From Stentor roeselii (Eukaryota; Ciliophora; Heterotrichea; Heterotrichida; Stentoridae), in contig RSEH01000052.1 in NCBI GenBank assembly GCA_006503475.1, positions 62,001-126,000 of the forward strand: a stretch of DNA of 64,000 nucleotides, written 5' to 3'. The stretch's first letter is position 1; each line of letters opens with the position of its first letter. The notes under the pieces were generated by a model. It made no database searches, had not been told where the DNA came from, and was given only the letters and a program-made list of their open reading frames with translations. Below are positions 1 through 64,000 of the stretch, piece after piece. A program made the position numbers and the translations under genes.

Positions 1-80
1 TCCAGAATATTGAAAAGAACAGAAAACATTGGGAGGAAATAGAAAATTTATAATTTTAGAGTTAACAGCTTATAATAGAC

Positions 81-494
81 ATGAGTACGTTGATGTTGGA
101 TGACTTCTTGAAAGCTAATAAAACTCCTGAGTTTCTTAGTGGGAAAAAGATCTCTCAGTATACTAAAATCACTTTGTTTAGCCCGAGTCCTGTTCATAGA
201 AATGAAAGCTCTTTGAGAAGGTCTAGAAAATTGACACCGGTCTTTTGGAATGTCAAAGATGATGATTCAAAAAGGATCAAATCTCGTACTAGACTCGATG
301 ATTTCACTCATGATAACTTCAGGCATTTATTTCCTCAAAAATCTCCGAAATTTCAAAGTACTACTAAGGTCAGCATTCCCAGGATTACTCAAGATGAAAA
401 GTTTTTCAATAGGAAAATTGATAAAGTTGTTAGTCATCGAGAAGAGCTGATTCGGCTCAGGAAGCAAGGTTTTTTAATTTTTAGAAATAATTAA
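81..494 (+). CDS. Small basic protein of unknown function
   Basis: An uninterrupted 137-residue reading frame starts at an ATG just after TATAATAG, the A/T-rich leader typical of genes in this window. The protein is basic, rich in Ser, Lys and Arg, with no signal peptide, membrane segment or recognisable domain. It stands alone, with about 220 bp of A/T-rich sequence before the convergent TLC gene. I do not recognise it. Its codon use resembles the neighbours, so it is probably a real gene. Confidence 0.6.
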   Translation: MSTLMLDDFLKANKTPEFLSGKKISQYTKITLFSPSPVHRNESSLRRSRKLTPVFWNVKDDDSKRIKSRTRLDDFTHDNFRHLFPQKSPKFQSTTKVSIPRITQDEKFFNRKIDKVVSHREELIRLRKQGFLIFRNN

Positions 495-717
495 GTGTGT
501 GAAATTTAAGTCTTGGATTTTATTGTAAAAATTTTTGCAACTTTTAGTCTTTTTCTTAGAAGGTTGAAGATTCGCTTGATTTTTAAGTTTTAACTAAGAA
601 TTTGGTTTTTTTCTCAATAAAATTTTCTAGAATAAATTCATTAAAATACTCAGTCCTGATGAAACTCAAAATAACTGGAAACTACAAAAGCTTTAACTCT
701 CCTAACTTTCTAACTAC

Positions 718-1584
718 TTAAATAAAAGTAAATCCCATCAGGCGCAAATGATGAGGCCCGAATCCAAGCATCCTGAGAGTAGGAGGCATGAAAATCGACC
801 AAATGAAAATGCAAGCAATAACAACATGACTATTACTTCTCATAACTTTCATAGTCTTAACAAACCCATTGACAACAAGTCTATTTTGTTCTTGTTTCTC
901 CAGCATTTTCGAGATTTTACAGAAAATAGTGAAAACCCAGTACAAGCTAACCGCATAAATCAACGAAACAAAGAGTCTAAGGACATTATTGACATCATAC
1001 TGATAAACGTTATAATTCAAAAACGTTCCAATAACACCTCTAAATGGTCTTTACCTGTTAAACGAAAAGCTTAAAGCAAAGATAAGTTCAGCGATTTTAT
1101 ATAAAGTTGTATCAGTCTCATGTTTCGACTTCAAAATAAGCCTTATTTGCATGCACGGGTTAGAAAGTTCAGTAAGTCCAACACAAAGAACTCCAATGGC
1201 TCCACCTTTGTCCTGGCAATATAAAGTGTACCCGCCGATCAAGACACAGACATGGTGAAATCTCATTGCAAGGTCGTGAAATCCGAAAATTTCTGCGTAA
1301 ATCATGTCGTATGTGAAGTAACCCATTGAATGTCCGAGGACTAAAATGTATTTGTAGCTGAAGTCACTCTCGTAGTCTATTCCTAGGTCTCGGATGTACA
1401 CTGCTAATGACATCATGCAGGCCAGGCAGGAGTGGATAAATGATATGTGCTGGCCGATGAAGTCACGGGATTCTTTGAAGTTTAGATGGGGAGGTATTTT
1501 GATTTTGGTACTTAGAATGATGTTTATGAACGAGTAGAAGAGAAGAGAGATACCGGCCACTATGTAATGGTCTGTTGAGAGCAT
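718..1584 (-). CDS. TLC-domain multipass membrane protein (TMEM136/TLCD-like)
   Basis: Two exons joined across a 15-nt intron at 1040-1054 give 283 residues with about six hydrophobic segments. The middle carries the TLC signature: a segment with FHDLAMRFHH followed by a hydrophobic helix, then TELSNPCMQIR, as in the TMEM136/TLCD branch of the TRAM-LAG1-CLN8 family. TLC proteins lie in internal or plasma membranes and are linked to lipid synthesis or sensing. The ceramide-synthase double-His motif is only partly seen (RFHH), so I do not claim ceramide synthase activity. The gene lies 12 bp downstream of the Cys-rich protein gene on the same strand. Without the intron the frame would stop at residue 177. 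Confidence 0.8.
1040..1054 (-). other. 15-nt intron (TLC gene)
   Basis: GTAAAGACCATTTAG. Its removal joins the two halves of the TLC domain in frame (FN-R-GVIG). A at intron position 10. Confidence 0.9.
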
Positions 1585-1596
1585 TTTTATTAGAAC

Positions 1597-2637
1597 TTAT
1601 ATTATTAGAAGGAATAGAAATGCTACTAGAATTTTTCCATTTCCGAACCAGTATTGGTAGTTATAAATAAACTTTACACACAAGTCATTCGTAACATACC
1701 TTGCATAATTATGAAACCCAAGAGTGGCCTGTGTCACATTCTGTAATTTTTTAACCATTCTCATGCACCCATCACTGCCCCTTCTAGCAGTATTACAATT
1801 TCCAGCCAATTTTAAGGCATTAATCCAAGAGAAAATCATGGTAACCCCAGGTAAATCTCCTATAAAAGGAGAGCAATAACTGTTCCCAGCAGCATTAAAT
1901 CCACACAAGCAGCTTGAAGTGATATTTTTAGTTCCTAATTTTCCAACACAGTCCAAATTGCTACTGCAGAGCTTCGGCATAAGCGAATAGCTTACAGGTG
2001 GATTAGAACAAACTCCGAGCTTTCCAATGATAAACTGGGGGATACAATAACCTGACCTGCAGAGATAAGAAAAACCATTTATGCAGTCAGTCACGATTGA
2101 ACCTACTGGAAGGCTGTGGTACTCATAGCATGTACCATTAGAACTCGAGTAACTTGAGTTACAAGTTGCCCAATTAACACAATCTAAGTACGACCTGCAT
2201 CCTGAATCCCCAGCCGGAATTTGGGGTTGGCAAGTAAGAGTTTTGATATTACAGCGAAGACCAATATCGCATTGCTCGTGCGATGTGCAGACTTTATCAC
2301 GCGACAAACCTCGGCATACTGCTTTCACACAAGTGCTTAATGCGCAGTCAGATGATGTTTTGCATGTTTCTCCAACATAAGAATACTGAGGAGATGATGC
2401 AGGGACTTGGCATGTTCCGCTTGTCAAGTTGCAAAAGTTTGTTGTTGAATCGATTGGGCAGGTCCACAGGTATACTGAGGAAGTTCCACTTGGAGAGTAT
2501 ATGCAAGAATTTGCGAATTTTTTTTTGGTTGATGAGGGAGCGCAGGAGTACTTTTTGCAATCTGAAGCGGAAGACAGGTTCCAAGTGGTAAGATAATCAG
2601 CTAGGACTAGAGGTATGAAAAGGATTAAAATATTCAT
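1597..2637 (-). CDS. Secreted or surface-anchored cysteine-rich protein
   Basis: This 346-residue protein opens with a signal peptide (MNILILFIPLVLAD) and ends in a short hydrophobic stretch (about residues 334-346), which suggests a GPI-anchor signal or tail anchor. Between them are some 30 cysteines in repeated short-spaced groups (CxxxxxC, CxxxxDC, C-x-SNLDC) and several N-x-S/T sites, as in the disulfide-rich surface proteins common in ciliates. No named domain is certain. It starts 6 bp after the stop of the small Tim gene and ends 12 bp before the TLC gene, all on one strand. It is likely an extracellular or ciliary-surface protein; ligand unknown. Confidence 0.75.
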   Translation of the reverse strand: MNILILFIPLVLADYLTTWNLSSASDCKKYSCAPSSTKKKFANSCIYSPSGTSSVYLWTCPIDSTTNFCNLTSGTCQVPASSPQYSYVGETCKTSSDCALSTCVKAVCRGLSRDKVCTSHEQCDIGLRCNIKTLTCQPQIPAGDSGCRSYLDCVNWATCNSSYSSSNGTCYEYHSLPVGSIVTDCINGFSYLCRSGYCIPQFIIGKLGVCSNPPVSYSLMPKLCSSNLDCVGKLGTKNITSSCLCGFNAAGNSYCSPFIGDLPGVTMIFSWINALKLAGNCNTARRGSDGCMRMVKKLQNVTQATLGFHNYARYVTNDLCVKFIYNYQYWFGNGKILVAFLFLLII

Positions 2638-2643
2638 CTTTAT

Positions 2644-2889
2644 TTAAGTGAAGTTAAAAAAGCTTTTGAACTCTAGCGATTTGTTGTGTTTGTTAGCTTC
2701 TGGGTATTCTCTTGTAATTTTTTCATAAAGGAGATTGCGATTTGTTAAGGAAAACTCGACACAGGATTTGATGCACTTGTTTTCTGTAGAAGTTTGAGAT
2801 GATTTGCCTTCTTTATCACAAAGTCCAAAGCAGTGATGACTTAATCGAGAGACTGTGGCGTAAAGTCCGAAGATCTTTTCATTTTCCAT
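2644..2889 (-). CDS. Small Tim chaperone (Tim8/9/10/13 family)
   Basis: The 81-residue protein has the twin CX3C signature of mitochondrial intermembrane-space chaperones: CFGLC, 14 intervening residues, then CIKSC, followed by a helical segment. Length and spacing fit the Tim8/9/10/13 family, whose hexamers escort hydrophobic precursors from the TOM pore to TIM22 or SAM. The cysteines would form two disulfides by the Mia40 pathway. Which paralogue it is cannot be told. The ATG follows GGTATAATAAATC. It heads a tight minus-strand chain of three genes. Confidence 0.75.
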   Translation of the reverse strand: MENEKIFGLYATVSRLSHHCFGLCDKEGKSSQTSTENKCIKSCVEFSLTNRNLLYEKITREYPEANKHNKSLEFKSFFNFT

Positions 2890-2890
2890 G

Positions 2891-2950
2891 ATTTATTATA
2901 CCCATAGTTACTTCCTGGTACTAGAAATAAACTTTTTCATTTGATTATGA
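2891..2950 (-). pseudogene. Decayed copy of the 3' end of the RBR ligase gene
   Basis: About 60 bp here align with the last codons and the 3' edge of the RBR ligase gene (4309-4371). The run 2902-2919 is an 18-nt exact match to 4321-4338, and flanking blocks (TAGAAAT, TATAAT, TTTTT-CAT) match in the same order with small gaps. No open frame extends from it, so it looks like the relic of a partial tandem duplication, now in the promoter of the small Tim gene. Confidence 0.5.
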
Positions 2951-4310
2951 AGATGCAAAACTTTCAATCAAATAGATCAATCCTCTAAAATGTATACTTA
3001 TACTACCTAAATTTCAAGCAATTACCTTAGGGCTTAAAGTTCTTCAACCATTATTCCAGAACTATCTAACAGACACTCACAATAAATTTTTTATATACTC
3101 TGTTCCAATTGAATGCTGGCTATCAGTAAAACAAGGTTAAAGTACTAGAGTGAGCAGGTAAATAAAATCATCAAAAAACAATAGGTGAAACCCTTTAATT
3201 CATAAGCTTATTTCTTGATAAAGCAAGTTTGGGTTCTTCACACTCGATTTCATAAATATTGACCAAAAAATAGCAAGACAAAATTTCACAGTCTTCATCA
3301 TAAATTCAGAAAAGGTCTGCTTTTTATTTATTTTTTAGTTTGTAGTCGTTACTATGAGTTTAATAAAATCGACTTAAAATAAGCCATCAACATTCCTAAT
3401 ATCATTTCGGGGAAGTAAAGTAATTGAATTCCATGCTCTCTCGGTTTTTCTTTGGCATTTGTATAAAACTTAGTATTTTGTTGATTAGCAAATAAATCTT
3501 ATTTTTTGTTTGTTTAATTTGTACTTTTCTTTCAGGTAACATTTGATGACCAGTGATGATATTATTCGAAACTACATATCTTGAAGGTTAAGTTGATTTA
3601 CTTTAAAACTACCATTGTGGAAGAATATGAATTCGGGTACTGAATACCATGAGATAAGGTGTTTATTGAGTTCTTCAATATTTTTATTAATGTACATGGT
3701 TTCTATAATGCTGGAAACTTTTATTTGTTAAGGTAATAATGGTCCAATCAGCTATTATCGGATATTTCCATATTTATGATATTTTTAAGCATTTTATATC
3801 TATCTTTAATTAGTTAATAGGATTCTTGTATCATCTTCGAAGATCATCAGGCTCTTAGATTTTAATTTAAGTGATAATAGCGTTCACTTGTAGAATGGAA
3901 ATTATATCCTGACAATACGCTTATTCAATCAAGGTACTTTTTTTTAGTTTACAAAAACTAAAATTCATTATTATTAAAACTTTATTTAAACGTTCTACCA
4001 GAAAATAAAAACATTTTATATAATACAATGAAAGTTTCCATCTTACTTTTATTTAATATAATACTGCTGGTTTTCTTTAAATCGAGCATAAATACATGTT
4101 AAAACAATTAAACTTCAAAGACATAATAATTCTTAGGTTTTGGGAATATTCTAGTAATTTTTCGTGAAAAGGTAGCATATTTAAGGGCATAATAAAACAT
4201 GTTATTCACTATCCATTTCAAGGGTGTGAGATATTAAAGTTTCTTAACAACAAATATAGAAGCGATAGAAGTAAATCTAGAAAAAGTTGTGATATTTTTA
4301 TTTTCTATTA
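2951..4310. other. Long non-coding gap, 1.36 kb
   Basis: No frame longer than 60 residues and no tRNA or recognised RNA. The sequence is A/T-rich with some more complex stretches (3400-3480, 3590-3680). It could hold an unrecognised RNA gene or the rest of a decayed RBR copy. This is the longest empty stretch in the window. Confidence 0.5.
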
Positions 4311-5780
4311 TTAATTATATCCATAGTTACTTCCTGGTGATAGAAATTGAGGATTTTTGCATCTTATTATAAAAATACATAACTTCCACCCTAATAATAC
4401 TATCCCTAGTAAATGAGCAACTAAGGTAGTAAAAATGCCAAAAGATACCAAAAAAGGGGAAAAAATCACTCCAAAAAATATTCCATTCCAGTACAAAGCA
4501 CTGCCACGACAGCATTTGCTTCGAAAAAACTCTAAAACAATAGCAATGCTAATCGTTAGCGGTGCAAATGCATAAAACATTGGAGTGAGCAAAATTCCTA
4601 AAACAAATGAGAAAAAATAACTGAAGATACAATGTTTATCAATAAATCTCTTCAAGTAGTAATAACTAGTGTGTCCTTGTTTAATCTTATAGGTAAAAAC
4701 GCAACAAAAAATAATTGAAAGAAATGGAAGAGCCAAAGGACAAATTATCATCAGAAAAACTTTTAAAAGTGGAGGGTTGAGTCTTTGCATTTTTTTCACT
4801 TGGCAATTATTGTAATGCTCTGAATTATATCTTGTTCCGCATAGCCAACACCATTCATAATTGCATTTCGGACAAGTCATATGATCGCACCCCAAATTTT
4901 TCTCTACTTTTCTTCTGCAGTTTGGACAAAATTTGATGCCTTGCTGATGAGCCCATTTATCTAATTTTTTTTCGTCTTCGAATTTGCACTTTTCTCTTGG
5001 GTGCCATTTAGAAGAGCAGTAGAAACAATACTCGAAACTGCAAATATTGCAGATTAACCTACTTTTTTTTAAACTTCCTTTGTCGTAGCCTTCGCAGTCA
5101 GCGACTGGGCACCATTTCAGAAAAGGGTCTCTACTTAGTTCTTCAATTTTTTTGAATCTGAGGTACTTGGAAAAGACTGTCTCAGAAACTAATCTTTGAA
5201 TTGTAAACTCATAAATTTGAGACTGACAATTCAAGTAAGGGCAATTAATAAGTAGTATTTGTCCTTCTTCTATTTTAATTTGAATATAAGTCACCAAGCA
5301 CCCTTTGCAAAAAGCATGAGCACACATTAATTCAGTCATGGGCTCATACACATTTTCTTGACAGATAGCACAAACAAAAGGAAGAACCCTAGCCTCTTCA
5401 CAATTTCCACAAGAAAAAGGCGGAAACATATAAAAACTATCAGGACTAGAAATAGAATAATACTCAGAATTTTTCAAGTCTTCTAAAACATCTGGAGAAT
5501 CTACTAAAGAAGCATCACTTGGAAGTAGTATCGAAAGACTTCCTGGTGATTCCACTCCTGAGTGATCATTTTGATCAATACTAGACTTAAGATTAGACAG
5601 CTGTTCTGATCTATGGCTAGGAATAGAAAGACTGTATCTTTTTGAGAATCTTTGACTCACCTTACTTTCAAAGGAATTTCCATCAACATCTAGATTTTCA
5701 TGACTTCTAGACCTTTGAATAGAATTTTCCTCTTCCTTCGAGCTGTTCTGTCCAGATACCCCATCATCAAAGCTATTCAT
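4311..5780 (-). CDS. RBR (RING-between-RING) E3 ubiquitin ligase with membrane anchor
   Basis: The 489-residue protein has a Ser-rich tail (1-120), RING1 from about C137 (CAICQENVY, CAHAFCKGC), an in-between-RING (about 205-265, with CNICSFEYCFYC) and RING2 (CPNCRRKVEKNLGCDHMTCP). C298 in LGCDHMTC aligns with the catalytic cysteine of parkin and HOIP, so thioester-relay chemistry is likely. About four hydrophobic helices follow (340-365, 385-420, 432-475), as in RNF19/RNF144-type membrane-bound RBR ligases. It would ubiquitinate proteins at an internal membrane. The start is 16 bp from the start of the divergent RCC1-repeat gene, so the two probably share a promoter. No intron is seen. Confidence 0.9.
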   Translation of the reverse strand: MNSFDDGVSGQNSSKEEENSIQRSRSHENLDVDGNSFESKVSQRFSKRYSLSIPSHRSEQLSNLKSSIDQNDHSGVESPGSLSILLPSDASLVDSPDVLEDLKNSEYYSISSPDSFYMFPPFSCGNCEEARVLPFVCAICQENVYEPMTELMCAHAFCKGCLVTYIQIKIEEGQILLINCPYLNCQSQIYEFTIQRLVSETVFSKYLRFKKIEELSRDPFLKWCPVADCEGYDKGSLKKSRLICNICSFEYCFYCSSKWHPREKCKFEDEKKLDKWAHQQGIKFCPNCRRKVEKNLGCDHMTCPKCNYEWCWLCGTRYNSEHYNNCQVKKMQRLNPPLLKVFLMIICPLALPFLSIIFCCVFTYKIKQGHTSYYYLKRFIDKHCIFSYFFSFVLGILLTPMFYAFAPLTISIAIVLEFFRSKCCRGSALYWNGIFFGVIFSPFLVSFGIFTTLVAHLLGIVLLGWKLCIFIIRCKNPQFLSPGSNYGYN

Positions 5781-5796
5781 TTATATAGAATATAAA
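5781..5796. promoter_or_regulatory. 16-bp divergent intergenic spacer
   Basis: Only 16 bp (TTATATAGAATATAAA) separate the ATG of the RBR ligase (minus) from the ATG of the RCC1 protein (plus). TATATA and TATAAA both occur. Core promoter and leaders of both genes must fit here or overlap the coding regions. Confidence 0.7.
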
Positions 5797-7197
5797 ATGG
5801 CCTGCTGCTCTCGTGATAAAGACCTCCCTTTAGACCAATCAACTAGAATTCTTCCTCCTTCCGAGTAATCCTTACAAAGAGAAAACAAATCAAACGCAAA
5901 GCAAGACACTCCTTACATAATCTTCAGTTACGGTGTAGGAGTAAATCTAATTCACCAAAAGCGACTATCTTCAAAAGTCTGCCGATCAGGGATCGAGAAG
6001 ATCGCATGTGGGGCTCATCACTTTTTAATCTTAACCGACAACAACATCCTTCTCGTCGGGGGCAACAACATGTACGGTCAATGTGCCCAGCCGATCCAGA
6101 CAGACCCTTCGAAATTAGCAGAGAGTTTAAAAATAGCCCAAGTAAGAATGGACAAGCACTTCGTTCTAGACATCGCCGCAGGCACCTACCACTCCCTCCT
6201 CGTCTCTAAGCACGAAGGGGTGAACCGCCTGATGGCCTTCGGCCATGAACTCGGCTGCGGCTTCCTCGACCGGAAGCACAGAGACAAGCCGACAACGATT
6301 CCCAGCCCTGAAATTTCCCCGGACGACAACGTCGTCCGCGTCTTCGCTGGAAGGATGAGGTCAGCTGTTGTGTTGAGGTCTGGAAAGGTAAAAATGTGGG
6401 GAGAATGGTATAATGGCGCTAAACAAAGAGCACTTAGACATGTTGATGTTCCTCTTGTTAATGATCGTGTTGATAAAATTGTCATGGGACAGTTTCATGC
6501 TTTGTTTTTAAGTCGAGAAGGAAAAGTTTTTTCTTGGGGAGATAATACTTATGGAGAACTTGGGTTTGGAGCGGATGTGAAATGGAAAACTAACCCTGAA
6601 GCTGTTCCTTGCTTTAATATGATCAGGTGTATTGATGTCGATGCTGGAGGAAGACACTCGCTTGTGCTGGATGAAGTGGGAAATCTTTATAGCTTTGGAG
6701 ATAATAGTGAAGGACAATGCGGAATTGAAATCAATCGAGCGTATGACCCTGTTACTATTGAAACTAAAGGAATGCTTGGGGAAGATAAAGTCAGGCCTAT
6801 TAGAATATTTGCTGGAGATGCTCATTCAGCGTTAGTTACTAATGAAGGAGACTTGTTTGCTTGGGGGGATAATAGTGAAGAAAGACTGGGAATTCATACT
6901 ACTTCTTCTATTTTTAGACCTACTCTTGTTGAGGATGTTATGGGAAGGAATATTTGTGGAATTGGATTAGGAGGGTTTTTTAGTATTTTTGTGACTGGAC
7001 CGAAAGAACATGCTATTGGGAATAAGGACCTTGTGGCCAGTAATAACAATAAAATTATGAAGGAACTCATTTTCAGTAACTTCAAAACTGAGAAGATAGA
7101 AGTGGATCAAAGTGAAAAAGTTGAAATGAAACGACAAGGATCTACTTTTCCGAATATCTTTGGGTTTACTAAGAAAAAGGATGATATGGGGAAGTAA
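5797..7197 (+). CDS. RCC1-repeat protein
   Basis: Exon 1 (5797-5864) joins at a 15-nt intron to a long second exon, giving 461 residues. Repeats of the RCC1 type run through residues 35-360: FSYGVGVNLI, ACGAHHFLILTDNNILLVGGN, FSWGDNTYGELGFG, DAGGRHSLVLDEVGNLYSFGDNSEGQCG, FAGDAHSALVTNEGDLFAWGDN. These build a seven-bladed propeller. A basic tail without repeats follows. Propellers of this type bind chromatin or Ran, or serve as scaffolds; nothing shows this is the Ran exchange factor itself. The first 500 bp use C-ending codons and the rest T-ending codons, an abrupt switch near 6370. Confidence 0.85.
5865..5879 (+). other. 15-nt intron (RCC1 gene)
   Basis: GTAATCCTTACAAAG. Splicing restores PSEN and removes a stop at the junction. 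A at position 10. Confidence 0.9.
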
Positions 7198-7538
7198 TGA
7201 TTATTGATTAGATTTAATTGATTTTGATAGTTTTATCGAGTTAAATCTTTAAAGTAAGGACTTCATTCAGATCATAATATTAAGGGATGAACATCATTAT
7301 TTGAAGGTATTAATCTCTACTTAATTTTCAATTGATAGAAGCTGAATCGTTCCTTGCGATATCCACAATAATAAATAATCAGATTCAATTAATCAGAATA
7401 ATGATAAAAATTAACTCATTTAATAACAGTTTAAACTAACCCAAATCATTTCTTTTAAGATACCTCTAATCTAAAATGTTAAAAAACTTAAAAATAAAAA
7501 TCCTAAAAATCCAAACCAAAATGTTAAAATTATAAACA
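7198..7538. other. A/T-rich spacer between convergent genes
   Basis: 341 bp between the stops of two convergent genes. I see no frame, RNA gene or repeat; the last 120 bp on the plus strand are poor in G. Confidence 0.6.
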
Positions 7539-8213
7539 TTACTTTAAAATAACTGCATCAAATTTTTCCTTATTACAAGGCAAAAACCTATTTTCCTCCA
7601 AATCGAAATTAAAGAATCTCCAAACTTTTCTAATAGGAATGATCATCGACAAGTCACTACTAGCGATGACTTTATGAAAGTACCCGGTGGACTGTTCAAT
7701 ATAATAAATTCCTTTGATATTCTTTTCACAATCAAGAATCAATGTAAAGTGCGGTTCTGGGGATCTCTCAAGCAGGTCGATGATCAGACTTTTTATCTCT
7801 AAAAACTCTGGAGGCTTAATTGCTTCGAGAACTTCTATTATGTGGTTCAAGCCGTTCTCTTCTAAAGAGTTGTAAGCTGTTGTACTTGAGTTGAAACTGA
7901 CTTTTTCCACATATGCTTTTGATTTTATTGGGTAGATTGGAGAAAGATTCGCTATTGATGGGGTTGAAAAATGCTTTCGTTGCTCGATTAGACTGCGGAT
8001 GTGAGTTTCTTCTTCTGAGATCTGCTTTAGGCATTTTTCGGAGGTTTTTGACATACCTCGATGCTTTAGCCCCTCGCTTAATTGTGTTGGACTCACAGGG
8101 TGCAGTTTATCTGAATTTGGTGTAGGGATGCTTATGATTTTTAGTAGGTCCTCAGCTGTTTTGCTGATTGTTCTTCGGTGTCGAGTTCGGCTTGTGTCTG
8201 GTTTGGTGAGCAT
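7539..8213 (-). CDS. Stand-alone CKK-domain protein (CAMSAP-type microtubule-binding fold)
   Basis: The 224-residue protein has a basic Ser/Thr-rich N-terminus and a C-terminal domain (about residues 120-224) that lines up with the CKK domain of CAMSAP/Patronin: NGLNHII, then HFTLILDCEKN and KGIYYI, a middle with RKVWRFFNFDLEENRFL, and the final FDAVIL. CKK binds the lattice at microtubule minus ends. The CH domain and long coiled coils of animal CAMSAPs are missing. An upstream in-frame ATG at 8309 exists, but the segment it adds is A/T-rich and leader-like, so I start at 8213. Family assignment is by eye and moderately sure. Confidence 0.6.
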   Translation of the reverse strand: MLTKPDTSRTRHRRTISKTAEDLLKIISIPTPNSDKLHPVSPTQLSEGLKHRGMSKTSEKCLKQISEEETHIRSLIEQRKHFSTPSIANLSPIYPIKSKAYVEKVSFNSSTTAYNSLEENGLNHIIEVLEAIKPPEFLEIKSLIIDLLERSPEPHFTLILDCEKNIKGIYYIEQSTGYFHKVIASSDLSMIIPIRKVWRFFNFDLEENRFLPCNKEKFDAVILK

Positions 8214-8345
8214 CTTTGGAAGATAATAATGATTATAAAGTGAACGGTTTGAGTTAATAATAAAACTAAGCATGAATGAATGGTTTGTTAACAAAACCAA
8301 CCCATCCACCTGCCAAAACCTCAGCAGATCATAATTAATCCTAAA

Positions 8346-9020
8346 ATGGGGAACTGTCTTTGCTACGAAAGCCAGTCACCAGCCCGCGATACATTTTTGC
8401 CAAGTACAGACTCAGAACTAACTCAGCTATACCTCCGATCAAGCGAAAAGCTTCTTCCAAAGTTAAAAGAGCTCTATTCCCAAATAATCGAAAAGTCCAT
8501 AAGCCAACAGCGTTCAATATCAATAATCTCTGAGTCAATCGAGTCATCAAACCTTGAGTTTTTTTCAAAGGTGCTTCTCGAGTGCACCTACTTAAAAGCC
8601 CTTCACCTAAGCAGCAATTCTCTCGGCATTCAAGGCGGTTTCAGCTTATCCTACATCTTAGGTGAGCTGAAATACTTGGAGTCCTTAACGATTTCTCACA
8701 ACTCTCTAAGCGACGAAGGAGTCGAGTCGATTTGTCTTTCAATTCCCTTCATTCCCAAACTAAAACACTTAGACTTGTCCTTCAATGAATTCTCTTCAAT
8801 CGGCGCTGAAAAAATCGCTGAAGCCATCTCAGAACTTGAGTTTTTAGAGAGTTTAAATGTAAAAGGGAATGTATTGACCCGGAGATCTGTTGAAAAACTA
8901 GCGAAGGTTCTGAGGATGAAGGAAAATCTTGTCAGGTTTGAGTTTGAAGAGAATAATCTGCAAGTGAACGACGTTGAAAACATCTGGAAGATGCTGCCAA
9001 GATTATCGGTTTATAAATAA
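8346..9020 (+). CDS. Leucine-rich-repeat protein with N-myristoylation signal
   Basis: The 224-residue protein begins MGNCLCYES, an N-myristoylation site with two nearby Cys suited to palmitoylation, so it should sit on a membrane. Residues about 60-220 form four to five ribonuclease-inhibitor-type LRRs (LKALHLSSNSLG, LESLTISHNSLSDEG, LKHLDLSFNEFSSIG, LESLNVKGNVLT). These usually mediate protein binding. Partner unknown. The stop is 21 bp before the tRNA gene. Confidence 0.8.
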   Translation: MGNCLCYESQSPARDTFLPSTDSELTQLYLRSSEKLLPKLKELYSQIIEKSISQQRSISIISESIESSNLEFFSKVLLECTYLKALHLSSNSLGIQGGFSLSYILGELKYLESLTISHNSLSDEGVESICLSIPFIPKLKHLDLSFNEFSSIGAEKIAEAISELEFLESLNVKGNVLTRRSVEKLAKVLRMKENLVRFEFEENNLQVNDVENIWKMLPRLSVYK

Positions 9021-9041
9021 TGCGAAGGAAGGTTGAGTACA

Positions 9042-9113
9042 GGGTTGATGGTGTAGTGGTATCACATCTGCTTCGCATGCAGAAGGCCCCGGGTTCAATC
9101 CCCGGTCAATCCA
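9042..9113 (+). tRNA. tRNA-Ala (anticodon CGC)
   Basis: 72 nt fold into a full cloverleaf. The acceptor GGGTTGA pairs with TCAATCC including G3:U70, the alanine identity element, with discriminator A. The D-arm is GTG/CAC, the anticodon stem TCTGC/GCAGA holds loop TTCGCAT with anticodon CGC at 9073-9075, and the T-arm is CCGGG-TTCAATC-CCCGG. Internal A-box TGGTGTAGTGG and B-box GGTTCAATCCC are intact. No intron; CCA is not encoded in full. It lies in the 117 bp between two convergent protein genes. Confidence 0.96.
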
Positions 9114-9115
9114 CA

Positions 9116-9120
9116 TTTTT
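9116..9120 (+). terminator. RNA polymerase III terminator
   Basis: Run of five T two bases after the tRNA 3' end, the usual Pol III stop. Confidence 0.8.
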
Positions 9121-9137
9121 AGATTCTAATTATTTGG

Positions 9138-9641
9138 TTATAACACCCGGATTATTAAGTTGTTCGAATTTATTGCTTCCTCGTCTTCCTCGAAGATTTC
9201 TTTGTCGCTTATCAGCTGGCTGAATAATGGCTGGAATTCTAGTGGCTCTGATTGGAAATTTTTTAGAAAGTTTAGGAAGACTGATAGAAGAACTTTCGAG
9301 GAACGCTCTGTTTGGATTTGGAAGACTAGACTACGAAGGCTGTCGTCTAGGATTCCTTCGGTTAGTGCCAGGTCAAGTCTTTCGTTATGGCTAAGTTTTT
9401 CATATCTTGGAATAGAAGATTTGTCAAGTCTCAAAAAAATCAATCTAAATATATGATCGTTCAAATAAACCTGAAGTTCTTCAGGTGAGTCAATTAAACC
9501 TTTTATTGTCTGATAAGCAAAAGCAATAGGATCCCTTCTCGAAGTCCCATAAACATGTTCAGTTTCCCTCGACAAATTTTTCATCCTAGGCAAAGTCAAA
9601 GGAGCAGCGGTAGTAACTCCAGGAACATACCAATGTTTCAT
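9138..9641 (-). CDS. Protein of unknown function
   Basis: A 167-residue frame with ATG after TATAATTTAA, 24 bp downstream of ARL2 on the same strand. It is soluble and largely helical, acidic toward the end (EIFEEDEEA), with no membrane segment or named domain. I do not recognise the family. The composition is ordinary for the window, so it is likely a real gene. Confidence 0.65.
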   Translation of the reverse strand: MKHWYVPGVTTAAPLTLPRMKNLSRETEHVYGTSRRDPIAFAYQTIKGLIDSPEELQVYLNDHIFRLIFLRLDKSSIPRYEKLSHNERLDLALTEGILDDSLRSLVFQIQTERSSKVLLSVFLNFLKNFQSEPLEFQPLFSQLISDKEIFEEDEEAINSNNLIIRVL

Positions 9642-9665
9642 TTAAATTATATTGAATCCTGTTAA

Positions 9666-10220
9666 CTAGTCCATCATAAAAATCCTGGCGGCAATATCTC
9701 CAACAATCCAATTAATCCCTTCCAAAAGTCCCTCTCCAGTGACTGCGCTGCAAGGTACAACAGCCCAATGCCTTGTCTGAAAATTATCCAACTGTAGAAA
9801 CTCTTTGATTTCTTCCAACGTGAGAGCTCCAGCAAGGTCTTGTTTATTGCAAAAGACTAAAAGTGAAGCGCCAGCGAGTCTTTCTTGCAGCAGAAGCTGG
9901 TGCAGTTCACGTCTGCAGTCTTCCAGTCGAATTTTATCACCTGAGTCAACAACCCACACGAGGCCGTCAGTTTGTTCGAAGTAGTTTCGCCAGTAAGAAC
10001 GAATTGTTGTTTGCCCGCCCACGTCCCAGACGTTTAGTTTGTAGCCTTGGTACTCGAGAGTCTTGATGTTGAAACCTAGGGTTGGACTTATACTTGATAT
10101 ATCTTCACCGTTGTACTTTTTTAATATTGTGGTCTTTCCGGCGTTGTCAAGTCCGAGCATTAAGAGACGAACTTCTCTTTCTTTTTCTTTTGTTTTTTTT
10201 AGAATGGTTAACAGGCCCAT
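9666..10220 (-). CDS. ARL2: ARF-like small GTPase ARL2
   Basis: The 184-residue protein opens [16 protein letters not shown], almost the animal ARL2 N-terminus, and has all GTPase motifs: P-loop GLDNAGKT, switch I Thr (SPTLGF), WDVGGQ, NKQD (as CNKQD) and SAVTGE. ARL2 binds the tubulin-folding cofactor D and the effectors BART and PDE6D and controls tubulin assembly and release of lipidated cargo. G2 is present, but ARL2 is normally not myristoylated. No intron is seen. CFAP36, whose BART-like domain binds ARL3-type GTPases, lies 30 kb away. Confidence 0.93.
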
Positions 10221-10327
10221 TATTAGAGATTAGATCAGATTAGCAGTAAAAAGAATGATATAACTGGTTGAAAACAAGTGACTTATGATGAGGTTTACTG
10301 ATGAGTTATTAATTTGGTAACCATTAT

Positions 10328-11653
10328 TTATACTTTTGAGTCTAATATCGCGATTTTCGCCTTAATCGAATCAACTATCAGGGAATTCACTTGATCAGAG
10401 ACTTCCAAAGATTTCGAGTTCAAAGGACTGAGTAGGCCAATTTTTATTTCACTTTTTCTTACTTCTTTTTCGATTTTCTCTAATTTTTTCTGAAGTGTTT
10501 TTCTTTGCTGAGGACTTGAAACTGAGACCAAGTCATCTTCAGTGATCGGGTTCAAATAACTACTGCTTAAACTTCTTTTTCGCGCAAGTCTGAACTCTTG
10601 GATGTAGTCTTTTATCACTATTTCCTTCTTCGAAGCCTTTTTCGGAACCATCGGGTTTTCTTTGAATTTTTTCGAGTTCTGAGAATATGTTTTTTCAAGT
10701 CGAGCAAAAGAATTATCAAAATATTGTTTAAAAGGTGAAGGATTTTCCAGTTTCGCTTTAATAAGAATCATTTCTTTCTGTTTTAAGGAATCAATTGAAG
10801 GCGTGTAAACATCTTTAACAATTTCTGAATATTTTTTCTTTTTTTCAAACATTTCCTTTTTTATCTGGTGTTTTTGCTTTGATTCTTCAGCTTGAGACTG
10901 GTTTTCTTCGATGATTTTTATCAGAAATTTTGACTTTTTATATGGTTTTGATTGACTTGCGTAAATTCTTGACCTGGAATGGTCTGATAAAGCTTTATCA
11001 AATTCTCTTGCATGTTCTTTAAGCTGTTCATAATTAAAAGGCTTGAAAAGTTCATGTTTTTTCCTGAGTTCTTCTTTTCTCTTCTCAAGTTCAGGCATTT
11101 CGAAGTTCGCGATGAAGTTTTCTTCAAGTCTTTTGTAAAGAGGAGCTTGAGAATAAGCTTTTCTAGGATCACGTTCAGCTAATTCTTTCATGAACTTCAA
11201 GTTGTTTTTTCTTTCCTTTGATTTTTCTTGTAGAGAAAGAAGTTGTTGATGTTTTTTCCTGGCAATCTCTTGAATTTCTTCTTGTTTTAGTCTTTGTTCT
11301 TCTTCATCTTCTTCGGCAAAGAGATTTTCTCTGATTTCTTCTCGGTATTCAAGTCTTTGTTTTCGTTCTTTTTGGTCTCTTGCAAGTTTTTTCACGAATT
11401 CTTTGCTTTCTTGGACTTTGTCTTTGAATTCACTAAGATATTGCTTTTGGTCGAATCGATAAGAGTTTTTTTGGCTACTTTGAGAATCTTCAGTAAATCT
11501 CTTTTTTGAGAGTTTTTTAAGATTAGTGATTTTTGATGACTTGAAGTTGTTTTTCCAGTTTTCCTCAGATTTCTTTATAATTTCAGAGACAGATTCTTTG
11601 GTTGACTTGGCTTGCAACTTTTCGAAGACTTTAGAGAGATGTAACTGAGCCAT
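10328..11653 (-). CDS. Highly charged coiled-coil protein
   Basis: A 441-residue protein rich in Lys, Glu and Arg with long helical stretches (about 60-170, 180-280 and 370-415) and no membrane segment. The segment ERDPRKAYSQAPLYKRLEENF may be a conserved core, but I cannot name a family. The pattern suits a cytoskeletal, basal-body or axonemal protein; that is inference only. It ends 107 bp before the ARL2 start and begins 13 bp after the stop of the cyclase-like gene. Confidence 0.7.
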   Translation of the reverse strand: MAQLHLSKVFEKLQAKSTKESVSEIIKKSEENWKNNFKSSKITNLKKLSKKRFTEDSQSSQKNSYRFDQKQYLSEFKDKVQESKEFVKKLARDQKERKQRLEYREEIRENLFAEEDEEEQRLKQEEIQEIARKKHQQLLSLQEKSKERKNNLKFMKELAERDPRKAYSQAPLYKRLEENFIANFEMPELEKRKEELRKKHELFKPFNYEQLKEHAREFDKALSDHSRSRIYASQSKPYKKSKFLIKIIEENQSQAEESKQKHQIKKEMFEKKKKYSEIVKDVYTPSIDSLKQKEMILIKAKLENPSPFKQYFDNSFARLEKTYSQNSKKFKENPMVPKKASKKEIVIKDYIQEFRLARKRSLSSSYLNPITEDDLVSVSSPQQRKTLQKKLEKIEKEVRKSEIKIGLLSPLNSKSLEVSDQVNSLIVDSIKAKIAILDSKV

Positions 11654-11666
11654 TGATGAATAATAA

Positions 11667-14165
11667 CTAAAAATAATTATCTAAAAGTTTCCTGGCTTTT
11701 TCTTTCTCCCACTCTTCGGGGGGTTTTCCTTTATGACTTTCGATAAAAGCTTTAATTGTAAGACTAGGTCCATCTTCTGGTTTCCTGTCAAGAGCTTTTT
11801 TTAAGTACTGAAGGGCTTCTTCCCACTGCCCTGAGATGTAGTCGACATAAGCATGTCTGAATGGGTCCAAAAAGTCAGATTCAATTCCTTTTTGCAGTCC
11901 AATGATATCAGAATCAAGTGTAAACATATAATCAACTCCTTTATGCTGAAAGTTCTCGACATTCACAGAATCAAGTTCAGGGAGTTTAATCAAATGTCCG
12001 ATGATATGACCTTCAGGTTCAGAGAGTTCATTATAAACGATGTCAAAAGTGTAAATACCGAACTCTGCCTGCAGATAGTCGATTGTTACTGTGTCGATTC
12101 TTCTGCAGCAGGTCTTTGCCTTAATTGAGAGGTAGCCGTAATAGTCCTCCGTCATCAAGATGGTCACTCGGTATCGGTCTATCGCTTGAAGAAGGTCATT
12201 TGCTAAGAATATATGAGGACTTAAGTAGGATGCGTCGATTTTCAGGTCAGAACCGATCACTCCTTCAATCGCCCACCCGACATGCAGCCCTGCAGAGATT
12301 TTCACGTTGTATTCTTGACCCATGTTTGTAGAGATCTTTGGATGGTTGATATAGTTAATCAGATCTAAAGACCTATGTATCTCTGAAATAATCTTAATCA
12401 AAGCGACAAGTGCTCTATTAGCTAGATCCGTTCTCTGCATAGCTGGGTTCGACAGATCATCTTCCTCTGTATCCTTTTCCATCATTTCAGGAAGTTTCCA
12501 AACTAAAGTAAACTGTCCATCACTTGACCTAGCCACAACGCCCGACCAGAACTTTGCACAGTTATGCACAATATAGCAAATCTTATTGAAAAAAAGAGTG
12601 ATTTCATCATCTAAACATTCTGTGATTCTCGCAAAGTTGTTGATTTTTAAAACACATATAACCAGAGACACCTTATTTCCTGGTCTCATCAAATTCAGCT
12701 CACCTTCTCCACTCATAATATTCTTTGAGAGAATCTCGCATCCGTCTTCACCAAAACTCACTTGAAGTAATGTGCTTATTTTTTCTACTGTTGCTTGAAG
12801 CTGGTGGTGGTCATCTTCTGGTTTCTCGTTGAACTCGAACTTGTCTTCAATTCTATCTTCTTGAGTTTCTTCTAACTTTTTTAAAGGGTCATCAGCAAGA
12901 GATTTAATAATAAGAATCATTTTGGTGATAGGAACAATAACAATTTTGTGAGTATCAACAGTAAAGGTAACACTAGCAATAGCTAAAATAAAGCCAATAA
13001 AAACAGTAACAATAATACTAAAAGTAGCAACTTGTCTATTCATACTTGAAGTATCAAACCGTGAATAAACCTGAATATTTTCACAATAATCACTGCAGTC
13101 ACTAGGACTATAATAATAAAGTTGCATTTCTGAGTCTCTCAACTCACAGTCATCAGGAACACTTTTGCCAGAACAGTCAGAATCATAGTCCCAAAGTACT
13201 TTATCTTTCTGATTTCTGACTTCGTAAATATCTTCTATTTCTCCTGATTGTAAAAAGTTAGTGGACCGAAACCAGAGCATTGGATAAATGACTGAAGAAC
13301 CGTCGGATTCTTGACTGGACTTTGAGTACCTGTAGACCACATCAGACCAGCAGTTCGAATCCAAGATCCATCCAGTCTTCGGCCCGTACTTGGTTGATTC
13401 AGTGAAGTTACTTGAGCTTCTTCCTATCCAAAACAAGTACTGAAGTCCATAGTATCCTGAGTTGTCATCTTCATTCACCTGCATAATCGGCACAAAGATG
13501 ATCATTAGAAGGACAACGATGATGACTCTTCTCGTAATCACATCCGATAACTTCTTGCCTAGTCTATCCGGGTCCATTTCTCTGTTCATCGCAGCTTGTC
13601 TTGCAGTTTTAGCTTGTCTTTGCACTTCTTTAAGTCGTTGTTCCTGCTCTTCAGTTTCTCTCTTTGTGAAGTACTTGTAAAGTTTTACTATTCTCACAAG
13701 TCGAATGAGCCTGAAACTTTTTAATACTTTAGAAGCGATTCCTTGAGCATTGACAGGAACACTTGTTGTATCAAGGGTCACGTCTGCTGTTGTTGAAGTT
13801 CCACCGAAGAGAGCGATGAAAGGGTCGATCATCCAAGGAATATCAAGGACGAGCGAAATGGATGCCACGATATCAAGCCAGAAGAAAAATGAGTATTTGT
13901 AGTCGTCTACCACTAGAGATGTCAGAAAGATCTCGATGATGAAAAGGCACAAAATTATGATGAATGATATGAAAAAATAGTTGTCCGCCAGTTTGGTTGT
14001 CGCCACTAAACGAATGTCATCACCGAATAAAGCCCATAAGGTTACCATTGTCATCACTAGAATGACCCACTTGTCGTCGATGAAGTCTCGGACTTTTTGT
14101 CTTAACTTGATTTCGTCACCTTCTGACTTGTTTTTCTTTGCTGGAGTTGGGGTTTTGGATTTCAT
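11667..14165 (-). CDS. Voltage-sensor-like membrane protein with degenerate class III cyclase domain
   Basis: The 832-residue protein has S1-S3 helices (about 33-49, 64-86, 92-115) and an S4-like helix at 150-166 (FRLIRLVRIVKLYKYF, basic residue every third position). Next come a helix near 213-230, an extracellular Cys-containing loop, a helix near 385-405, and a class III nucleotidyl cyclase domain at about 490-690. The second metal Asp is kept (SSDGQF). The first is replaced: LKINNF where FaDIvgF is expected. The substrate/transition-state motif VNxAxRL reads IFLANDLL. The domain is therefore probably inactive. A short acidic, helical tail (YVDYISGQWEEALQYL) ends the protein. Ciliates use channel-cyclase fusions; this would be a regulatory paralogue. 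Confidence 0.8.
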   Translation of the reverse strand: MKSKTPTPAKKNKSEGDEIKLRQKVRDFIDDKWVILVMTMVTLWALFGDDIRLVATTKLADNYFFISFIIILCLFIIEIFLTSLVVDDYKYSFFFWLDIVASISLVLDIPWMIDPFIALFGGTSTTADVTLDTTSVPVNAQGIASKVLKSFRLIRLVRIVKLYKYFTKRETEEQEQRLKEVQRQAKTARQAAMNREMDPDRLGKKLSDVITRRVIIVVLLMIIFVPIMQVNEDDNSGYYGLQYLFWIGRSSSNFTESTKYGPKTGWILDSNCWSDVVYRYSKSSQESDGSSVIYPMLWFRSTNFLQSGEIEDIYEVRNQKDKVLWDYDSDCSGKSVPDDCELRDSEMQLYYYSPSDCSDYCENIQVYSRFDTSSMNRQVATFSIIVTVFIGFILAIASVTFTVDTHKIVIVPITKMILIIKSLADDPLKKLEETQEDRIEDKFEFNEKPEDDHHQLQATVEKISTLLQVSFGEDGCEILSKNIMSGEGELNLMRPGNKVSLVICVLKINNFARITECLDDEITLFFNKICYIVHNCAKFWSGVVARSSDGQFTLVWKLPEMMEKDTEEDDLSNPAMQRTDLANRALVALIKIISEIHRSLDLINYINHPKISTNMGQEYNVKISAGLHVGWAIEGVIGSDLKIDASYLSPHIFLANDLLQAIDRYRVTILMTEDYYGYLSIKAKTCCRRIDTVTIDYLQAEFGIYTFDIVYNELSEPEGHIIGHLIKLPELDSVNVENFQHKGVDYMFTLDSDIIGLQKGIESDFLDPFRHAYVDYISGQWEEALQYLKKALDRKPEDGPSLTIKAFIESHKGKPPEEWEKEKARKLLDNYF

Positions 14166-14765
14166 GGGATTATTAAGTAGATATATTTTTTGTTTAGTTT
14201 TATTTAGAGTTTAATTAGTTGAAGGATTAAGTCACTTATAATTAAGTAATTATCCCACAATTCCTTAAGTCTTAAAAAGAGAGTAAAGTGTGATAATATA
14301 TTGAATTTTAAAAAATTTAGCTTCACTATACCAAGCCTTGCAAGTATTATTTATTTTTTAATTATAGTCAAATTTATAAGATGATATTATATCGATACTG
14401 AAGGATATTTCGAATAGAAACTATGTAAATAACTATTTATATTAAGTGATATAATTTAAGATCAGCAGTTAAATAAATTAAGATGAAGGACACTACAATG
14501 ATGGGATTAGGTTTGAAAATTAAGTGATTAAATGAGATTTGATTAATAATTTGATCAAGATTTAAAAGAAAAGAATAAATATTCAATCTTTATTTTTTAA
14601 TAGTTAGTTTATAACCACCTATTAAGTTTCTCATATGCTTTAGTTAGTACTAAGTTAGAATTTTTACTTCAAACTTGATACACACTTTGAACAATTCCAA
14701 TCATTCCATGACTCAAAAATTTTATAATCCTTAAATACATTAAATCTCTTAATAATAATTGAAGA
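14166..14765. other. A/T-rich non-coding gap
   Basis: 600 bp upstream of the cyclase-like gene and downstream of the next minus-strand gene. No frame, RNA gene or repeat is visible; it should hold the promoter of the cyclase-like gene. Confidence 0.6.
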
Positions 14766-15182
14766 CTAAAGTTTCTTACGTTTAGAGTGGAAAAAAGAAG
14801 AAACCTTATGAAGTGACCCATTATCTTGAAAGATTGAATAAGTCCTCATTTGTTTCTTTGAAGAATTTGAGTAATTATTAGAACTTGCCATACCCTGAAC
14901 CTCAGGAGCCGAATGTTTAAAATAGCTGCTTTTAAAACGACTTTTTACTGAACCATTCAAAGAAATTCTCAAATTATTTTCCAATGAATTTGGCTCACCC
15001 CTGATCTTCCCAGATTTTCTAAAAGTTCTGAAATTCTGAATATTCTTCAACAAAACATCTCGGAAAGATCCCTCAGAAAAATCCAAAGATCGATGGACAT
15101 GACTTGGTTTCCTTTGAATCTTTTTAAAAGACTTCGGTGCAAGTTCAGGTGCAATTTCGTAAAGTCTGTTAATGTCAATCAT
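14766..15182 (-). CDS. Small basic protein of unknown function
   Basis: 138 residues from the ATG at 15182, which follows a TTATATTTTTATT leader. A longer start at 15230 would run into the leader of the divergent gene, so I reject it. The protein is rich in Ser, Lys and Phe with no domain I recognise (SHVHRSLDFSEGSFRDVLLKNI near the start). It is divergent from the gene at 15253, with 70 bp shared. Confidence 0.6.
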   Translation of the reverse strand: MIDINRLYEIAPELAPKSFKKIQRKPSHVHRSLDFSEGSFRDVLLKNIQNFRTFRKSGKIRGEPNSLENNLRISLNGSVKSRFKSSYFKHSAPEVQGMASSNNYSNSSKKQMRTYSIFQDNGSLHKVSSFFHSKRKKL

Positions 15183-15252
15183 AATAAAAATATAACAAAT
15201 CCAAATCCTTAAACTATTGTCCCTCCCCATTTACATCTTATTAACTATCAAA

Positions 15253-16200
15253 ATGATTCCAGGGATGAGCAAGCTAAAACCCAACTCCAGCTTCTCAATC
15301 GCTTCTTCTACTTCGATTTCAATTCTACCGTCTAGAGACTTCAATTCTCATCGACTAAATTCTGCTGAATTTTTGCATTTACTGCTAGATGAGCACGAAT
15401 CAAGCGACCTGGAAAAACAAGGCAGTTTTTTCAAAAAACGATCTGATGAGGATTTGGATACTATTCGTGAGTACGATTTCATTGAAGAAAACATTGGGAC
15501 CTTGAGACCTGAGCCCTGCATTTTCTGCATGAATTGCCTGGAAAATGTTGAAATTGATTTGATTGACGCTCATTCTCTCGAATGCACAAAACCTGAAGAA
15601 ACCTATGAAAAAGTCGTGGAAAAAGTTAAAACATTTTTGAACTGGGTGAGAGATTTAAAAGTTGAATGCAAAGACTGCTACCTACTACCTTTGATTTTAC
15701 TTGAAGAGACAGCTAGAAAGGTACTAGAAGACCGAAATGTAATCAAAAGTTAGGAACTTTTTGGTTGTTTCGAAAAAATCAACTCAGTGGTTAGAGATTT
15801 TAATGAGTTTCCTTTTATCTTACTTGCTGCGCAAAGATTGTCCTTGATTTGTGAAGCTTTGATTGGAGGAAATAAGGAGATCATAGTGGAACCGCCTCCA
15901 AGAATACAAATTGAGTTTATTGACAGCACTCTTCAAATAAGCAAAGCTCCAGATTCGTTTATTTCAGCTTTTTCTGATATCAGTGTCGAGTTTTCTAAAG
16001 GAAGATCAAGCCCTGCTGAATCTCCTGAGGCATTAGAAAAGTATTTTTATTCGCAGTGCATTAAAATGCGACTGAAAGACGGTGCAAACAAAATGATTTC
16101 TATGTTTGACCTTTACCAGAAATGCCTTGAAAAAGGTTTACCAGTTGAGGAATGGAAACAGTTTATTTATGAGGCTTATTTCAATAAACAAAGCACTTGA
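15253..16200 (+). CDS. Protein with a C2HC zinc-finger-like motif
   Basis: Two exons around a 15-nt intron (15739-15753) give 310 residues. After a Ser-rich N-terminus, residues about 89-115 contain CIFCMNC followed by DAHSLEC, a CxxC-x12-H-x4-C pattern like a small C2HC zinc finger. The rest is helical and conserved-looking (FLNWVRDLKVEC, LLAAQRLSLICEALIGG). Function unknown. The stop is TGA, which supports the standard code. Confidence 0.7.
15739..15753 (+). other. 15-nt intron
   Basis: GTAATCAAAAGTTAG. Splicing joins DRN to ELFGC in frame and removes a TAG. A at position 10. Confidence 0.88.
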
Positions 16201-16233
16201 CTGTTTCATATAATTTAATTAACACTTAGAATA

Positions 16234-18657
16234 TTAGATTTTGTGAGCATGTGTTATCAACAATTCAAGGAAAAGTTCTCTGTTTTCTCTTTTCATCACC
16301 GAAACCGAGTGTTTCGAGTAAAACACCTTAAAAAAATTTTTCGACAAATACGAGCTATGCAGATTGAACTTCATCTTAAGTTTAAGAAACAAAGCTAAAA
16401 CCGCTGACAATACGACCCGATTGGCTTGACTTAATCCAGCTAAAAAGCTTTCAATAATAGACATGGGAGTTTCCATATTAACAAGATTCATCAACCCATC
16501 AATGACTTTTCCTTGAATCAAAGGAAATTTCAAGTTTCTAACAAAATCCCAAAAAACCTGAATAATCTGAAACAAAGTAAAACTATTCAAATCCTGTCTT
16601 TCCTCAAGCCTCTGAACCAAAACTCCTAAATTTTCAATTTCATGTTCAGGTTCAAAGATTTCCTGCACATAATTCACCCTTTCCATACTTTCTAACAAAA
16701 AACCAAGATTTTCAGGTATTTTACCCTCTTCATTCCCTTGAAATCCACAAATCTCATCAACCGATTTTCCAATAAAAGTATCACAAATCTCAAATTTCAA
16801 TTCAACCAAATAAACAGTGCCTCCATTAACACTAACCCGAATAAAAGCCGGAAAAATATTACCCTTGATTCTAAAAGCTTTCAACAAATCCGAGTCAACA
16901 TTTAAACAAACTTCAATATCCACGGTCTGCCCGATTGACAATCGATAAGACCTCGGGACACAAGCTGTCCATTTTTCACTTTCAACCTGGAAGTCGGCAT
17001 CACAGAACCCGACATTAGCAACAGAAAACCTAAGACTTTCCCTTACTTTATACCTGACACTTTTAAAGTCAATTTGACTGCAGCTTATTTTAAGACTTGG
17101 AATCGCTCTATGATGCTCCTGGTCAATTTCATTGAAAATCTCTTGCAAGACCATTGTTTTCTTACCTTCATCCACGTTGAACCCGTGGAACTCGAAATGC
17201 GCGAAGACTGGCTTGTGGTCGCTGTGCCTCACTGACCCGCAGCAGTCATATCGAAGTAGCCTCATCGCCCCACGATATAAAATTCGGTCGCACCAGGCAG
17301 GGTCTCTGTTTAAGTTGTAATCGTCGCAGCCGAATTGAAATTTGAAAGTGGGCCAGAAGTGGATTTCGCCTTCTGAGTACTCAGGAAGGATCGCGTATGA
17401 ATCTCGTGCTCGGGTAAGTTGATCGAATTTTAAAGCGGTTTTTATGTTCTGGCTTTTTACTAAGTCTTTTATTTTACTGCTTGGCAAGTCGACTCTGTAA
17501 TTAAAATCACCGAACCATATCACTTGGTCGTGCTCGTCTATTGCAAGTTCGGAGTCTGAGAGATGGAATTTTAGGTTTTTTTGGATGAAAAAAATGTTTC
17601 GGTTCCGGTCTTGGAACTTGTCGGTGTTGTGGATTAGATGCACGTTTACTAGACAGATTGAAGTGTTGTAGATCTCGAATCGCACGCCTACGGCACCTTT
17701 ATTGCCAGCATATCCCTTCAATCCCAACTTGATAGTTTTACTCGAAATACAGCTAATAAATTTCAAATGCACATCCCTACAAAAAATCAAAGTATGAATC
17801 CCCACAAGTGACTCCTGCAAGACCTAAATAACCCTAACAGTTTTATACTCATTTCCAAAAGCACTTAAAACCTGCTGAGTAATAAACCCAGTCCACAACT
17901 GTTCTCTATTCGAGTCGCCCCAGACCTTCCCAAGAAAGCAGATTTCTTGCATTCCAACAACAATAAAATCAGGACTGACAACAGGAGCCGGGTGCATTTC
18001 GCTGATTCCTCTCAAAGCATTTCTGATATCTCCAGCAGGTTCAAGTCCTGCAGCATTCCAAGTGAAAACAAGGACATTGACAGGGACTTCCGTTGCGAAC
18101 AAATATTTTTTTCTCTGAAGGCACTCGTCGATATATGCAGTCATGATCGGTTTTCCGTAGTGATCAAAAATCAAAGACTCTGTGAAAGGAATGAATGACT
18201 TGCTGGAGAAGAAGATTTCAGGCATGTAGTCTTTGTAGTACCAGATCCATCTGTGTTTTCTTGAATAGGCGTTGAAAGGAATCGTTTGGTATCGTGAGTA
18301 GTCGTTGCAGTGACGAGTCAGGTGACGGATTATTGAGTCTTCTGCGAGGATCTCACAGATTTGTTGACAGTTTTCACCCCACATTAGTTCGAAGTTGTCT
18401 TCCTTGGGAAAGACGTGAAGCTCGAATGTTAGAGGACAGACTAAACATGTTTGGTATCCTCCTAAGATCTCTTCTTTTAGGATAAAGAGACTATGTCATC
18501 ATTACGCTTGCTCGAATGGCTTTTTACGTGAACAGACCACCAGAAAATGAGCTTCGAATTGAGTTTGAAGAAGTCTCGCCTTTCCTGGGGAGTACTGAGT
18601 GGGTGTTACGATTAAAATTTCTTCAGTTCGTCTCAGGATGCCGAAGGAATTTTCCAT
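16234..18657 (-). CDS. OCRL/INPP5B-type inositol polyphosphate 5-phosphatase
   Basis: Three exons give 797 residues. The 5-phosphatase domain (about 150-465) carries WFGDFNYRVD, PAWCDRILYRG and HSDHKPVFAHF, the metal and phosphate-binding motifs. An ASH (immunoglobulin-like) domain follows, then a RhoGAP-like helical domain at the C-terminus, as in OCRL and INPP5B. The enzyme removes the 5-phosphate of PI(4,5)P2 and works at endosomes, Golgi and cilia through Rab and clathrin-adaptor contacts. The N-terminal 100 residues may be a reduced PH-like region. No arginine finger is obvious in the RhoGAP part, as is usual in this family. Without the two introns the gene would appear as three fragments. 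Confidence 0.9.
17824..17838 (-). other. 15-nt intron (5-phosphatase gene)
   Basis: GTTAGGGTTATTTAG; joins YKT to VLQES inside the catalytic domain. Begins GTT rather than GTA. A at position 10. Confidence 0.88.
18491..18505 (-). other. 15-nt intron (5-phosphatase gene)
   Basis: GTAATGATGACATAG; joins FEQ-A-LFILKEE and removes three consecutive in-frame stops. A at position 10. Confidence 0.88.
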
Positions 18658-18869
18658 TTGTATTATTTCGCTGAGATGATGGATGTTAAAAGTAGCAGTG
18701 ATTATTAAATGACTGATTTAATATTTTTACGATTTAATGGAAGATCAAGATAAATAAGTAGTTAATAATAACTACTCGCCGATTTCAATAACTTATAAAT
18801 ATCAGAAAAAATCACTAATAACTACTAAAAACCTTCGTAAAACCATGATTCACTTAATAATCCAACCAA

Positions 18870-20554
18870 TTAACTTATTAATTTAGCTTTAAGTGCCATC
18901 AACTTTTCTTTACAAAACTTGACCTCTTCCTTCAAACTTTTATTTTCCTGTGTCTTCAAAGCGAGTTGAGCCTGCAGTTCAGTGATCAAACTTTCCTGAT
19001 CTAAAATAAGCTGGAGCCATTCAGGATGTGGCAAAGGTACCCCTTCTTTCTTAAGCAATTGACTTCCAATATCCAGCGAGCATCGATCAGAAGGTCTAAA
19101 CATTTCCAAATGTTGTTTACATTCAAAAGGACTCAAGCTTCCAACAGAAGGTTCTTCAGGAATGGAAAGTCTAAAGTCAGACATCCTCGGATAAGGGTTG
19201 GGCAAAGAGTCTTCTTCTTCCACCTCTTCAAGTGAAGAGTTCCTCAAAGTCGAGTTGCTTTCTCGCCAGTACCTCAGGCGAAGACTCCGCCTGTCAGAGA
19301 AGTCAAGCAAGTCTTCATCGGGCTGAGACTGTAATTTGGAATCGCGAATCATTTCAGAGACGAGAATCGCCGTTTGAAGACTTTCGAGCTGAATCTCGAG
19401 ACTCGCCTTTTCTTCCTCGTCTTGCTCGGAAATACTTGATTTTAAAGAGTTGATGCCAGAGATTCCTTCAAGTTTTTCTTTTAGAACGGCCATGTCGGAC
19501 TTGAACTTGTAAAGATATGAAACTTCTCCGGTTCCTGGGTTTTTTGATAGGGTTTGGAGAATACCTTGTGCTTTTTTTATCAGGCTTAAAGTGTTTATAG
19601 ACTCGTCTAGGTGATCGGAGGTTGGGTTTAGGGTTGCTAGGAAGATCACCTTGGCTTGGCCCATTAAGGATGGACCTAAAATACGAGTTAGTTTCGAGTC
19701 ACGCAGGGGAATGTGGCTTGAAGAGTCATCACTTAATTTCATCAAAACAGTATTCAAAGTCAACAAACTCTACTTGAAACTTACCTTATTAATGCATTTC
19801 GACTCCTGACTCCACTCCCCCACAAGTTTCTCACTTTCACTTCCAGCCAGATCAAAAAGACTAACAACTCCAAAGTCAATATTTTCACAATTGCTCCTTA
19901 GTCTACTTTCAATAAGAATTTTGAATCTGTTTAATTATACATGCAATGTGATCTTGAGCTTTTTTGATTGAAGTTCGTTGAAGAGACCTGTTTATGCGAG
20001 TCTCCAATTTTCAATATAGCAAAAATTTGCTCAGCAGTTCTACAAACCTCTTCAGTGAGTCCAACAATGACAGCTCCTCGCTGATTAAGACTTACGCTTT
20101 TATCATCCCTAAGCGGAAGGTTGCAATTCAAAGGATTAAGCAAGTCATTAATGCACTCATTGTAGACTTCACAATAAGAACATCGCATCAAGAACTCTTT
20201 TTCAGGAGTGTCTTCGATATAAGAGAAAATCGTTTGAATTGTCAGAGGAATTATCCCTGGAGCCTTTTTCTTGCCGCACATGGTGAAAGTCTTTCCACTT
20301 CCAGTTTGACCGTAACAAATGATGCTTACGTTGAAACCTTCCATCGCTTTCCATACCCGGCTTTCGCACATCTCGTCGAAGATCCTTTGAGTTGTTGAGT
20401 TCATTCCGTAAACTTTGTCGAATTCAAAGGTTTTCTCGTTTTTCAGACAGGTCAGGGATGAAAAGGAACGAGGGTCCCAGGTTATTTGGTTTGGGTTCTC
20501 GAATGAAAGCACTGGACGGAGACGGACAGCGACACTTAGGTATTCATTAGACAT
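18870..20554 (-). CDS. Kinesin motor protein, N-terminal motor
   Basis: Three exons (a 14-nt and a 15-nt intron) give 551 residues. The motor domain fills about 1-345: P-loop GQTGSGKT at 83-90, switch I SSRSH, switch II DLAGSE, then INKSLLTL and the neck-proximal LDESINTLSLIKKAQGI. A Ser/acidic linker and a short coiled coil (about 500-551) follow. The tail is short for a cargo kinesin. The motor looks most like the kinesin-7 (CENP-E)/kinesin-5 branch, but the subfamily is not certain. It should move along or regulate microtubules of the cortex, cilia or spindle. It starts 16 bp after the SPF30 stop. Confidence 0.9.
19770..19784 (-). other. 15-nt intron (kinesin gene)
   Basis: GTAAGTTTCAAGTAG; joins CINK to SLLTL, a conserved kinesin helix. 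A at position 10. Confidence 0.92.
19927..19940 (-). other. 14-nt intron (kinesin gene)
   Basis: GTATAATTAAACAG. The flanking protein is fixed by kinesin conservation (SSRSHC-IF-KILIESR), and only removal of exactly 14 nt gives it. A at position 10; the branch-to-AG spacing is one base shorter than in the 15-nt introns. Confidence 0.85.
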
Positions 20555-20570
20555 TTATTCGAATATTTTA

Positions 20571-21491
20571 TTAAAGACAAGGATCCTGGTCTTCTACTAG
20601 GTCCTTCACATCCCTCTTATCATGATCTTTTGTCATTCCTTTGCCACTACCAACAACTCCTATTTTCCCATCAAAAACCTCAGGACATCGAAACATGCTA
20701 TTTTTTTTAACATTTCCTGTTTTCTGAAAGTTTTTCCAACTGCTAGTATAAAACTTAGTCTCTTTTTCAGTTTGACTATTTTTCCAAGCAGTCCTCAAGG
20801 CCTTGATTTTTTTCTTTTTTTTAATCCTGACATTTTCAGGGTCATTCGGCAAAATTTTGAGTTTATCAGGAATAACAAAAACTTCTTTTTCAAGTAAAGG
20901 TTTATTTTCTTCCTGAACAAGTCTAAGAGCATCCAAAGAAACCATTTGTTTCTGCCCCCATCTTGCAATTTTTACTAAAACATTATCTTCATGAACATCT
21001 TCAACAGCTGCAAAGTGCCATTTCCCATCATCCAATAATACTTCCACATCAAGTCCTTCACTAATTTGATTCCTTTTAAGAGGTTTCAATATCGAGATAT
21101 AAGAAGCAGGCAGTAAATGTTTTTCATGAAAGCCAAAAAAAGTGACTTCAGCTGTTTGTTCATTTAAATTGACAGAGTTTATTTCTCCCGGGTACCATTT
21201 CGAGTCTTTTTCATAGTAAAGGTTGCACTTCTTGCCGATGTCCTCTGTTTTAAGTTTTACCGACGTGAAGAACTTTTCAATGTTATTTGACGAGACAGTG
21301 AGTAGTTCCTGCTGAATACTAATAGCTTTTTCAATATCATTCAACAGTTTCTTCAATTCCTTTTCCCTTAAAATTTTCGAGTCTTCATCTTGTGTCCTAG
21401 TCTCATTTTTCTGCAACGCTTGAATAACTTTAACTCGATTTTCTTTATATTCTTCAAGTTTTGCAGAGATTTCTCGAACAGTAGGCTCCAT
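20571..21491 (-). CDS. SMNDC1: Survival-motor-neuron-related splicing factor SPF30 (SMNDC1)
   Basis: The 306-residue protein has an N-terminal coiled coil (5-60), a Tudor domain at about 84-138 (KCNLYYEKDSKWYPGEI, VTFFGFHEKHLLP), a second Tudor-like segment (about 145-195), a basic KKKKK region and a conserved tail with SSWKNFQ and KKNSMFRCPE. That order is typical of SPF30, which binds symmetrically dimethylated Sm proteins and helps form the mature spliceosome. An active factor fits a genome with very short introns. A second Tudor-like repeat is less usual and could be checked. Confidence 0.85.
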   Translation of the reverse strand: MEPTVREISAKLEEYKENRVKVIQALQKNETRTQDEDSKILREKELKKLLNDIEKAISIQQELLTVSSNNIEKFFTSVKLKTEDIGKKCNLYYEKDSKWYPGEINSVNLNEQTAEVTFFGFHEKHLLPASYISILKPLKRNQISEGLDVEVLLDDGKWHFAAVEDVHEDNVLVKIARWGQKQMVSLDALRLVQEENKPLLEKEVFVIPDKLKILPNDPENVRIKKKKKIKALRTAWKNSQTEKETKFYTSSWKNFQKTGNVKKNSMFRCPEVFDGKIGVVGSGKGMTKDHDKRDVKDLVEDQDPCL

Positions 21492-21525
21492 TTATAAGAA
21501 AATGAGAAAACTAGTTCTTATTAGA

Positions 21526-22767
21526 TTACTTTGGAACGAAGAGATGACCTTCTTCTTGTTTGATGTTTTTCAAGAGGTTCGTGCAAGCTTGCATGCAGTC
21601 AGTGACAGGAATAAGTGAAGACATTGAGACCAGCAGTTCGAATTCTTGTTGTCTGATACAAATAATAAGCCCATTGCGATAGACGTCGACTTTCACGTAG
21701 TTTCCTTTGTAATAATCTGAAAATTCGGAGACCCTGTGAGCCGTGTAGTACCTGTTAAGAGTTTCTTGGTAGTACTTTTTGGGGAACTCGTCAAGATGGT
21801 CGAAGTGACTCGGGTGGGTTCCTGACATGATGTACTGTTCATAGGCTTTTGAGTAGTACACAAAATGACTCACTTCTTTCACGTCAAAGTTACTCACCAT
21901 ATGAGGAAGTGTCGCGATACTCTCCTGAATCAATCCTTTTATAGCACTTAGCTCCCCTTCAATCACAGTCCCACATTCCTTAAGATCTTTAAAAGCTGAA
22001 GCATTATCCGACAAAAGCACCACACAAATCTTACTGTCAGTCAAAAAAGTCACCCAAGCATAAAGAAACCCTTCATCAGAAAAATGTGGCAAACATATCG
22101 GGGTCCAACTCATCGTTGATCGAAGACTTGTGTAGTTCGTTACTAAATTCAACAGGAGATTAATATCAATATGATGTAAACTCACGTTTTTCCGGGTGTA
22201 TCTGTAGATTAAATAGTTCGTGGTCATCAAAAATCCATAAACAACATCAGGGTGGATGTTCGACTTAAAAATATTCCCAATTTGATTTCGTTGACTTTGA
22301 GGCATCCTGGTAGGGCTGAAGCCTTTAATAAAATGAAGACTTCTCGCAGTAGTTTTAATCATCGAGTCAAGACTTGAGTGAGTTCCTCCCATTAAATTGC
22401 GAGCGTCGTAATTCGGCCTGTTTTTCAACATCGTAGTAATATTGTTAGTCAAGGTGGAGATCACCTTGCTATGAAGCATGTCAAGCTGCTGATAAATCGA
22501 CTCAATCGGTTCACTCTTGCGACAGACACAAACGTAGTACAAGGCCTGAGTGCATTTAAAAACAATCAGCAGGTCCTTGGTCCTGATATACCTGAGCGAG
22601 TCGATTTCTCCTCTGAAGTACTGCTGAAAGTTATACAAAATCGCAGTGACCGAGCCAATAAAAGTAGTCAATTCAGTTTCGTCACCGTATCGAGTCCACA
22701 CTGGCTTTCCTGCACTGGTGAATACGAAAAACTGTTTCTTTTTGGAAAAGTGTCGAGAGTGATCCAT
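21526..22767 (-). CDS. MON1: Vacuolar fusion protein MON1
   Basis: The 413-residue protein has the three longin-like modules of MON1: it opens HFSKKKQFFVFTSAGKPVWTRYGDE, the family's first strand-helix, and contains LLIVFKC, NLMGGTHSSLDSM and, near the end, the strand GLIICIRQQEFELLV. MON1 with CCZ1 activates Rab7 at late endosomes and vacuoles. The long acidic N-terminus of animal MON1 is absent. No intron is seen. It ends 34 bp before the SPF30 start and begins 30 bp after the ARP2 stop. Confidence 0.9.
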   Translation of the reverse strand: MDHSRHFSKKKQFFVFTSAGKPVWTRYGDETELTTFIGSVTAILYNFQQYFRGEIDSLRYIRTKDLLIVFKCTQALYYVCVCRKSEPIESIYQQLDMLHSKVISTLTNNITTMLKNRPNYDARNLMGGTHSSLDSMIKTTARSLHFIKGFSPTRMPQSQRNQIGNIFKSNIHPDVVYGFLMTTNYLIYRYTRKNVSLHHIDINLLLNLVTNYTSLRSTMSWTPICLPHFSDEGFLYAWVTFLTDSKICVVLLSDNASAFKDLKECGTVIEGELSAIKGLIQESIATLPHMVSNFDVKEVSHFVYYSKAYEQYIMSGTHPSHFDHLDEFPKKYYQETLNRYYTAHRVSEFSDYYKGNYVKVDVYRNGLIICIRQQEFELLVSMSSLIPVTDCMQACTNLLKNIKQEEGHLFVPK

Positions 22768-22797
22768 ATTATAAAAGCCTATCGACGCTTATCTAAG

Positions 22798-23949
22798 TTA
22801 TCTTGCCTTGTGAATGATTCGAGGACCTTCTTCTTCCCAGTTAAACTTGTAGACCCAGGTGTTTTCAGGGTTCGCTTTGTAGAACTTGGAAAGTGTGCAG
22901 GCTCCGATGTAGACTAAGTGCTTTCGGTAGGTTGGGTCTTCTACTTTTATTGAGATTTTTGTACTTGCTGCACCTCCGCGCATTTCTCGGTGTAACTTGC
23001 GGATGTCTCGCTGGATTCGTGTTGAAATCCCTGGAAGCATTGTGGTGCCTCCACTTAGAAGCATTCCTTTGTATAAACTTGATCTCACGTCCATTGGAGA
23101 GGCTTGGATACTGTTGAAAATCATCTGGGATAGACCGTCTGATTCTTTTCCTACTAGGTATGGACTGAATAACACTTCTCCACATTCAAAACGCTCGGAA
23201 CCTACTTTTATCCAAGTACCGTCGGGTAGCTGGTAGTCTTGCTCGAGGACTGTTGTTTCTTTTGATAGTTGTCTTTCTTTTAGGATGTCTGCTGAGACGT
23301 AACACATCTTTTCTTTTATTTCTCGGACTACTTCGAAATCGGATGACGTGTGGAAGTTGTAACCTCGCAGAAGAAGCAACTTGATTAGGTAGTCTGTCAG
23401 ATGTCTTCCCGCAATATTTATTCTTTGCACAGAATGATTAAGTACCCTGCCTTCAGATACAGGAATACAATGAGTGACTCCATCTCCAGAGTCAATAACC
23501 ATTCCAGTGACATACCCCATAGCATACAAAGAAAGAGTCGCCTGAATCTGGACATCAACTCCCAAGAATCCCATTTTCTCAAAAAGTACTTCCGCCATGA
23601 TTTCCCTATTTTTCATCGGATTAAGAGGAGCTTCAGTCATCATGACACAAGTTTTGTTCCTATCACATCGAAACTTATTAAAAGTGTAAGTCCAGACCTT
23701 TTCCATGACATCCCAGTCCTTGACAATTCCTTCTTCCATCGGATAAATAAGTTTCAAAGCAGCTCTTTTTTCTTCTATTTGTTCACCAATAAACTCAGCG
23801 TTCATGTCAATGGTGCGGTCAACAAGTTCCGCGAAGTTCGGATGTGGCCTTCCAATGACTGAAGGCACAGAGTGCTCCGGGAAGTGAGAAGTGCATCTTC
23901 CAGCTTTAATGAAGCCTGTTCCATTATCACAGACGATAGGGTCTTCCAT
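22798..23949 (-). CDS. ARP2: Actin-related protein ARP2 (ARP2/3 complex)
   Basis: The 383-residue actin-fold protein has phosphate loop DNGTGFIKAG (8-17), VVDSGDG-type loop (MVIDSGDGVTHCIPV), KEKMCYV and LSGGTTMLPG. The conserved MTEAPLNPMKNRE, the LIKLLLLRGYNF stretch and the RKHLVYIGACTLSK end agree with ARP2 rather than actin. It would nucleate branched actin at the cortex or at phagosomes. Start codons of ARP2 and the divergent DHHC gene are 41 bp apart. Confidence 0.92.
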   Translation of the reverse strand: MEDPIVCDNGTGFIKAGRCTSHFPEHSVPSVIGRPHPNFAELVDRTIDMNAEFIGEQIEEKRAALKLIYPMEEGIVKDWDVMEKVWTYTFNKFRCDRNKTCVMMTEAPLNPMKNREIMAEVLFEKMGFLGVDVQIQATLSLYAMGYVTGMVIDSGDGVTHCIPVSEGRVLNHSVQRINIAGRHLTDYLIKLLLLRGYNFHTSSDFEVVREIKEKMCYVSADILKERQLSKETTVLEQDYQLPDGTWIKVGSERFECGEVLFSPYLVGKESDGLSQMIFNSIQASPMDVRSSLYKGMLLSGGTTMLPGISTRIQRDIRKLHREMRGGAASTKISIKVEDPTYRKHLVYIGACTLSKFYKANPENTWVYKFNWEEEGPRIIHKAR

Positions 23950-23990
23950 TTATTAGTTTATTTCAATGAACTGCATTTTCTTATATTTAA

Positions 23991-24974
23991 ATGATTAACA
24001 AGAAAGCTGTAGGAAGTCTCTTCGTGATCATTGCTTGTCTTTTTATATTACTTGTTTATTTGACCTTCATGGCAAGACCTCATAGTATTTGATAGAAAGG
24101 CCGGCCTTGTTTGATATTTTTCCATGGGTTGTTTGCATTGCTTTTGTGGAGTTTTATTCACTCCAGCTGCTCGGAACCTGGAATAGTGCCGCCACTTTGG
24201 GGGTTTTATATGGGCGACTCTGAACATAAACGCAAAAGATACTGTCTTTTATGTCATGTCTTTAAACCTGACCGTTGTCATCATTGTTCGATTTGTAATC
24301 GATGTGTGCTTAACATGGACCATCATTGTCGTAAGGTTTAAGCAGCTTGGATCAATAATTGTATCGGGTTTTATAATCGGAAACTTTTTATGTTGATGTT
24401 GTTTTACTCATTGTTAACCGGGTATTTTGTACTTTTTACTTTTATTCCTGAAGCTTATCAGGTGGTGTCTGAAATGGCTCGATCTGGAACTTTTAAAGTT
24501 GAGGACTTGAAGTTTCTTCTGGTTGCTTGCTTGGTGCTTATGTTTTGTCTTGTTCTTAGTAAGTTTACAGCTTTTCATGTGAGACTTGTCGCGAAAAACT
24601 CAACAACGATTGAGTCTTTGGAAAATAACTATAATTATTGTTATAGTATCAGTGGTTATAGAAACTTTATTCAGGTCTTTGGAAGAAATCCTTGGCTTTG
24701 GTTTCTACCTTTTTATGGAAAATCGGGAAAGCCTGGAGGAGATGGAATCTTGTGGCCTATGATTGATCATCACTTTTCTGATAGTGATGTTAATATTGAA
24801 AGTGAAGCTAATAGAGAAAATTCAGTGAAACCTATGAATGCATTTCCGAAAGGTGATGTGTCTGCGGAAAGAAATTCGATTAGTCCTTTGGGAATAGCTG
24901 GAAAGTCGCCATCTGATGTGGATACCGATAGTTCCTTTATCAGATTGAATTCAAGAACTCCAAATAGACTCTAG
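23991..24974 (+). CDS. DHHC-type protein S-palmitoyltransferase
   Basis: Three exons give 317 residues. TM helices lie near 7-27 and 40-55, then the Cys-rich domain ([21 protein letters not shown]) and, after the second intron, [17 protein letters not shown], with two more TM helices (about 130-150 and 175-195). Without that intron the active site would be cut right after DHHC. The Asp-His-His-Cys cysteine carries the acyl chain. A Ser-rich cytosolic tail follows. Several predicted lipidated proteins in the window (MGNC, MGCPC) are plausible substrates, but that link is inference. Confidence 0.92.
24085..24099 (+). other. 15-nt intron (DHHC gene)
   Basis: GTATTTGATAGAAAG; contains TGA and TAG in frame. 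A at position 10. Confidence 0.85.
24331..24345 (+). other. 15-nt intron (DHHC gene)
   Basis: GTAAGGTTTAAGCAG; interrupts the codon after DHHC, and splicing gives DHHCPWINNC exactly. A at position 10. Confidence 0.97.
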
Positions 24975-25190
24975 ATGATTAGTTAATGTAATGAAGTAAA
25001 TTTTCAATCAACTAGTCCTCCAAACTCAAGACAAAAAATTTCATAAGGAACAAGATTCATATATTCAATCAAAAGACTCTCATCATATCAACACCTATAA
25101 TCATCTAAAATAAATGACATCAACCAACATTACCCTCTACTCTAATAATAAACATAAATCCCAACAAGTCCTTCCCAGATCCATACTTAT

Positions 25191-25604
25191 CTAATGAAGA
25201 CCAGTTGGTCCTGTAAACTTGATAAAATCCAGAGGTCCTCTATTGCTAGGTCCTTTAAGATGATAAAAGATTTTCGGTTGTACACAGCTTTCAATGCACT
25301 CAACCCACTGCCTATATCTAAAAATGCATGACTTATCAGGTTCAAAAGCTTTGACGATTTTAAGAGCTTGTTCACATCGCTTAACTACTTCATGCTCATG
25401 CTTGCAACTAGGCTTGCAGAACTCGATCCACTTTTCTTTTGGATCTTCTCCTCTTTGAAGCCCGTTCAGCCGAGAGTGAGGGAAACGGGGGTGAAACCTC
25501 GAATAAGGGTATTCGATTAGTCCTGTTGCGTCAGCCTGGCTGCCATGATAGTCTGTGTAGCCGTTGGTCCCAAATGAAAAGAACTTGCCTTCGGATTCTT
25601 GCAT
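25191..25604 (-). CDS. Cytochrome bc1 complex hinge subunit (QCR6/UQCRH-like)
   Basis: In the 137-residue protein, residues about 62-120 form the hinge domain of complex III: CKPSCKHEHEVVKRC, then CIFRYRQWVECIESCVQPKIFYHLK, giving two disulfide-linked helices and the family ending C-V-x-x-K-x-F-x-x-L-K. The subunit helps cytochrome c1 meet cytochrome c in the mitochondrial intermembrane space. The N-terminal 60 residues are extra and not obviously a presequence. About 215 bp separate its stop from the DHHC stop. Confidence 0.75.
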   Translation of the reverse strand: MQESEGKFFSFGTNGYTDYHGSQADATGLIEYPYSRFHPRFPHSRLNGLQRGEDPKEKWIEFCKPSCKHEHEVVKRCEQALKIVKAFEPDKSCIFRYRQWVECIESCVQPKIFYHLKGPSNRGPLDFIKFTGPTGLH

Positions 25605-25838
25605 TTATTAAGCCTATTAATTAGACTCTTGTAATTTTTATTCACTCATAGTAAAAAGAAGTCAGATGAAGAATGTTTCAAGATGATAAGATTGTGAAAT
25701 GGATAATTTCAGATGATTCTAGAAAGAAATGAAAAGATTGAAAAAAAAGTAGGAGGAAAGATTATCGCTTAAATATGAGAAGGGCGAAATTTGCTAAGAA
25801 AAAGTTTGAAATTTTGGCGGAATTTTTTAGTTAATTGG

Positions 25839-26108
25839 TTATGGACGAATATTTGGACAGATTCCTGTCAATGGGTCAGTCCCCAATGGTCTTCTGAACA
25901 GTAAAATGTGGGGCTCGGGCTTGTGGATTTCGTAATGAACCCATCCTCGGCTTTGCTGAACTCCTAAAGACCTCCACTCAGCTTCAGTAAGAAGTCTTCC
26001 TCGAGGCATGATTTTGAATACGTTTTTGGGTAGATGGACATGGCGGTACTCATAAGCATCATCAGAGTATTTCTCTGAGTACTCGATTTCATTTGGGAAG
26101 TGAGGCAT
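25839..26108 (-). CDS. CKS1: Cyclin-dependent kinase regulatory subunit CKS1
   Basis: All 89 residues fit the CKS family: [49 protein letters not shown]. The HxPEPH hinge that allows strand exchange and the anion-binding residues for phospho-Thr-Pro targets are present. It attaches to CDKs and steers multisite phosphorylation and SCF-dependent degradation. No intron. Confidence 0.97.
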
Positions 26109-26239
26109 TTTTTTTTATAAGAAATGGAACTTAAGAAAAAAGCAGATGAAAAAAGGAATTTAAAACATTTGAAAAACTTTGAATAGATTAATAGCATTTG
26201 ATCAACTAAATTTAATTGACTGGCGATTGTATTATAAAT

Positions 26240-28012
26240 ATGGGAAATTGTGTACCAAAACAAACCAGTGAAGGAAATGAGAAGTCGTTTGATGATTTTT
26301 ATTATATCTGTCGTGAGTTCAGGTATTTGTTGCGGGTTTCTGAGGACTCTATATCGAAGTTTAAGTATGATAGTTCTATTAAAATTCGAAAGGACTCAGG
26401 TGTTGGTTATTTGAATGACGGCCGAATCATCGCTGTTGGAGGCACTGATAACTCAGGGTGCTTCACGAACAGAGCTTTTCTCTTAGATCGAGTAAAGGAA
26501 AAGGTCTCTGTCTTGCCTTCTCTTCCGATTTCAACGAAAGATGGATCTCTTTACCAGTATAAAGACATGGTTTATCTTATTGGTGCTTTAAAAGACTCAG
26601 ATGATGAAGACATCTTGACTCAAGAACAATCTGCTCCCATAATGAGATTCGATTTAAGTAATCAAGCTTGGGAAGTTTTTAGTGAAGAAAAGGCAAAAAG
26701 GCTCAATTTCAATGATTTTATTAAAAATTCTCAGACTTATGTGCAAGATGAAGATAATAAAATCACTTATCGAGATATTCTATATCCTGGAACTTTTATG
26801 ATTGGAAGCAGGGTTTATATGGTCAACGGGCAGAAGATGTCAAAAAGAGGAATTTTAGAAACTTTGACCAGGGTTTACTCGATTGACTTGGATGAAGATG
26901 GATTTGATTTTAGGGAAGAAGATATTGACTTGCCTATTCAGGTGTTTAGACCTATCTGTGGAAGTTATAAGAAGACTGCTTTTATTACTGGAGGAGTTGT
27001 TAGGACGAGTAAACATTCGAGTAAACATAGCTTTATGATCAAATTTAGGCATGATCCTCCGAAAGTTGAAGAAATTCATGGACTTAAAGTTGACTTAGAT
27101 GATAATTACCCAGTGATTGGTACCTCCCATGCATTTTACTGTATTTCATATCCATACGTCGCTATATACGACCGTAGGAACAAGAACTGGAAGCAATACG
27201 CACTTGAAAAGTCCTTCATAAACCGAAGAGACACCAAATACGAGACCCCAATCCTAAACTCCGAAGTAGTTCAAGGTGCCGACCACATAAGACATTCAAT
27301 AAAATACAACACCTTAGAAAAAAACGTGAAAATCGTTGACGACGTGCCAGAAGGTGAGTCCCTCTCACAAATCGACATAAGCATGAAAGTCGAGCTTCCT
27401 CCCGGCATAATAATCGAAAACACAAAAAAAACAAAGAAAAAAAACTCCGACTCTTCAAGTTCAGGCGAGTCATCTGAACAATTTTCTTCAGAACGAGTAG
27501 TCGAGCTTCCAAAAGCCGTGATGAAAGGAATGGAAGACTCTTCTATATCCAAAGAAAACAGTTCGAAAAAGCCAAGTAAGTCTTCTGATAGTTCCTTCAG
27601 CAGAGAATCTGAATCCAGTAGTCTTTACTTCGTAAGAGCTGAAGGAATCCCTGACTTTAAAGCTGAAGAAATAAAAGCCAGTAAAGAAAGCAAAGAAAGT
27701 TCAATGAGCAGCATCAAAGCACCCGTACCTCAAAAAATACAACAAAAACCAGACATTTCTGTCACTTTCAGCAAAAAATCTTCAAGTAGTTCAAACAGCT
27801 CAAGCAGCTCAAGCAGCTCAAGAAGCTCAAGTTCAAGCCAAAGTTTTCAAAAAGCCTCAAGCAAGTCATCCAGTGTCCTTCAACAGAAGCCAGCAAAAAA
27901 CGCACCAAACATGAAAGTCCCAGGAAAAGACTTCCGGCCTTTAAACCTTGAACATAATCCAAGTTCTTCTCAGTCAAGCGAATCGGACTCGAGCAGTTCA
28001 AGTTCGAATTAA
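26240..28012 (+). CDS. Myristoylated kelch protein with Ser-rich tail
   Basis: The 590-residue protein starts MGNCVPKQ, an N-myristoylation site; the start at 26240 follows ATTATAAAT and is preferred over any upstream non-ATG extension. Residues about 55-340 contain degenerate kelch motifs (GRIIAVGGTDN, DMVYLIGAL, RVYMVNGQ, KTAFITGGV). The last 200 residues are Ser/Lys/Glu-rich and disordered, with a short 9-bp tandem repeat coding poly-Ser. Such a protein would be a membrane-tethered scaffold. Codon use switches near 27120 from T-ending to C/A-ending. It is convergent with the AGC kinase, stops 10 bp apart. Confidence 0.8.
   Translation: MGNCVPKQTSEGNEKSFDDFYYICREFRYLLRVSEDSISKFKYDSSIKIRKDSGVGYLNDGRIIAVGGTDNSGCFTNRAFLLDRVKEKVSVLPSLPISTKDGSLYQYKDMVYLIGALKDSDDEDILTQEQSAPIMRFDLSNQAWEVFSEEKAKRLNFNDFIKNSQTYVQDEDNKITYRDILYPGTFMIGSRVYMVNGQKMSKRGILETLTRVYSIDLDEDGFDFREEDIDLPIQVFRPICGSYKKTAFITGGVVRTSKHSSKHSFMIKFRHDPPKVEEIHGLKVDLDDNYPVIGTSHAFYCISYPYVAIYDRRNKNWKQYALEKSFINRRDTKYETPILNSEVVQGADHIRHSIKYNTLEKNVKIVDDVPEGESLSQIDISMKVELPPGIIIENTKKTKKKNSDSSSSGESSEQFSSERVVELPKAVMKGMEDSSISKENSSKKPSKSSDSSFSRESESSSLYFVRAEGIPDFKAEEIKASKESKESSMSSIKAPVPQKIQQKPDISVTFSKKSSSSSNSSSSSSSSRSSSSSQSFQKASSKSSSVLQQKPAKNAPNMKVPGKDFRPLNLEHNPSSSQSSESDSSSSSSN
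27787..27831 (+). repeat. 9-bp tandem repeat, about 5 copies
   Basis: Unit CAGCTCAAG with one- or two-base variants, coding Ser-Ser-Ser in the tail of the kelch protein. Confidence 0.85.
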
Positions 28013-28022
28013 GACTTAATTA

Positions 28023-29108
28023 TTAGTTATGAATATTCACTCCAGAAGCATGATAAGTAAAGCCAGTGTAATGATTTGTCGCTGGGGTCAATAAGTCTCC
28101 TGCTTCAAGGCTTTCTTGGGGAGGTTCTTTCGTGAAACATACGTCGAAGTTGCTGGTATCTTCTATTTTTTTTAGTTTTGGCTTGAATGGAGGAGAAAGA
28201 CTTTTGTTGTTTAGACTAGTCCAGCTTATTCCTTCAAACCAAGGATGAGCTTTGATCTTGTCGAAATTTGTGAGTCTTTCGTTTGGCTATTTATTTTTTA
28301 CGTTTATCTTTAGAAGGGATTGGAAGAGGTCGTTTGCTTCTTCGGTCACGTTTGCAATCCTCTCGATTGGAGTGTTTAATACTTTTTTGTAGGTTTCGTT
28401 TTTGTTTTTTGAGTAGAATGGAGGAGCTCCAGATATCATGTAGTACATGACGGCGCCGTAACTCCAAAAGTCAACTGCAGGCCCATGTCCCAAATTTCTA
28501 AGAATTTCAGGAGCAAGGTACTCAGGTGTTCCACAAAACGTATAAGCCTTTGGGTTCTCAGAGTCAATTCCATTCTTACTAAGTCCAAAGTCAGTAAGTC
28601 TAATATGTCCTTCTGAGTCAAGCAAAATATTTTCAGGTTTCAAGTCCCTATAAATGATTCCATTCAAATGAAGATGCTCAAGAGCAAGTAAAATCTCTCC
28701 ACAGTAAAACTTCGCCCGATACTCACTGAAAGTTCCTTCTTTCGACAAATGAAAAAATAGTTCTCCTCCAGGCATATACTCCAAGACCATGTAAAGTTTA
28801 GTATTAGACTGAAAAGCCCAAAATAACTTCACAATAAAAGGGCAGTTCGCACTTGACAATACTTTTCTTTCAGTCAAAGTATGACTTTTCTGTTTTTTCT
28901 TATCAATGACTGACTTTTTCAATATTTTCATTGCATATAAAGTGCGGTCATTCTTCCTTTTCACAAGACAAACCTTTCCAAAGTTCCCTCTTCCGATCAC
29001 TTTGATGATATCAAAACTTTCTCGAGTGATCGGCTCATTCGGGTCGACTGGGGTGAGGAACGGTTCAAGTTCTTCAGTGTCTTGCGATTTAAAACATGGG
29101 CAACCCAT
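28023..29108 (-). CDS. AGC-family Ser/Thr protein kinase, N-myristoylated
   Basis: Two exons give 356 residues. MGCPCF at the start predicts myristate plus palmitate. The kinase domain (about 33-300) has GRGNFGKV, AMKILKK, YRDLKPENILL, DFGLS and activation loop TFCGTPEYLAPE with the PDK1-site Thr. Exon 2 supplies HPWF and the AGC tail: a turn-motif-like LLTP and a hydrophobic motif YTGFTY near the end. This resembles the PKA/PKG/S6K-like branch; no cyclic-nucleotide or PH domain is present. It starts 11 bp downstream of the RING gene stop. Confidence 0.92.
28287..28301 (-). other. 15-nt intron (AGC kinase gene)
   Basis: GTAAAAAATAAATAG; joins LLKIN to PNERLTNFD, the AGC 'NPxxRL' segment. A at position 10. 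Confidence 0.93.
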
Positions 29109-29119
29109 TATTACAATTA

Positions 29120-30988
29120 TTAAAGAGAGACTTGAAGGCTTTGAAGCAACGAAATGACTTCTCGCAGCTTGTTGAAATCTGAGAATAGACTTTGATGTGT
29201 TAAGAAACCTTCACATGCTGGGCAGATTGAGGAAACCGGCTCGCATTTAGAACAGACAAGGTGAAAACATGGAGATATCAGGTAAACTGATATTGATTCT
29301 TTGCATTTCTGGCAAGTCATCCAACTGTTTAAGGATTTTAATAGATTTTGAAGACTTTCTTGGGAGTAACTTAGAAGAATGGACTCGTTTGAGGATTTTA
29401 ATGAAAGGTTTTCGGATTCGAGCTTTTGGAGGACTTCTTCTTTGTTTTTGATGAGGAATTTGAAGTAGTCAATGTTTTTTTGAAGTTTTTCTATTTCTGA
29501 AACGAGGTCTCCATTTTCTTTATCAAGTTGAATGATTTTTTGCTGAAATCTAGAAATTTCTTCTCTGGAAAAATTATTAAAGGTATCACTATCTTTCCAA
29601 GTTAGAGTTTTTTTAAGCTTTGCAGTTTCAGCAGCTTGTAAAGCAGTTCTAGCTTTTTCTGAGTTGACTTGTTCCATCATATCTTCAATGACTCTTTGAA
29701 ATTCAGTCTCTTTATCCCTTGAGCAGATTCTTAAATTATCAAAATTTTTCCTGACAGTTTCTAAAGATTCCTTCGCAATAAGACTTTCATTTTTCAAAAC
29801 AAAATTCTGGTCCTTTAATAAAATCATTTCATATTTTAACTGTTCAATCTCTTGTTTAAGTTCATCAATAATATAAACCTTTTGCTTTTCCTCATGAATA
29901 ATCTCCAAATTTTCCTTATTTTTTCTTTCTAAGGCTTCAAAACTATTCAAAAGTTGAGAATTTTTCTTTTTTGATAAGTTGAGTTCAGCCTCTGCATCTT
30001 TTAAAGCTTCAGCGAATTTTTTTCGGTTGAACTCTGATTTTTTCAGCTGATCTTTCAAGTTTTCGTAGTCCTCATCTTTAACCTTGATTTCCTCATGTAA
30101 AAGTTTTATCTGCTTTTCAAGAACTGTCTTGAAATCCTGAACTTGAGCCGAGTTTTTTTCAAGTTCTTCTAAAAGACGTTCTTTTTCTTGTTTAAGGTTC
30201 AAGTTTTCTGTTAAAATTTCTTCTTTTTCTTGTTTAAGCTTAAAATTTTCTGCTGATAATTCAGAGTTCGTTACTTGAAAGGTTTTTTTTTCTTGTTTTG
30301 CTTTTTCGATATCGTCTTCAACGACCTGTGAATGAAAAATTGTGGATTTAAGTTTTTCTTTTTTTCCTTCAATGCTTTGGCTGCTTTCGTTTAATTTGAA
30401 ACTTGCATTTTCAGGTGAAACGTCACTCTTGTCAGAAAGATAGCTGCAGTTACTCACTGAAGGGTTTTTTGATAAAATTACTTCGACTGAGCCGGACTTT
30501 GTTATTGATTGATTTTCAGGGACTTTTAGTCTGTCGAATTCAATTGACTGTGTCATGTTTTTTACCTTTTCAGCTACTTTTTGGATTTTTGAACCAAGGT
30601 TTTTTTCTTTGAGGAAATCGATTTGAAGGCCAAGTTCACTCTTGCAGATATTTATTTTATTTTTAAAGCAGTTTGGAGAGTCTTCTTTTGGCACTTTACG
30701 CATTTGAGGACTGAAGACGTTTCTGTTTTCAAGGGTATTTTTGACTATCGCAACTTTTCTCTCATTCACAGGTGACTGAATATCAAAAAGATTAATTGCC
30801 TTACTTTTCGAGTTTTTTCCTTGATCATCATTTTTGAATTCAAAAGGAATATTTGTGACTTTCTGAGTTAGGTTCGTTGATTTTCTCTCTTTAATGCTAG
30901 GAAAACGACTAGGTAGGTTAATTGAAGAATCAATTGTCTGTCGAGGAGATTTCACAGTGGCCCTCGGACTGAGTGTGTTTCTAATCAT
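29120..30988 (-). CDS. Coiled-coil protein with C-terminal RING finger
   Basis: The 622-residue protein has a basic, Ser-rich N-terminus (1-190), a nearly continuous coiled coil (about 210-545) and a C-terminal C3HC4-type RING at about 553-590 (CQKC, then CFHLVCSKC and CPAC). It is likely a ubiquitin ligase acting on or within a filament or centrosome-like structure. I cannot name an orthologue. No intron. Confidence 0.8.
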   Translation of the reverse strand: MIRNTLSPRATVKSPRQTIDSSINLPSRFPSIKERKSTNLTQKVTNIPFEFKNDDQGKNSKSKAINLFDIQSPVNERKVAIVKNTLENRNVFSPQMRKVPKEDSPNCFKNKINICKSELGLQIDFLKEKNLGSKIQKVAEKVKNMTQSIEFDRLKVPENQSITKSGSVEVILSKNPSVSNCSYLSDKSDVSPENASFKLNESSQSIEGKKEKLKSTIFHSQVVEDDIEKAKQEKKTFQVTNSELSAENFKLKQEKEEILTENLNLKQEKERLLEELEKNSAQVQDFKTVLEKQIKLLHEEIKVKDEDYENLKDQLKKSEFNRKKFAEALKDAEAELNLSKKKNSQLLNSFEALERKNKENLEIIHEEKQKVYIIDELKQEIEQLKYEMILLKDQNFVLKNESLIAKESLETVRKNFDNLRICSRDKETEFQRVIEDMMEQVNSEKARTALQAAETAKLKKTLTWKDSDTFNNFSREEISRFQQKIIQLDKENGDLVSEIEKLQKNIDYFKFLIKNKEEVLQKLESENLSLKSSNESILLSYSQESLQNLLKSLNSWMTCQKCKESISVYLISPCFHLVCSKCEPVSSICPACEGFLTHQSLFSDFNKLREVISLLQSLQVSL

Positions 30989-31092
30989 TTATTAAAAAAC
31001 CAGTGATTTCCAGGCTTTCCTTATTGAAAAAAATGAATCTAGAACAGTATCTTTAAATATGATCCAAGCACAGTCACTAAGATTCACTTAAA

Positions 31093-31854
31093 ATGAATCT
31101 TTTCTATCTTGAAGACGGGTCAGGCTGCAAGTCTCAAAGAAAACTAAGCAAAACTCTTCCAAAAATTCATCCTGTTCTTCTTTCTAATCCTGAAAATCCT
31201 ATCCCCACTTTCAAAAATTCCTTGAAATATTCATTCAAAGAAACTTGCAATCTTCGGGAGTTCATTCCTGAAAAACCAGAACTTTCGCAAGAAATTCAAG
31301 AAAAAATCATTGAAAAGAACAATTTAAAGCGAAAATTACTTGAATTTTGTGAAAAATTAAAAAATTATCAAGGAGAAAACGATGAAATTTTATCAAGACT
31401 TCATGAACAAAAGGAAAAACTTAAAAACTTGTCTAAAATTGTTGAGGATCTAAGAGTTGAAACGAAAAATGAAGAATTTTTGCTTAAATCTGAAATAGAA
31501 AAAGAGGAATCTTCAAAAAAATCTTTAAATCGTCAAGAATCTTTACAAGAATACAAGAAAAATTCATTAAAAGCTATGAATCAAAGTCTTTCCAATGACT
31601 TACTGGAGATCACCAGGTCCCAAGACCAACTATCTCTAAAAACAACCAAAATTAACAACCTCACTTCAAAATATCATCAAAAAATCTCAAACACATCAGA
31701 ATCCCTTCTCCAAAAACAATCAAAAATCTCAGAAAAAGTCGCCATCAGCTCAGAACTTCACAATTTTCTAAAAATCGACGATACTTCAATATCAAACCTA
31801 AAAAAATCCATAAAACTTTACAATTCCTCTAAAAATTCCCTAAAATCTTCATAA
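31093..31854 (+). CDS. Coiled-coil protein of unknown function
   Basis: 253 residues, mostly a long coiled coil (about 75-245) rich in Lys, Glu, Ser and Leu, with no named domain. The ATG follows CACTTAAA, 104 bp from the divergent RING gene. The stop is only 6 bp before the ATG of the PET127-like gene on the same strand. The last 250 bp become strongly A+C-rich. Confidence 0.65.
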   Translation: MNLFYLEDGSGCKSQRKLSKTLPKIHPVLLSNPENPIPTFKNSLKYSFKETCNLREFIPEKPELSQEIQEKIIEKNNLKRKLLEFCEKLKNYQGENDEILSRLHEQKEKLKNLSKIVEDLRVETKNEEFLLKSEIEKEESSKKSLNRQESLQEYKKNSLKAMNQSLSNDLLEITRSQDQLSLKTTKINNLTSKYHQKISNTSESLLQKQSKISEKVAISSELHNFLKIDDTSISNLKKSIKLYNSSKNSLKSS

Positions 31855-31860
31855 CCATAA

Positions 31861-33462
31861 ATGTTTCTCAGAAATCTTAAAAACGCTCAAAGGTTCTTCT
31901 CAGACATTCAAAACAATGAACCCTGGATTAACCCTCGACCAGAACCGATTTCAAGAAACATATTTCCGAACTTTAGCCTCTACGCAGAAAACTACAACAT
32001 AGACGAAATAGAAGACATAAACCTTCCAGATTCTGACTTGACTGCTCCAACTTTAAAGCACAAATTAGATTCAATAATCAGAACAGAAGGAATATACATG
32101 TCAAGCCAGTTCCCCAAGGTAGTCCAGGAAGTTCCTCCAATAAACTCTGAGATATCAAAAAGACTCAACACATACATTGAAGCTTCAAAGGACCAGACAC
32201 TTATAAAAAGGTCAAAAGAAGTTTCAGCCAAGTACTTCTCAGGGTCTTCAAGTTTGACTGACGCTTTTCAGAAGATTTTTTATTCAATTACGAACTTCAA
32301 GTCGCCTGACGTGACAGGTTTTAGTAAAAGTTTCAATAATACTCAAGAAGGTTACATGTCAGCCTATCGTAAGCCCAGCATTTTCTTCTTGAAAAAACAC
32401 GAAAAGAACCTTTATAGTATCGATTCTGACAAAGGGCCTGTGAACACGAAGAACATCGATATTTTACTTAAGGGGGGAATTATCATGGAAGGACTTTTCA
32501 CGACTGAAGCTGAAGACTTTGCGAGAATAATTGACTTGAATATCCCGTTGTCTGAAGAGGATCAAAAAGCTATTTTTTTAGGTTCTAAAACTTATCGATA
32601 TCGAAAAATCGGAAAACTTGTGATAAGGTCTCAGATTGACTGCCAGGCAAAAGACGAACTTGGGAATCCTTTTGTTTATGAAATAAAAACAAGGGCTTGT
32701 TACCCAATTCGATATGATATTGAGAATTATGAAAAGTATCTTGATTATAAAATCGTTAAACGCAATGGATTAGCTGATTCTTATGAAATCGAGTATTATG
32801 ATCTTATTAGGTCTATCCTTTTGAAATACTTTTTTCAGATTAAATTGGGAAGAATGGATGGAGCGTTTTTAGCTTATCATAATACTGCAAAGTTCTTTGG
32901 GTTTGAGTATATCAGAATTGGAGAAATTGAAAAAAGACTTTTTGGGTGTCCAGAGATTTCTAATCAGGTTTTGAAAATTTGTGCTATTATTTTTCAGGAT
33001 ATTTTAGATGATGTTGTTAATGATTTTCCTGATCATGAGTTGATTAAGGTTGGGATTTTTTCGGATTTTATGTCGAAAGAAATTATGATTTTTGTGGAAC
33101 CTCATCTACATGCTTTTGAGTATCCGACTGATCCAAGGATTTTAGAAAAGATTGAGCATGAAATTGACTATTATCAGATGTTTTTTCCTAATACTAGTCC
33201 TTATGTTTATTGTCGCAAAATCTTTCCTATTATCAATGGAATCTCTCAGAATGAACCTGTATTTCTTGAACCTGGGGACCAGTACTCGTTTAAGCAGATA
33301 AAGTACTTTAAGGGCATGATGGAATTTAGCAACTACATGAATTTCTTGTTAAATGCTTATAAGTTGGACTCGAGTATTAATGATATAAGGTTTAGTGGAT
33401 TCTGGAAAAAAGATAACGATTTTCATGTTTACAGAAAACCGATTTATAAGACTTATTATTAA
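31861..33462 (+). CDS. PET127-like mitochondrial RNA-metabolism protein
   Basis: The 533-residue protein starts with a short basic segment (MFLRNLKNAQRFF) suited to mitochondrial import. The core resembles Pet127, a fungal and protist mitochondrial protein of the PD-(D/E)XK nuclease superfamily: LLKGGIIMEGLFTTEAEDFARIIDLN, then LVIRSQIDCQ followed by VYEIKTRA. The D of QIDC and E-x-K of YEIKTR would be the metal-site residues. Yeast Pet127 acts in 5' processing and turnover of mitochondrial RNA. The assignment comes from remembered motifs. The leader to the previous stop is only 6 bp (CCATAA). Confidence 0.65.
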   Translation: MFLRNLKNAQRFFSDIQNNEPWINPRPEPISRNIFPNFSLYAENYNIDEIEDINLPDSDLTAPTLKHKLDSIIRTEGIYMSSQFPKVVQEVPPINSEISKRLNTYIEASKDQTLIKRSKEVSAKYFSGSSSLTDAFQKIFYSITNFKSPDVTGFSKSFNNTQEGYMSAYRKPSIFFLKKHEKNLYSIDSDKGPVNTKNIDILLKGGIIMEGLFTTEAEDFARIIDLNIPLSEEDQKAIFLGSKTYRYRKIGKLVIRSQIDCQAKDELGNPFVYEIKTRACYPIRYDIENYEKYLDYKIVKRNGLADSYEIEYYDLIRSILLKYFFQIKLGRMDGAFLAYHNTAKFFGFEYIRIGEIEKRLFGCPEISNQVLKICAIIFQDILDDVVNDFPDHELIKVGIFSDFMSKEIMIFVEPHLHAFEYPTDPRILEKIEHEIDYYQMFFPNTSPYVYCRKIFPIINGISQNEPVFLEPGDQYSFKQIKYFKGMMEFSNYMNFLLNAYKLDSSINDIRFSGFWKKDNDFHVYRKPIYKTYY

Positions 33463-33815
33463 GAGTTCATAACATTGTGTTAATTTTATCTAGAATCTAA
33501 ATCACTTATTCAATCAGCATTTACAAATTTATTTATATGTAGGTAAATATCATTTTTAATAATAAAGATTGGATTTATAAAACTAATTATTGAATAAATA
33601 AAAGAAACTTTTACAGAAAGCCTCGAATTCATATTCTTGGTGCTCTTATACATTATAGTAATAATAATTTATACAGATATCTGAATTTCAAGCGCGGTTT
33701 ATTTTAATAAAACCTTTGATTAGTATTAAGAAGAAGTTTGTCAGAGATATAGATTTATAACTTCATTATTAAGTCTTAATCTCAAATATATATAAAATTA
33801 TTATGAAAATCGTGA
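33463..33815. other. A/T-rich spacer between convergent genes
   Basis: 353 bp with no frame, RNA gene or repeat that I can see. Confidence 0.6.
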
Positions 33816-35057
33816 TCATCTTGAAAACTCCTCAATACGCTCAGGGGAAAAAACTTTAATAAACTCTGAAAAATCGATGAGTTTATTTTTATCTCCATCA
33901 TAAGTTTGAAAAACCTCAACAATCGTCTGTTTATCAAAATTTTTTTTAAGCCCTTCATGAAACTCTTGAAAACTCAGAAATCCGTCTTTATTGCTATCAA
34001 AAGATTGAAACATAAGTCTAAGCACTTCAAGATTTATAGATTTTCTCGTATTTTTCTTCAAGTTTTTATTTCTAATCGGGTAAACTTTTTCCTTTCCACG
34101 CAAAAAAAAGTATCCTTGTTTTGACTTGACTTTTTCAATATACTCAACCAACTGACTGAACTCAACTCTTCTATTCAAGTCAAAATCAAACTCATGAAAG
34201 AAAAACTCGATATCCTTCTGAAACCGTTTATCTTCCATCAACTCTTGGTAAATCTTTCCAACAGGAGAGGATCCCTTATCATCCATATGTTTAAAGAACA
34301 TTTCTTGAAGTTTTGACAAATCACTTGCTTTGTTTTTCCATTCAAATTTCTGCATTTGGTTAGGAAGACTACTGCTTCGGTAACTGGAGGCTCTTCTGGA
34401 CTGGTTGAAAATAGAAAAACGGATAAAATTTCTATCAAAGATACTTTTTTTCCGACTGTATTTCTTTGATCTCGGGTTTTTTGCTTCATTTTTACAGAGA
34501 AGTTTGAGTATCTCAGGAGTGGCAGATACCCAGTTTATCAGGTCTTCTGTTGAAATTCCTCCATTTTTATTTGAAGCTAAGTCAAAACACTGCTTTCCAA
34601 TAGGCTCAAGGTCCAAGTTTTCATTCAAAACAGAAGCTGTCATCGTCGAGATGCCTTTAAAAAACGAAATAATCATTATTGCCATCTCTGCTTCATTCAG
34701 CTGTTGACTATTATCAAAGTCGAAAAGTAGGAAAGCGAGTTTCAGCTTCTCCTTCCAGGGAGCTGAAGAATATGTGATGATACTTGCAAGAATCTCCATC
34801 ATGTTCACTCTCATTGATGTTGTTTTGAAGTATTTGAACAGACTTTCCTCGAAACTGAATAAAGGAGTTTGTCTGGTGATTTGCTTTAATTGGATTAATG
34901 ATATGTAATAACTACCTGATTGCTTTGTTGATGAGTAACTCTTGCAAAAACTGGAGATTTGACTTGATGTCCCTGGTTGAAGGTTACAGTTGGAAAGGAA
35001 GAGAAGGGCTTGTGAGACTGGCTGGTCTAGTAATGATCCATTAACGATGTTTCCCAT
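33816..35057 (-). CDS. Myristoylated EF-hand calcium-binding protein
   Basis: From the ATG at 35057 the protein is 413 residues and starts MGNIVNGS, a good N-myristoylation site. The frame is open 73 codons further up, but that part is A/T-rich and leader-like. EF-hand loops: DFDNSQQLNEAE (about 118), DFDLNRRVEFSQ (about 292), DSNKDGFLSFQE (about 360) and DGDKNKLIDFSE (about 392). The last two are canonical. A basic Ser-rich linker separates the pairs. It resembles recoverin/calcineurin-B-like sensors but is twice as long, so it is perhaps a membrane Ca2+ sensor for contraction or secretion. Confidence 0.8.
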   Translation of the reverse strand: MGNIVNGSLLDQPVSQALLFLSNCNLQPGTSSQISSFCKSYSSTKQSGSYYISLIQLKQITRQTPLFSFEESLFKYFKTTSMRVNMMEILASIITYSSAPWKEKLKLAFLLFDFDNSQQLNEAEMAIMIISFFKGISTMTASVLNENLDLEPIGKQCFDLASNKNGGISTEDLINWVSATPEILKLLCKNEAKNPRSKKYSRKKSIFDRNFIRFSIFNQSRRASSYRSSSLPNQMQKFEWKNKASDLSKLQEMFFKHMDDKGSSPVGKIYQELMEDKRFQKDIEFFFHEFDFDLNRRVEFSQLVEYIEKVKSKQGYFFLRGKEKVYPIRNKNLKKNTRKSINLEVLRLMFQSFDSNKDGFLSFQEFHEGLKKNFDKQTIVEVFQTYDGDKNKLIDFSEFIKVFSPERIEEFSR

Positions 35058-35810
35058 TATAAAGAAAATGTTTTTAATTAAGATGGTTGAATTTTTTTGA
35101 TGGAATTGTGTGGAATTCGTTTTGGAAGATGGATAAAGGGATTTGGTGATTTTGGATTTTTTATGATTTTTCTGTTTTAGAGATAAAGGTCGGCAGAGGC
35201 TTAAGGAATGTTTTAATTCAGAATTAAGGATTCTAAAGTTTGATTTAATTTGAAGATTTACACTTGAAGTTTTCATAATTAAGCTTCCTCATCTAAACTT
35301 ATTGTATCATAGGGAATACATTTAGGGTGAAAGATAAATTTTTGTTACTCTAATAGAATTGGAGAGGCGTTCTTCGTATTTTTGATTATGTATTGGTAAT
35401 CGATTCTCACATAAATCTCATCTATTCAATAAAGTCTATCTTAAGTATTGAAAAAGGCCTGAATTATCAAACCTCCACTCAAATATCATCATGAAACTCT
35501 AAAAAATGATCTTTAGAATCTTTTAAATATAATCAATTATTTCTCTATCAAGAAAAAGCCAGCGGATGCACAATATCACAAGCAGAATCAATCATAAGAC
35601 ACAACAAATTTAAACAATAATCAAAAAGTTACAATTATAAATTAAATGTAAATAAGAATTTCAGAAAACCAGCATAATTAATCTTCTTAAGTCTTATCGA
35701 GATAAAAGTATAATCAAATGGTTATCTGACTTCTTCACTATTCTCTTTAATTGAACCAACCCTAAACTTTATCTCTCAAAAAAATCACATCTTGAGTAAT
35801 TTTAATGTAA
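35058..35810. other. A/T-rich gap, divergent promoter region
   Basis: 753 bp between the EF-hand gene (minus) and a small membrane-protein gene (plus). It includes an open but leader-like extension of the EF-hand frame (35058-35276). Nothing else is seen. Confidence 0.5.
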
Positions 35811-36146
35811 ATGTCTCTATCGGAAATCATCGAAATGGACCCTTGGCTCGAAGAGGACGAAGAAAACTATTTAAAAGCTGAGAACGCATTCCTTAAAAGC
35901 CAAGCCGGCCAAAACCCTCAGAAGCATCCTGAAAACCTGACAATAACCGGAGTAATAACAACAATTGCGAAGATTTCCTTTTACTTCTACCTAATCTTCA
36001 AGCTGATATACAAGTCTTCAGCATTAAAACTATTATTTTTCAGCATGATAAAAAATCCCAGAAAATACGGAAGTTTTTTTCTAGTTTTATTTTCATTAGT
36101 GCACACAATATTCAAGATATCTAAGAAAAAGACGAGTATATCTTAG
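35811..36146 (+). CDS. Small membrane protein of unknown function
   Basis: 111 residues: an acidic N-terminal helix, then two hydrophobic segments (about 46-66 and 86-101) separated by a basic loop, and a Lys-rich end. No family recognised. It is convergent with GlnRS, 87 bp apart. Confidence 0.6.
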   Translation: MSLSEIIEMDPWLEEDEENYLKAENAFLKSQAGQNPQKHPENLTITGVITTIAKISFYFYLIFKLIYKSSALKLLFFSMIKNPRKYGSFFLVLFSLVHTIFKISKKKTSIS

Positions 36147-36233
36147 CTAAATAACCATTATTAAATAATTTAACTCACCTTTCATCAAGAAAAGTAATAT
36201 TTTATAATAAAACCCTCTAAATTCAATACCTAA

Positions 36234-38480
36234 CTAATTAGCTTTCTTTTTCTTAGTCTCAACCAGAGTCACAATCCTATTAAAGACTTTTCTTTCCTCA
36301 TTGCTATCCGGGTCAACAACAAAGTACCCAACTCTTTCAAACTGGAACTTGTCCTCCACATTACTACCAGCAATATGCCTATGAACCAAAGAATTTCCAT
36401 GAACAGTCAGCGAGTTAGGGTTCAAATCACTGAGCCAGTCCTCAATAGCAGAGGGGTTATTAGAAAGAAACAAAGTCTCATACACCCTGACCTCAGCCCT
36501 CACAGCATCATGTTCAGAGATCCAATGAAGAATCCCCTTTGGTTTCGACTGGTCTTCCACTACTTCACATTCAAGTCTCACAACTTTTTCACCATCTTTC
36601 ACAACTTTAAGACACTTGATCTTCAGCCCAATGTACTTCAATCCAACTACTTTATTCAAACTTAACCCGAAAAACCCAGGTTTATCAACTTCTAAAAAAT
36701 CATCTCTTTCAATGAAAATTTTTTCAGAAAACCTAGCAGAGTACTTTTTTCCTTCAGGGTGTTTAGGAAATACAGGAATTTCTAAACTAGTTTCTTTTAG
36801 ATTCAAAATAAGAACTTCAATAGGGTCGACAACAGCCATAGTCCTAGGTGCATCATTATCAAGTTCTTTTCTGATGCAATGTTCCAACAAGTTGATACTG
36901 ATGATATTTTCATTTCCAGTCCTTGCAACTCCGACAGTATCAACGAAGTCATTAATGGCTTGAGCAGTGTATCCTCGTCTTCTAAGTCCATTAAGAGTGG
37001 GAAGTCTTGGGTCGTCCCATCCTTTGACGAATTTTTCCTCAACGAGTTTCTGTAGTTTTCTTTTAGACATGACAGTTTGTGAGATATTGAGTCGAGAGTA
37101 TTCCCAAACAGAAGCTCTGTAAAGATCAAGAGCTTCTAACAGCCAGTAGTAAGGGTCTCTTCTGATTTCAAACTCGAGGGTGCAGAGAGAATGAGTGATA
37201 TTTTCAATTGAATCAACGATGCAGTGCTCGAAGTCATAAGTCGGGTAGACACACCACAGGTCCCCTACATGCGGGTGAGGAGTGAACTTGACTCGATAAG
37301 CGACAGGGTCCCTCATAGTAGTATTGTTATTCGACATGTCGATTTTCATACGCAAACAAGCCTCTCCTTCCCCATAGTACCCTTTTTTCATCCTTTCAAA
37401 TTTTTTCAAGTTTTCTTCAACAGGTGAGTCTCTATGAGGACTATTGATTTTATTTGCTCTTTGTTCTTTTATCAAAGCCCAGGGCTGCTCATCCACATAA
37501 GCCTTGCCTCTTTTTATCAGCTCTACAGCCAAGTCGTACATTTCAGGGAAGTACTGAGATGCGTGGGTGATCATCCAAGGCGTGTACCCTAGCCAATTAA
37601 CGTTTTTTTTTATGTTCTCGATGTACTCCTCTGATTCCTTGTCAGGGTTCGTGTCGTCAAAGCGAAGATAAGTCTGCCCTCCGCTTTCTTCAGCCATTTT
37701 GAAACTAAATCGCATCGCTTTCGCATGGCCCAGGTGAAGGTAACCGTTTGGCTCAGGGGGAAAGCGCGTCATTACTTTTCCTTTTGTGAATTCTAGGTGC
37801 TTCTTTAGAAGAGCTTCTGAATTCACGGCGCTTTTTAAGTCGCGACCGATGCATGTTGATAATTTTTCTTTTTTTGATGGCTCTTCGAAGACTGGGGCTT
37901 TTTTCTTCTTGTCTTTTTTTAGGTCTTCTTCGGAGGGCTGAGGACCTAGCACTGAGATTAACTTTTCCTCGATTAGTTGCTTTGCTAAACGGGCGTCTCC
38001 CCATTTGTGAAGGGCTCGGACTCTCTTTAGAAGACCTCCGAGAAGGGTTTTGTCGGACCATTTTGAGGATTTGATTTTTTCTGAGTCTTCTGAGAAGACC
38101 TTTTCGACTGCTTCACGTATTTGGCTTTCAGTAACTTGAACTCCAATTCCAGAATATTCTTCAAATTCCTGAGTAGTATAAATCGAGTGTGTTCTTAAAA
38201 ACTCTCCAGCAGCATCCAACTGTGGTACCGAAGGGAGTCTTCCAGACACAATATAACTAATAAGAAAGTCCCTATGTTCCTTAGTTGCCTTCGCCTGACT
38301 GGCCAGGCTATACAATAATTTTCCATGGTCGGGAGTCCCTGAAAAGCCAGGAATGGTTTTGGCTGTCTGGATGACCTCCAAAAGTCTTTGTGTCAGTCCT
38401 GGGTTGGTGATAGTCTCGTCAGCCTTTTGAGGAGACAAGCCGATCAGGTTGATGAACACGTCTTTAGTGGATGGTTCCAT
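36234..38480 (-). CDS. GLNRS: Glutaminyl-tRNA synthetase (cytosolic)
   Basis: 748 residues from the ATG at 38480. It has the eukaryotic GlnRS N-terminal non-specific RNA-binding regions (1-190), then a class I catalytic core with the HIGH motif as HLGH (249-252) within RFPPEPNGYLHLGHAKA, FDDTNPDKE, and the KMSKS motif as MSKRKL, followed by the anticodon-binding beta-barrels. It charges tRNA-Gln. An in-frame ATG 11 codons earlier (38513) is possible. GlnRS is notable in ciliates because many read UAA/UAG as Gln; here the open frames say they are stops. Confidence 0.95.
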   Translation of the reverse strand: MEPSTKDVFINLIGLSPQKADETITNPGLTQRLLEVIQTAKTIPGFSGTPDHGKLLYSLASQAKATKEHRDFLISYIVSGRLPSVPQLDAAGEFLRTHSIYTTQEFEEYSGIGVQVTESQIREAVEKVFSEDSEKIKSSKWSDKTLLGGLLKRVRALHKWGDARLAKQLIEEKLISVLGPQPSEEDLKKDKKKKAPVFEEPSKKEKLSTCIGRDLKSAVNSEALLKKHLEFTKGKVMTRFPPEPNGYLHLGHAKAMRFSFKMAEESGGQTYLRFDDTNPDKESEEYIENIKKNVNWLGYTPWMITHASQYFPEMYDLAVELIKRGKAYVDEQPWALIKEQRANKINSPHRDSPVEENLKKFERMKKGYYGEGEACLRMKIDMSNNNTTMRDPVAYRVKFTPHPHVGDLWCVYPTYDFEHCIVDSIENITHSLCTLEFEIRRDPYYWLLEALDLYRASVWEYSRLNISQTVMSKRKLQKLVEEKFVKGWDDPRLPTLNGLRRRGYTAQAINDFVDTVGVARTGNENIISINLLEHCIRKELDNDAPRTMAVVDPIEVLILNLKETSLEIPVFPKHPEGKKYSARFSEKIFIERDDFLEVDKPGFFGLSLNKVVGLKYIGLKIKCLKVVKDGEKVVRLECEVVEDQSKPKGILHWISEHDAVRAEVRVYETLFLSNNPSAIEDWLSDLNPNSLTVHGNSLVHRHIAGSNVEDKFQFERVGYFVVDPDSNEERKVFNRIVTLVETKKKKAN

Positions 38481-38549
38481 TATATTTCTAATATATCTTC
38501 GGATGATATTCATTATGATTGGGAGAATGGGTAAAATATGGCTTAGGAG

Positions 38550-38759
38550 CTATTCTGACTTCTTGAATGAGCCTTTTGAATGTTTTTTCAACTTTTCTTC
38601 TTTTTCTAGCTCTTCTTCTGAAAGTTTTATCATGTCGCGAATGTACTGGTCACGGATTTCTTCGTAGTTTGCTGGAGGCTTGAAGATAAAGTTTGGAAGG
38701 AACATTAGGAAAATCATTACTAGGGCTAGAGCTATGCCGAACCAGACTGAGTCGTCCAT
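38550..38759 (-). CDS. Small single-pass membrane protein
   Basis: 69 residues: an N-terminal hydrophobic helix (about 6-26) after MDDSVWF, a KPPANYEE turn, then a highly charged helix ending in Lys/Ser. It resembles small integral membrane proteins of the ER or mitochondria but I do not recognise it. The gene is 69 bp upstream of GlnRS on the same strand and 48 bp from the divergent gene at 38808. Confidence 0.6.
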   Translation of the reverse strand: MDDSVWFGIALALVMIFLMFLPNFIFKPPANYEEIRDQYIRDMIKLSEEELEKEEKLKKHSKGSFKKSE

Positions 38760-38807
38760 GTTTAATTTTATTTGAATGTTTATTCTGCTAGAAACTTATA
38801 AAAACTC

Positions 38808-39536
38808 ATGAAACTCTTCTCTAAAAGGGTAAAATGTTCAAACCTTCCTACACAACTTAACTGGATCTCCTCATACAAAATCCCTTTATCATTATTTACA
38901 AGACGAAAAGACTGGAAGCAGCTCTTCAATTCTCCATCATCAAACACTTTGGACTTATTCACTCAAAACATTTCAAGTAGAGGTAAAGTTTTAATCCTTC
39001 CTTGTATTTTAGAGTATTTCAACCTCCACAATTTAGTTTACAACCTAAATCAGGAAGGTTTAAACTGCAGTGTTTTGATTCCAAAGTCACTTTTCACTAC
39101 AACAGAAGAAATAACTGAGAGTCTGAAGATCCTTGGAAGTTCAACAGCTATCTTTGCAATAAGCCTCAGTTTCAACACAAGTCAGTCCTTGCCCAACCCA
39201 ACCTTAGCCTTCAACGCAATCCCTTCACCACTAAAGCACTTTTTGTTACTTCCAACATATAAAGACAAGTCTTTGATCCTCTCTCTTCGAGAAAATCATG
39301 TCTACTTGAAATCAACTCTTTTAGATTTTGATTCATCATTTCCCAGAAGTATTTATGAATTAATACCAAAGTCTTTTCCTTTAATTCAGAGTGATTCATC
39401 TTGCATTTTTTATCAAACAACGAGCCCAGCAGATTTCAACACTTGCATACGTGAAGGTCCTTCGTTATTCACTCCAAAGCGTGAAGTTCTAATCTCAAAA
39501 ATGCTAAAATGCCTTCTGAAGGATTATCTTAACTAA
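38808..39536 (+). CDS. Protein of unknown function
   Basis: 242 residues with alternating strand-like hydrophobic segments (GKVLILPCILEYF, SSTAIFAISLSFN, KHFLLLPTYKDKSLILSL) that suggest an alpha/beta soluble fold. No signature motif found. The TAA stop (39534-39536) directly abuts the TAG of the convergent CFAP36 gene. Confidence 0.65.
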   Translation: MKLFSKRVKCSNLPTQLNWISSYKIPLSLFTRRKDWKQLFNSPSSNTLDLFTQNISSRGKVLILPCILEYFNLHNLVYNLNQEGLNCSVLIPKSLFTTTEEITESLKILGSSTAIFAISLSFNTSQSLPNPTLAFNAIPSPLKHFLLLPTYKDKSLILSLRENHVYLKSTLLDFDSSFPRSIYELIPKSFPLIQSDSSCIFYQTTSPADFNTCIREGPSLFTPKREVLISKMLKCLLKDYLN

Positions 39537-41381
39537 CTAATGTTCGTTATCTTCAGTATACGACTTGATTTTCATTAAAACTTGCTTACGCTTTTCAAGC
39601 TCATCATTAGAAACAGCAGGAGTTGCTTTTTGACCAAGGTCAGTGCCTCCATCTTTAATATACTCTTTGAAAGCATCTTCCCTTTGCTTGCGTTTAGCAG
39701 CAAGGATCATATCTCGTTGAGCTTTAAGCCGAGCTTCTCGTTCAGCAGGTGTTTCAGGTCCTTTTCTATCAGGAGAGTTTTCGATGGCATCAGCAGCCTG
39801 AGACAATCCAGTCATCAGGCCCATCTTTGCATTAAGAGGAGGAAGTGAAGACTTAGCCTTAGCAGCGCTTTCATTTTCCTGTTGCTTAATCACGCCTTCT
39901 TGAATCATTTTCACTTCTTTTTCAGTGCTTTCGTCAAAAGTGAGTTCTCGTTCAAAGTTTTTAACACCCAAGTTTTTTTCAGGGCCGAGTTCTTTCTGAG
40001 GTTTTTCTTGGATTTTTTTTAGTTCTTCTTTTTTTACCCTTTTTTGCTCTTCTTGCTTGTCGGCCATGATTTGCTGGAGTTTTTCGTTTTCTTTCTTGAG
40101 ACGCTGGATTCTTTCGTTTTCTTCCTCGATTTTTTTTCTTTCTTCTTGTTCTAAAGATTTAAGTCGGTCTTCTTCTGCCTTTTTTTTCTTTTCTTCGCGG
40201 GCTTTATGCCTTTCAAGACGTCTTTTTTGCTTTTCTTGTTTTTCTTGCTCGAGTCTCAGCCTTTCATCTTCAATTCTTTTTGCTTCTTCCTGAAGACGAA
40301 TTTTTTCCTGTTCAAGTCTTTTTTCTTCTTGTATAATAGAGTTTCTGAGTTCACTTGCTTTAAGTTCTTCTTCTCGTTTAATCCTTTCTTTTTCCAGTCT
40401 TTTTTCTTCTTTTCGCTTCTGTTTTTCAATTAATTCCTGTTCTTCAGCCTTTCTTTTCAATTCAGCTTCTTGAATTTTCCTTAAAAGTTCAGCTTGTTCA
40501 ATTTGAAGTCTTTGAGATTCGTTTTCTTTCGCGATTCTTTCGAGTTCTGCCGCTTTTATTTGAAGTTGAAGTTCTTTTTCTTTGATTTCAACTGAATCGA
40601 TCTGGCTTTTACGGATTTCTTCGGCTTTTCGGTCTTCAATCATTTTTTTTATGCGGGTTTCTTCAAGCCGAACAGCTTCGAGTTTTGCTTCTTCTTCGAT
40701 TTTTTGCTTTCGGACCTTTTCGGCTTCTTGTTTGAGTTGAATTAATCTGGCTTGTTCTCGTTCTTCTGCTTGTTTGAAGATATCTTGCTTTCGTTTCTCG
40801 GCTTCTTCGATTTCTTTAGCAGCGTTTAAGTGGTTTTGAAAATCTTCTTCACTTAATTTCATTGCAAGTCTGAGCTCTTCGTTGTACTTTTCTTCGATTC
40901 TTTTCCTTTCTTCGGCATCTTTGAGACTTAGGGATCTGGCAAGTTCTAAGTCGATTTCTTCGTTTCCTTTCTGTGGAGGTTTCTTCGTGTTGGATTCCAG
41001 ATGTTTTGCCGCCTCAGCTTCAAGTTCTTTATTTCTTTTCAGCATCAGTTTCTTAAAACTGATGAAATTATCGCAGGCCAGCATCTGCTCAAAGACTCTC
41101 TTGTGCGAAGGGTTCTGTATTCCTTGTTGACACACTTTTAAGAACTGGTCTTGGGTGATTCCAATCGAAACACAGAGGTTTTCGAGAAGTCCATCGATTA
41201 GTTCTTTGAACTTCTATATGTAGATTACGTTGTGGATTTCGGTGTAGACTAGCTTGTTATCCACTGAGTCCTCGAATTGGTAACAAAACTGGTCGATAAA
41301 GTTGAGAATTGGGACTCGCCAACCTGGGCTTTTCAGGAATTGAAGCAGGTAATCATATAGCCAATCCAAATTTTCGGCCAT
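39537..41381 (-). CDS. CFAP36: Cilia- and flagella-associated protein 36 (BART-like domain)
   Basis: Two exons around a 15-nt intron give 609 residues. The N-terminal 120 residues are the BART-like domain of CFAP36/CCDC104: WLYDYLLQFLKSPGWRVPILNFIDQ, KLVYTEIHN-KFKELIDGLL, ITQDQF, LACDNFISFKKLMLKRNKELE. In mammals this domain binds GTP-bound ARL3 and works in ciliary cargo release. The remaining 480 residues are a Lys/Glu/Arg-rich single helix or coiled coil, longer than in animals. The start is 36 bp from the divergent gene at 41418. Confidence 0.85.
41214..41228 (-). other. 15-nt intron (CFAP36 gene)
   Basis: GTAATCTACATATAG; joins TEIHN to KFKELI in the BART-like domain. A at position 10. 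Confidence 0.92.
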
Positions 41382-41417
41382 TATTATAAGGAAAATTTTA
41401 GAATAGGAATTAGATTA

Positions 41418-42248
41418 ATGAGACCTGGATGGATGTCACCGAGTCACAGAAGTATTAAGAAGATGCTGCCACCGATTGGTGGTGATCATTACACCCCAAG
41501 GAAAAAAAAAGAAATAGAAATCGATCGACTGATTGGAAAATGCAATTCAGCTCAGGAATTTATTGGAAAATCTTCAGAACTTCTTAAAATGAAACCAAGA
41601 CTTAACGGCCTTGATGATAATTTAGTGCAGGAAAATGTATTTAGTAAAAGTATCAAGTTTAAATTGGATAAGGAAAAAGTAAAGAATAATATCAAGAATT
41701 ATGTTGAAAATCAGTACTCAGAAAAACTTAAAAAGATTAAATCTGTTGTTTCATTTGAGGAGCCAAGAAGCAATGAACTTCTTTCACCAGAAGATGTACA
41801 GAATAAGGATGCTGCGCGGTTTTTCAGCCTAAACAAACGAGACTTCGGAAATGTATCAGGGGTATCTCAAATCAAATACGAAAAGCCATTCAAGCCAAAA
41901 CGTACATTCCAGCGAGTAAACCCAGTAGAAACAGTTCTAACGAGCATCAAAAGTATCATGCAACCACAAGAAAAGAAAGAACACGACCTACCCCAAGGTT
42001 CTCTTTACACAAAAGACGACCTGATGAAGTTAATAAAGCAAAAATCTCCAAAAAACCGTATAATCGAGAACGAGTTAGTGAAACTCTGGCCAGGCCTCGA
42101 CGAAAAGCGTTCAAAAGAGCAAAAAGCTCTTCAACTAAAGGTACAAAAGCTTGTGAGATACAAAAACGAAGTCTCATCACTTCCAATTCTCTCTCCAAGC
42201 AGCAAGTCAACTCGAAGAAACGATGCAAAGGAAGAGCCTTTATCTTAA
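41418..42248 (+). CDS. Basic protein of unknown function
   Basis: 276 residues, Lys-rich, mostly disordered or helical, without membrane segments or known domains. The block PFKPKRTFQRVNPVETVLTS might be a conserved core. The stop TAA (42246-42248) overlaps the stop of the convergent MED10-like gene within a TTAA. Confidence 0.65.
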   Translation: MRPGWMSPSHRSIKKMLPPIGGDHYTPRKKKEIEIDRLIGKCNSAQEFIGKSSELLKMKPRLNGLDDNLVQENVFSKSIKFKLDKEKVKNNIKNYVENQYSEKLKKIKSVVSFEEPRSNELLSPEDVQNKDAARFFSLNKRDFGNVSGVSQIKYEKPFKPKRTFQRVNPVETVLTSIKSIMQPQEKKEHDLPQGSLYTKDDLMKLIKQKSPKNRIIENELVKLWPGLDEKRSKEQKALQLKVQKLVRYKNEVSSLPILSPSSKSTRRNDAKEEPLS

Positions 42249-42633
42249 TGATTGAATTCTAAGTCAGTGAGTTTCAAGGTCTCTTCAAGGGAGTTGAAGT
42301 CTTCGCAGGCGTTTTTGACCAAAGTGATTTTTTTTTCAATATTTTCTTTTAACTTGGAGTTGAAGTCGTCGGACCTGAGTCCAGAAGAGACGATTCTAGT
42401 TAAAAAGTACTCGAGAAGGTCATCTGGAATGACGATGTCTCCTGTTTCAGGTGAAAGTGCAGAGGCACTCATGTACATATTTTCTAGTGACTTGCAGTAG
42501 TTATCTCTTATATTCCTTACAAAGAGTTCTCGAAGGATGAAAAATCGGTTCCTAGTGTTCCTTTTTTTAAACTTTCTGCAGCAGAAAGAGCCTTGTCGAT
42601 AGTTTCCTGAAGTCTTTTAAACTCGTTTTCCAT
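42245..42633 (-). CDS. Mediator subunit MED10-like protein
   Basis: Two exons joined across a 14-nt intron give 124 residues. The protein is helical; its middle (LENMYMSASAL...IVIPDDLLEYFLT) resembles the MED10 pattern of a helix followed by V-P-x-D-L-L-E-Y. MED10 is a core subunit of the Mediator middle module. The similarity is short and from memory, so another small helical complex subunit is possible. It starts 10 bp after the DYRK kinase stop, and its stop overlaps that of the convergent gene. Confidence 0.5.
42507..42520 (-). other. 14-nt intron (MED10-like gene)
   Basis: GTAAGGAATATAAG. Upstream frame (ENSL) and downstream frame (DNYCKSLENM) agree only if 14 nt are removed; the 16-nt alternative ending AGAG creates a stop. 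A at position 10. Confidence 0.7.
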
Positions 42634-42643
42634 TATTAATTAA

Positions 42644-44074
42644 CTATTTGCATGTTATCCATGGGTGCTTCAGAGCTTCTTCAGGACTCATCCTATCCTG
42701 AGGGTTCCAAGCAAAACACTCTAAATGAAACTTACTTAAAACAAAGTCAATCACATTTTCATCATGACACCTCAGCTTATCCTGAATACTTCTGCTAGCA
42801 GGTGTTCGCAATTTGCCTTGACTATTAGGAAAAATTAAAGCCTCTTTATTTCGAAAAAATTCTGCCTTTTTCGGCGACTTTTCAATAAGGCCTGCTGGCG
42901 GCAGGCCTAGAATTTCCATGATGCACAAAAGTTGTTCTCTTTCATTTTCTCCTGGAAACACTGGATATCCCAAGATAAGTTCAGAAATAACACATCCCAA
43001 GGACCACATGTCAATACTCGTTGAATAGCTAAGTCCAAGTATTATCTCTGGAGCGCGATAGAAACGACTTTGGATATATGAATAAAGTTGCTCGCCTTCA
43101 AAGCAGGATGAGCCAAAGTCGATTATTTTTATACTTGATTTGTTTGATTTTAAGAGAAGAATATTTTCTGGCTTCAAGTCACAATGGATTATTTTGTGGG
43201 TGTTCAGGAAAAAGAGACCGTAAAGTAATTGAATTGTGATGTTTCGAACGATTTTTAAGGGAAAACCTTGGAAGTTGTTTAGTTTTAACACCTCATATAA
43301 ATTACTTGAAAGCATCTCGAAGACTAAACAAAGATGATGGCGGAAGAGAAAACTGTCTTTGAAGTGGATTAAGTGATGCTTTTCTGATTGGTCGTTTTTT
43401 GATATGAATTCTAAAATTTTTAACTCTATTGCGGCTTGTTGGTGGAACCTTTTTTTGTTTTTTATGATTTTAACTGCCACGTAGTCTTTTTCTTTGTGGT
43501 CGTAACAGCGGAGTACTTGACCGAAACTTCCTTTCCCTAGGAGTTGCATTACTTCGTATTTGTAACCAAGGTGATCGCCTATCACAAAATTGTAGTCACC
43601 GTTTTCATCATCGAATCCATAATTATTGAACTTTTGATTCTTTCTGACCTTCGGCGAAGAGAGTCCTAAAAAATAAACTCTTGGGTAATCAAGTATCTCT
43701 GCAAGTTCAAACATACTCATCTGTTCCTTAAAAAGTTTCAAAGCAGCAGGAGGACTGATAGGATATTGAACCTCTTCTCTATCATCCTGTGTTTCAGACA
43801 CCGAGCACCTCTTTCTAAGCAAAGAAACAGCCCGTCCTTTAGTTTCTCTAGATTCTTCAATAGATCTAAATGAAATTTACACAATGCTATTAGCTCTTCT
43901 TTTCTTTAAGCTCGGAAGAGGTTCCCTTCTTTTTGTTGAAACTTTATCTTTCGAAATACTTTTAGGACTAGACGTATTAGTACTACCTTGATGGTTAACT
44001 TCAAAATCAATAGTTCCAAAAAGACTATTCTTATAAATCGAGAGGTTCTTCAATTGAATCGAGTTTTTTTTCAT
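42644..44074 (-). CDS. DYRK-family dual-specificity protein kinase
   Basis: Two exons give 471 residues. Before the kinase domain stands the DYRK homology box (DDENGDYNFVIGDHLGYKYEV). The kinase domain (about 165-470) has GKGSFGQV, AVKIIKN, HCDLKPENILL, DFGSSCF and activation loop YSYIQSRFYRAPE, whose second Tyr is the autophosphorylated residue, then SIDMWSLGC. The class 2 DYRK/Yak1-like layout fits. DYRKs autophosphorylate Tyr during folding, then act on Ser/Thr. The N-terminal 100 residues are basic and may hold a nuclear signal (KRREPLPSLKKRR). Confidence 0.93.
43866..43880 (-). other. 15-nt intron (DYRK gene)
   Basis: GTAAATTTCATTTAG; joins ANSIV to SIEES. A at position 10. Without it the N-terminal 65 codons would be a separate small frame. 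Confidence 0.8.
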
Positions 44075-44188
44075 ACCACTTTCAATTATTTAAGTAAAAA
44101 TCTAGATTTTTTTCTTAAACCCTATTAAACCCTTCCTAATAAAAAAAACCCAAAAACTCCCATCATTATCTTACTAATTAACCAAAAG

Positions 44189-44722
44189 TTATTCAGTTTT
44201 TTCATTTGTAGGCAAATTTTTGCATTGTTTGCACTTGCAGTTAGAATTGCAAGCTCTTCCATTTTGATAACATTCACAATATTTTTTCATGCAATTCGAC
44301 TTGTTGCAATGACAAATTTTATAGTTACTTGAAATGTCAACGCGAAAGGCGCCTGGATTTTTAACTTTTGTCTTTTGAATGACTTCTTCTCTCTCTTCTT
44401 TAAATTCTTCCACATTTCTGCAGTCTTTACACTCGCAGTCTACTCCGCAGACCTTTCCGTTCGCGAAACAGTCGCAGTATAGCTTTAGACATTTGGTTTT
44501 TGAACAACCGCATCGAATCACTGAAGACTTCAGCTCGTCGGCTTTTTTCGTTTCGGCCTCGGCTAACATCGAAAAACCTTGAAACTGAGGAAAACTTGGG
44601 ATGTAGAGGAAGGTGAAGGGAGATATTGGGGTTAACGCTGTCATTGTTGATAATGGAGACATTGCAGATATTTGTGATCGAGGCGAGCTGTCTACTTCTT
44701 GCACTCTGAATGTTGGCTTCAT
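44189..44722 (-). CDS. Tesmin/TSO1-type CXC (CRC) domain protein, LIN54-like
   Basis: The 177-residue protein carries two Cys-rich CXC repeats: CGCSKTKCLKLYCDCFANGKVC (about 71 on) and CHCNKSNCMKKYCECYQNGRAC (about 136 on). They are joined by a linker with NPGAF, the conserved RNPxAF motif. These repeats bind the CHR element TTYGAA through a Tyr in each. In LIN54 they direct DREAM/MuvB cell-cycle gene control. The protein is short, with only a Ser/Pro-rich N-terminus, so it may work alone as a transcription factor. Confidence 0.9.
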   Translation of the reverse strand: MKPTFRVQEVDSSPRSQISAMSPLSTMTALTPISPFTFLYIPSFPQFQGFSMLAEAETKKADELKSSVIRCGCSKTKCLKLYCDCFANGKVCGVDCECKDCRNVEEFKEEREEVIQKTKVKNPGAFRVDISSNYKICHCNKSNCMKKYCECYQNGRACNSNCKCKQCKNLPTNEKTE

Positions 44723-45020
44723 GTTTTATGATTATTAATTGATTTGATATTTCAATTGTGGTGATCGGGAATCTAAATTTGCTATTTAAATACTTTGATA
44801 ATACTAGTCAGTGAAGAAAAATATAACTAAATTTTAATAAAGAGAATGACTTCAACAAATTATATTTGATGTATCCCAACCTAAAGACCCAACATTAATT
44901 TCAATAATTCACTTTCCACTAAAAATGACAACTGACCTTTTAAACTTAAGCTGAAGAAACCATTATTCTTCAGTTGATGAAATCATATCTATTTAAACCG
45001 AAGCAAGCCTATTCTTTACA

Positions 45021-45845
45021 ATGTCTACCAAAACAATCAACGAACTGGAAACCTTCTGGAACTCCTTCCAACCCGACTACGAGTCAAGACTCGGCCAAAC
45101 AATGACTCTTTTCAACCACAGTCTAATCCACATGATGCAAACAAAGACTGCCTCAAAATTTTTAGAAATGGGCTGCGGACCTGGTCTCGGGACTTTATCA
45201 TTGCATCGTCGTTTGCAAGACGAGAAAAACTTCTCAGCTTCTATCACAGCTTGTGATTTAAGCCCTGCGATGATTGAATGTGCAAAAAAACGACTACCGC
45301 AAAGTGTTCAGCTTCAAGTCGCTAATAATCTTGATCTTCCTTTTGAGGACTCAAGCTTTGATCGAGTCATGGCTGGAATGAACTTGAACCTTGTACCTGA
45401 TCCAAGTATCATGTTGGATCAGATGTTTAGAGTTCTTCAGCCTGGGGGAAGAGTCGGGATCAGTGTCTGGGGACGGGCTGAGGAAAGTTTCGCTCTTACT
45501 GTGTTCAATTCGGCCTGTCAGAAGCTAGGTATCGAAGTACCTTCAGTAAGAAGCAACTTCCACCTAGGCACTAAAGAAGTTTTAGTCCCATTAGTCAAGG
45601 CAGCTGGTTTCTGTGATGTTCTTGCCTGGCACGTTCCAACAGTCTACAACGAGTCAACAGCTGAAGAATACGCGATGACACTCTATTCTGCTCCAAATCG
45701 TCAAAATCTGATCAAAACGCTATCAAAGGAGAGATTTGACGAACTTCATCAGACACTAGTTGATCTCATCAATGAAAAGCTGTTAGTTTCCGAAGAGCCT
45801 CTTCAACTTGACGGGCTTATTGTAGTAGGTAACAAGGCTAATTAA
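45021..45845 (+). CDS. Class I SAM-dependent methyltransferase
   Basis: The 274-residue protein shows the class I Rossmann motifs: motif I FLEMGCGPGLGT (about 48), ITACDLSPAMIECAKKRL (motif II), NNLDLPFEDSSFDRV (motif IV region) and VLQPGGRVGISVWG. The UbiE/Coq5-like pattern suggests a small-molecule substrate, unknown here. It ends 16 bp before the PPKL ATG on the same strand. Confidence 0.88.
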   Translation: MSTKTINELETFWNSFQPDYESRLGQTMTLFNHSLIHMMQTKTASKFLEMGCGPGLGTLSLHRRLQDEKNFSASITACDLSPAMIECAKKRLPQSVQLQVANNLDLPFEDSSFDRVMAGMNLNLVPDPSIMLDQMFRVLQPGGRVGISVWGRAEESFALTVFNSACQKLGIEVPSVRSNFHLGTKEVLVPLVKAAGFCDVLAWHVPTVYNESTAEEYAMTLYSAPNRQNLIKTLSKERFDELHQTLVDLINEKLLVSEEPLQLDGLIVVGNKAN

Positions 45846-45861
45846 CTATTATTCAATAAAT

Positions 45862-48063
45862 ATGTCTAGGGACGTCGCTATTGAAAATTTTGAGGTAAGA
45901 GGAGAAGTGCCTCAAGCTCGGTTTGGTATTAAATATTAAGGACATACAATTACTCTGATAAACAAGACCAAAGCGGTTCTATTCGGAGGAGCCACAGGGG
46001 ATACCGGACGATATTCAATCACTGGAGATACTTACAGCTTGGACTTACTTTCCAGAACTTTTGTTAAAATTGATGCGACTGGGACTTCCCCTACTCCAAG
46101 AGCTGCTCATGCAGCTTCTGCAGTTGACGCTTTGCAGCTCGTTATTTATGGAGGCGCTACTGGTGGTGGCAGTCTTGCTAGTGATGATTTGTTCTTGTTG
46201 GACTTGAGGAACGGAGAACGTGCTGCTACTTGGATGATCGTTCCTGTTGTTGGAGTCACTCCTGGAAGAAGATATGGACATACTTTGGTTTACTCTAAAC
46301 CAAATTTAATTGTATTTGCCGGCAATACTGGCTCTGAGACTATTAATGATGTCTGGTCTTTGAATGTTGAAAGGTCACCTTTTGCTTGGTCTAAACTTGA
46401 GGTATCCAGCCCCCCACCTGCCCGAGTTTACCACGCATCATCTCTCTGTTCAACAGGTTCCGCAGCAGGAATGATGGTAACCTTCGGAGGACGGGGTTTA
46501 GACCAAAGTGCATTAAACGATTCCTGGGGTCTCCGAAAGCACCGTGACGGTCGTTGGGACTGGGTGAAGGCTCCATACAAGGCTTCATTATCTCCGACGC
46601 ACCGATACCAGCACACGACATTATTCATCGACAACTTCATGTTAGTAGTAGGTGGCCGTACGAACACAGTAGGCGAGTCAGTTCCATTAGAAGTCTACGA
46701 CACCGAGAACAGCGAATGGGTGCGTTTCAACTCAGTCCTCCGCTTCAGACACACCTGCGTCGCTCTCGACTCAAGTCTCTACGTCCACGGAGGGTTCGAA
46801 CACGAGACTCCCAACATCCCGACAGGCAAAATGTTAAGAATCGACACAACTCGCATGTTGCGAGACTCTTCACCTACACGTAAAGTCTCGCCCAAGGGCG
46901 AGACCCGTCCTTTACCAGCAGCTCCAGATGAAAAAAAGCAAATTCAAGTAATCAGCAACTCTTCAGACCGAGGGAACCCACTTCAAAATATTTTCATTAA
47001 TCATCTACTGAGACCTTCTGAGTGGAATGCACAGGCAAATACGAGATTCGGGTTTAGAAGGGAACATATCATTGCTTTGACTGAGGAATGTGAGAATATC
47101 GTGAAAAATCAGCCGATTGTTTTGAGGTTAAGAGCACCGATTAAGATTTTTGGAGATATTCATGGACAATATGCGGATTTGATGAGATTTTTTGATTTGT
47201 ATGGCTCACCGAATGAGAATAAGAAGGAAGGAGGGGACTTGGAAGGGTTTGATTATTTGTTTTTAGGGGATTTTGTGGATAGGGGGTCGCATAGTTTGGA
47301 AACTATTTGCTTGTTGATGGCTTTGAAGTGCAAGTACCCGGAACATATTCATTTGATTAGGGGAAATCATGAAGATAAATGGATTAATAATGCCTTTGGA
47401 TTGTCAGATGAGTGCCAGGTTAGACTTGGAGAAGACCCGAATGACCCGAAATCTGTTTTTGCTCGGATTAATAGAATGTTTGAGTTTCTACCTCTTGCTG
47501 CTGTTATTGAGGATAAAGTTATATGTTTGCATGGAGGAATTGGAAGTTCTTTGGAAACTGTTGATCAGATTGAAAGTTTAAATAGACCTTTGGAGGTTAT
47601 TCATGAAGTTTCTAATGATGTTCAGCAGTTGGTTGTTGATATTTTGTGGAGCGATCCTACAGACCATGACTCTGAGTTAGGAATACAAGCAAATGTAATC
47701 CGTGATCCTAACGGAACTGGAAATATTGTAAAATTTGGACCAGACAGGGTGAAAGACTTTTTAACTCGTAATGGTCTAAGTCTAATCATCAGAGCTCATG
47801 AGTGTGTCATGGACGGTTTCGAAAGATTCGCAGGGGGCGACCTGATCACAATATTTTCTGCAACTGACTATTGTGGAAGACATAAGAATGCAGGAGCTGT
47901 TTTGTTTTTTAAAAAAAATCTGGAGATTAAGCCAAAACTTATTTACCCTGTCGATAACCCTTATGGCTCGAATTGGATTGAAACTGAAGAGTCTCTTAAA
48001 AAACGACCCCCGACCCCACCACGGTGGAGGACTACAGATAATAGGAAAAAGAGCTATGAATAG
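45862..48063 (+). CDS. Kelch-repeat protein phosphatase PPKL (BSU1-like)
   Basis: Two exons give 728 residues. Kelch repeats fill about 15-300 (RFGHTITLINKTKAVLFGGATG, RAAHAASAV, RYGHTLVY, VTFGGRG, HTTLFIDNFMLVVGG). A PPP-family phosphatase follows from about residue 380, with all metal motifs: GDIHGQ, GDFVDRG, GNHE, a HAHEC-type segment as RAHEC, and ATDYCGRHKNAGA. This kelch-PPP fusion occurs in plants (BSU1/BSL) and alveolates but not animals; in plants it dephosphorylates GSK3-like kinases and in Plasmodium it shapes the ookinete. Codon use switches twice (about 46390 and 46990). Confidence 0.95.
45926..45940 (+). other. 15-nt intron (PPKL gene)
   Basis: GTATTAAATATTAAG; joins ARFG to HTITL within a kelch motif. 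A at position 10. Confidence 0.93.
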
Positions 48064-48346
48064 AATTTAATAATTTGTTGAAGAAAGAAGATCTTCCTAA
48101 TAAACACTAGATTAAAGATTTTCTCTTTTGGCAAAAATTTTCTTTATTTCATTTGTGAATTTCTTCTAAACTTAAACAATATCTATTTTAATATCAAAGA
48201 ACTATTTTCAACATAATCTTTAAAACTTAAAGATCCAATATAATCTCCAAATCTTCAACTCTCACAGTAATCCCCTTATCATATCTATTATTTTTTCATA
48301 GAAAAACATTATCTAAAGGTAAAAATATTATTACTTTCAAACACCT

Positions 48347-48634
48347 TTAACTACATAGTTTATTTCGAGTATGGCTCAACAAAGTTGATTTATGTCGAAA
48401 CCGATCTCCACACAAATCACAAATATACGGTTTGGTGTTGGTATGAATATAACTATGCTCAATCAGATTCTGTTTTATTCTAAATGTCTTATGACAGACT
48501 GGGCATTCCACTTGTTTCGCTCTTAGGTGGTAGATCTGGATGTGTCTTTTCAGGTTAAACTTCGATCCGTACTCTTTTCCGCAGTTTGGGTGGAGACAGC
48601 AGAAGATTTGGAAAGCTTTAAATTCGTGGGACAT
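48347..48634 (-). CDS. Three-finger C2H2 zinc-finger protein
   Basis: The 95-residue protein is made of three C2H2 fingers: CCLHPNCGKEYGSKFNLKRHIQIYH, CPVCHKTFRIKQNLIEHSYIH and CDLCGDRFRHKSTLLSH, joined by TNTKPY, a variant of the TGEKPY linker. It is likely a DNA-binding protein. The last finger lacks a standard second His (HTRNKLC), so it may use Cys. Nothing else is encoded. Confidence 0.85.
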   Translation of the reverse strand: MSHEFKAFQIFCCLHPNCGKEYGSKFNLKRHIQIYHLRAKQVECPVCHKTFRIKQNLIEHSYIHTNTKPYICDLCGDRFRHKSTLLSHTRNKLCS

Positions 48635-49122
48635 ATTATATTGGAATTTAATGCTTATTCATTATATATATTAAAGAGAGTGCTTTGAAGATAATTTGGC
48701 AGAAAAGATCGCTTCACCTAAGTTCAAAATGATTTTATAGACTTGAGGGCTTTAATGAGATGATTGTATATAAAATAACCCTTAATCACTGTTTTTACTA
48801 TCTCTAGTTGAAGAACTATCCAGTTTTCACCAAATTTTCCCCGTTACCTCCCGAATTAGTCTTCAGGATAAATGGATAAACCTTCATTTTTACTAAAAAG
48901 AAATAATCGGTTTATTAGAATATCAAGAGAAACATCGAAAAACCTCGAACCTACCTTTTCTCAGAATTTTTTTCAGAAATAACAAAAAACTCTCCCCATT
49001 CTATCTCAACTGAAAACTTCTCAAAACCTTTCAACTTTCATTTCTTTTCAAGTGTCTCAAACCCTCAACTCTCAAAGTCCTTCCAAGATCCTTCAACAAA
49101 AACATCTCGCTACTTAATTATT
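48635..49122. other. Non-coding gap, pyrimidine/A-rich on plus strand
   Basis: 488 bp upstream of the zinc-finger gene. The part 48960-49120 is poor in G. No frame or RNA gene seen; it presumably holds the zinc-finger promoter. Confidence 0.6.
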
Positions 49123-49545
49123 TTAATAAACCTTTCTCGGTCGATTTCCCGATCGACTGAAGCGGCCGATATCAAAGACTTTATTATAAATCTTCTGTTT
49201 GTTAAAAAAAAGCTTGGCCTGGTTAACGTCTAAAGTTTCAGACAACAAAAGCAAGTCTTTTTGCGGTTCTGGCTTTTTAGGACTGAGACTATGAACGAAA
49301 GACCCGGCAGCGGAACTAGGAAGTGTTTTTTCATGAAAATGGTCGTATTTGTGAGGAATCCTGGAGTACCCCACAAATGTGTTGCAATGTGATTTGCTGC
49401 TGCCTTCTAAAAGACTTTGAATTCCTTTATTCGTGTGGATTTGAATGGGTCGGGTCTTCTGAACCGCCACTTCTTTTGTATTCGCGCGGTTCGCCACTGG
49501 GTTAAGACTGAAAGTCCTGATTCTGAAGAAGTCAGTGTTATTCAT
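49123..49545 (-). CDS. Small basic protein of unknown function
   Basis: 140 residues, basic, with ATG directly after TAATATAAT. No membrane segment or known domain; short aromatic/Pro blocks (YSRIPHKYDHFHEKTLP) suggest a structural microtubule- or axoneme-associated protein, but I cannot name it. Confidence 0.6.
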   Translation of the reverse strand: MNNTDFFRIRTFSLNPVANRANTKEVAVQKTRPIQIHTNKGIQSLLEGSSKSHCNTFVGYSRIPHKYDHFHEKTLPSSAAGSFVHSLSPKKPEPQKDLLLLSETLDVNQAKLFFNKQKIYNKVFDIGRFSRSGNRPRKVY

Positions 49546-49590
49546 ATTATATTAGAGGAGTTACCCTTATTCACCTTGAATTAGACTAAA

Positions 49591-52500
49591 TTAAAACATT
49601 TCATCGCTGTCGACTGACTCGCTTATCACTTCTTCTGATATAAAATTTTCATCTTCGTAGTTTTCTTCTGATGATTCGAGTTTTGGATTTGATGGGGCTT
49701 CTGGGATTTTTAATTTTGGAGTATTTGAACGACTTGAATGATTTGAATGGCTTGAATGGCTTGAACTGCTTGAACTGCTTGAACTACTTGAACTCTTTTT
49801 GGATTGGGCTGGCAGGAATGGTAATGGATTTGGTGAGGGTTTGCTTTTTGATGATGATTTTTTGGAACTTTTGGAAGTATTGGATTTTTTTTGGGTTGGA
49901 TCGAAGGTTAATGGATTTGTAGGCTTGGAGGAGCTTTTTGAGGAGGAACTGCTTGAGATTTTGGAAACAATCTTCATAGGCTCAAGCTTTGGAAGTTCAC
50001 GATTCTCAAAACTAGAAGAACTTTTCGAGCTATATTTTTTTTCTAATTTTTCAGGAAAACCATATTGATTCTTATCTTCCTTCTTTTTCTCACTACTGAA
50101 TTCAGATTTTTCATAATAATTTTTTTCAATTTCCACCTCCTCATTCCTAAATCCCTTTTCTTGTTCACTTTCATCAAATTCCGAATATTCCTGTTCATTC
50201 AAGTCATAACTCTCAACTTTTTTAATTTTTTCAGAACTCTTCGGAGTTTTATTCCTTTTCGAAGAATTGCTTTTAGAACTACCAGAATATTTATAATTTG
50301 AATTATTTTTCTCATTTTCATCGACATCAAAATTCTTTTTTAAATTTTCATCAAGAAGTTTCTTTTCACTTGAAGAAGATTCTGAGGAAGACTCTGAGGA
50401 AGACTCTGAAGATTTTGAGTTTTTATCATTTGCCACAAATTTAGATTCTCGGCTTTGCTCAGTTATAACTGGAGGAAGGCTAAAGACTTGGGGCGGAGAA
50501 TGTAATACTGGAGGGGCTGAATATTCTGAAAAAGGCGAAAAATTTAAGTTGTTTGAATTTGGAGAAGAATTCAAGTTCGTATGGGATGGCACTGGCTGCA
50601 TCTTGGCTTGGGGAACTAGCTTTGAATCACTTGGAAATTCTCCAGGAGTTTGGAATGAAAAGGCACTTGATGGGTTACTTAACTGGGGTAAAGTTGGGAA
50701 TGCATCTCTTAGTGAGTAACTGACTGTGTTTGATGGGTCTTTATTTTCGAACTTTGCTGTTGGATCACTTGTAGAATCAGCTTTACTTTGAGGTTCTGGA
50801 AAGTCCTCCTTAAAAACTAGAGGTATTTTAGGATTTTTAGCCTTTGATGAGGATTTACTCGAACTTGAACTAGAATGCTTATATGGATTTTCAATCACTT
50901 TTTCAGATTCTTCAGAACTTGAGCTCGGATACTTGTAGGGTTGCTTTTCGGCTATTCCTGATTTTTTAGAAGACTTTTCAGATAATTTCGAAGATTTTTT
51001 AGACTTTTTAGAAGATTTTTCTGATTTTTCATAATTTTTAGAAGATTTTTCAGATATTTCAGAAATTTTTTTAGATTTTTCTGATTTCTCATAATCTTTA
51101 GAAGATTTTTCAGATGATATCGAAGACTTTTTAGACTTTTCTGAAGATATTTTTAGCTTTTCTGAAGATTTTTTAGACTTTTTTGAAGATTTTTCAGATA
51201 TTTTTGAAGACTTTACAGAAATTTTTGAAGACTTTACAGAAGATTTAATTGATGATTTTTCACTAAGACTAGAACTGGTGTTAAAATCTCTCTGTTTTTC
51301 CTTTTCTTTTCCAAGAGTGAAAGTATTTTCAGCAACATGTTGAGAGCTACTTTCATAACTATCATCTTCATAATCATCCTTAGGTTCATCAACTAGATTT
51401 TGTAAGTTTTTTTCAGATTTCTTCCGAGTCATAGGAATTTGTTCAGAAATCGAGCTTTCAAATTTTTCTTCATATTCATCTTCCTTCTGAGCACTTTTCA
51501 AAGACTCTTTATCTTCTTCATATTCCGAGGTGCTTGAAACAATTTCAAAAGTTTTAACTTTCGTCATCGAACTTTGATAAAAATTTTCACTTGTAGGAGG
51601 TTTACTAGAAAAATTGTCATTTTTACTAGAAATCATCTCTTTTTCCTCCTTTTTCTTAATTTTTTCATTTTCAGAACTTTCTGAGCTCGAATCTTTTATT
51701 TTCAAAGATTTTTTTTCAGTCCTCAAGTCCTTCAAGTTCATCGGCTGATTTTTTTTCCTGCTTCCAAAAGACGAAGAAGATTCATGCGGGGTATGTTTAA
51801 GTATATCTTGAATGCTATCTGAAGAGCTGTCTTTTTTCTTATCAGGCTGATGTTCAATCTTGCTGATAGCGAGGGTGAACTTAGAGCTAGCATCATTTTC
51901 CTTAGTCTCTTTAAGTGCAGTCTTTCCTGAATTCGAGCTGGGTTTTTTCACATGTTGATTAGAAATACTAGCAAAAGGTGAAATTTCGCTGATTTTCTGT
52001 CTTCCTGGAGAGTCTTCTGAGTAGTCTAAATTAGCTGATTCCGATATAGAAATTTTCTTAATTTCTTCACTGACTTCATCAGAAGAGCTACGTTTTCGTC
52101 TTTTCGGTGAATTTGCGACTCCTAAATTATTCATGATTTTTTCAAACTCGTCAATAAAAATGCAAGCCTCATTTTCCTTATCATACTGAAGAGCTTCTAA
52201 GATAAGCACTAAAAAATCATGTTCAATGTTTTTCAATCCAAGGTTTTCAAGGCCAGTGATGAAGCTTTCAGGGTAAATCAGTTTGTTTTCAACTTGAAAG
52301 ACTTCCCTAACACTTTGCTTCTGCTTCTTAAGAGACTGGGCGATTTCTTGAAGATAGTGTTTCACGATCTGTGCCTTTTCAGATTCAGAGTACTCCTGAC
52401 TTTCTTCAGTGTTTTGCTCGCCGTAGGCTCGAATGAAGTGAATGTAAGGGACTTTGTCAAGTTCGTATTCATGTGAGTAAAAAAGAAGAGTCATGTACTG

Positions 52501-54468
52501 GAAAAGTCGATCTTTTGAAAATTCTTTGAAATCTTTTATCGCGAGTTTGAACTGCTCTAAAGTAATCGACCCTGAATCTTTCTTGTCAAAAACTCGACAG
52601 TTTTCTTTTATTTGCTTTTTGTGTTTCATGATCACTCGAGTTAACTCACTGTCGAACTTTTCTTCTTCTTCTGATTCAAAAACTTGCCAGTCTGGAAGAA
52701 ATTTTTGAAGTTTTGTGAGAAGATCTTTTAGTTTTAAAGAATTTTGAAGTTTTGATGAGGAAGTCATTAAAAAATTGACTAGTTTTTCCATGTTTAACTT
52801 TTGGGGAAATGCGATAGGAGGACTTTTCATTATTTTTAACAGGTCGCTACGTGATAAGGAACTTTCGGATTTTAAAGATGGGAAAAAAGTTTCGAATAAC
52901 TGGGTCTTTTGGATTCGGTTTAATTGCATGCATAGTGAAAAGTGTTGGAGAATGTTTTCTACTTCTTTTTCTGGAACTTCTGGAGTTTCTTTAGGGTTTT
53001 CGGTTAATTTTTCGGGTTTTTGTATGATTGGAGACTTGTAATCAGGGGAAAATTCAGAAGAGAATATTGGGACGTTTGAAGTATGAAATAAAGGCTTTTC
53101 TTCTGACTCAGAGCTACTTGAATGTGAAACTTTATCAATCTGCTTTTGTAATTTTATCAAGTTAACTACAATTTTCCCAGATTTTTTTTCAGTAAGATTA
53201 TCAAGTTCATTTTTTTTAAAAGTTTTTCCTAAACCTTTGAAAGTTTTAATAAAATCTTCGATATCGACATATCCTAGATGCTCCTTATCAAGTGAGTCAA
53301 TAATATTTTTAAATGAAGTTTTTTGTTTTTTCAATAAATTGCGAATTTCAATAAAAACTTGAATTTGCCTTGTGGAAGGTCTGGGACTGATCGACTTTCT
53401 TTCACTTTCCTTAGCCTTGAAAGAGTTTTTAAGAATTTCTATTTGTTTTTGCAGTTCTTTATTTTTTTTTTCTTCATTTTCAATTCGATTCCTTAATTCT
53501 TCTGATTTTTTCCTTTCTACATTTAACTCATCAAGGATTAAAGTTTCTTTCTCCCTTGTTTCCCGGTCCTTAGTTTCAATATGAGTTTTAAGTTTCTGTA
53601 TTTCCAACTTCAAGTTAACAACCTGGTGTCCTCCATTTTTCTTCTTTTTTTCATTATCCTGCACTTTTTCCTGCTGAAACCTTCTAAGTTCATCCTGTGC
53701 CCTAGCAAGTGCGATCTTCAAGTCACTATTTTCCTTTTTAAGAGAATTCACCAGTTCCCCAGCAAATTTTTTATCATATTCAGAATTAGAAAAATGATTG
53801 CTCTGTTTATTAAGTGCTTCAGCAAGGTTCACACTGAGTCTTTTGCATTCTTCTTCATAACTCTGTATTTGAATTTCAAGTTCCATATTCTTACTCGACT
53901 TGATATTTCTTTTTAACTTCAAGATTTCCTCATCTTTTGCTTTAATCTCGATTTTTCCTTCTTTTATCGTCTGTTTCAAGTTATTCACCAAATGGATGTA
54001 CTTGTGTCCTGGAGACTTCTCATTCGCTGAGAGCTCTTCAATAATATCGTCTTTTTTCGAGACTTCTTTTTCCAACTGCGTGATTCTTGTCTTGATTTTC
54101 ACGTTTTCTGACTGCAGTCCATTTAAAGCGAGCTTCAAGGCCATGTTGTCTTCATAAAGTCTTTCCTTGTCAATTGCAATTAGAGTCGGCTTCAGCCGAC
54201 TCAGAAGATAAGCGTCTTGAGAAGGTTTTATTGAAAGTTTAGAAGCGATGTTCACAAGGTTTTTCTTTGCTGATATCGGCCTTCCGTTCTTTTTCTTTGC
54301 AATGACGCGCTTTTCTAGGTTCTTCGCACTTTTTGGACGAAGGACCATGTTTTGCAAGGTCCTTGGACGGTCGTCGTGGTCGCGACTTGTGAGGTCTTCG
54401 TTTTGTTCTATCTTTGGGGACTTGGTTTCGAGTTTCCTGAATAGTTTGTACATTGAAGGATAGGACAT
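49591..54468 (-). CDS. Giant coiled-coil, EF-hand-like and Ser/Lys-rich protein
   Basis: An uninterrupted 1625-codon frame. Residues 1-100 are basic; 110-350 form a coiled coil (MALKLALNGLQSENVKIKTR, IEIQSYEEECKRL-like) that recalls IQCE-type centrosomal or ciliary proteins. Residues 370-760 hold degenerate EF-hand-like units (DKEHLGYVDIEDF, DKKDSGSITLEQF). The C-terminal 850 residues are low-complexity Ser, Lys and Glu with SEKSSKKSKK repeats and a poly-Ser stretch. A scaffold of cortex or basal body is a guess. The length and lack of introns are notable. The 5' leader is C-poor on the plus strand (54480-54780). Confidence 0.75.
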   Translation of the reverse strand: MSYPSMYKLFRKLETKSPKIEQNEDLTSRDHDDRPRTLQNMVLRPKSAKNLEKRVIAKKKNGRPISAKKNLVNIASKLSIKPSQDAYLLSRLKPTLIAIDKERLYEDNMALKLALNGLQSENVKIKTRITQLEKEVSKKDDIIEELSANEKSPGHKYIHLVNNLKQTIKEGKIEIKAKDEEILKLKRNIKSSKNMELEIQIQSYEEECKRLSVNLAEALNKQSNHFSNSEYDKKFAGELVNSLKKENSDLKIALARAQDELRRFQQEKVQDNEKKKKNGGHQVVNLKLEIQKLKTHIETKDRETREKETLILDELNVERKKSEELRNRIENEEKKNKELQKQIEILKNSFKAKESERKSISPRPSTRQIQVFIEIRNLLKKQKTSFKNIIDSLDKEHLGYVDIEDFIKTFKGLGKTFKKNELDNLTEKKSGKIVVNLIKLQKQIDKVSHSSSSESEEKPLFHTSNVPIFSSEFSPDYKSPIIQKPEKLTENPKETPEVPEKEVENILQHFSLCMQLNRIQKTQLFETFFPSLKSESSLSRSDLLKIMKSPPIAFPQKLNMEKLVNFLMTSSSKLQNSLKLKDLLTKLQKFLPDWQVFESEEEEKFDSELTRVIMKHKKQIKENCRVFDKKDSGSITLEQFKLAIKDFKEFSKDRLFQYMTLLFYSHEYELDKVPYIHFIRAYGEQNTEESQEYSESEKAQIVKHYLQEIAQSLKKQKQSVREVFQVENKLIYPESFITGLENLGLKNIEHDFLVLILEALQYDKENEACIFIDEFEKIMNNLGVANSPKRRKRSSSDEVSEEIKKISISESANLDYSEDSPGRQKISEISPFASISNQHVKKPSSNSGKTALKETKENDASSKFTLAISKIEHQPDKKKDSSSDSIQDILKHTPHESSSSFGSRKKNQPMNLKDLRTEKKSLKIKDSSSESSENEKIKKKEEKEMISSKNDNFSSKPPTSENFYQSSMTKVKTFEIVSSTSEYEEDKESLKSAQKEDEYEEKFESSISEQIPMTRKKSEKNLQNLVDEPKDDYEDDSYESSSQHVAENTFTLGKEKEKQRDFNTSSSLSEKSSIKSSVKSSKISVKSSKISEKSSKKSKKSSEKLKISSEKSKKSSISSEKSSKDYEKSEKSKKISEISEKSSKNYEKSEKSSKKSKKSSKLSEKSSKKSGIAEKQPYKYPSSSSEESEKVIENPYKHSSSSSSKSSSKAKNPKIPLVFKEDFPEPQSKADSTSDPTAKFENKDPSNTVSYSLRDAFPTLPQLSNPSSAFSFQTPGEFPSDSKLVPQAKMQPVPSHTNLNSSPNSNNLNFSPFSEYSAPPVLHSPPQVFSLPPVITEQSRESKFVANDKNSKSSESSSESSSESSSSEKKLLDENLKKNFDVDENEKNNSNYKYSGSSKSNSSKRNKTPKSSEKIKKVESYDLNEQEYSEFDESEQEKGFRNEEVEIEKNYYEKSEFSSEKKKEDKNQYGFPEKLEKKYSSKSSSSFENRELPKLEPMKIVSKISSSSSSKSSSKPTNPLTFDPTQKKSNTSKSSKKSSSKSKPSPNPLPFLPAQSKKSSSSSSSSSSSSHSSHSNHSSRSNTPKLKIPEAPSNPKLESSEENYEDENFISEEVISESVDSDEMF
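49722..49793 (-). repeat. 9-bp tandem repeat, about 8 copies
   Basis: Plus-strand unit resembles TGCTTGAAC with changes at two or three positions; coding poly-Ser with His/Asn/Arg in the giant protein. Confidence 0.85.
50950..51250 (-). repeat. Imperfect tandem repeats coding SEKSSKKSKK
   Basis: Repeating AGAAGATTTTTCAGA- and TTTTTTAGACTT-like blocks in 12-27 bp steps, coding Ser/Lys/Glu units. Confidence 0.75.
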
Positions 54469-54951
54469 TTTTTATTGCAGTTATTTTTAGAGGGTCATTG
54501 GAGGGAAGAGGAGTTTATTTGGATTTTTTTATAGGAGATTAGTTTTGATGTTTTGGTTTTTTAGATTTGTAGGTGAGGAGGTTTTGGTTGGTGCTTTGTG
54601 GATTTTTTTTTAAACTTGGCTTTCTATCCATGTGGTTGGAAATTTTGGGGTTTTAGAATAAGGTTGATCAAAATCGTGTTTTTGGATAAGTTTTCGTTGT
54701 TTTATAGAGGGAGAGTTTTGAGAAATTTAGTTAGAAGTCTCTGATTTGATAGGGATTAAAAGTGGGAATGTTGTAGGTACTTGGAGTACTGCTAATTGGC
54801 AACTTCACTTCAAAACCATGTTTTAACCCTTTCATAAATATTCCATTAAATCACCTTTCTTCTATTACTAAATTATTTAAAACCCAAATATATCAACAAC
54901 ACTAAAAAAACCCTAAAATTAATCACCTTGAACATTAAACTTCTATCTATC
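54469..54951. other. Non-coding gap with C-depleted tract
   Basis: 483 bp upstream of the giant gene. Plus strand 54480-54600 has only two C, and stays C-poor to about 54780, so the transcribed leader side is A/C-rich and nearly without G. No frame or RNA gene seen. Confidence 0.6.
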
Positions 54952-56367
54952 CTAATTATAACTATCAGAGTCATTCTGAGGAGTCTTATGCTTTCCAATA
55001 GGACTACTCCAAGATTCATCATCACTAGACACAACCTTTTTCTTCTTCTTTCTATCATTAAGAACCTGCACCTTCAGCTGTTCATAAGGATCAGGGTCAC
55101 ATTTAATCCAATAAGGTTGATCCTGAAACAAATACTGAGTCTGCCCAAGCGGCACAAACTTGAGTGTAAACCCAGTGATAGCTCCTCCCACAAGGCCGAA
55201 GCCAAGTGAAATAAAAGTAGCAGCAATTTGTAGTCCTCCCTGTTTATAAAACCCGTCAATCGCATAGTCTCCAGTTTCAATTTCCCACTGAGTGACTCCA
55301 AGTCCAGAGACAACGATAGCAGAAAGAATGCCTCCAAGAAACCCGGGCATTCCATGCAAGTTATGAATTCCTGCAGTGTCGAAAAGTCCAATTTTATGTT
55401 CAAGGAACCTGGTAATCCTCTTATACCCGATAGTTGAAATTATTCCAGCTAAGAACCCACATAACAAAGAGACAAAAGGATAAACAATTAAATCACAAGC
55501 AGCTCCAATAGCGACTCCTCCTGCAAGAGTGGCGTTTAAGATGTCCTCCATGTGAAACTTTCCTTGATTGTAAAGAGCTGAAAGGATAAAAGTCGAAACA
55601 CAGCTGCCTGTCAAGGAAAGAATCGTGTTGACCACTGCTCGGTGAATCCCTGCTGTGTCTGTCACGATCCCTGCGTTGAATGACGGCCAATGCATCCACA
55701 AGAAAATCGTCCCAATCATGGCGAACAAGTTCGAGTTGTAACTACTGTCGTTGTAAGGGTTTCCGATGACAGTCTTCGGTGAGAAGATAAGAGAAAACAT
55801 CAGCCCAAAATAAGCTCCATATGTGTGAATAGAAATACTTCCACCTGCATCAAAAGCTTTGATCTTCTCAAAAACTATCATTTCTTGTAAAGCGTAAATG
55901 AAAACCTCGATGGTTGTCATCACTAATGTCTGGGCTGTGTTTATTTTCCCGATCACTCCTCCAAAGCTGATCAATACTGCCGCTGCACAGTAATCTGCTC
56001 TTATAAATAAAGAAGTGCTGATGTTTATTGTGTCTGAAAAGTCACCTTCAGAGACTTTATGCCAGAATCCTTCAAATAAAATGTAAAGTTGAATCGCCAA
56101 AGCAGCGGCGATGAAATTTATTGAAACACCGGTCCATGAGTGATGTTTTAAGAAAGTCATCAAAAAGCCAAAGCCGATAAACATCATCACATGAACGTCT
56201 TGCATCATTGGATAATGAAGCATGAAATCTTCTAATCCTTCAACATTTTTTTCATTAGTGTTATTTTCCATTCTTGCGTAGTCGTCAAACCGAACGAAAA
56301 GTCCATATAGACTGATGATGATCACCTCCAGGGTAACTCCCACAATAATTAGAGCTCTTCCAGACAT
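54952..56367 (-). CDS. Rh-type ammonium/ammonia transporter
   Basis: The 471-residue protein has 11-12 TM helices. It carries Rh-family marks: DVHVMMFIGFGFLM in helix 2, ADYCAAAVLISFGGVIGK, GSISIHTYGAYFGL with the first pore His, FLWMHWPSFN, and DTAGIHNLHGMPG with the second pore His (LHG). The large N-terminal loop has an N-x-T site, as in Rh glycoproteins. The tail is Lys/Ser-rich and cytosolic. It would move NH3/NH4+ (perhaps CO2) across the plasma or contractile-vacuole membrane. Confidence 0.93.
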   Translation of the reverse strand: MSGRALIIVGVTLEVIIISLYGLFVRFDDYARMENNTNEKNVEGLEDFMLHYPMMQDVHVMMFIGFGFLMTFLKHHSWTGVSINFIAAALAIQLYILFEGFWHKVSEGDFSDTINISTSLFIRADYCAAAVLISFGGVIGKINTAQTLVMTTIEVFIYALQEMIVFEKIKAFDAGGSISIHTYGAYFGLMFSLIFSPKTVIGNPYNDSSYNSNLFAMIGTIFLWMHWPSFNAGIVTDTAGIHRAVVNTILSLTGSCVSTFILSALYNQGKFHMEDILNATLAGGVAIGAACDLIVYPFVSLLCGFLAGIISTIGYKRITRFLEHKIGLFDTAGIHNLHGMPGFLGGILSAIVVSGLGVTQWEIETGDYAIDGFYKQGGLQIAATFISLGFGLVGGAITGFTLKFVPLGQTQYLFQDQPYWIKCDPDPYEQLKVQVLNDRKKKKKVVSSDDESWSSPIGKHKTPQNDSDSYN

Positions 56368-56521
56368 TTTTATATGGCCTTGAAAAAATGTCAGTGAAGT
56401 TTTGGAGGCATGTTCGATGTCGGATATTAAAATGATCTTTAAGGAATTTTAAGTTTTCATTCACTTTTACCAACTTGATGATTGGTGAAAGATAAGATTT
56501 GATGTAATTTTTTATAAAGTA

Positions 56522-56794
56522 ATGAAAACCAAGTTCCACAACTATAACTTGGCTTATATTGGTTTAGGAATTATTATTTATTTTGGAATACCTGTCGAAA
56601 ATACTGCTGATTTGTTTGGGGTTGCTTGGGATTCGTTGTTTGCAGGAAAGATTTACTATCGGCTGGAAAATGATGTAAACTATTACGACTTGAGGCTGAA
56701 GGATGTTTATTCTGAGTTCGACCCTCAACGTAATCCAGTTGAAATCGCGATAAAAGAAAAGGAAACTAAAGATGATTTAAGTAAGGATAGTTAA
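56522..56794 (+). CDS. Small membrane protein of unknown function
   Basis: 90 residues with one N-terminal hydrophobic helix (about 8-24) and a charged C-terminal part. It resembles small accessory subunits of mitochondrial complexes in form, but no family is recognised. The stop overlaps the stop of the convergent gene in TTAA (56791-56794). Confidence 0.6.
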   Translation: MKTKFHNYNLAYIGLGIIIYFGIPVENTADLFGVAWDSLFAGKIYYRLENDVNYYDLRLKDVYSEFDPQRNPVEIAIKEKETKDDLSKDS

Positions 56795-57258
56795 GATTCA
56801 CCTTTTCTTAATGTAAATTGGATTATATCGCTGACTTGCTTGCCTTTATCTCGAAGTTCTTCGTATTTCATGAGTCTTTGCATTTCCAGTTTCGCCTTCT
56901 CCTGATGGTACTTTCGCCTCATTTCGTCTTTAGGCGACTCGTATTTGTCGGAGAGTCTCTGGATTTCAAAGCCGAGGGAAAGATTGAACATGTGGTCGAT
57001 TTGGGATTTGGATATAATCAGGACTAACAATAGACAACTGGAGTTTTTCCAGAATAAAAAATTGTCAGATATTGAGAAAAAACCTCTTTTGTAGTAAATG
57101 TAAATTGGGATCAAGTGAAGGATACCGTTTATCCAGTAACCTTGGTAGTTTAGAACTGATCTTATATACAGGGTCTTTTGTTCTTCTGAAGATAGCTCTC
57201 GTCCTTTCCAGTAGTTTGCGAGTTTGTTTACATATATATGCTGGTTCCATGATGTCAT
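56791..57258 (-). CDS. Two-helix membrane protein with C-terminal coiled coil
   Basis: 155 residues: basic N-terminus, two hydrophobic helices (about 38-55 and 67-82), then a charged helix (about 103-145, KYHQEKAKLEMQRLMKYEEL). No family recognised. It shares a 4-bp 3' overlap with the plus-strand small membrane-protein gene. Confidence 0.6.
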   Translation of the reverse strand: MTSWNQHIYVNKLANYWKGRELSSEEQKTLYIRSVLNYQGYWINGILHLIPIYIYYKRGFFSISDNFLFWKNSSCLLLVLIISKSQIDHMFNLSLGFEIQRLSDKYESPKDEMRRKYHQEKAKLEMQRLMKYEELRDKGKQVSDIIQFTLRKGES

Positions 57259-57551
57259 TTTGATTATTTAACTGAGAAAAAATCAAAATTTTTTATAAAC
57301 TTGGAAATACAACAAAAGGAATTTTACCAGATTTAGCTTTTTTTAATATTTAATTTTTTGATTGATTTATCATGTGAGCTTTTGAAAATGTTTAATTCAT
57401 TTAGGTTGAATAAGGTATTCAATAATTATTTAATTTATAATTGTTATCATAAATTAATTAAGTTCACCGATTAATAAAGCATCCAATGATTAATTCTGTA
57501 AAAATCATTCTTTCTTAACTAGATTGTTGAAATTTTTCTTTCATAGTAATA

Positions 57552-58844
57552 ATGAGTGGTTTATGTAAACAAATCACAATTTATTCCGGCCTTCTTCTGA
57601 TGTCATCAACCTATACCTTAATCGCTCCTTTTTTACCAAAAGTCTCCCAAGAAAAGAACTTGCCACTATGGTTGATCGGTTTGATCTTTGCATTGAACCC
57701 GATCGGAAATGTAATCACATCTCTATTTTTAGGAAAGTACTTAAATCAACTAGGCAGGAAGCCAGTGTTGATCGCTAGTTACTTCATAACTGGTTTATCT
57801 TTATTGTTTTTATGCCCAATTGAGCTAGTCGATAGAGATTTAATGATCGTTCTCGCGATTATTTCTCGTCTTTTAGGGGGAATAGGGGTGAGTTGTTTAT
57901 ACACTTGTCAACTCACTATTTTCATCAGTGATTACCCTGACCAGATGCAAGTGATGCTTGGAAGAATGGAAGCCTTTATAGGAATAGGAATGATTTCAGG
58001 CCCATTGATTGGAGTAGCTTTGTACTCAATCAGTTTGTTCATAGCTTTACTATCAATTGGAGTAGTTTTAGTGGTATTTTCTGTCATTTCCTGGAAATCG
58101 ATGGGAAATTTCCGACCTTATGAAATAAAAAAATTGGATATTAGCTTAACGAGACTTTCTTTAAAACTGGTGATTTTTACATAGAGACTATTTTTATCTA
58201 TTATTTTACATGTTTTATTTATGACCTCGTTTGGATTCTTTGCTTCTATATTAGAAATCCATCTTTCATCGTACAACGAGAGTCTTTTCACTATTTCTCT
58301 TTGTTTCGCTCTCCAAAGCTCTGTTTATCTGATTTTTTCACTGTCAGGGGCTTACTTATTCAAAATGTTTGACCCTCGTCTTGTAATCATCGTTGGGGCT
58401 TTACTTGAATGTCTTGCTTTTGCGATGTTTGCTCCATTTCCTTTGATTTTTCCTGATAGCTCTTGGGTTATAATTGCAAGTATACCACTTATGGGATTGG
58501 GTCAGGTTATGTGCTACAGTAATTTTTAAGTAGTTTTCAGCATTCCTTATATGATTAGATGCGCTGTTGATGACTATGGATATGCTGAAGATGATATTTT
58601 GACTGATGCTGTTTCAAGTTTAGCTGTTTTTGCAGGAGGCATCGGTGAAATTATTGGACCTTTGGCATCGGTTAGTTTGTCTGAAGTTATTGGAATAAAA
58701 GGATCTTCGATTTTGGTTTCGGGATTTTTTCTTTGTTTTGCTTTTGTGTTTTTTTTTGGAAGTGGATATGCGGATGAAAAGATTTGTAAAAAAAATACTA
58801 AACAAAACTTGATACTTGATGAAACTTTTATAAAAACGAAATGA
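57552..58844 (+). CDS. Major facilitator superfamily transporter
   Basis: Three exons around two 15-nt introns give 420 residues with about 12 TM helices. The loop 2-3 signature reads GKYLNQLGRKPVLIAS (motif A, G-x-x-x-D/N-x-x-G-R-K), and ISRLLGGIGVSCLYT fits helix 4. The pattern suggests the DHA1/SLC18-like group of drug or amine exporters; substrate unknown. Stop TGA. Without splicing, the gene would look like three fragments. Confidence 0.88.
58170..58184 (+). other. 15-nt intron (MFS gene)
   Basis: GTGATTTTTACATAG; begins GTG rather than GTA. Joins LSLKL to RLFLS. A at position 10. Confidence 0.88.
58519..58533 (+). other. 15-nt intron (MFS gene)
   Basis: GTAATTTTTAAGTAG; joins VMCY to IFSIPY. 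A at position 10. Confidence 0.88.
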
Positions 58845-59752
58845 CTATAGATAGTAGATAAATTTAAAGAGATTAGGTATCCAGTTTTAAGATATAGTTA
58901 CAAAAGTTTAAGTTTATTTTGATGGAATAAACTGATCTTAAGTTCAAATTTATTTGGATAGAATTCCTCGATATTATTCAATCATATCAAATTTAATACA
59001 TGATAAATTTATCTGGAACGTACTGAGCAAAATAAAAAGGTTACTCAGCCATATGATTATACATATTCATCAAGCAATCAAAATAAATAAAATGATTGAG
59101 TCCAAAAGTACCTGATAAGAATCATAATCTATTTTGGATAGACTTTAATACTTAATTACCCTTAGGAAGAGTTCACCCCGTTTTTTAAGTTTCAGTGATT
59201 TTTTGACTATAGGAAAATGGTATCAAAAGGTACTCTTGATAACATGCCTTTGCAAATTCATGCAGCTTTTAATATTTTTTTATTGAATTTGGCCCAATTC
59301 ACAATTACAAGTCAGGCAGTCAAACTGTTTAGTACCTGGATCGATTGAAAAGTTGTTAAATGACCTCTTCTTGCCTATTCTCATCTGGTGGATTAAACCT
59401 CATAGTAATAAATATTGAATTGTAGATAAGTACAAACTGATGAGGTTATAAGTTTTAATGTGAAATATCCAAGTCTTCTACAATACAGAAATATATTAAT
59501 TCCATTTAAGACATATTTAAAGATTTTTATCAAAAATTCCAGTGAAAGACAAAGAATATAAAGTTTACTCTGGTAATATTTGAAACATCATCTGAAATTT
59601 ATCAAGATTTTGTAAATCAATAATCTTTTTGGTTGGAATTCATCATGTTTATCAATATGGCTTCCATTATTTAACTACCCTATTATCTCAAAGGGTAAAG
59701 TATTAATGCAAATTTTCGTTAACCTGAATATTTTAATACTTAAATGATAAAG
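58845..59752. other. Long non-coding gap, about 0.9 kb
   Basis: A/T-rich with no frame of 60 residues or more on either strand and no recognised RNA gene. It may include distal promoter sequence of the PDI gene. Confidence 0.55.
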
Positions 59753-59920
59753 CCCAATAAACTCCTTCTAACCAATAAAATCCCTCATCACCCCAAAAAA
59801 AAATCAAAATTTCCCAAACCCCTAAAAATCCAACCCTTCCCAAAAAATCTCCAATTCTCCAAATCTCCAACCCTTCAACCCATCCCAAAAAAAAAATCCA
59901 AAATATTCCAAATCTAAAAT
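59753..59920 (+). promoter_or_regulatory. G-free tract in the PDI upstream region
   Basis: 168 nt of plus strand without one G, built of CCAAA, CCCC and poly-A runs, ending 35 bp before the PDI start codon. Probably leader or promoter of PDI. The opposite strand is open for many codons only because of this bias. Confidence 0.7.
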
Positions 59921-59942
59921 GTCTTAAAACCCCAGATCTCTT

Positions 59943-59950
59943 CCACGTGT
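59943..59950 (+). promoter_or_regulatory. CACGTG/CCACG element before the PDI start
   Basis: CCACGTGT lies 5 bp upstream of TATAAATG. CCACG is the core recognised by XBP1/ATF6-type factors in animal ER-stress elements, and CACGTG is an E-box. A role in ciliates is not known. Confidence 0.35.
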
Positions 59951-59955
59951 TATAA

Positions 59956-61380
59956 ATGGCTAAGAATCTTTTAGTCCTTCTCTTAAGCGTCTCCTTGGTT
60001 TTCAGCACAATAACCGAAGACGAGGGTGTCTGGGTGTTAACAGAAGCGAACTTCGAAGAAGCGCTCGCGCAGCAGCCCGACATATTAGTCGAGTTCTACG
60101 CTCCCTGGTGCGGTCACTGCAAGTCCCTGGCTCCCGAATACGCGAAGGCAGCGAAGCGACTGTTGAACAGCGAGCCAGCAATTCACATTGCAAAGGTCGA
60201 CGCGACTGAGAACAGCAACTTGGCTCAAAAATACGGAGTCCAAGGGTATCCTACTTTGAAGTACTTCGTCGGAGGAGAGCCAACTGAGTACACTGGAGGC
60301 AGGACTGAGGACTCGATTTATTCTTATGTCATTAAAAAGTCAAGACCTAGTGTCACTGTCTTGGAAGCTGGATGCAACCTTGAAAAACTTTTAAGTGAAA
60401 ATAAAGTCAATGTCTTGCTTTTTGGACAAAGCGGGTCTCATGAAGCGGAAGTCTTTGAAAAAGTCGCGAAAGCTGTTGATGGGGTTAACTTTTTCTTGGC
60501 TACTTCCAGTGAATTAGCGACGAAATATGATGCTAGGGAAGGACAGGTTGTACTGTTGAAGGAGTTTGATGAAAGAAGGAATAACTTTGAAGGTGCTTTG
60601 GAAACTGAAGCCCTTAAGGAGTTTGTGAATAAGAATAAAGTTGCGTCGGTTATTGAGTTTGACCAGCAGGCTATTGAAATGATTTTTAGGGACTCGAATC
60701 CTGTTATTTTTATGTTCACTGATAAGTATGAAGAGTATGAGGAGACTTTTGGAAGACTTGCTAAGGAACATAAGGGATCGCTTTTGTTCTGTAAGGCCGA
60801 TTTGTTTACCACTGATAATGGAAGACTTTCGCAGTTCTTGGGCATGACTGGAGATTTGCAGCCCACTGCTCTGATCCTCGACGTTCCAAAGCAAATGGGA
60901 AAATTCCGATTTCAAGGAAGCCCAACCTACGAAGAACTAAACAAATTCATCGAAGACTGGAAGCAAGGATCTCTAAGCGCCTTCTTAAAATCACAAGAAA
61001 TTCCAGCAGAATCTCACGACAACAACGTGCGTGTTTTAGTTGCAAAGAACTTCAAAGAAGTAGTTTTCGACAGCAAGAAAGACGTTCTTGTCGAATTTTA
61101 CGCTCCTTGGTGCGGCCACTGCAAGTCCCTGGCTCCCGAATACGAAAGACTGGCGACTGAATTGAAAAACGTCAAAACTTTAGTTATTGCAAAGATGGAC
61201 TCGACTGAAAACGAAGTGGACGGGGTCGACATTCAAGGATTCCCGACGCTGAAGTTTTACCCGGCGAATAACAAGAAACCTCTTGACTTTGAAGGAGATA
61301 GAAACTTTGATGGACTATTGAAATTCATTAAGCAGAACTCTTATTATGAAGTGGAACTTACTGCTAAGACTGACCTTTAA
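59956..61380 (+). CDS. PDI: Protein disulfide isomerase
   Basis: The 474-residue protein has a signal peptide (about 1-18), an a domain with WCGHC (C52/C55), b and b' domains, an a' domain with WCGHC (C386/C389) and an acidic tail ending KTDL, a variant ER-retention signal. It oxidises and reshuffles disulfides of secreted proteins, such as the Cys-rich surface proteins. A 28-bp run around the two active sites is identical (60115-60142 and 61127-61154), synonymous sites included. Codon use switches at about 60280 and 60850. Confidence 0.95.
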   Translation: MAKNLLVLLLSVSLVFSTITEDEGVWVLTEANFEEALAQQPDILVEFYAPWCGHCKSLAPEYAKAAKRLLNSEPAIHIAKVDATENSNLAQKYGVQGYPTLKYFVGGEPTEYTGGRTEDSIYSYVIKKSRPSVTVLEAGCNLEKLLSENKVNVLLFGQSGSHEAEVFEKVAKAVDGVNFFLATSSELATKYDAREGQVVLLKEFDERRNNFEGALETEALKEFVNKNKVASVIEFDQQAIEMIFRDSNPVIFMFTDKYEEYEETFGRLAKEHKGSLLFCKADLFTTDNGRLSQFLGMTGDLQPTALILDVPKQMGKFRFQGSPTYEELNKFIEDWKQGSLSAFLKSQEIPAESHDNNVRVLVAKNFKEVVFDSKKDVLVEFYAPWCGHCKSLAPEYERLATELKNVKTLVIAKMDSTENEVDGVDIQGFPTLKFYPANNKKPLDFEGDRNFDGLLKFIKQNSYYEVELTAKTDL

Positions 61381-61643
61381 GTAGATAATTAGTTTGATTA
61401 CTTTTGAATATTGAGGGTTATTTATGGAATAGCAAGTAAGATAAGGGATTGTTTTTAATTGTGATTAATAGAATATTTTAGGAGTTTCTTTAGAAACTAG
61501 TAATGAAGATTAGAGTGTTTTAGAATGGATTATTATTTGACTTCCAATCTAATATATAAAGATTCACCATGTATTAAAATTAATTATTTCTAAGAATTCA
61601 AATTATAGCACAATAAATAATCTTTCCTCATAATCTCTAAATC

Positions 61644-63566
61644 TTAGTCAAAAGATGGCATCTCAAAGTAACTAAACCCGGTCACCCTACACAGCATTTT
61701 CCTAAAAACCAATTCTTCATATTTATCATACGTTCCAGAATGTCCACAACTAAGAACAAGTAATTCTACTTTTTCATCATTTTCCAAAAAAACTGATTCC
61801 AGTCCATCTAAAACCCTTTTCATCCCATTTTCCAAATTTTGAATTTCCTTCAAAAGTTCTCCAATTTCCTTGCAATCAGAAAAATATTCATTTCTCAGTC
61901 TTTGCACATCCTTAACAAACTTCCTAATATTAAAAATCGCTTCACTCTTCATACAAGTCCTAATCCTTCCCGAAGGCAAGATGCGACTTCCCCAAGTTTC
62001 CAAATTTTTTACCCAAATTTCAACATTTTTCAAGTCACTTTTGATTAACTCAGCCAAAGTAAACCCAGCAGAGTCGATTTTTTCACAAAGAACGTAAAAC
62101 TTCTGGTAAATTTCTTTCATGATTGCTTTACTGTCAGCCGGTGTCAATGCAAGGTATTTTAAATTCGAAGTAAAAGATTCAGGAAAGTTGAAAGTTTCTT
62201 CTTGTGAGGTTAAAAACGGCTGGACTATCGATTTGATGTTTTTTAAGTTTTTTTTTAAAGAATTTAGCAGGTTTTCATGGATTCGTGACTTGGAAATCCG
62301 AGAAATTCCTGCCATGAGCGAGGATTTCAAAGAAATCATTTCATCGAAAGGGTCGTAGGTTAAGATTTTCTTGATTTGAAGTGATTGGAATGCTGTTAAA
62401 ACATCTGAATTGCAAGGGCCGAGCCATGTGATGAGATGTGAGAGGGGATAATTGATGTACTGACTGAAAACCATCTGAGTTGACGAGAAAGTTCGATCTG
62501 AGACAAGGAAATCAGCTTGACTAAGACCCGCTGATAAAGTCGCAACAGCTCCTCCAATCGACTCTCCATGAATCAAAACCTTTTTATATCCTTTCTCAGT
62601 CCTTAGGTTCATAACAAGCCTTGCACAATCCTTGGCTAGTCTGGGAATCGACGGAATTCCAGAGCTCTTTCCATATCCCCTGTAATTAAAAATCATTAAA
62701 CTCAAACCGGACTTCAGGTAAAACTCAATCCAGGAGGACTGGTAAAATAAATACTCGTAAAACCCAGCATTAGGTAAACAATAAAGCACGACTAGTTCCC
62801 TTCCTTTCTCAAGTTCATTTCGAATAAAAACAGTGTCAATCATGACATTGTCGTCCATTTTCATGAACTCTCTTCTCGCTTTAAACCTGCAGAAAAGATC
62901 AGTTCTTCGATTGTCCAGGTCTCCTAAAAGTATTCCTTTAAACCAAAATACCTGAAATATTGAATTATATGAAGAATTTTCAAGAGATTCTTTTACTTCT
63001 AACAAGGAAAAAATAGATTTTTCTAGATCTCCTGAAATTCTCATTTTTTTCCTGCTTTTCACCTTTCCAGGGTTTTTTAAAACTGCCCAAATTGTGCTTT
63101 CGTAGTCTTGATTGTCTCTGATTTTCAGGGATTTTAAATCGAGTTTTAGAGTTTTCAGGCTTTCGAAGAGTTTTTTTTGGTTTTCGCTGAGTTTTGACTG
63201 CTTGAAAATTGATAAATTTTGTGAGATGAATTGATGACATGATTTGAGTGACTTGTTGTCGATGTAGAGAGATGGTTGATCGAGAGAAACTAAAAGTCCT
63301 TCAAGTGAAGTCAGGTGTTCAAGGTAGTCTGAGCAGAGGTCTTTTGATAAAGAGAACTGGAAAAGTCGGGAAATGAACTTGTTACTACCTGGGAATAAAA
63401 CTATGTAAAATATGTGACGGAGTAATAGGATTAGTCCTGAGGTTAAGACTAGACTTGAAAGTAAAAGTGAGTATTTATGTGATACAAGTGCTAGGAGAAC
63501 CACTGGAATCAGCCAAAACAAAAATATCAATGAAACTATTAAAAAAATTTCATTTTTTAAAGCCAT
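61644..63566 (-). CDS. Membrane alpha/beta hydrolase (ABHD-like)
   Basis: The 640-residue protein has two N-terminal TM helices (about 7-27 and 33-54), a helical linker, and an alpha/beta hydrolase domain from about 255: LVVLYCLPNAGFYEY (oxyanion region), LMIFNYRGYGKSSG, and the nucleophile elbow LIHGESIGGAV with Ser in GESIGG. A long helical insertion follows, and the catalytic His probably lies in LSCGHSGTYD near the end. The family includes lipases and thioesterases such as ABHD12/16/17. The order and insertion are unusual; the substrate is unknown. Confidence 0.8.
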   Translation of the reverse strand: MALKNEIFLIVSLIFLFWLIPVVLLALVSHKYSLLLSSLVLTSGLILLLRHIFYIVLFPGSNKFISRLFQFSLSKDLCSDYLEHLTSLEGLLVSLDQPSLYIDNKSLKSCHQFISQNLSIFKQSKLSENQKKLFESLKTLKLDLKSLKIRDNQDYESTIWAVLKNPGKVKSRKKMRISGDLEKSIFSLLEVKESLENSSYNSIFQVFWFKGILLGDLDNRRTDLFCRFKARREFMKMDDNVMIDTVFIRNELEKGRELVVLYCLPNAGFYEYLFYQSSWIEFYLKSGLSLMIFNYRGYGKSSGIPSIPRLAKDCARLVMNLRTEKGYKKVLIHGESIGGAVATLSAGLSQADFLVSDRTFSSTQMVFSQYINYPLSHLITWLGPCNSDVLTAFQSLQIKKILTYDPFDEMISLKSSLMAGISRISKSRIHENLLNSLKKNLKNIKSIVQPFLTSQEETFNFPESFTSNLKYLALTPADSKAIMKEIYQKFYVLCEKIDSAGFTLAELIKSDLKNVEIWVKNLETWGSRILPSGRIRTCMKSEAIFNIRKFVKDVQRLRNEYFSDCKEIGELLKEIQNLENGMKRVLDGLESVFLENDEKVELLVLSCGHSGTYDKYEELVFRKMLCRVTGFSYFEMPSFD

Positions 63567-63823
63567 TTATAGCTGGAATGCAGGAGTTGAAGCTGGTATT
63601 TACTTACAGTTAGTTGATTATTCAATTAAAACTCTTGAGTTTCAAGTTATTTTGAGAAATTGATATTTTTTGAGATTGAAAAATTTCTTATAAGTATCTT
63701 CAGTTCAATTTATGCAAAACCTGCAAGTGTTTACTTATTCTATATTAATAAAATTTACGCTTGATTTACTTTGAATATTATCTTTGACTTAGACATATTT
63801 AAGAGAGGCTTACTCCTCCAATA

Positions 63824-64000
63824 ATGGATAAAGACCAGTCAAATTTATCTGAATCCACCCAAGATTCAGAAAAATTCAAAAAAGGTGATTATAATGTTCA
63901 TATCTTCATTGAAGAGTCAAAAGGTCTGCTGCCAGTTACTGAAAGTCCTCGCTTTAATCCTGTTATCTCTGTGAAATGCTTCGGAAAATCAAAGTGTACA
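63824..64000 (+). CDS. Ferlin-like protein, N-terminal part (runs off the window)
   Basis: 59 codons from an ATG after CTCCAATA to the window edge. After a short acidic start, YNVHIFIEESKGL and FNPVISVKCFGKSKCT read as the first strands of a C2 domain, like those of ferlins. Ferlins are tail-anchored multi-C2 Ca2+ sensors for membrane fusion. Only one partial C2 domain is visible, so the name is tentative. Confidence 0.55.
   Translation, partial: MDKDQSNLSESTQDSEKFKKGDYNVHIFIEESKGLLPVTESPRFNPVISVKCFGKSKCT

Follow-up and report, generated by a model that had tools for sequence, protein, structure and literature searches.

A probable 14-nucleotide intron in a kinesin gene and a putative minor class of such introns in the same genome

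Introduction

How short a spliceosomal intron can become is an open mechanical question, as its branch A and both of its splice sites have to share one active site. The literature searched, represented here and below by excerpts of the papers cited, gives 15 nt as the reported floor. Heterotrich introns are about 95% 15 bp long, and the rest are 16 bp (PMC11441545). Stentor coeruleus has 8806 annotated introns, of which 92.81% measure 15 nt and 7.19% measure 16 nt; the branch A lies at position 10 in the former and at position 11 in the latter, which leaves a constant tail of 5 nt (PMC9505925). The introns of Blepharisma stoltei are likewise tiny, predominantly 15 and 16 bp (PMC9942806). Very narrow length classes at the short extreme are also reported for mikrocytids (16–17 nt; PMC10245619) and the Bigelowiella nucleomorph (18–21 nt), but these introns are longer and belong to unrelated lineages with reduced genomes. 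None of these excerpts on tiny introns describes a 14-nt spliceosomal intron; a published length histogram may hold such a class. In the one paper found to mention heterotrichs, introns and 14 nt together, the figure refers to the distance of a motif from the telomeres (PMC10449743).

The subject of this work is a 14-nt GT-AG element in a kinesin gene, located in a 64,000-nt stretch of DNA that was analysed as a whole (the window). The initial annotation had read it as a spliceosomal intron, shorter than the 15–16 nt known from heterotrichs, and the lengths reported for S. coeruleus and Blepharisma agree with the latter remark. The element falls one base below the floor and outside the heterotrich range, and the homologous introns of its paralogs are 15 nt long. 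With a probability of roughly 0.85, it is a genuine spliceosomal intron, derived from a 15-nt intron by loss of one base, and a member of a minor 14-nt class. This reading draws on its position, the restoration of the frame, protein homology, the 15-nt intron of a paralog, recurrence elsewhere in the genome and the lack of 13- and 16-nt counterparts in a matched test.

Like the introns of S. coeruleus, as described in the excerpts, those of the present genome are of GT-AG type, AT-rich and nearly constant in length, have an almost invariant A near the 3' end and occur together with the standard genetic code. Unlike in S. coeruleus, a length of 14 nt is present, and no 16-nt intron was found among the 17 of 17 class sites examined. 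B. stoltei reads UGA as tryptophan (PMC9942806), which separates it from this genome: opening TGA lengthened none of the seven longest reading frames in the window, and the kinesin matches, at least 122, contain no TGA. The standard code and the 15-nt introns are consistent with a heterotrich host.

The kinesin gene and its probable 14-nt intron

The features of the locus are collected in Table 1. Kinesin exons 1 and 2 do not share a reading frame, and without splicing the frame runs into a TAA within the 14-nt element. Excision of this element and of the second, 15-nt intron yields a 551-residue kinesin that reads NFNQKSSRSHC|IFKILIESRLR across the first junction.

Table 1. Positions of the kinesin gene, its introns and further features. 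Positions are those of the window unless another locus is named.
Feature	Position	Strand	Remarks
Gene order	from 23949 downwards	minus	actin-family gene; gene with three FUZ/MON1/HPS1 longin domains; 306-aa gene; kinesin (start 20554)
306-aa gene	20571-21491	minus	16 bases upstream of the kinesin start
Kinesin exon 1	19941..20554	minus	start codon to SSRSHC plus two bases of a split Ile codon
14-nt GT-AG intron GTATAATTAAACAG	19940-19927	minus	phase 2, at the SSRSHC/IFKILIESR border; plus-strand letters CTGTTTAATTATAC
Kinesin exon 2	19785..19926	minus	FKILIESR to ESKCINK
Second kinesin intron, 15 nt, GTAAGTTTCAAGTAG	19770..19784	minus	phase 0, A at position 10
Kinesin exon 3	18870..19769	minus	SLLTLN to stop codon
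14-nt intron of C239a, GTAAGTTTAAGTAG			at EDKR|NGIKI
14-nt intron of C239b, GTAAGTTTAAGTAG			at SSRSHS|IFRV
14-nt intron of C506	33530-33543 (C506)		in a DEAH helicase gene
Frame-based 15-nt intron candidates	5865, 15739	plus	GTAA...A10...AG type; start or low coordinate
Frame-based 15-nt intron candidates	1040, 18491, 28287, 41214, 43866	minus	GTAA...A10...AG type; start or low coordinate
tRNA-Ala	9042-9113	plus	anticodon CGC

The identification of the intron depends on kinesin homology and on a paralogous intron at the same codon. Among solved structures (PDB), the spliced motor domain is nearest to CENP-E (phmmer, E 2.5e-55), to which the stretch TNFNQKSSRSHC|IFKILIESR aligns without a gap at the 14-nt junction. 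The Pfam Kinesin model covers residues 38-320 of the spliced protein with 291.9 bits; on single pieces, it scores 176 bits for the reading frame of exon 1 and 48.7 bits for most of exon 3. The frame demands an intron of the length class 2 mod 3. The paralog C22, 42% identical to the window kinesin over the first 360 residues, carries introns at the same two codons and in the same phases, both of 15 nt. The annotated 14-nt intron is thus backed by homology, by this paralogous intron and by further 14-nt introns in the genome.

Frame bridging alone is weak evidence for an intron of this length. A scan of a 238-kb set for strict GT-AG candidates that bridge frames gave 33 candidates at 15 nt and one to six at each of the lengths 10, 11, 13, 14, 16 and 17; the 15-nt class is visible in such a scan, and the 14-nt class is lost in the noise. 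For this reason, homology and matched patterns were used for the 14-nt length. Two window candidates, at 52473 (13 or 16 nt) and 8354 (13 nt), were rejected, as their translations look non-coding by eye.

Paralogous kinesin introns

With the spliced motor domain as query, 129 matches were listed, and 124 of 157 first-look candidates were scored. As read here, the group around the window kinesin has seven members: the window gene itself (C371), C22, C512, C499, C45 and the tandem pair C239a and C239b. These genes contain 17 introns, 14 of them 15 nt and three 14 nt long, the latter in the window gene, C239a and C239b. All remaining group members with an intron at those positions have one of 15 nt (3/3 and 4/4).

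In a tree without the distant row C95, the genes C499, C45, C239a and C239b split from C371, C22 and C512 with a support of 100/99 (SH-aLRT/bootstrap); inclusion of C95 left the tree without any supported fork. Given their separation in the former tree, C371 and C239b seem to have shortened their SSRSH introns independently. One apparent homologous intron, GTAAGACTTAAACAG on the plus strand of locus L033, was rejected, because it belongs to an adjoining gene and the kinesin there lies on the minus strand. The kinesin family as a whole is unusually large, with at least 122 motor matches above the cut-off in a 44-Mb genome.

Genome-wide comparison of intron lengths

One sequence class was compared at four lengths, GTAAG followed by two, three, four or five W and AANYAG (13, 14, 15 and 16 nt). 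Sites were evaluated with flanks of 200 nt, and a site passed when its removal joined open frames while both unspliced frames closed (Table 2). The 15-nt sample was picked along the first 100 listed sites. Both C239 sites belong to the 52 sites of 14 nt, lie outside the 50 tested and were read separately.

Table 2. Sites of the sequence class and numbers passing at three minimum lengths of open frame on each side.
Length	Sites	Reversed-pattern control	Evaluated	Passing, >=60 codons	Passing, >=30 codons	Passing, >=15 codons
13 nt	67	172	50/67	0/50	0/50	8/50
14 nt	52	106	50/52	4/50	7/50	15/50
15 nt	273	53	20/273	11/20	14/20	17/20
16 nt	17	47	17/17	0/17	0/17	3/17

Most of the 50 fetched 14-nt sites are not introns. 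The 14-nt length nevertheless stands out from the pooled 13- and 16-nt sites, with p 0.03 at 60 codons and 0.002 at 30 codons, and in the tested class none of the evaluated 13-nt and 16-nt sites passes at 30 codons or more. Short flanks prove little, since the 13- and 16-nt controls are not empty at 15 codons.

Pfam was run on the 15 fetched 14-nt sites flanked on both sides by 15 or more open codons (5 + 10). At C1, a Serinc domain spans the junction (E 1.6e-20), and at C94, where the upstream open flank has just 26 codons, a VPS9 domain does so (E 1.4e-19). The peptide of C506, which was searched against PDB as well, belongs to a DEAH helicase whose GKST and DEAH motifs are intact, and it aligns to Prp43 through the junction LGEE|VGYSIRFE (phmmer, E 1.1e-35); in Pfam, it has only AAA matches below the cut-off. 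C59 and C85 have long open frames and no Pfam match, and the ten weaker sites gave no Pfam match either. Three of the seven sites passing at 30 codons (C16, C32 and C282) are without a Pfam match, which counts against the 14-nt class. The control peptides were searched in Pfam only, where nothing was found for any of the peptides entered, 8/8 at 13 nt and 2/3 at 16 nt. As a separate observation, the host gene of the C506 intron is, among solved structures, most like Prp43, a member of a splicing factor family.

The search for further 14-nt introns that the initial annotation had proposed thus supports 7 of the 52 class sites, five by homology (C1, C94, C506 and two kinesins) and two by frame only. 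Beside about 190 introns of 15 nt (273 x 14/20), this amounts, as a rough estimate, to a 14-nt share of about 4% in the tested class. The GTAAGTTTAANYAG class has 14 sites, seven of which are supported as 14-nt introns; its 15-nt analogue GTAAGTTTTAANYAG has 81 sites (control 5). A site in C18 (32274-32287, minus strand), GTAAGTTTAAACAG, is identical to the Serinc intron of C1 and was rejected, as it sits in an unbroken reading frame. A 14-mer by itself therefore cannot decide splicing. In the tested sequence class, the genome appears to carry a minor class of 14-nt introns and no detected class of 16 nt, and from these sequence comparisons we infer that the 14-nt introns are removed by RNA splicing.

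Branch point and place of the lost base

A profile of 15-nt introns was built from 29 sequences, namely 18 of 20 scan candidates (two overlapping alternatives were dropped; most of the 18 are frame-based) and 11 kinesin introns. It has A at position 10 in 28 of 29, C or T at position 9 in 23 and C or T at position 13 in 27. A 15-nt class with an almost invariant A10 is thus present in the same genome, in line with its 273 sites against 53 in the reversed control. Position 4 is A in 27 of the 29 local 15-nt introns and T in the window intron, a difference that counts against the latter.

The 14-nt introns would arise from 15-nt introns by loss of one base and would keep a GT donor, a putative branch A at position 9 or 10 and the terminal AG. 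The initial annotation had noted the A at position 10, which is indeed there; its placement of the missing base between the branch A and AG is not established, as positions 9, 10 and 11 of the window intron are all A. The C239 introns have A at 9 and 10. If the constant 5-nt tail of S. coeruleus (PMC9505925) applies, A9 is the predicted branch point, with a ring of 9 nt. The 15-nt profile shows a weak preference, 5.0 and 3.3 to 1, for a deletion 5' of the branch.

Sites with only one of the two A residues gave nothing convincing: flanks reached at most 17 codons for the A9-only pattern (10/10 sites fetched) and 27 codons for the A10-only pattern (10/12 fetched). In comparisons picked after the data had been seen, A9A10 sites are supported more often (7/14) than A9-only and A10-only sites (p 0.01), and sites with TTT before AA (7/14) more often than those with other triplets (0/38; p 3e-5, 52 sites). 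Either a TTAA context is a requirement of 14-nt introns, or loss of a T from GTAAGTTTTAA is their main origin; TTAA is present in the window intron too.

Alternative explanations

An assembly or sequencing error that removed one base from an ordinary 15-nt intron, perhaps from a T or A run, is an unlikely source of the 14-nt length. It is suggested by the fact that many supported 14-nt sites equal GTAAGTTTTAA minus one T, as a slip in a homopolymer would produce. Against it stand 30 kinesin motor loci, whose 29,145 nt include 499 A/T runs of at least four bases, extrapolated to about 2,060 runs in the 124 scored candidates; these loci are the best-scoring ones, so that the comparison is biased towards intact genes, and the error was given more weight on this account. 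Among the matches listed, coordinate arithmetic finds frame-shifted split pairs only at introns (C371 and C239a; the second exon of C239b is absent from these matches), and five other split pairs are in frame (C35, C112, C153, C92 and C4). Within the seven-gene group, the 252 intron nt contain three 1-nt changes and the 7,560 nt of coding sequence none (p 3e-5); this comparison carries the same bias. An error would hardly account for a loss in about 7 of 88 that is restricted to introns; relaxed constraint on a sequence that splicing removes would fit it.

There is only a slight chance that splicing of the shortened intron has been lost, with the genes being recent pseudogenes or unproductive copies. 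The spliced window protein retains what we take to be the P-loop, SSRSH and DLAGSE motifs, all intact. Its downstream exons are open, exon 3 over 900 nt, and the 14-nt length recurs in unrelated genes, including the helicase with its intact motifs. The doubt comes from Arabidopsis, where, according to an excerpt of the study, RT-PCR did not confirm predicted introns of 30 bp or less and many of the genes concerned were judged probable pseudogenes (PMC6161759); this counts against splicing at 14 nt.

That the frames are joined otherwise can practically be dismissed: the one other nearby GT-AG option of the right frame class found by eye, of 35 nt, would delete the conserved FKILIES, which is matched in CENP-E and the paralogs, a programmed ribosomal frameshift leaves the GT-AG ends unexplained, and paralogs carry GT-AG introns at the same codon.

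Significance of the 14-nt length

A spliceosomal 14-nt intron would presumably work like the 15-nt introns. A broader proposal, which we consider probable with somewhat less assurance than the reading of the window intron itself, is that 14 nt is a regular minor class that replaces here the 16-nt class of S. coeruleus. By extrapolation, it may comprise hundreds of introns genome-wide, with a lariat ring of 9–10 nt, a tail of 4–5 nt and perhaps only TTAA branch regions. Such introns would be smaller than any spliceosomal intron so far reported from a eukaryote. A recurrent 14-nt class, matched by 15-nt introns at the same codons, would represent a new form of the heterotrich tiny intron, and B. 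stoltei may have a minor class of this kind as well.

The 14-nt introns and the 15-nt introns of paralogs at the same codons form matched pairs within one cell, and the absence of detectable 13- and 16-nt counterparts makes a length ruler directly testable. Gene predictors restricted to introns of 15–16 nt would truncate such genes.

Neighbouring features

The gene next to the kinesin start encodes 306 amino acids and, by eye, may resemble a Tudor-type splicing factor. No family scored above the cut-off for it, the best being a MORC2 chromo-like model with 21.9 bits (cut-off 27), and a PDB search gave no match. Elsewhere, the window holds a tRNA-Ala gene and seven further frame-based candidates for 15-nt introns (Table 1).
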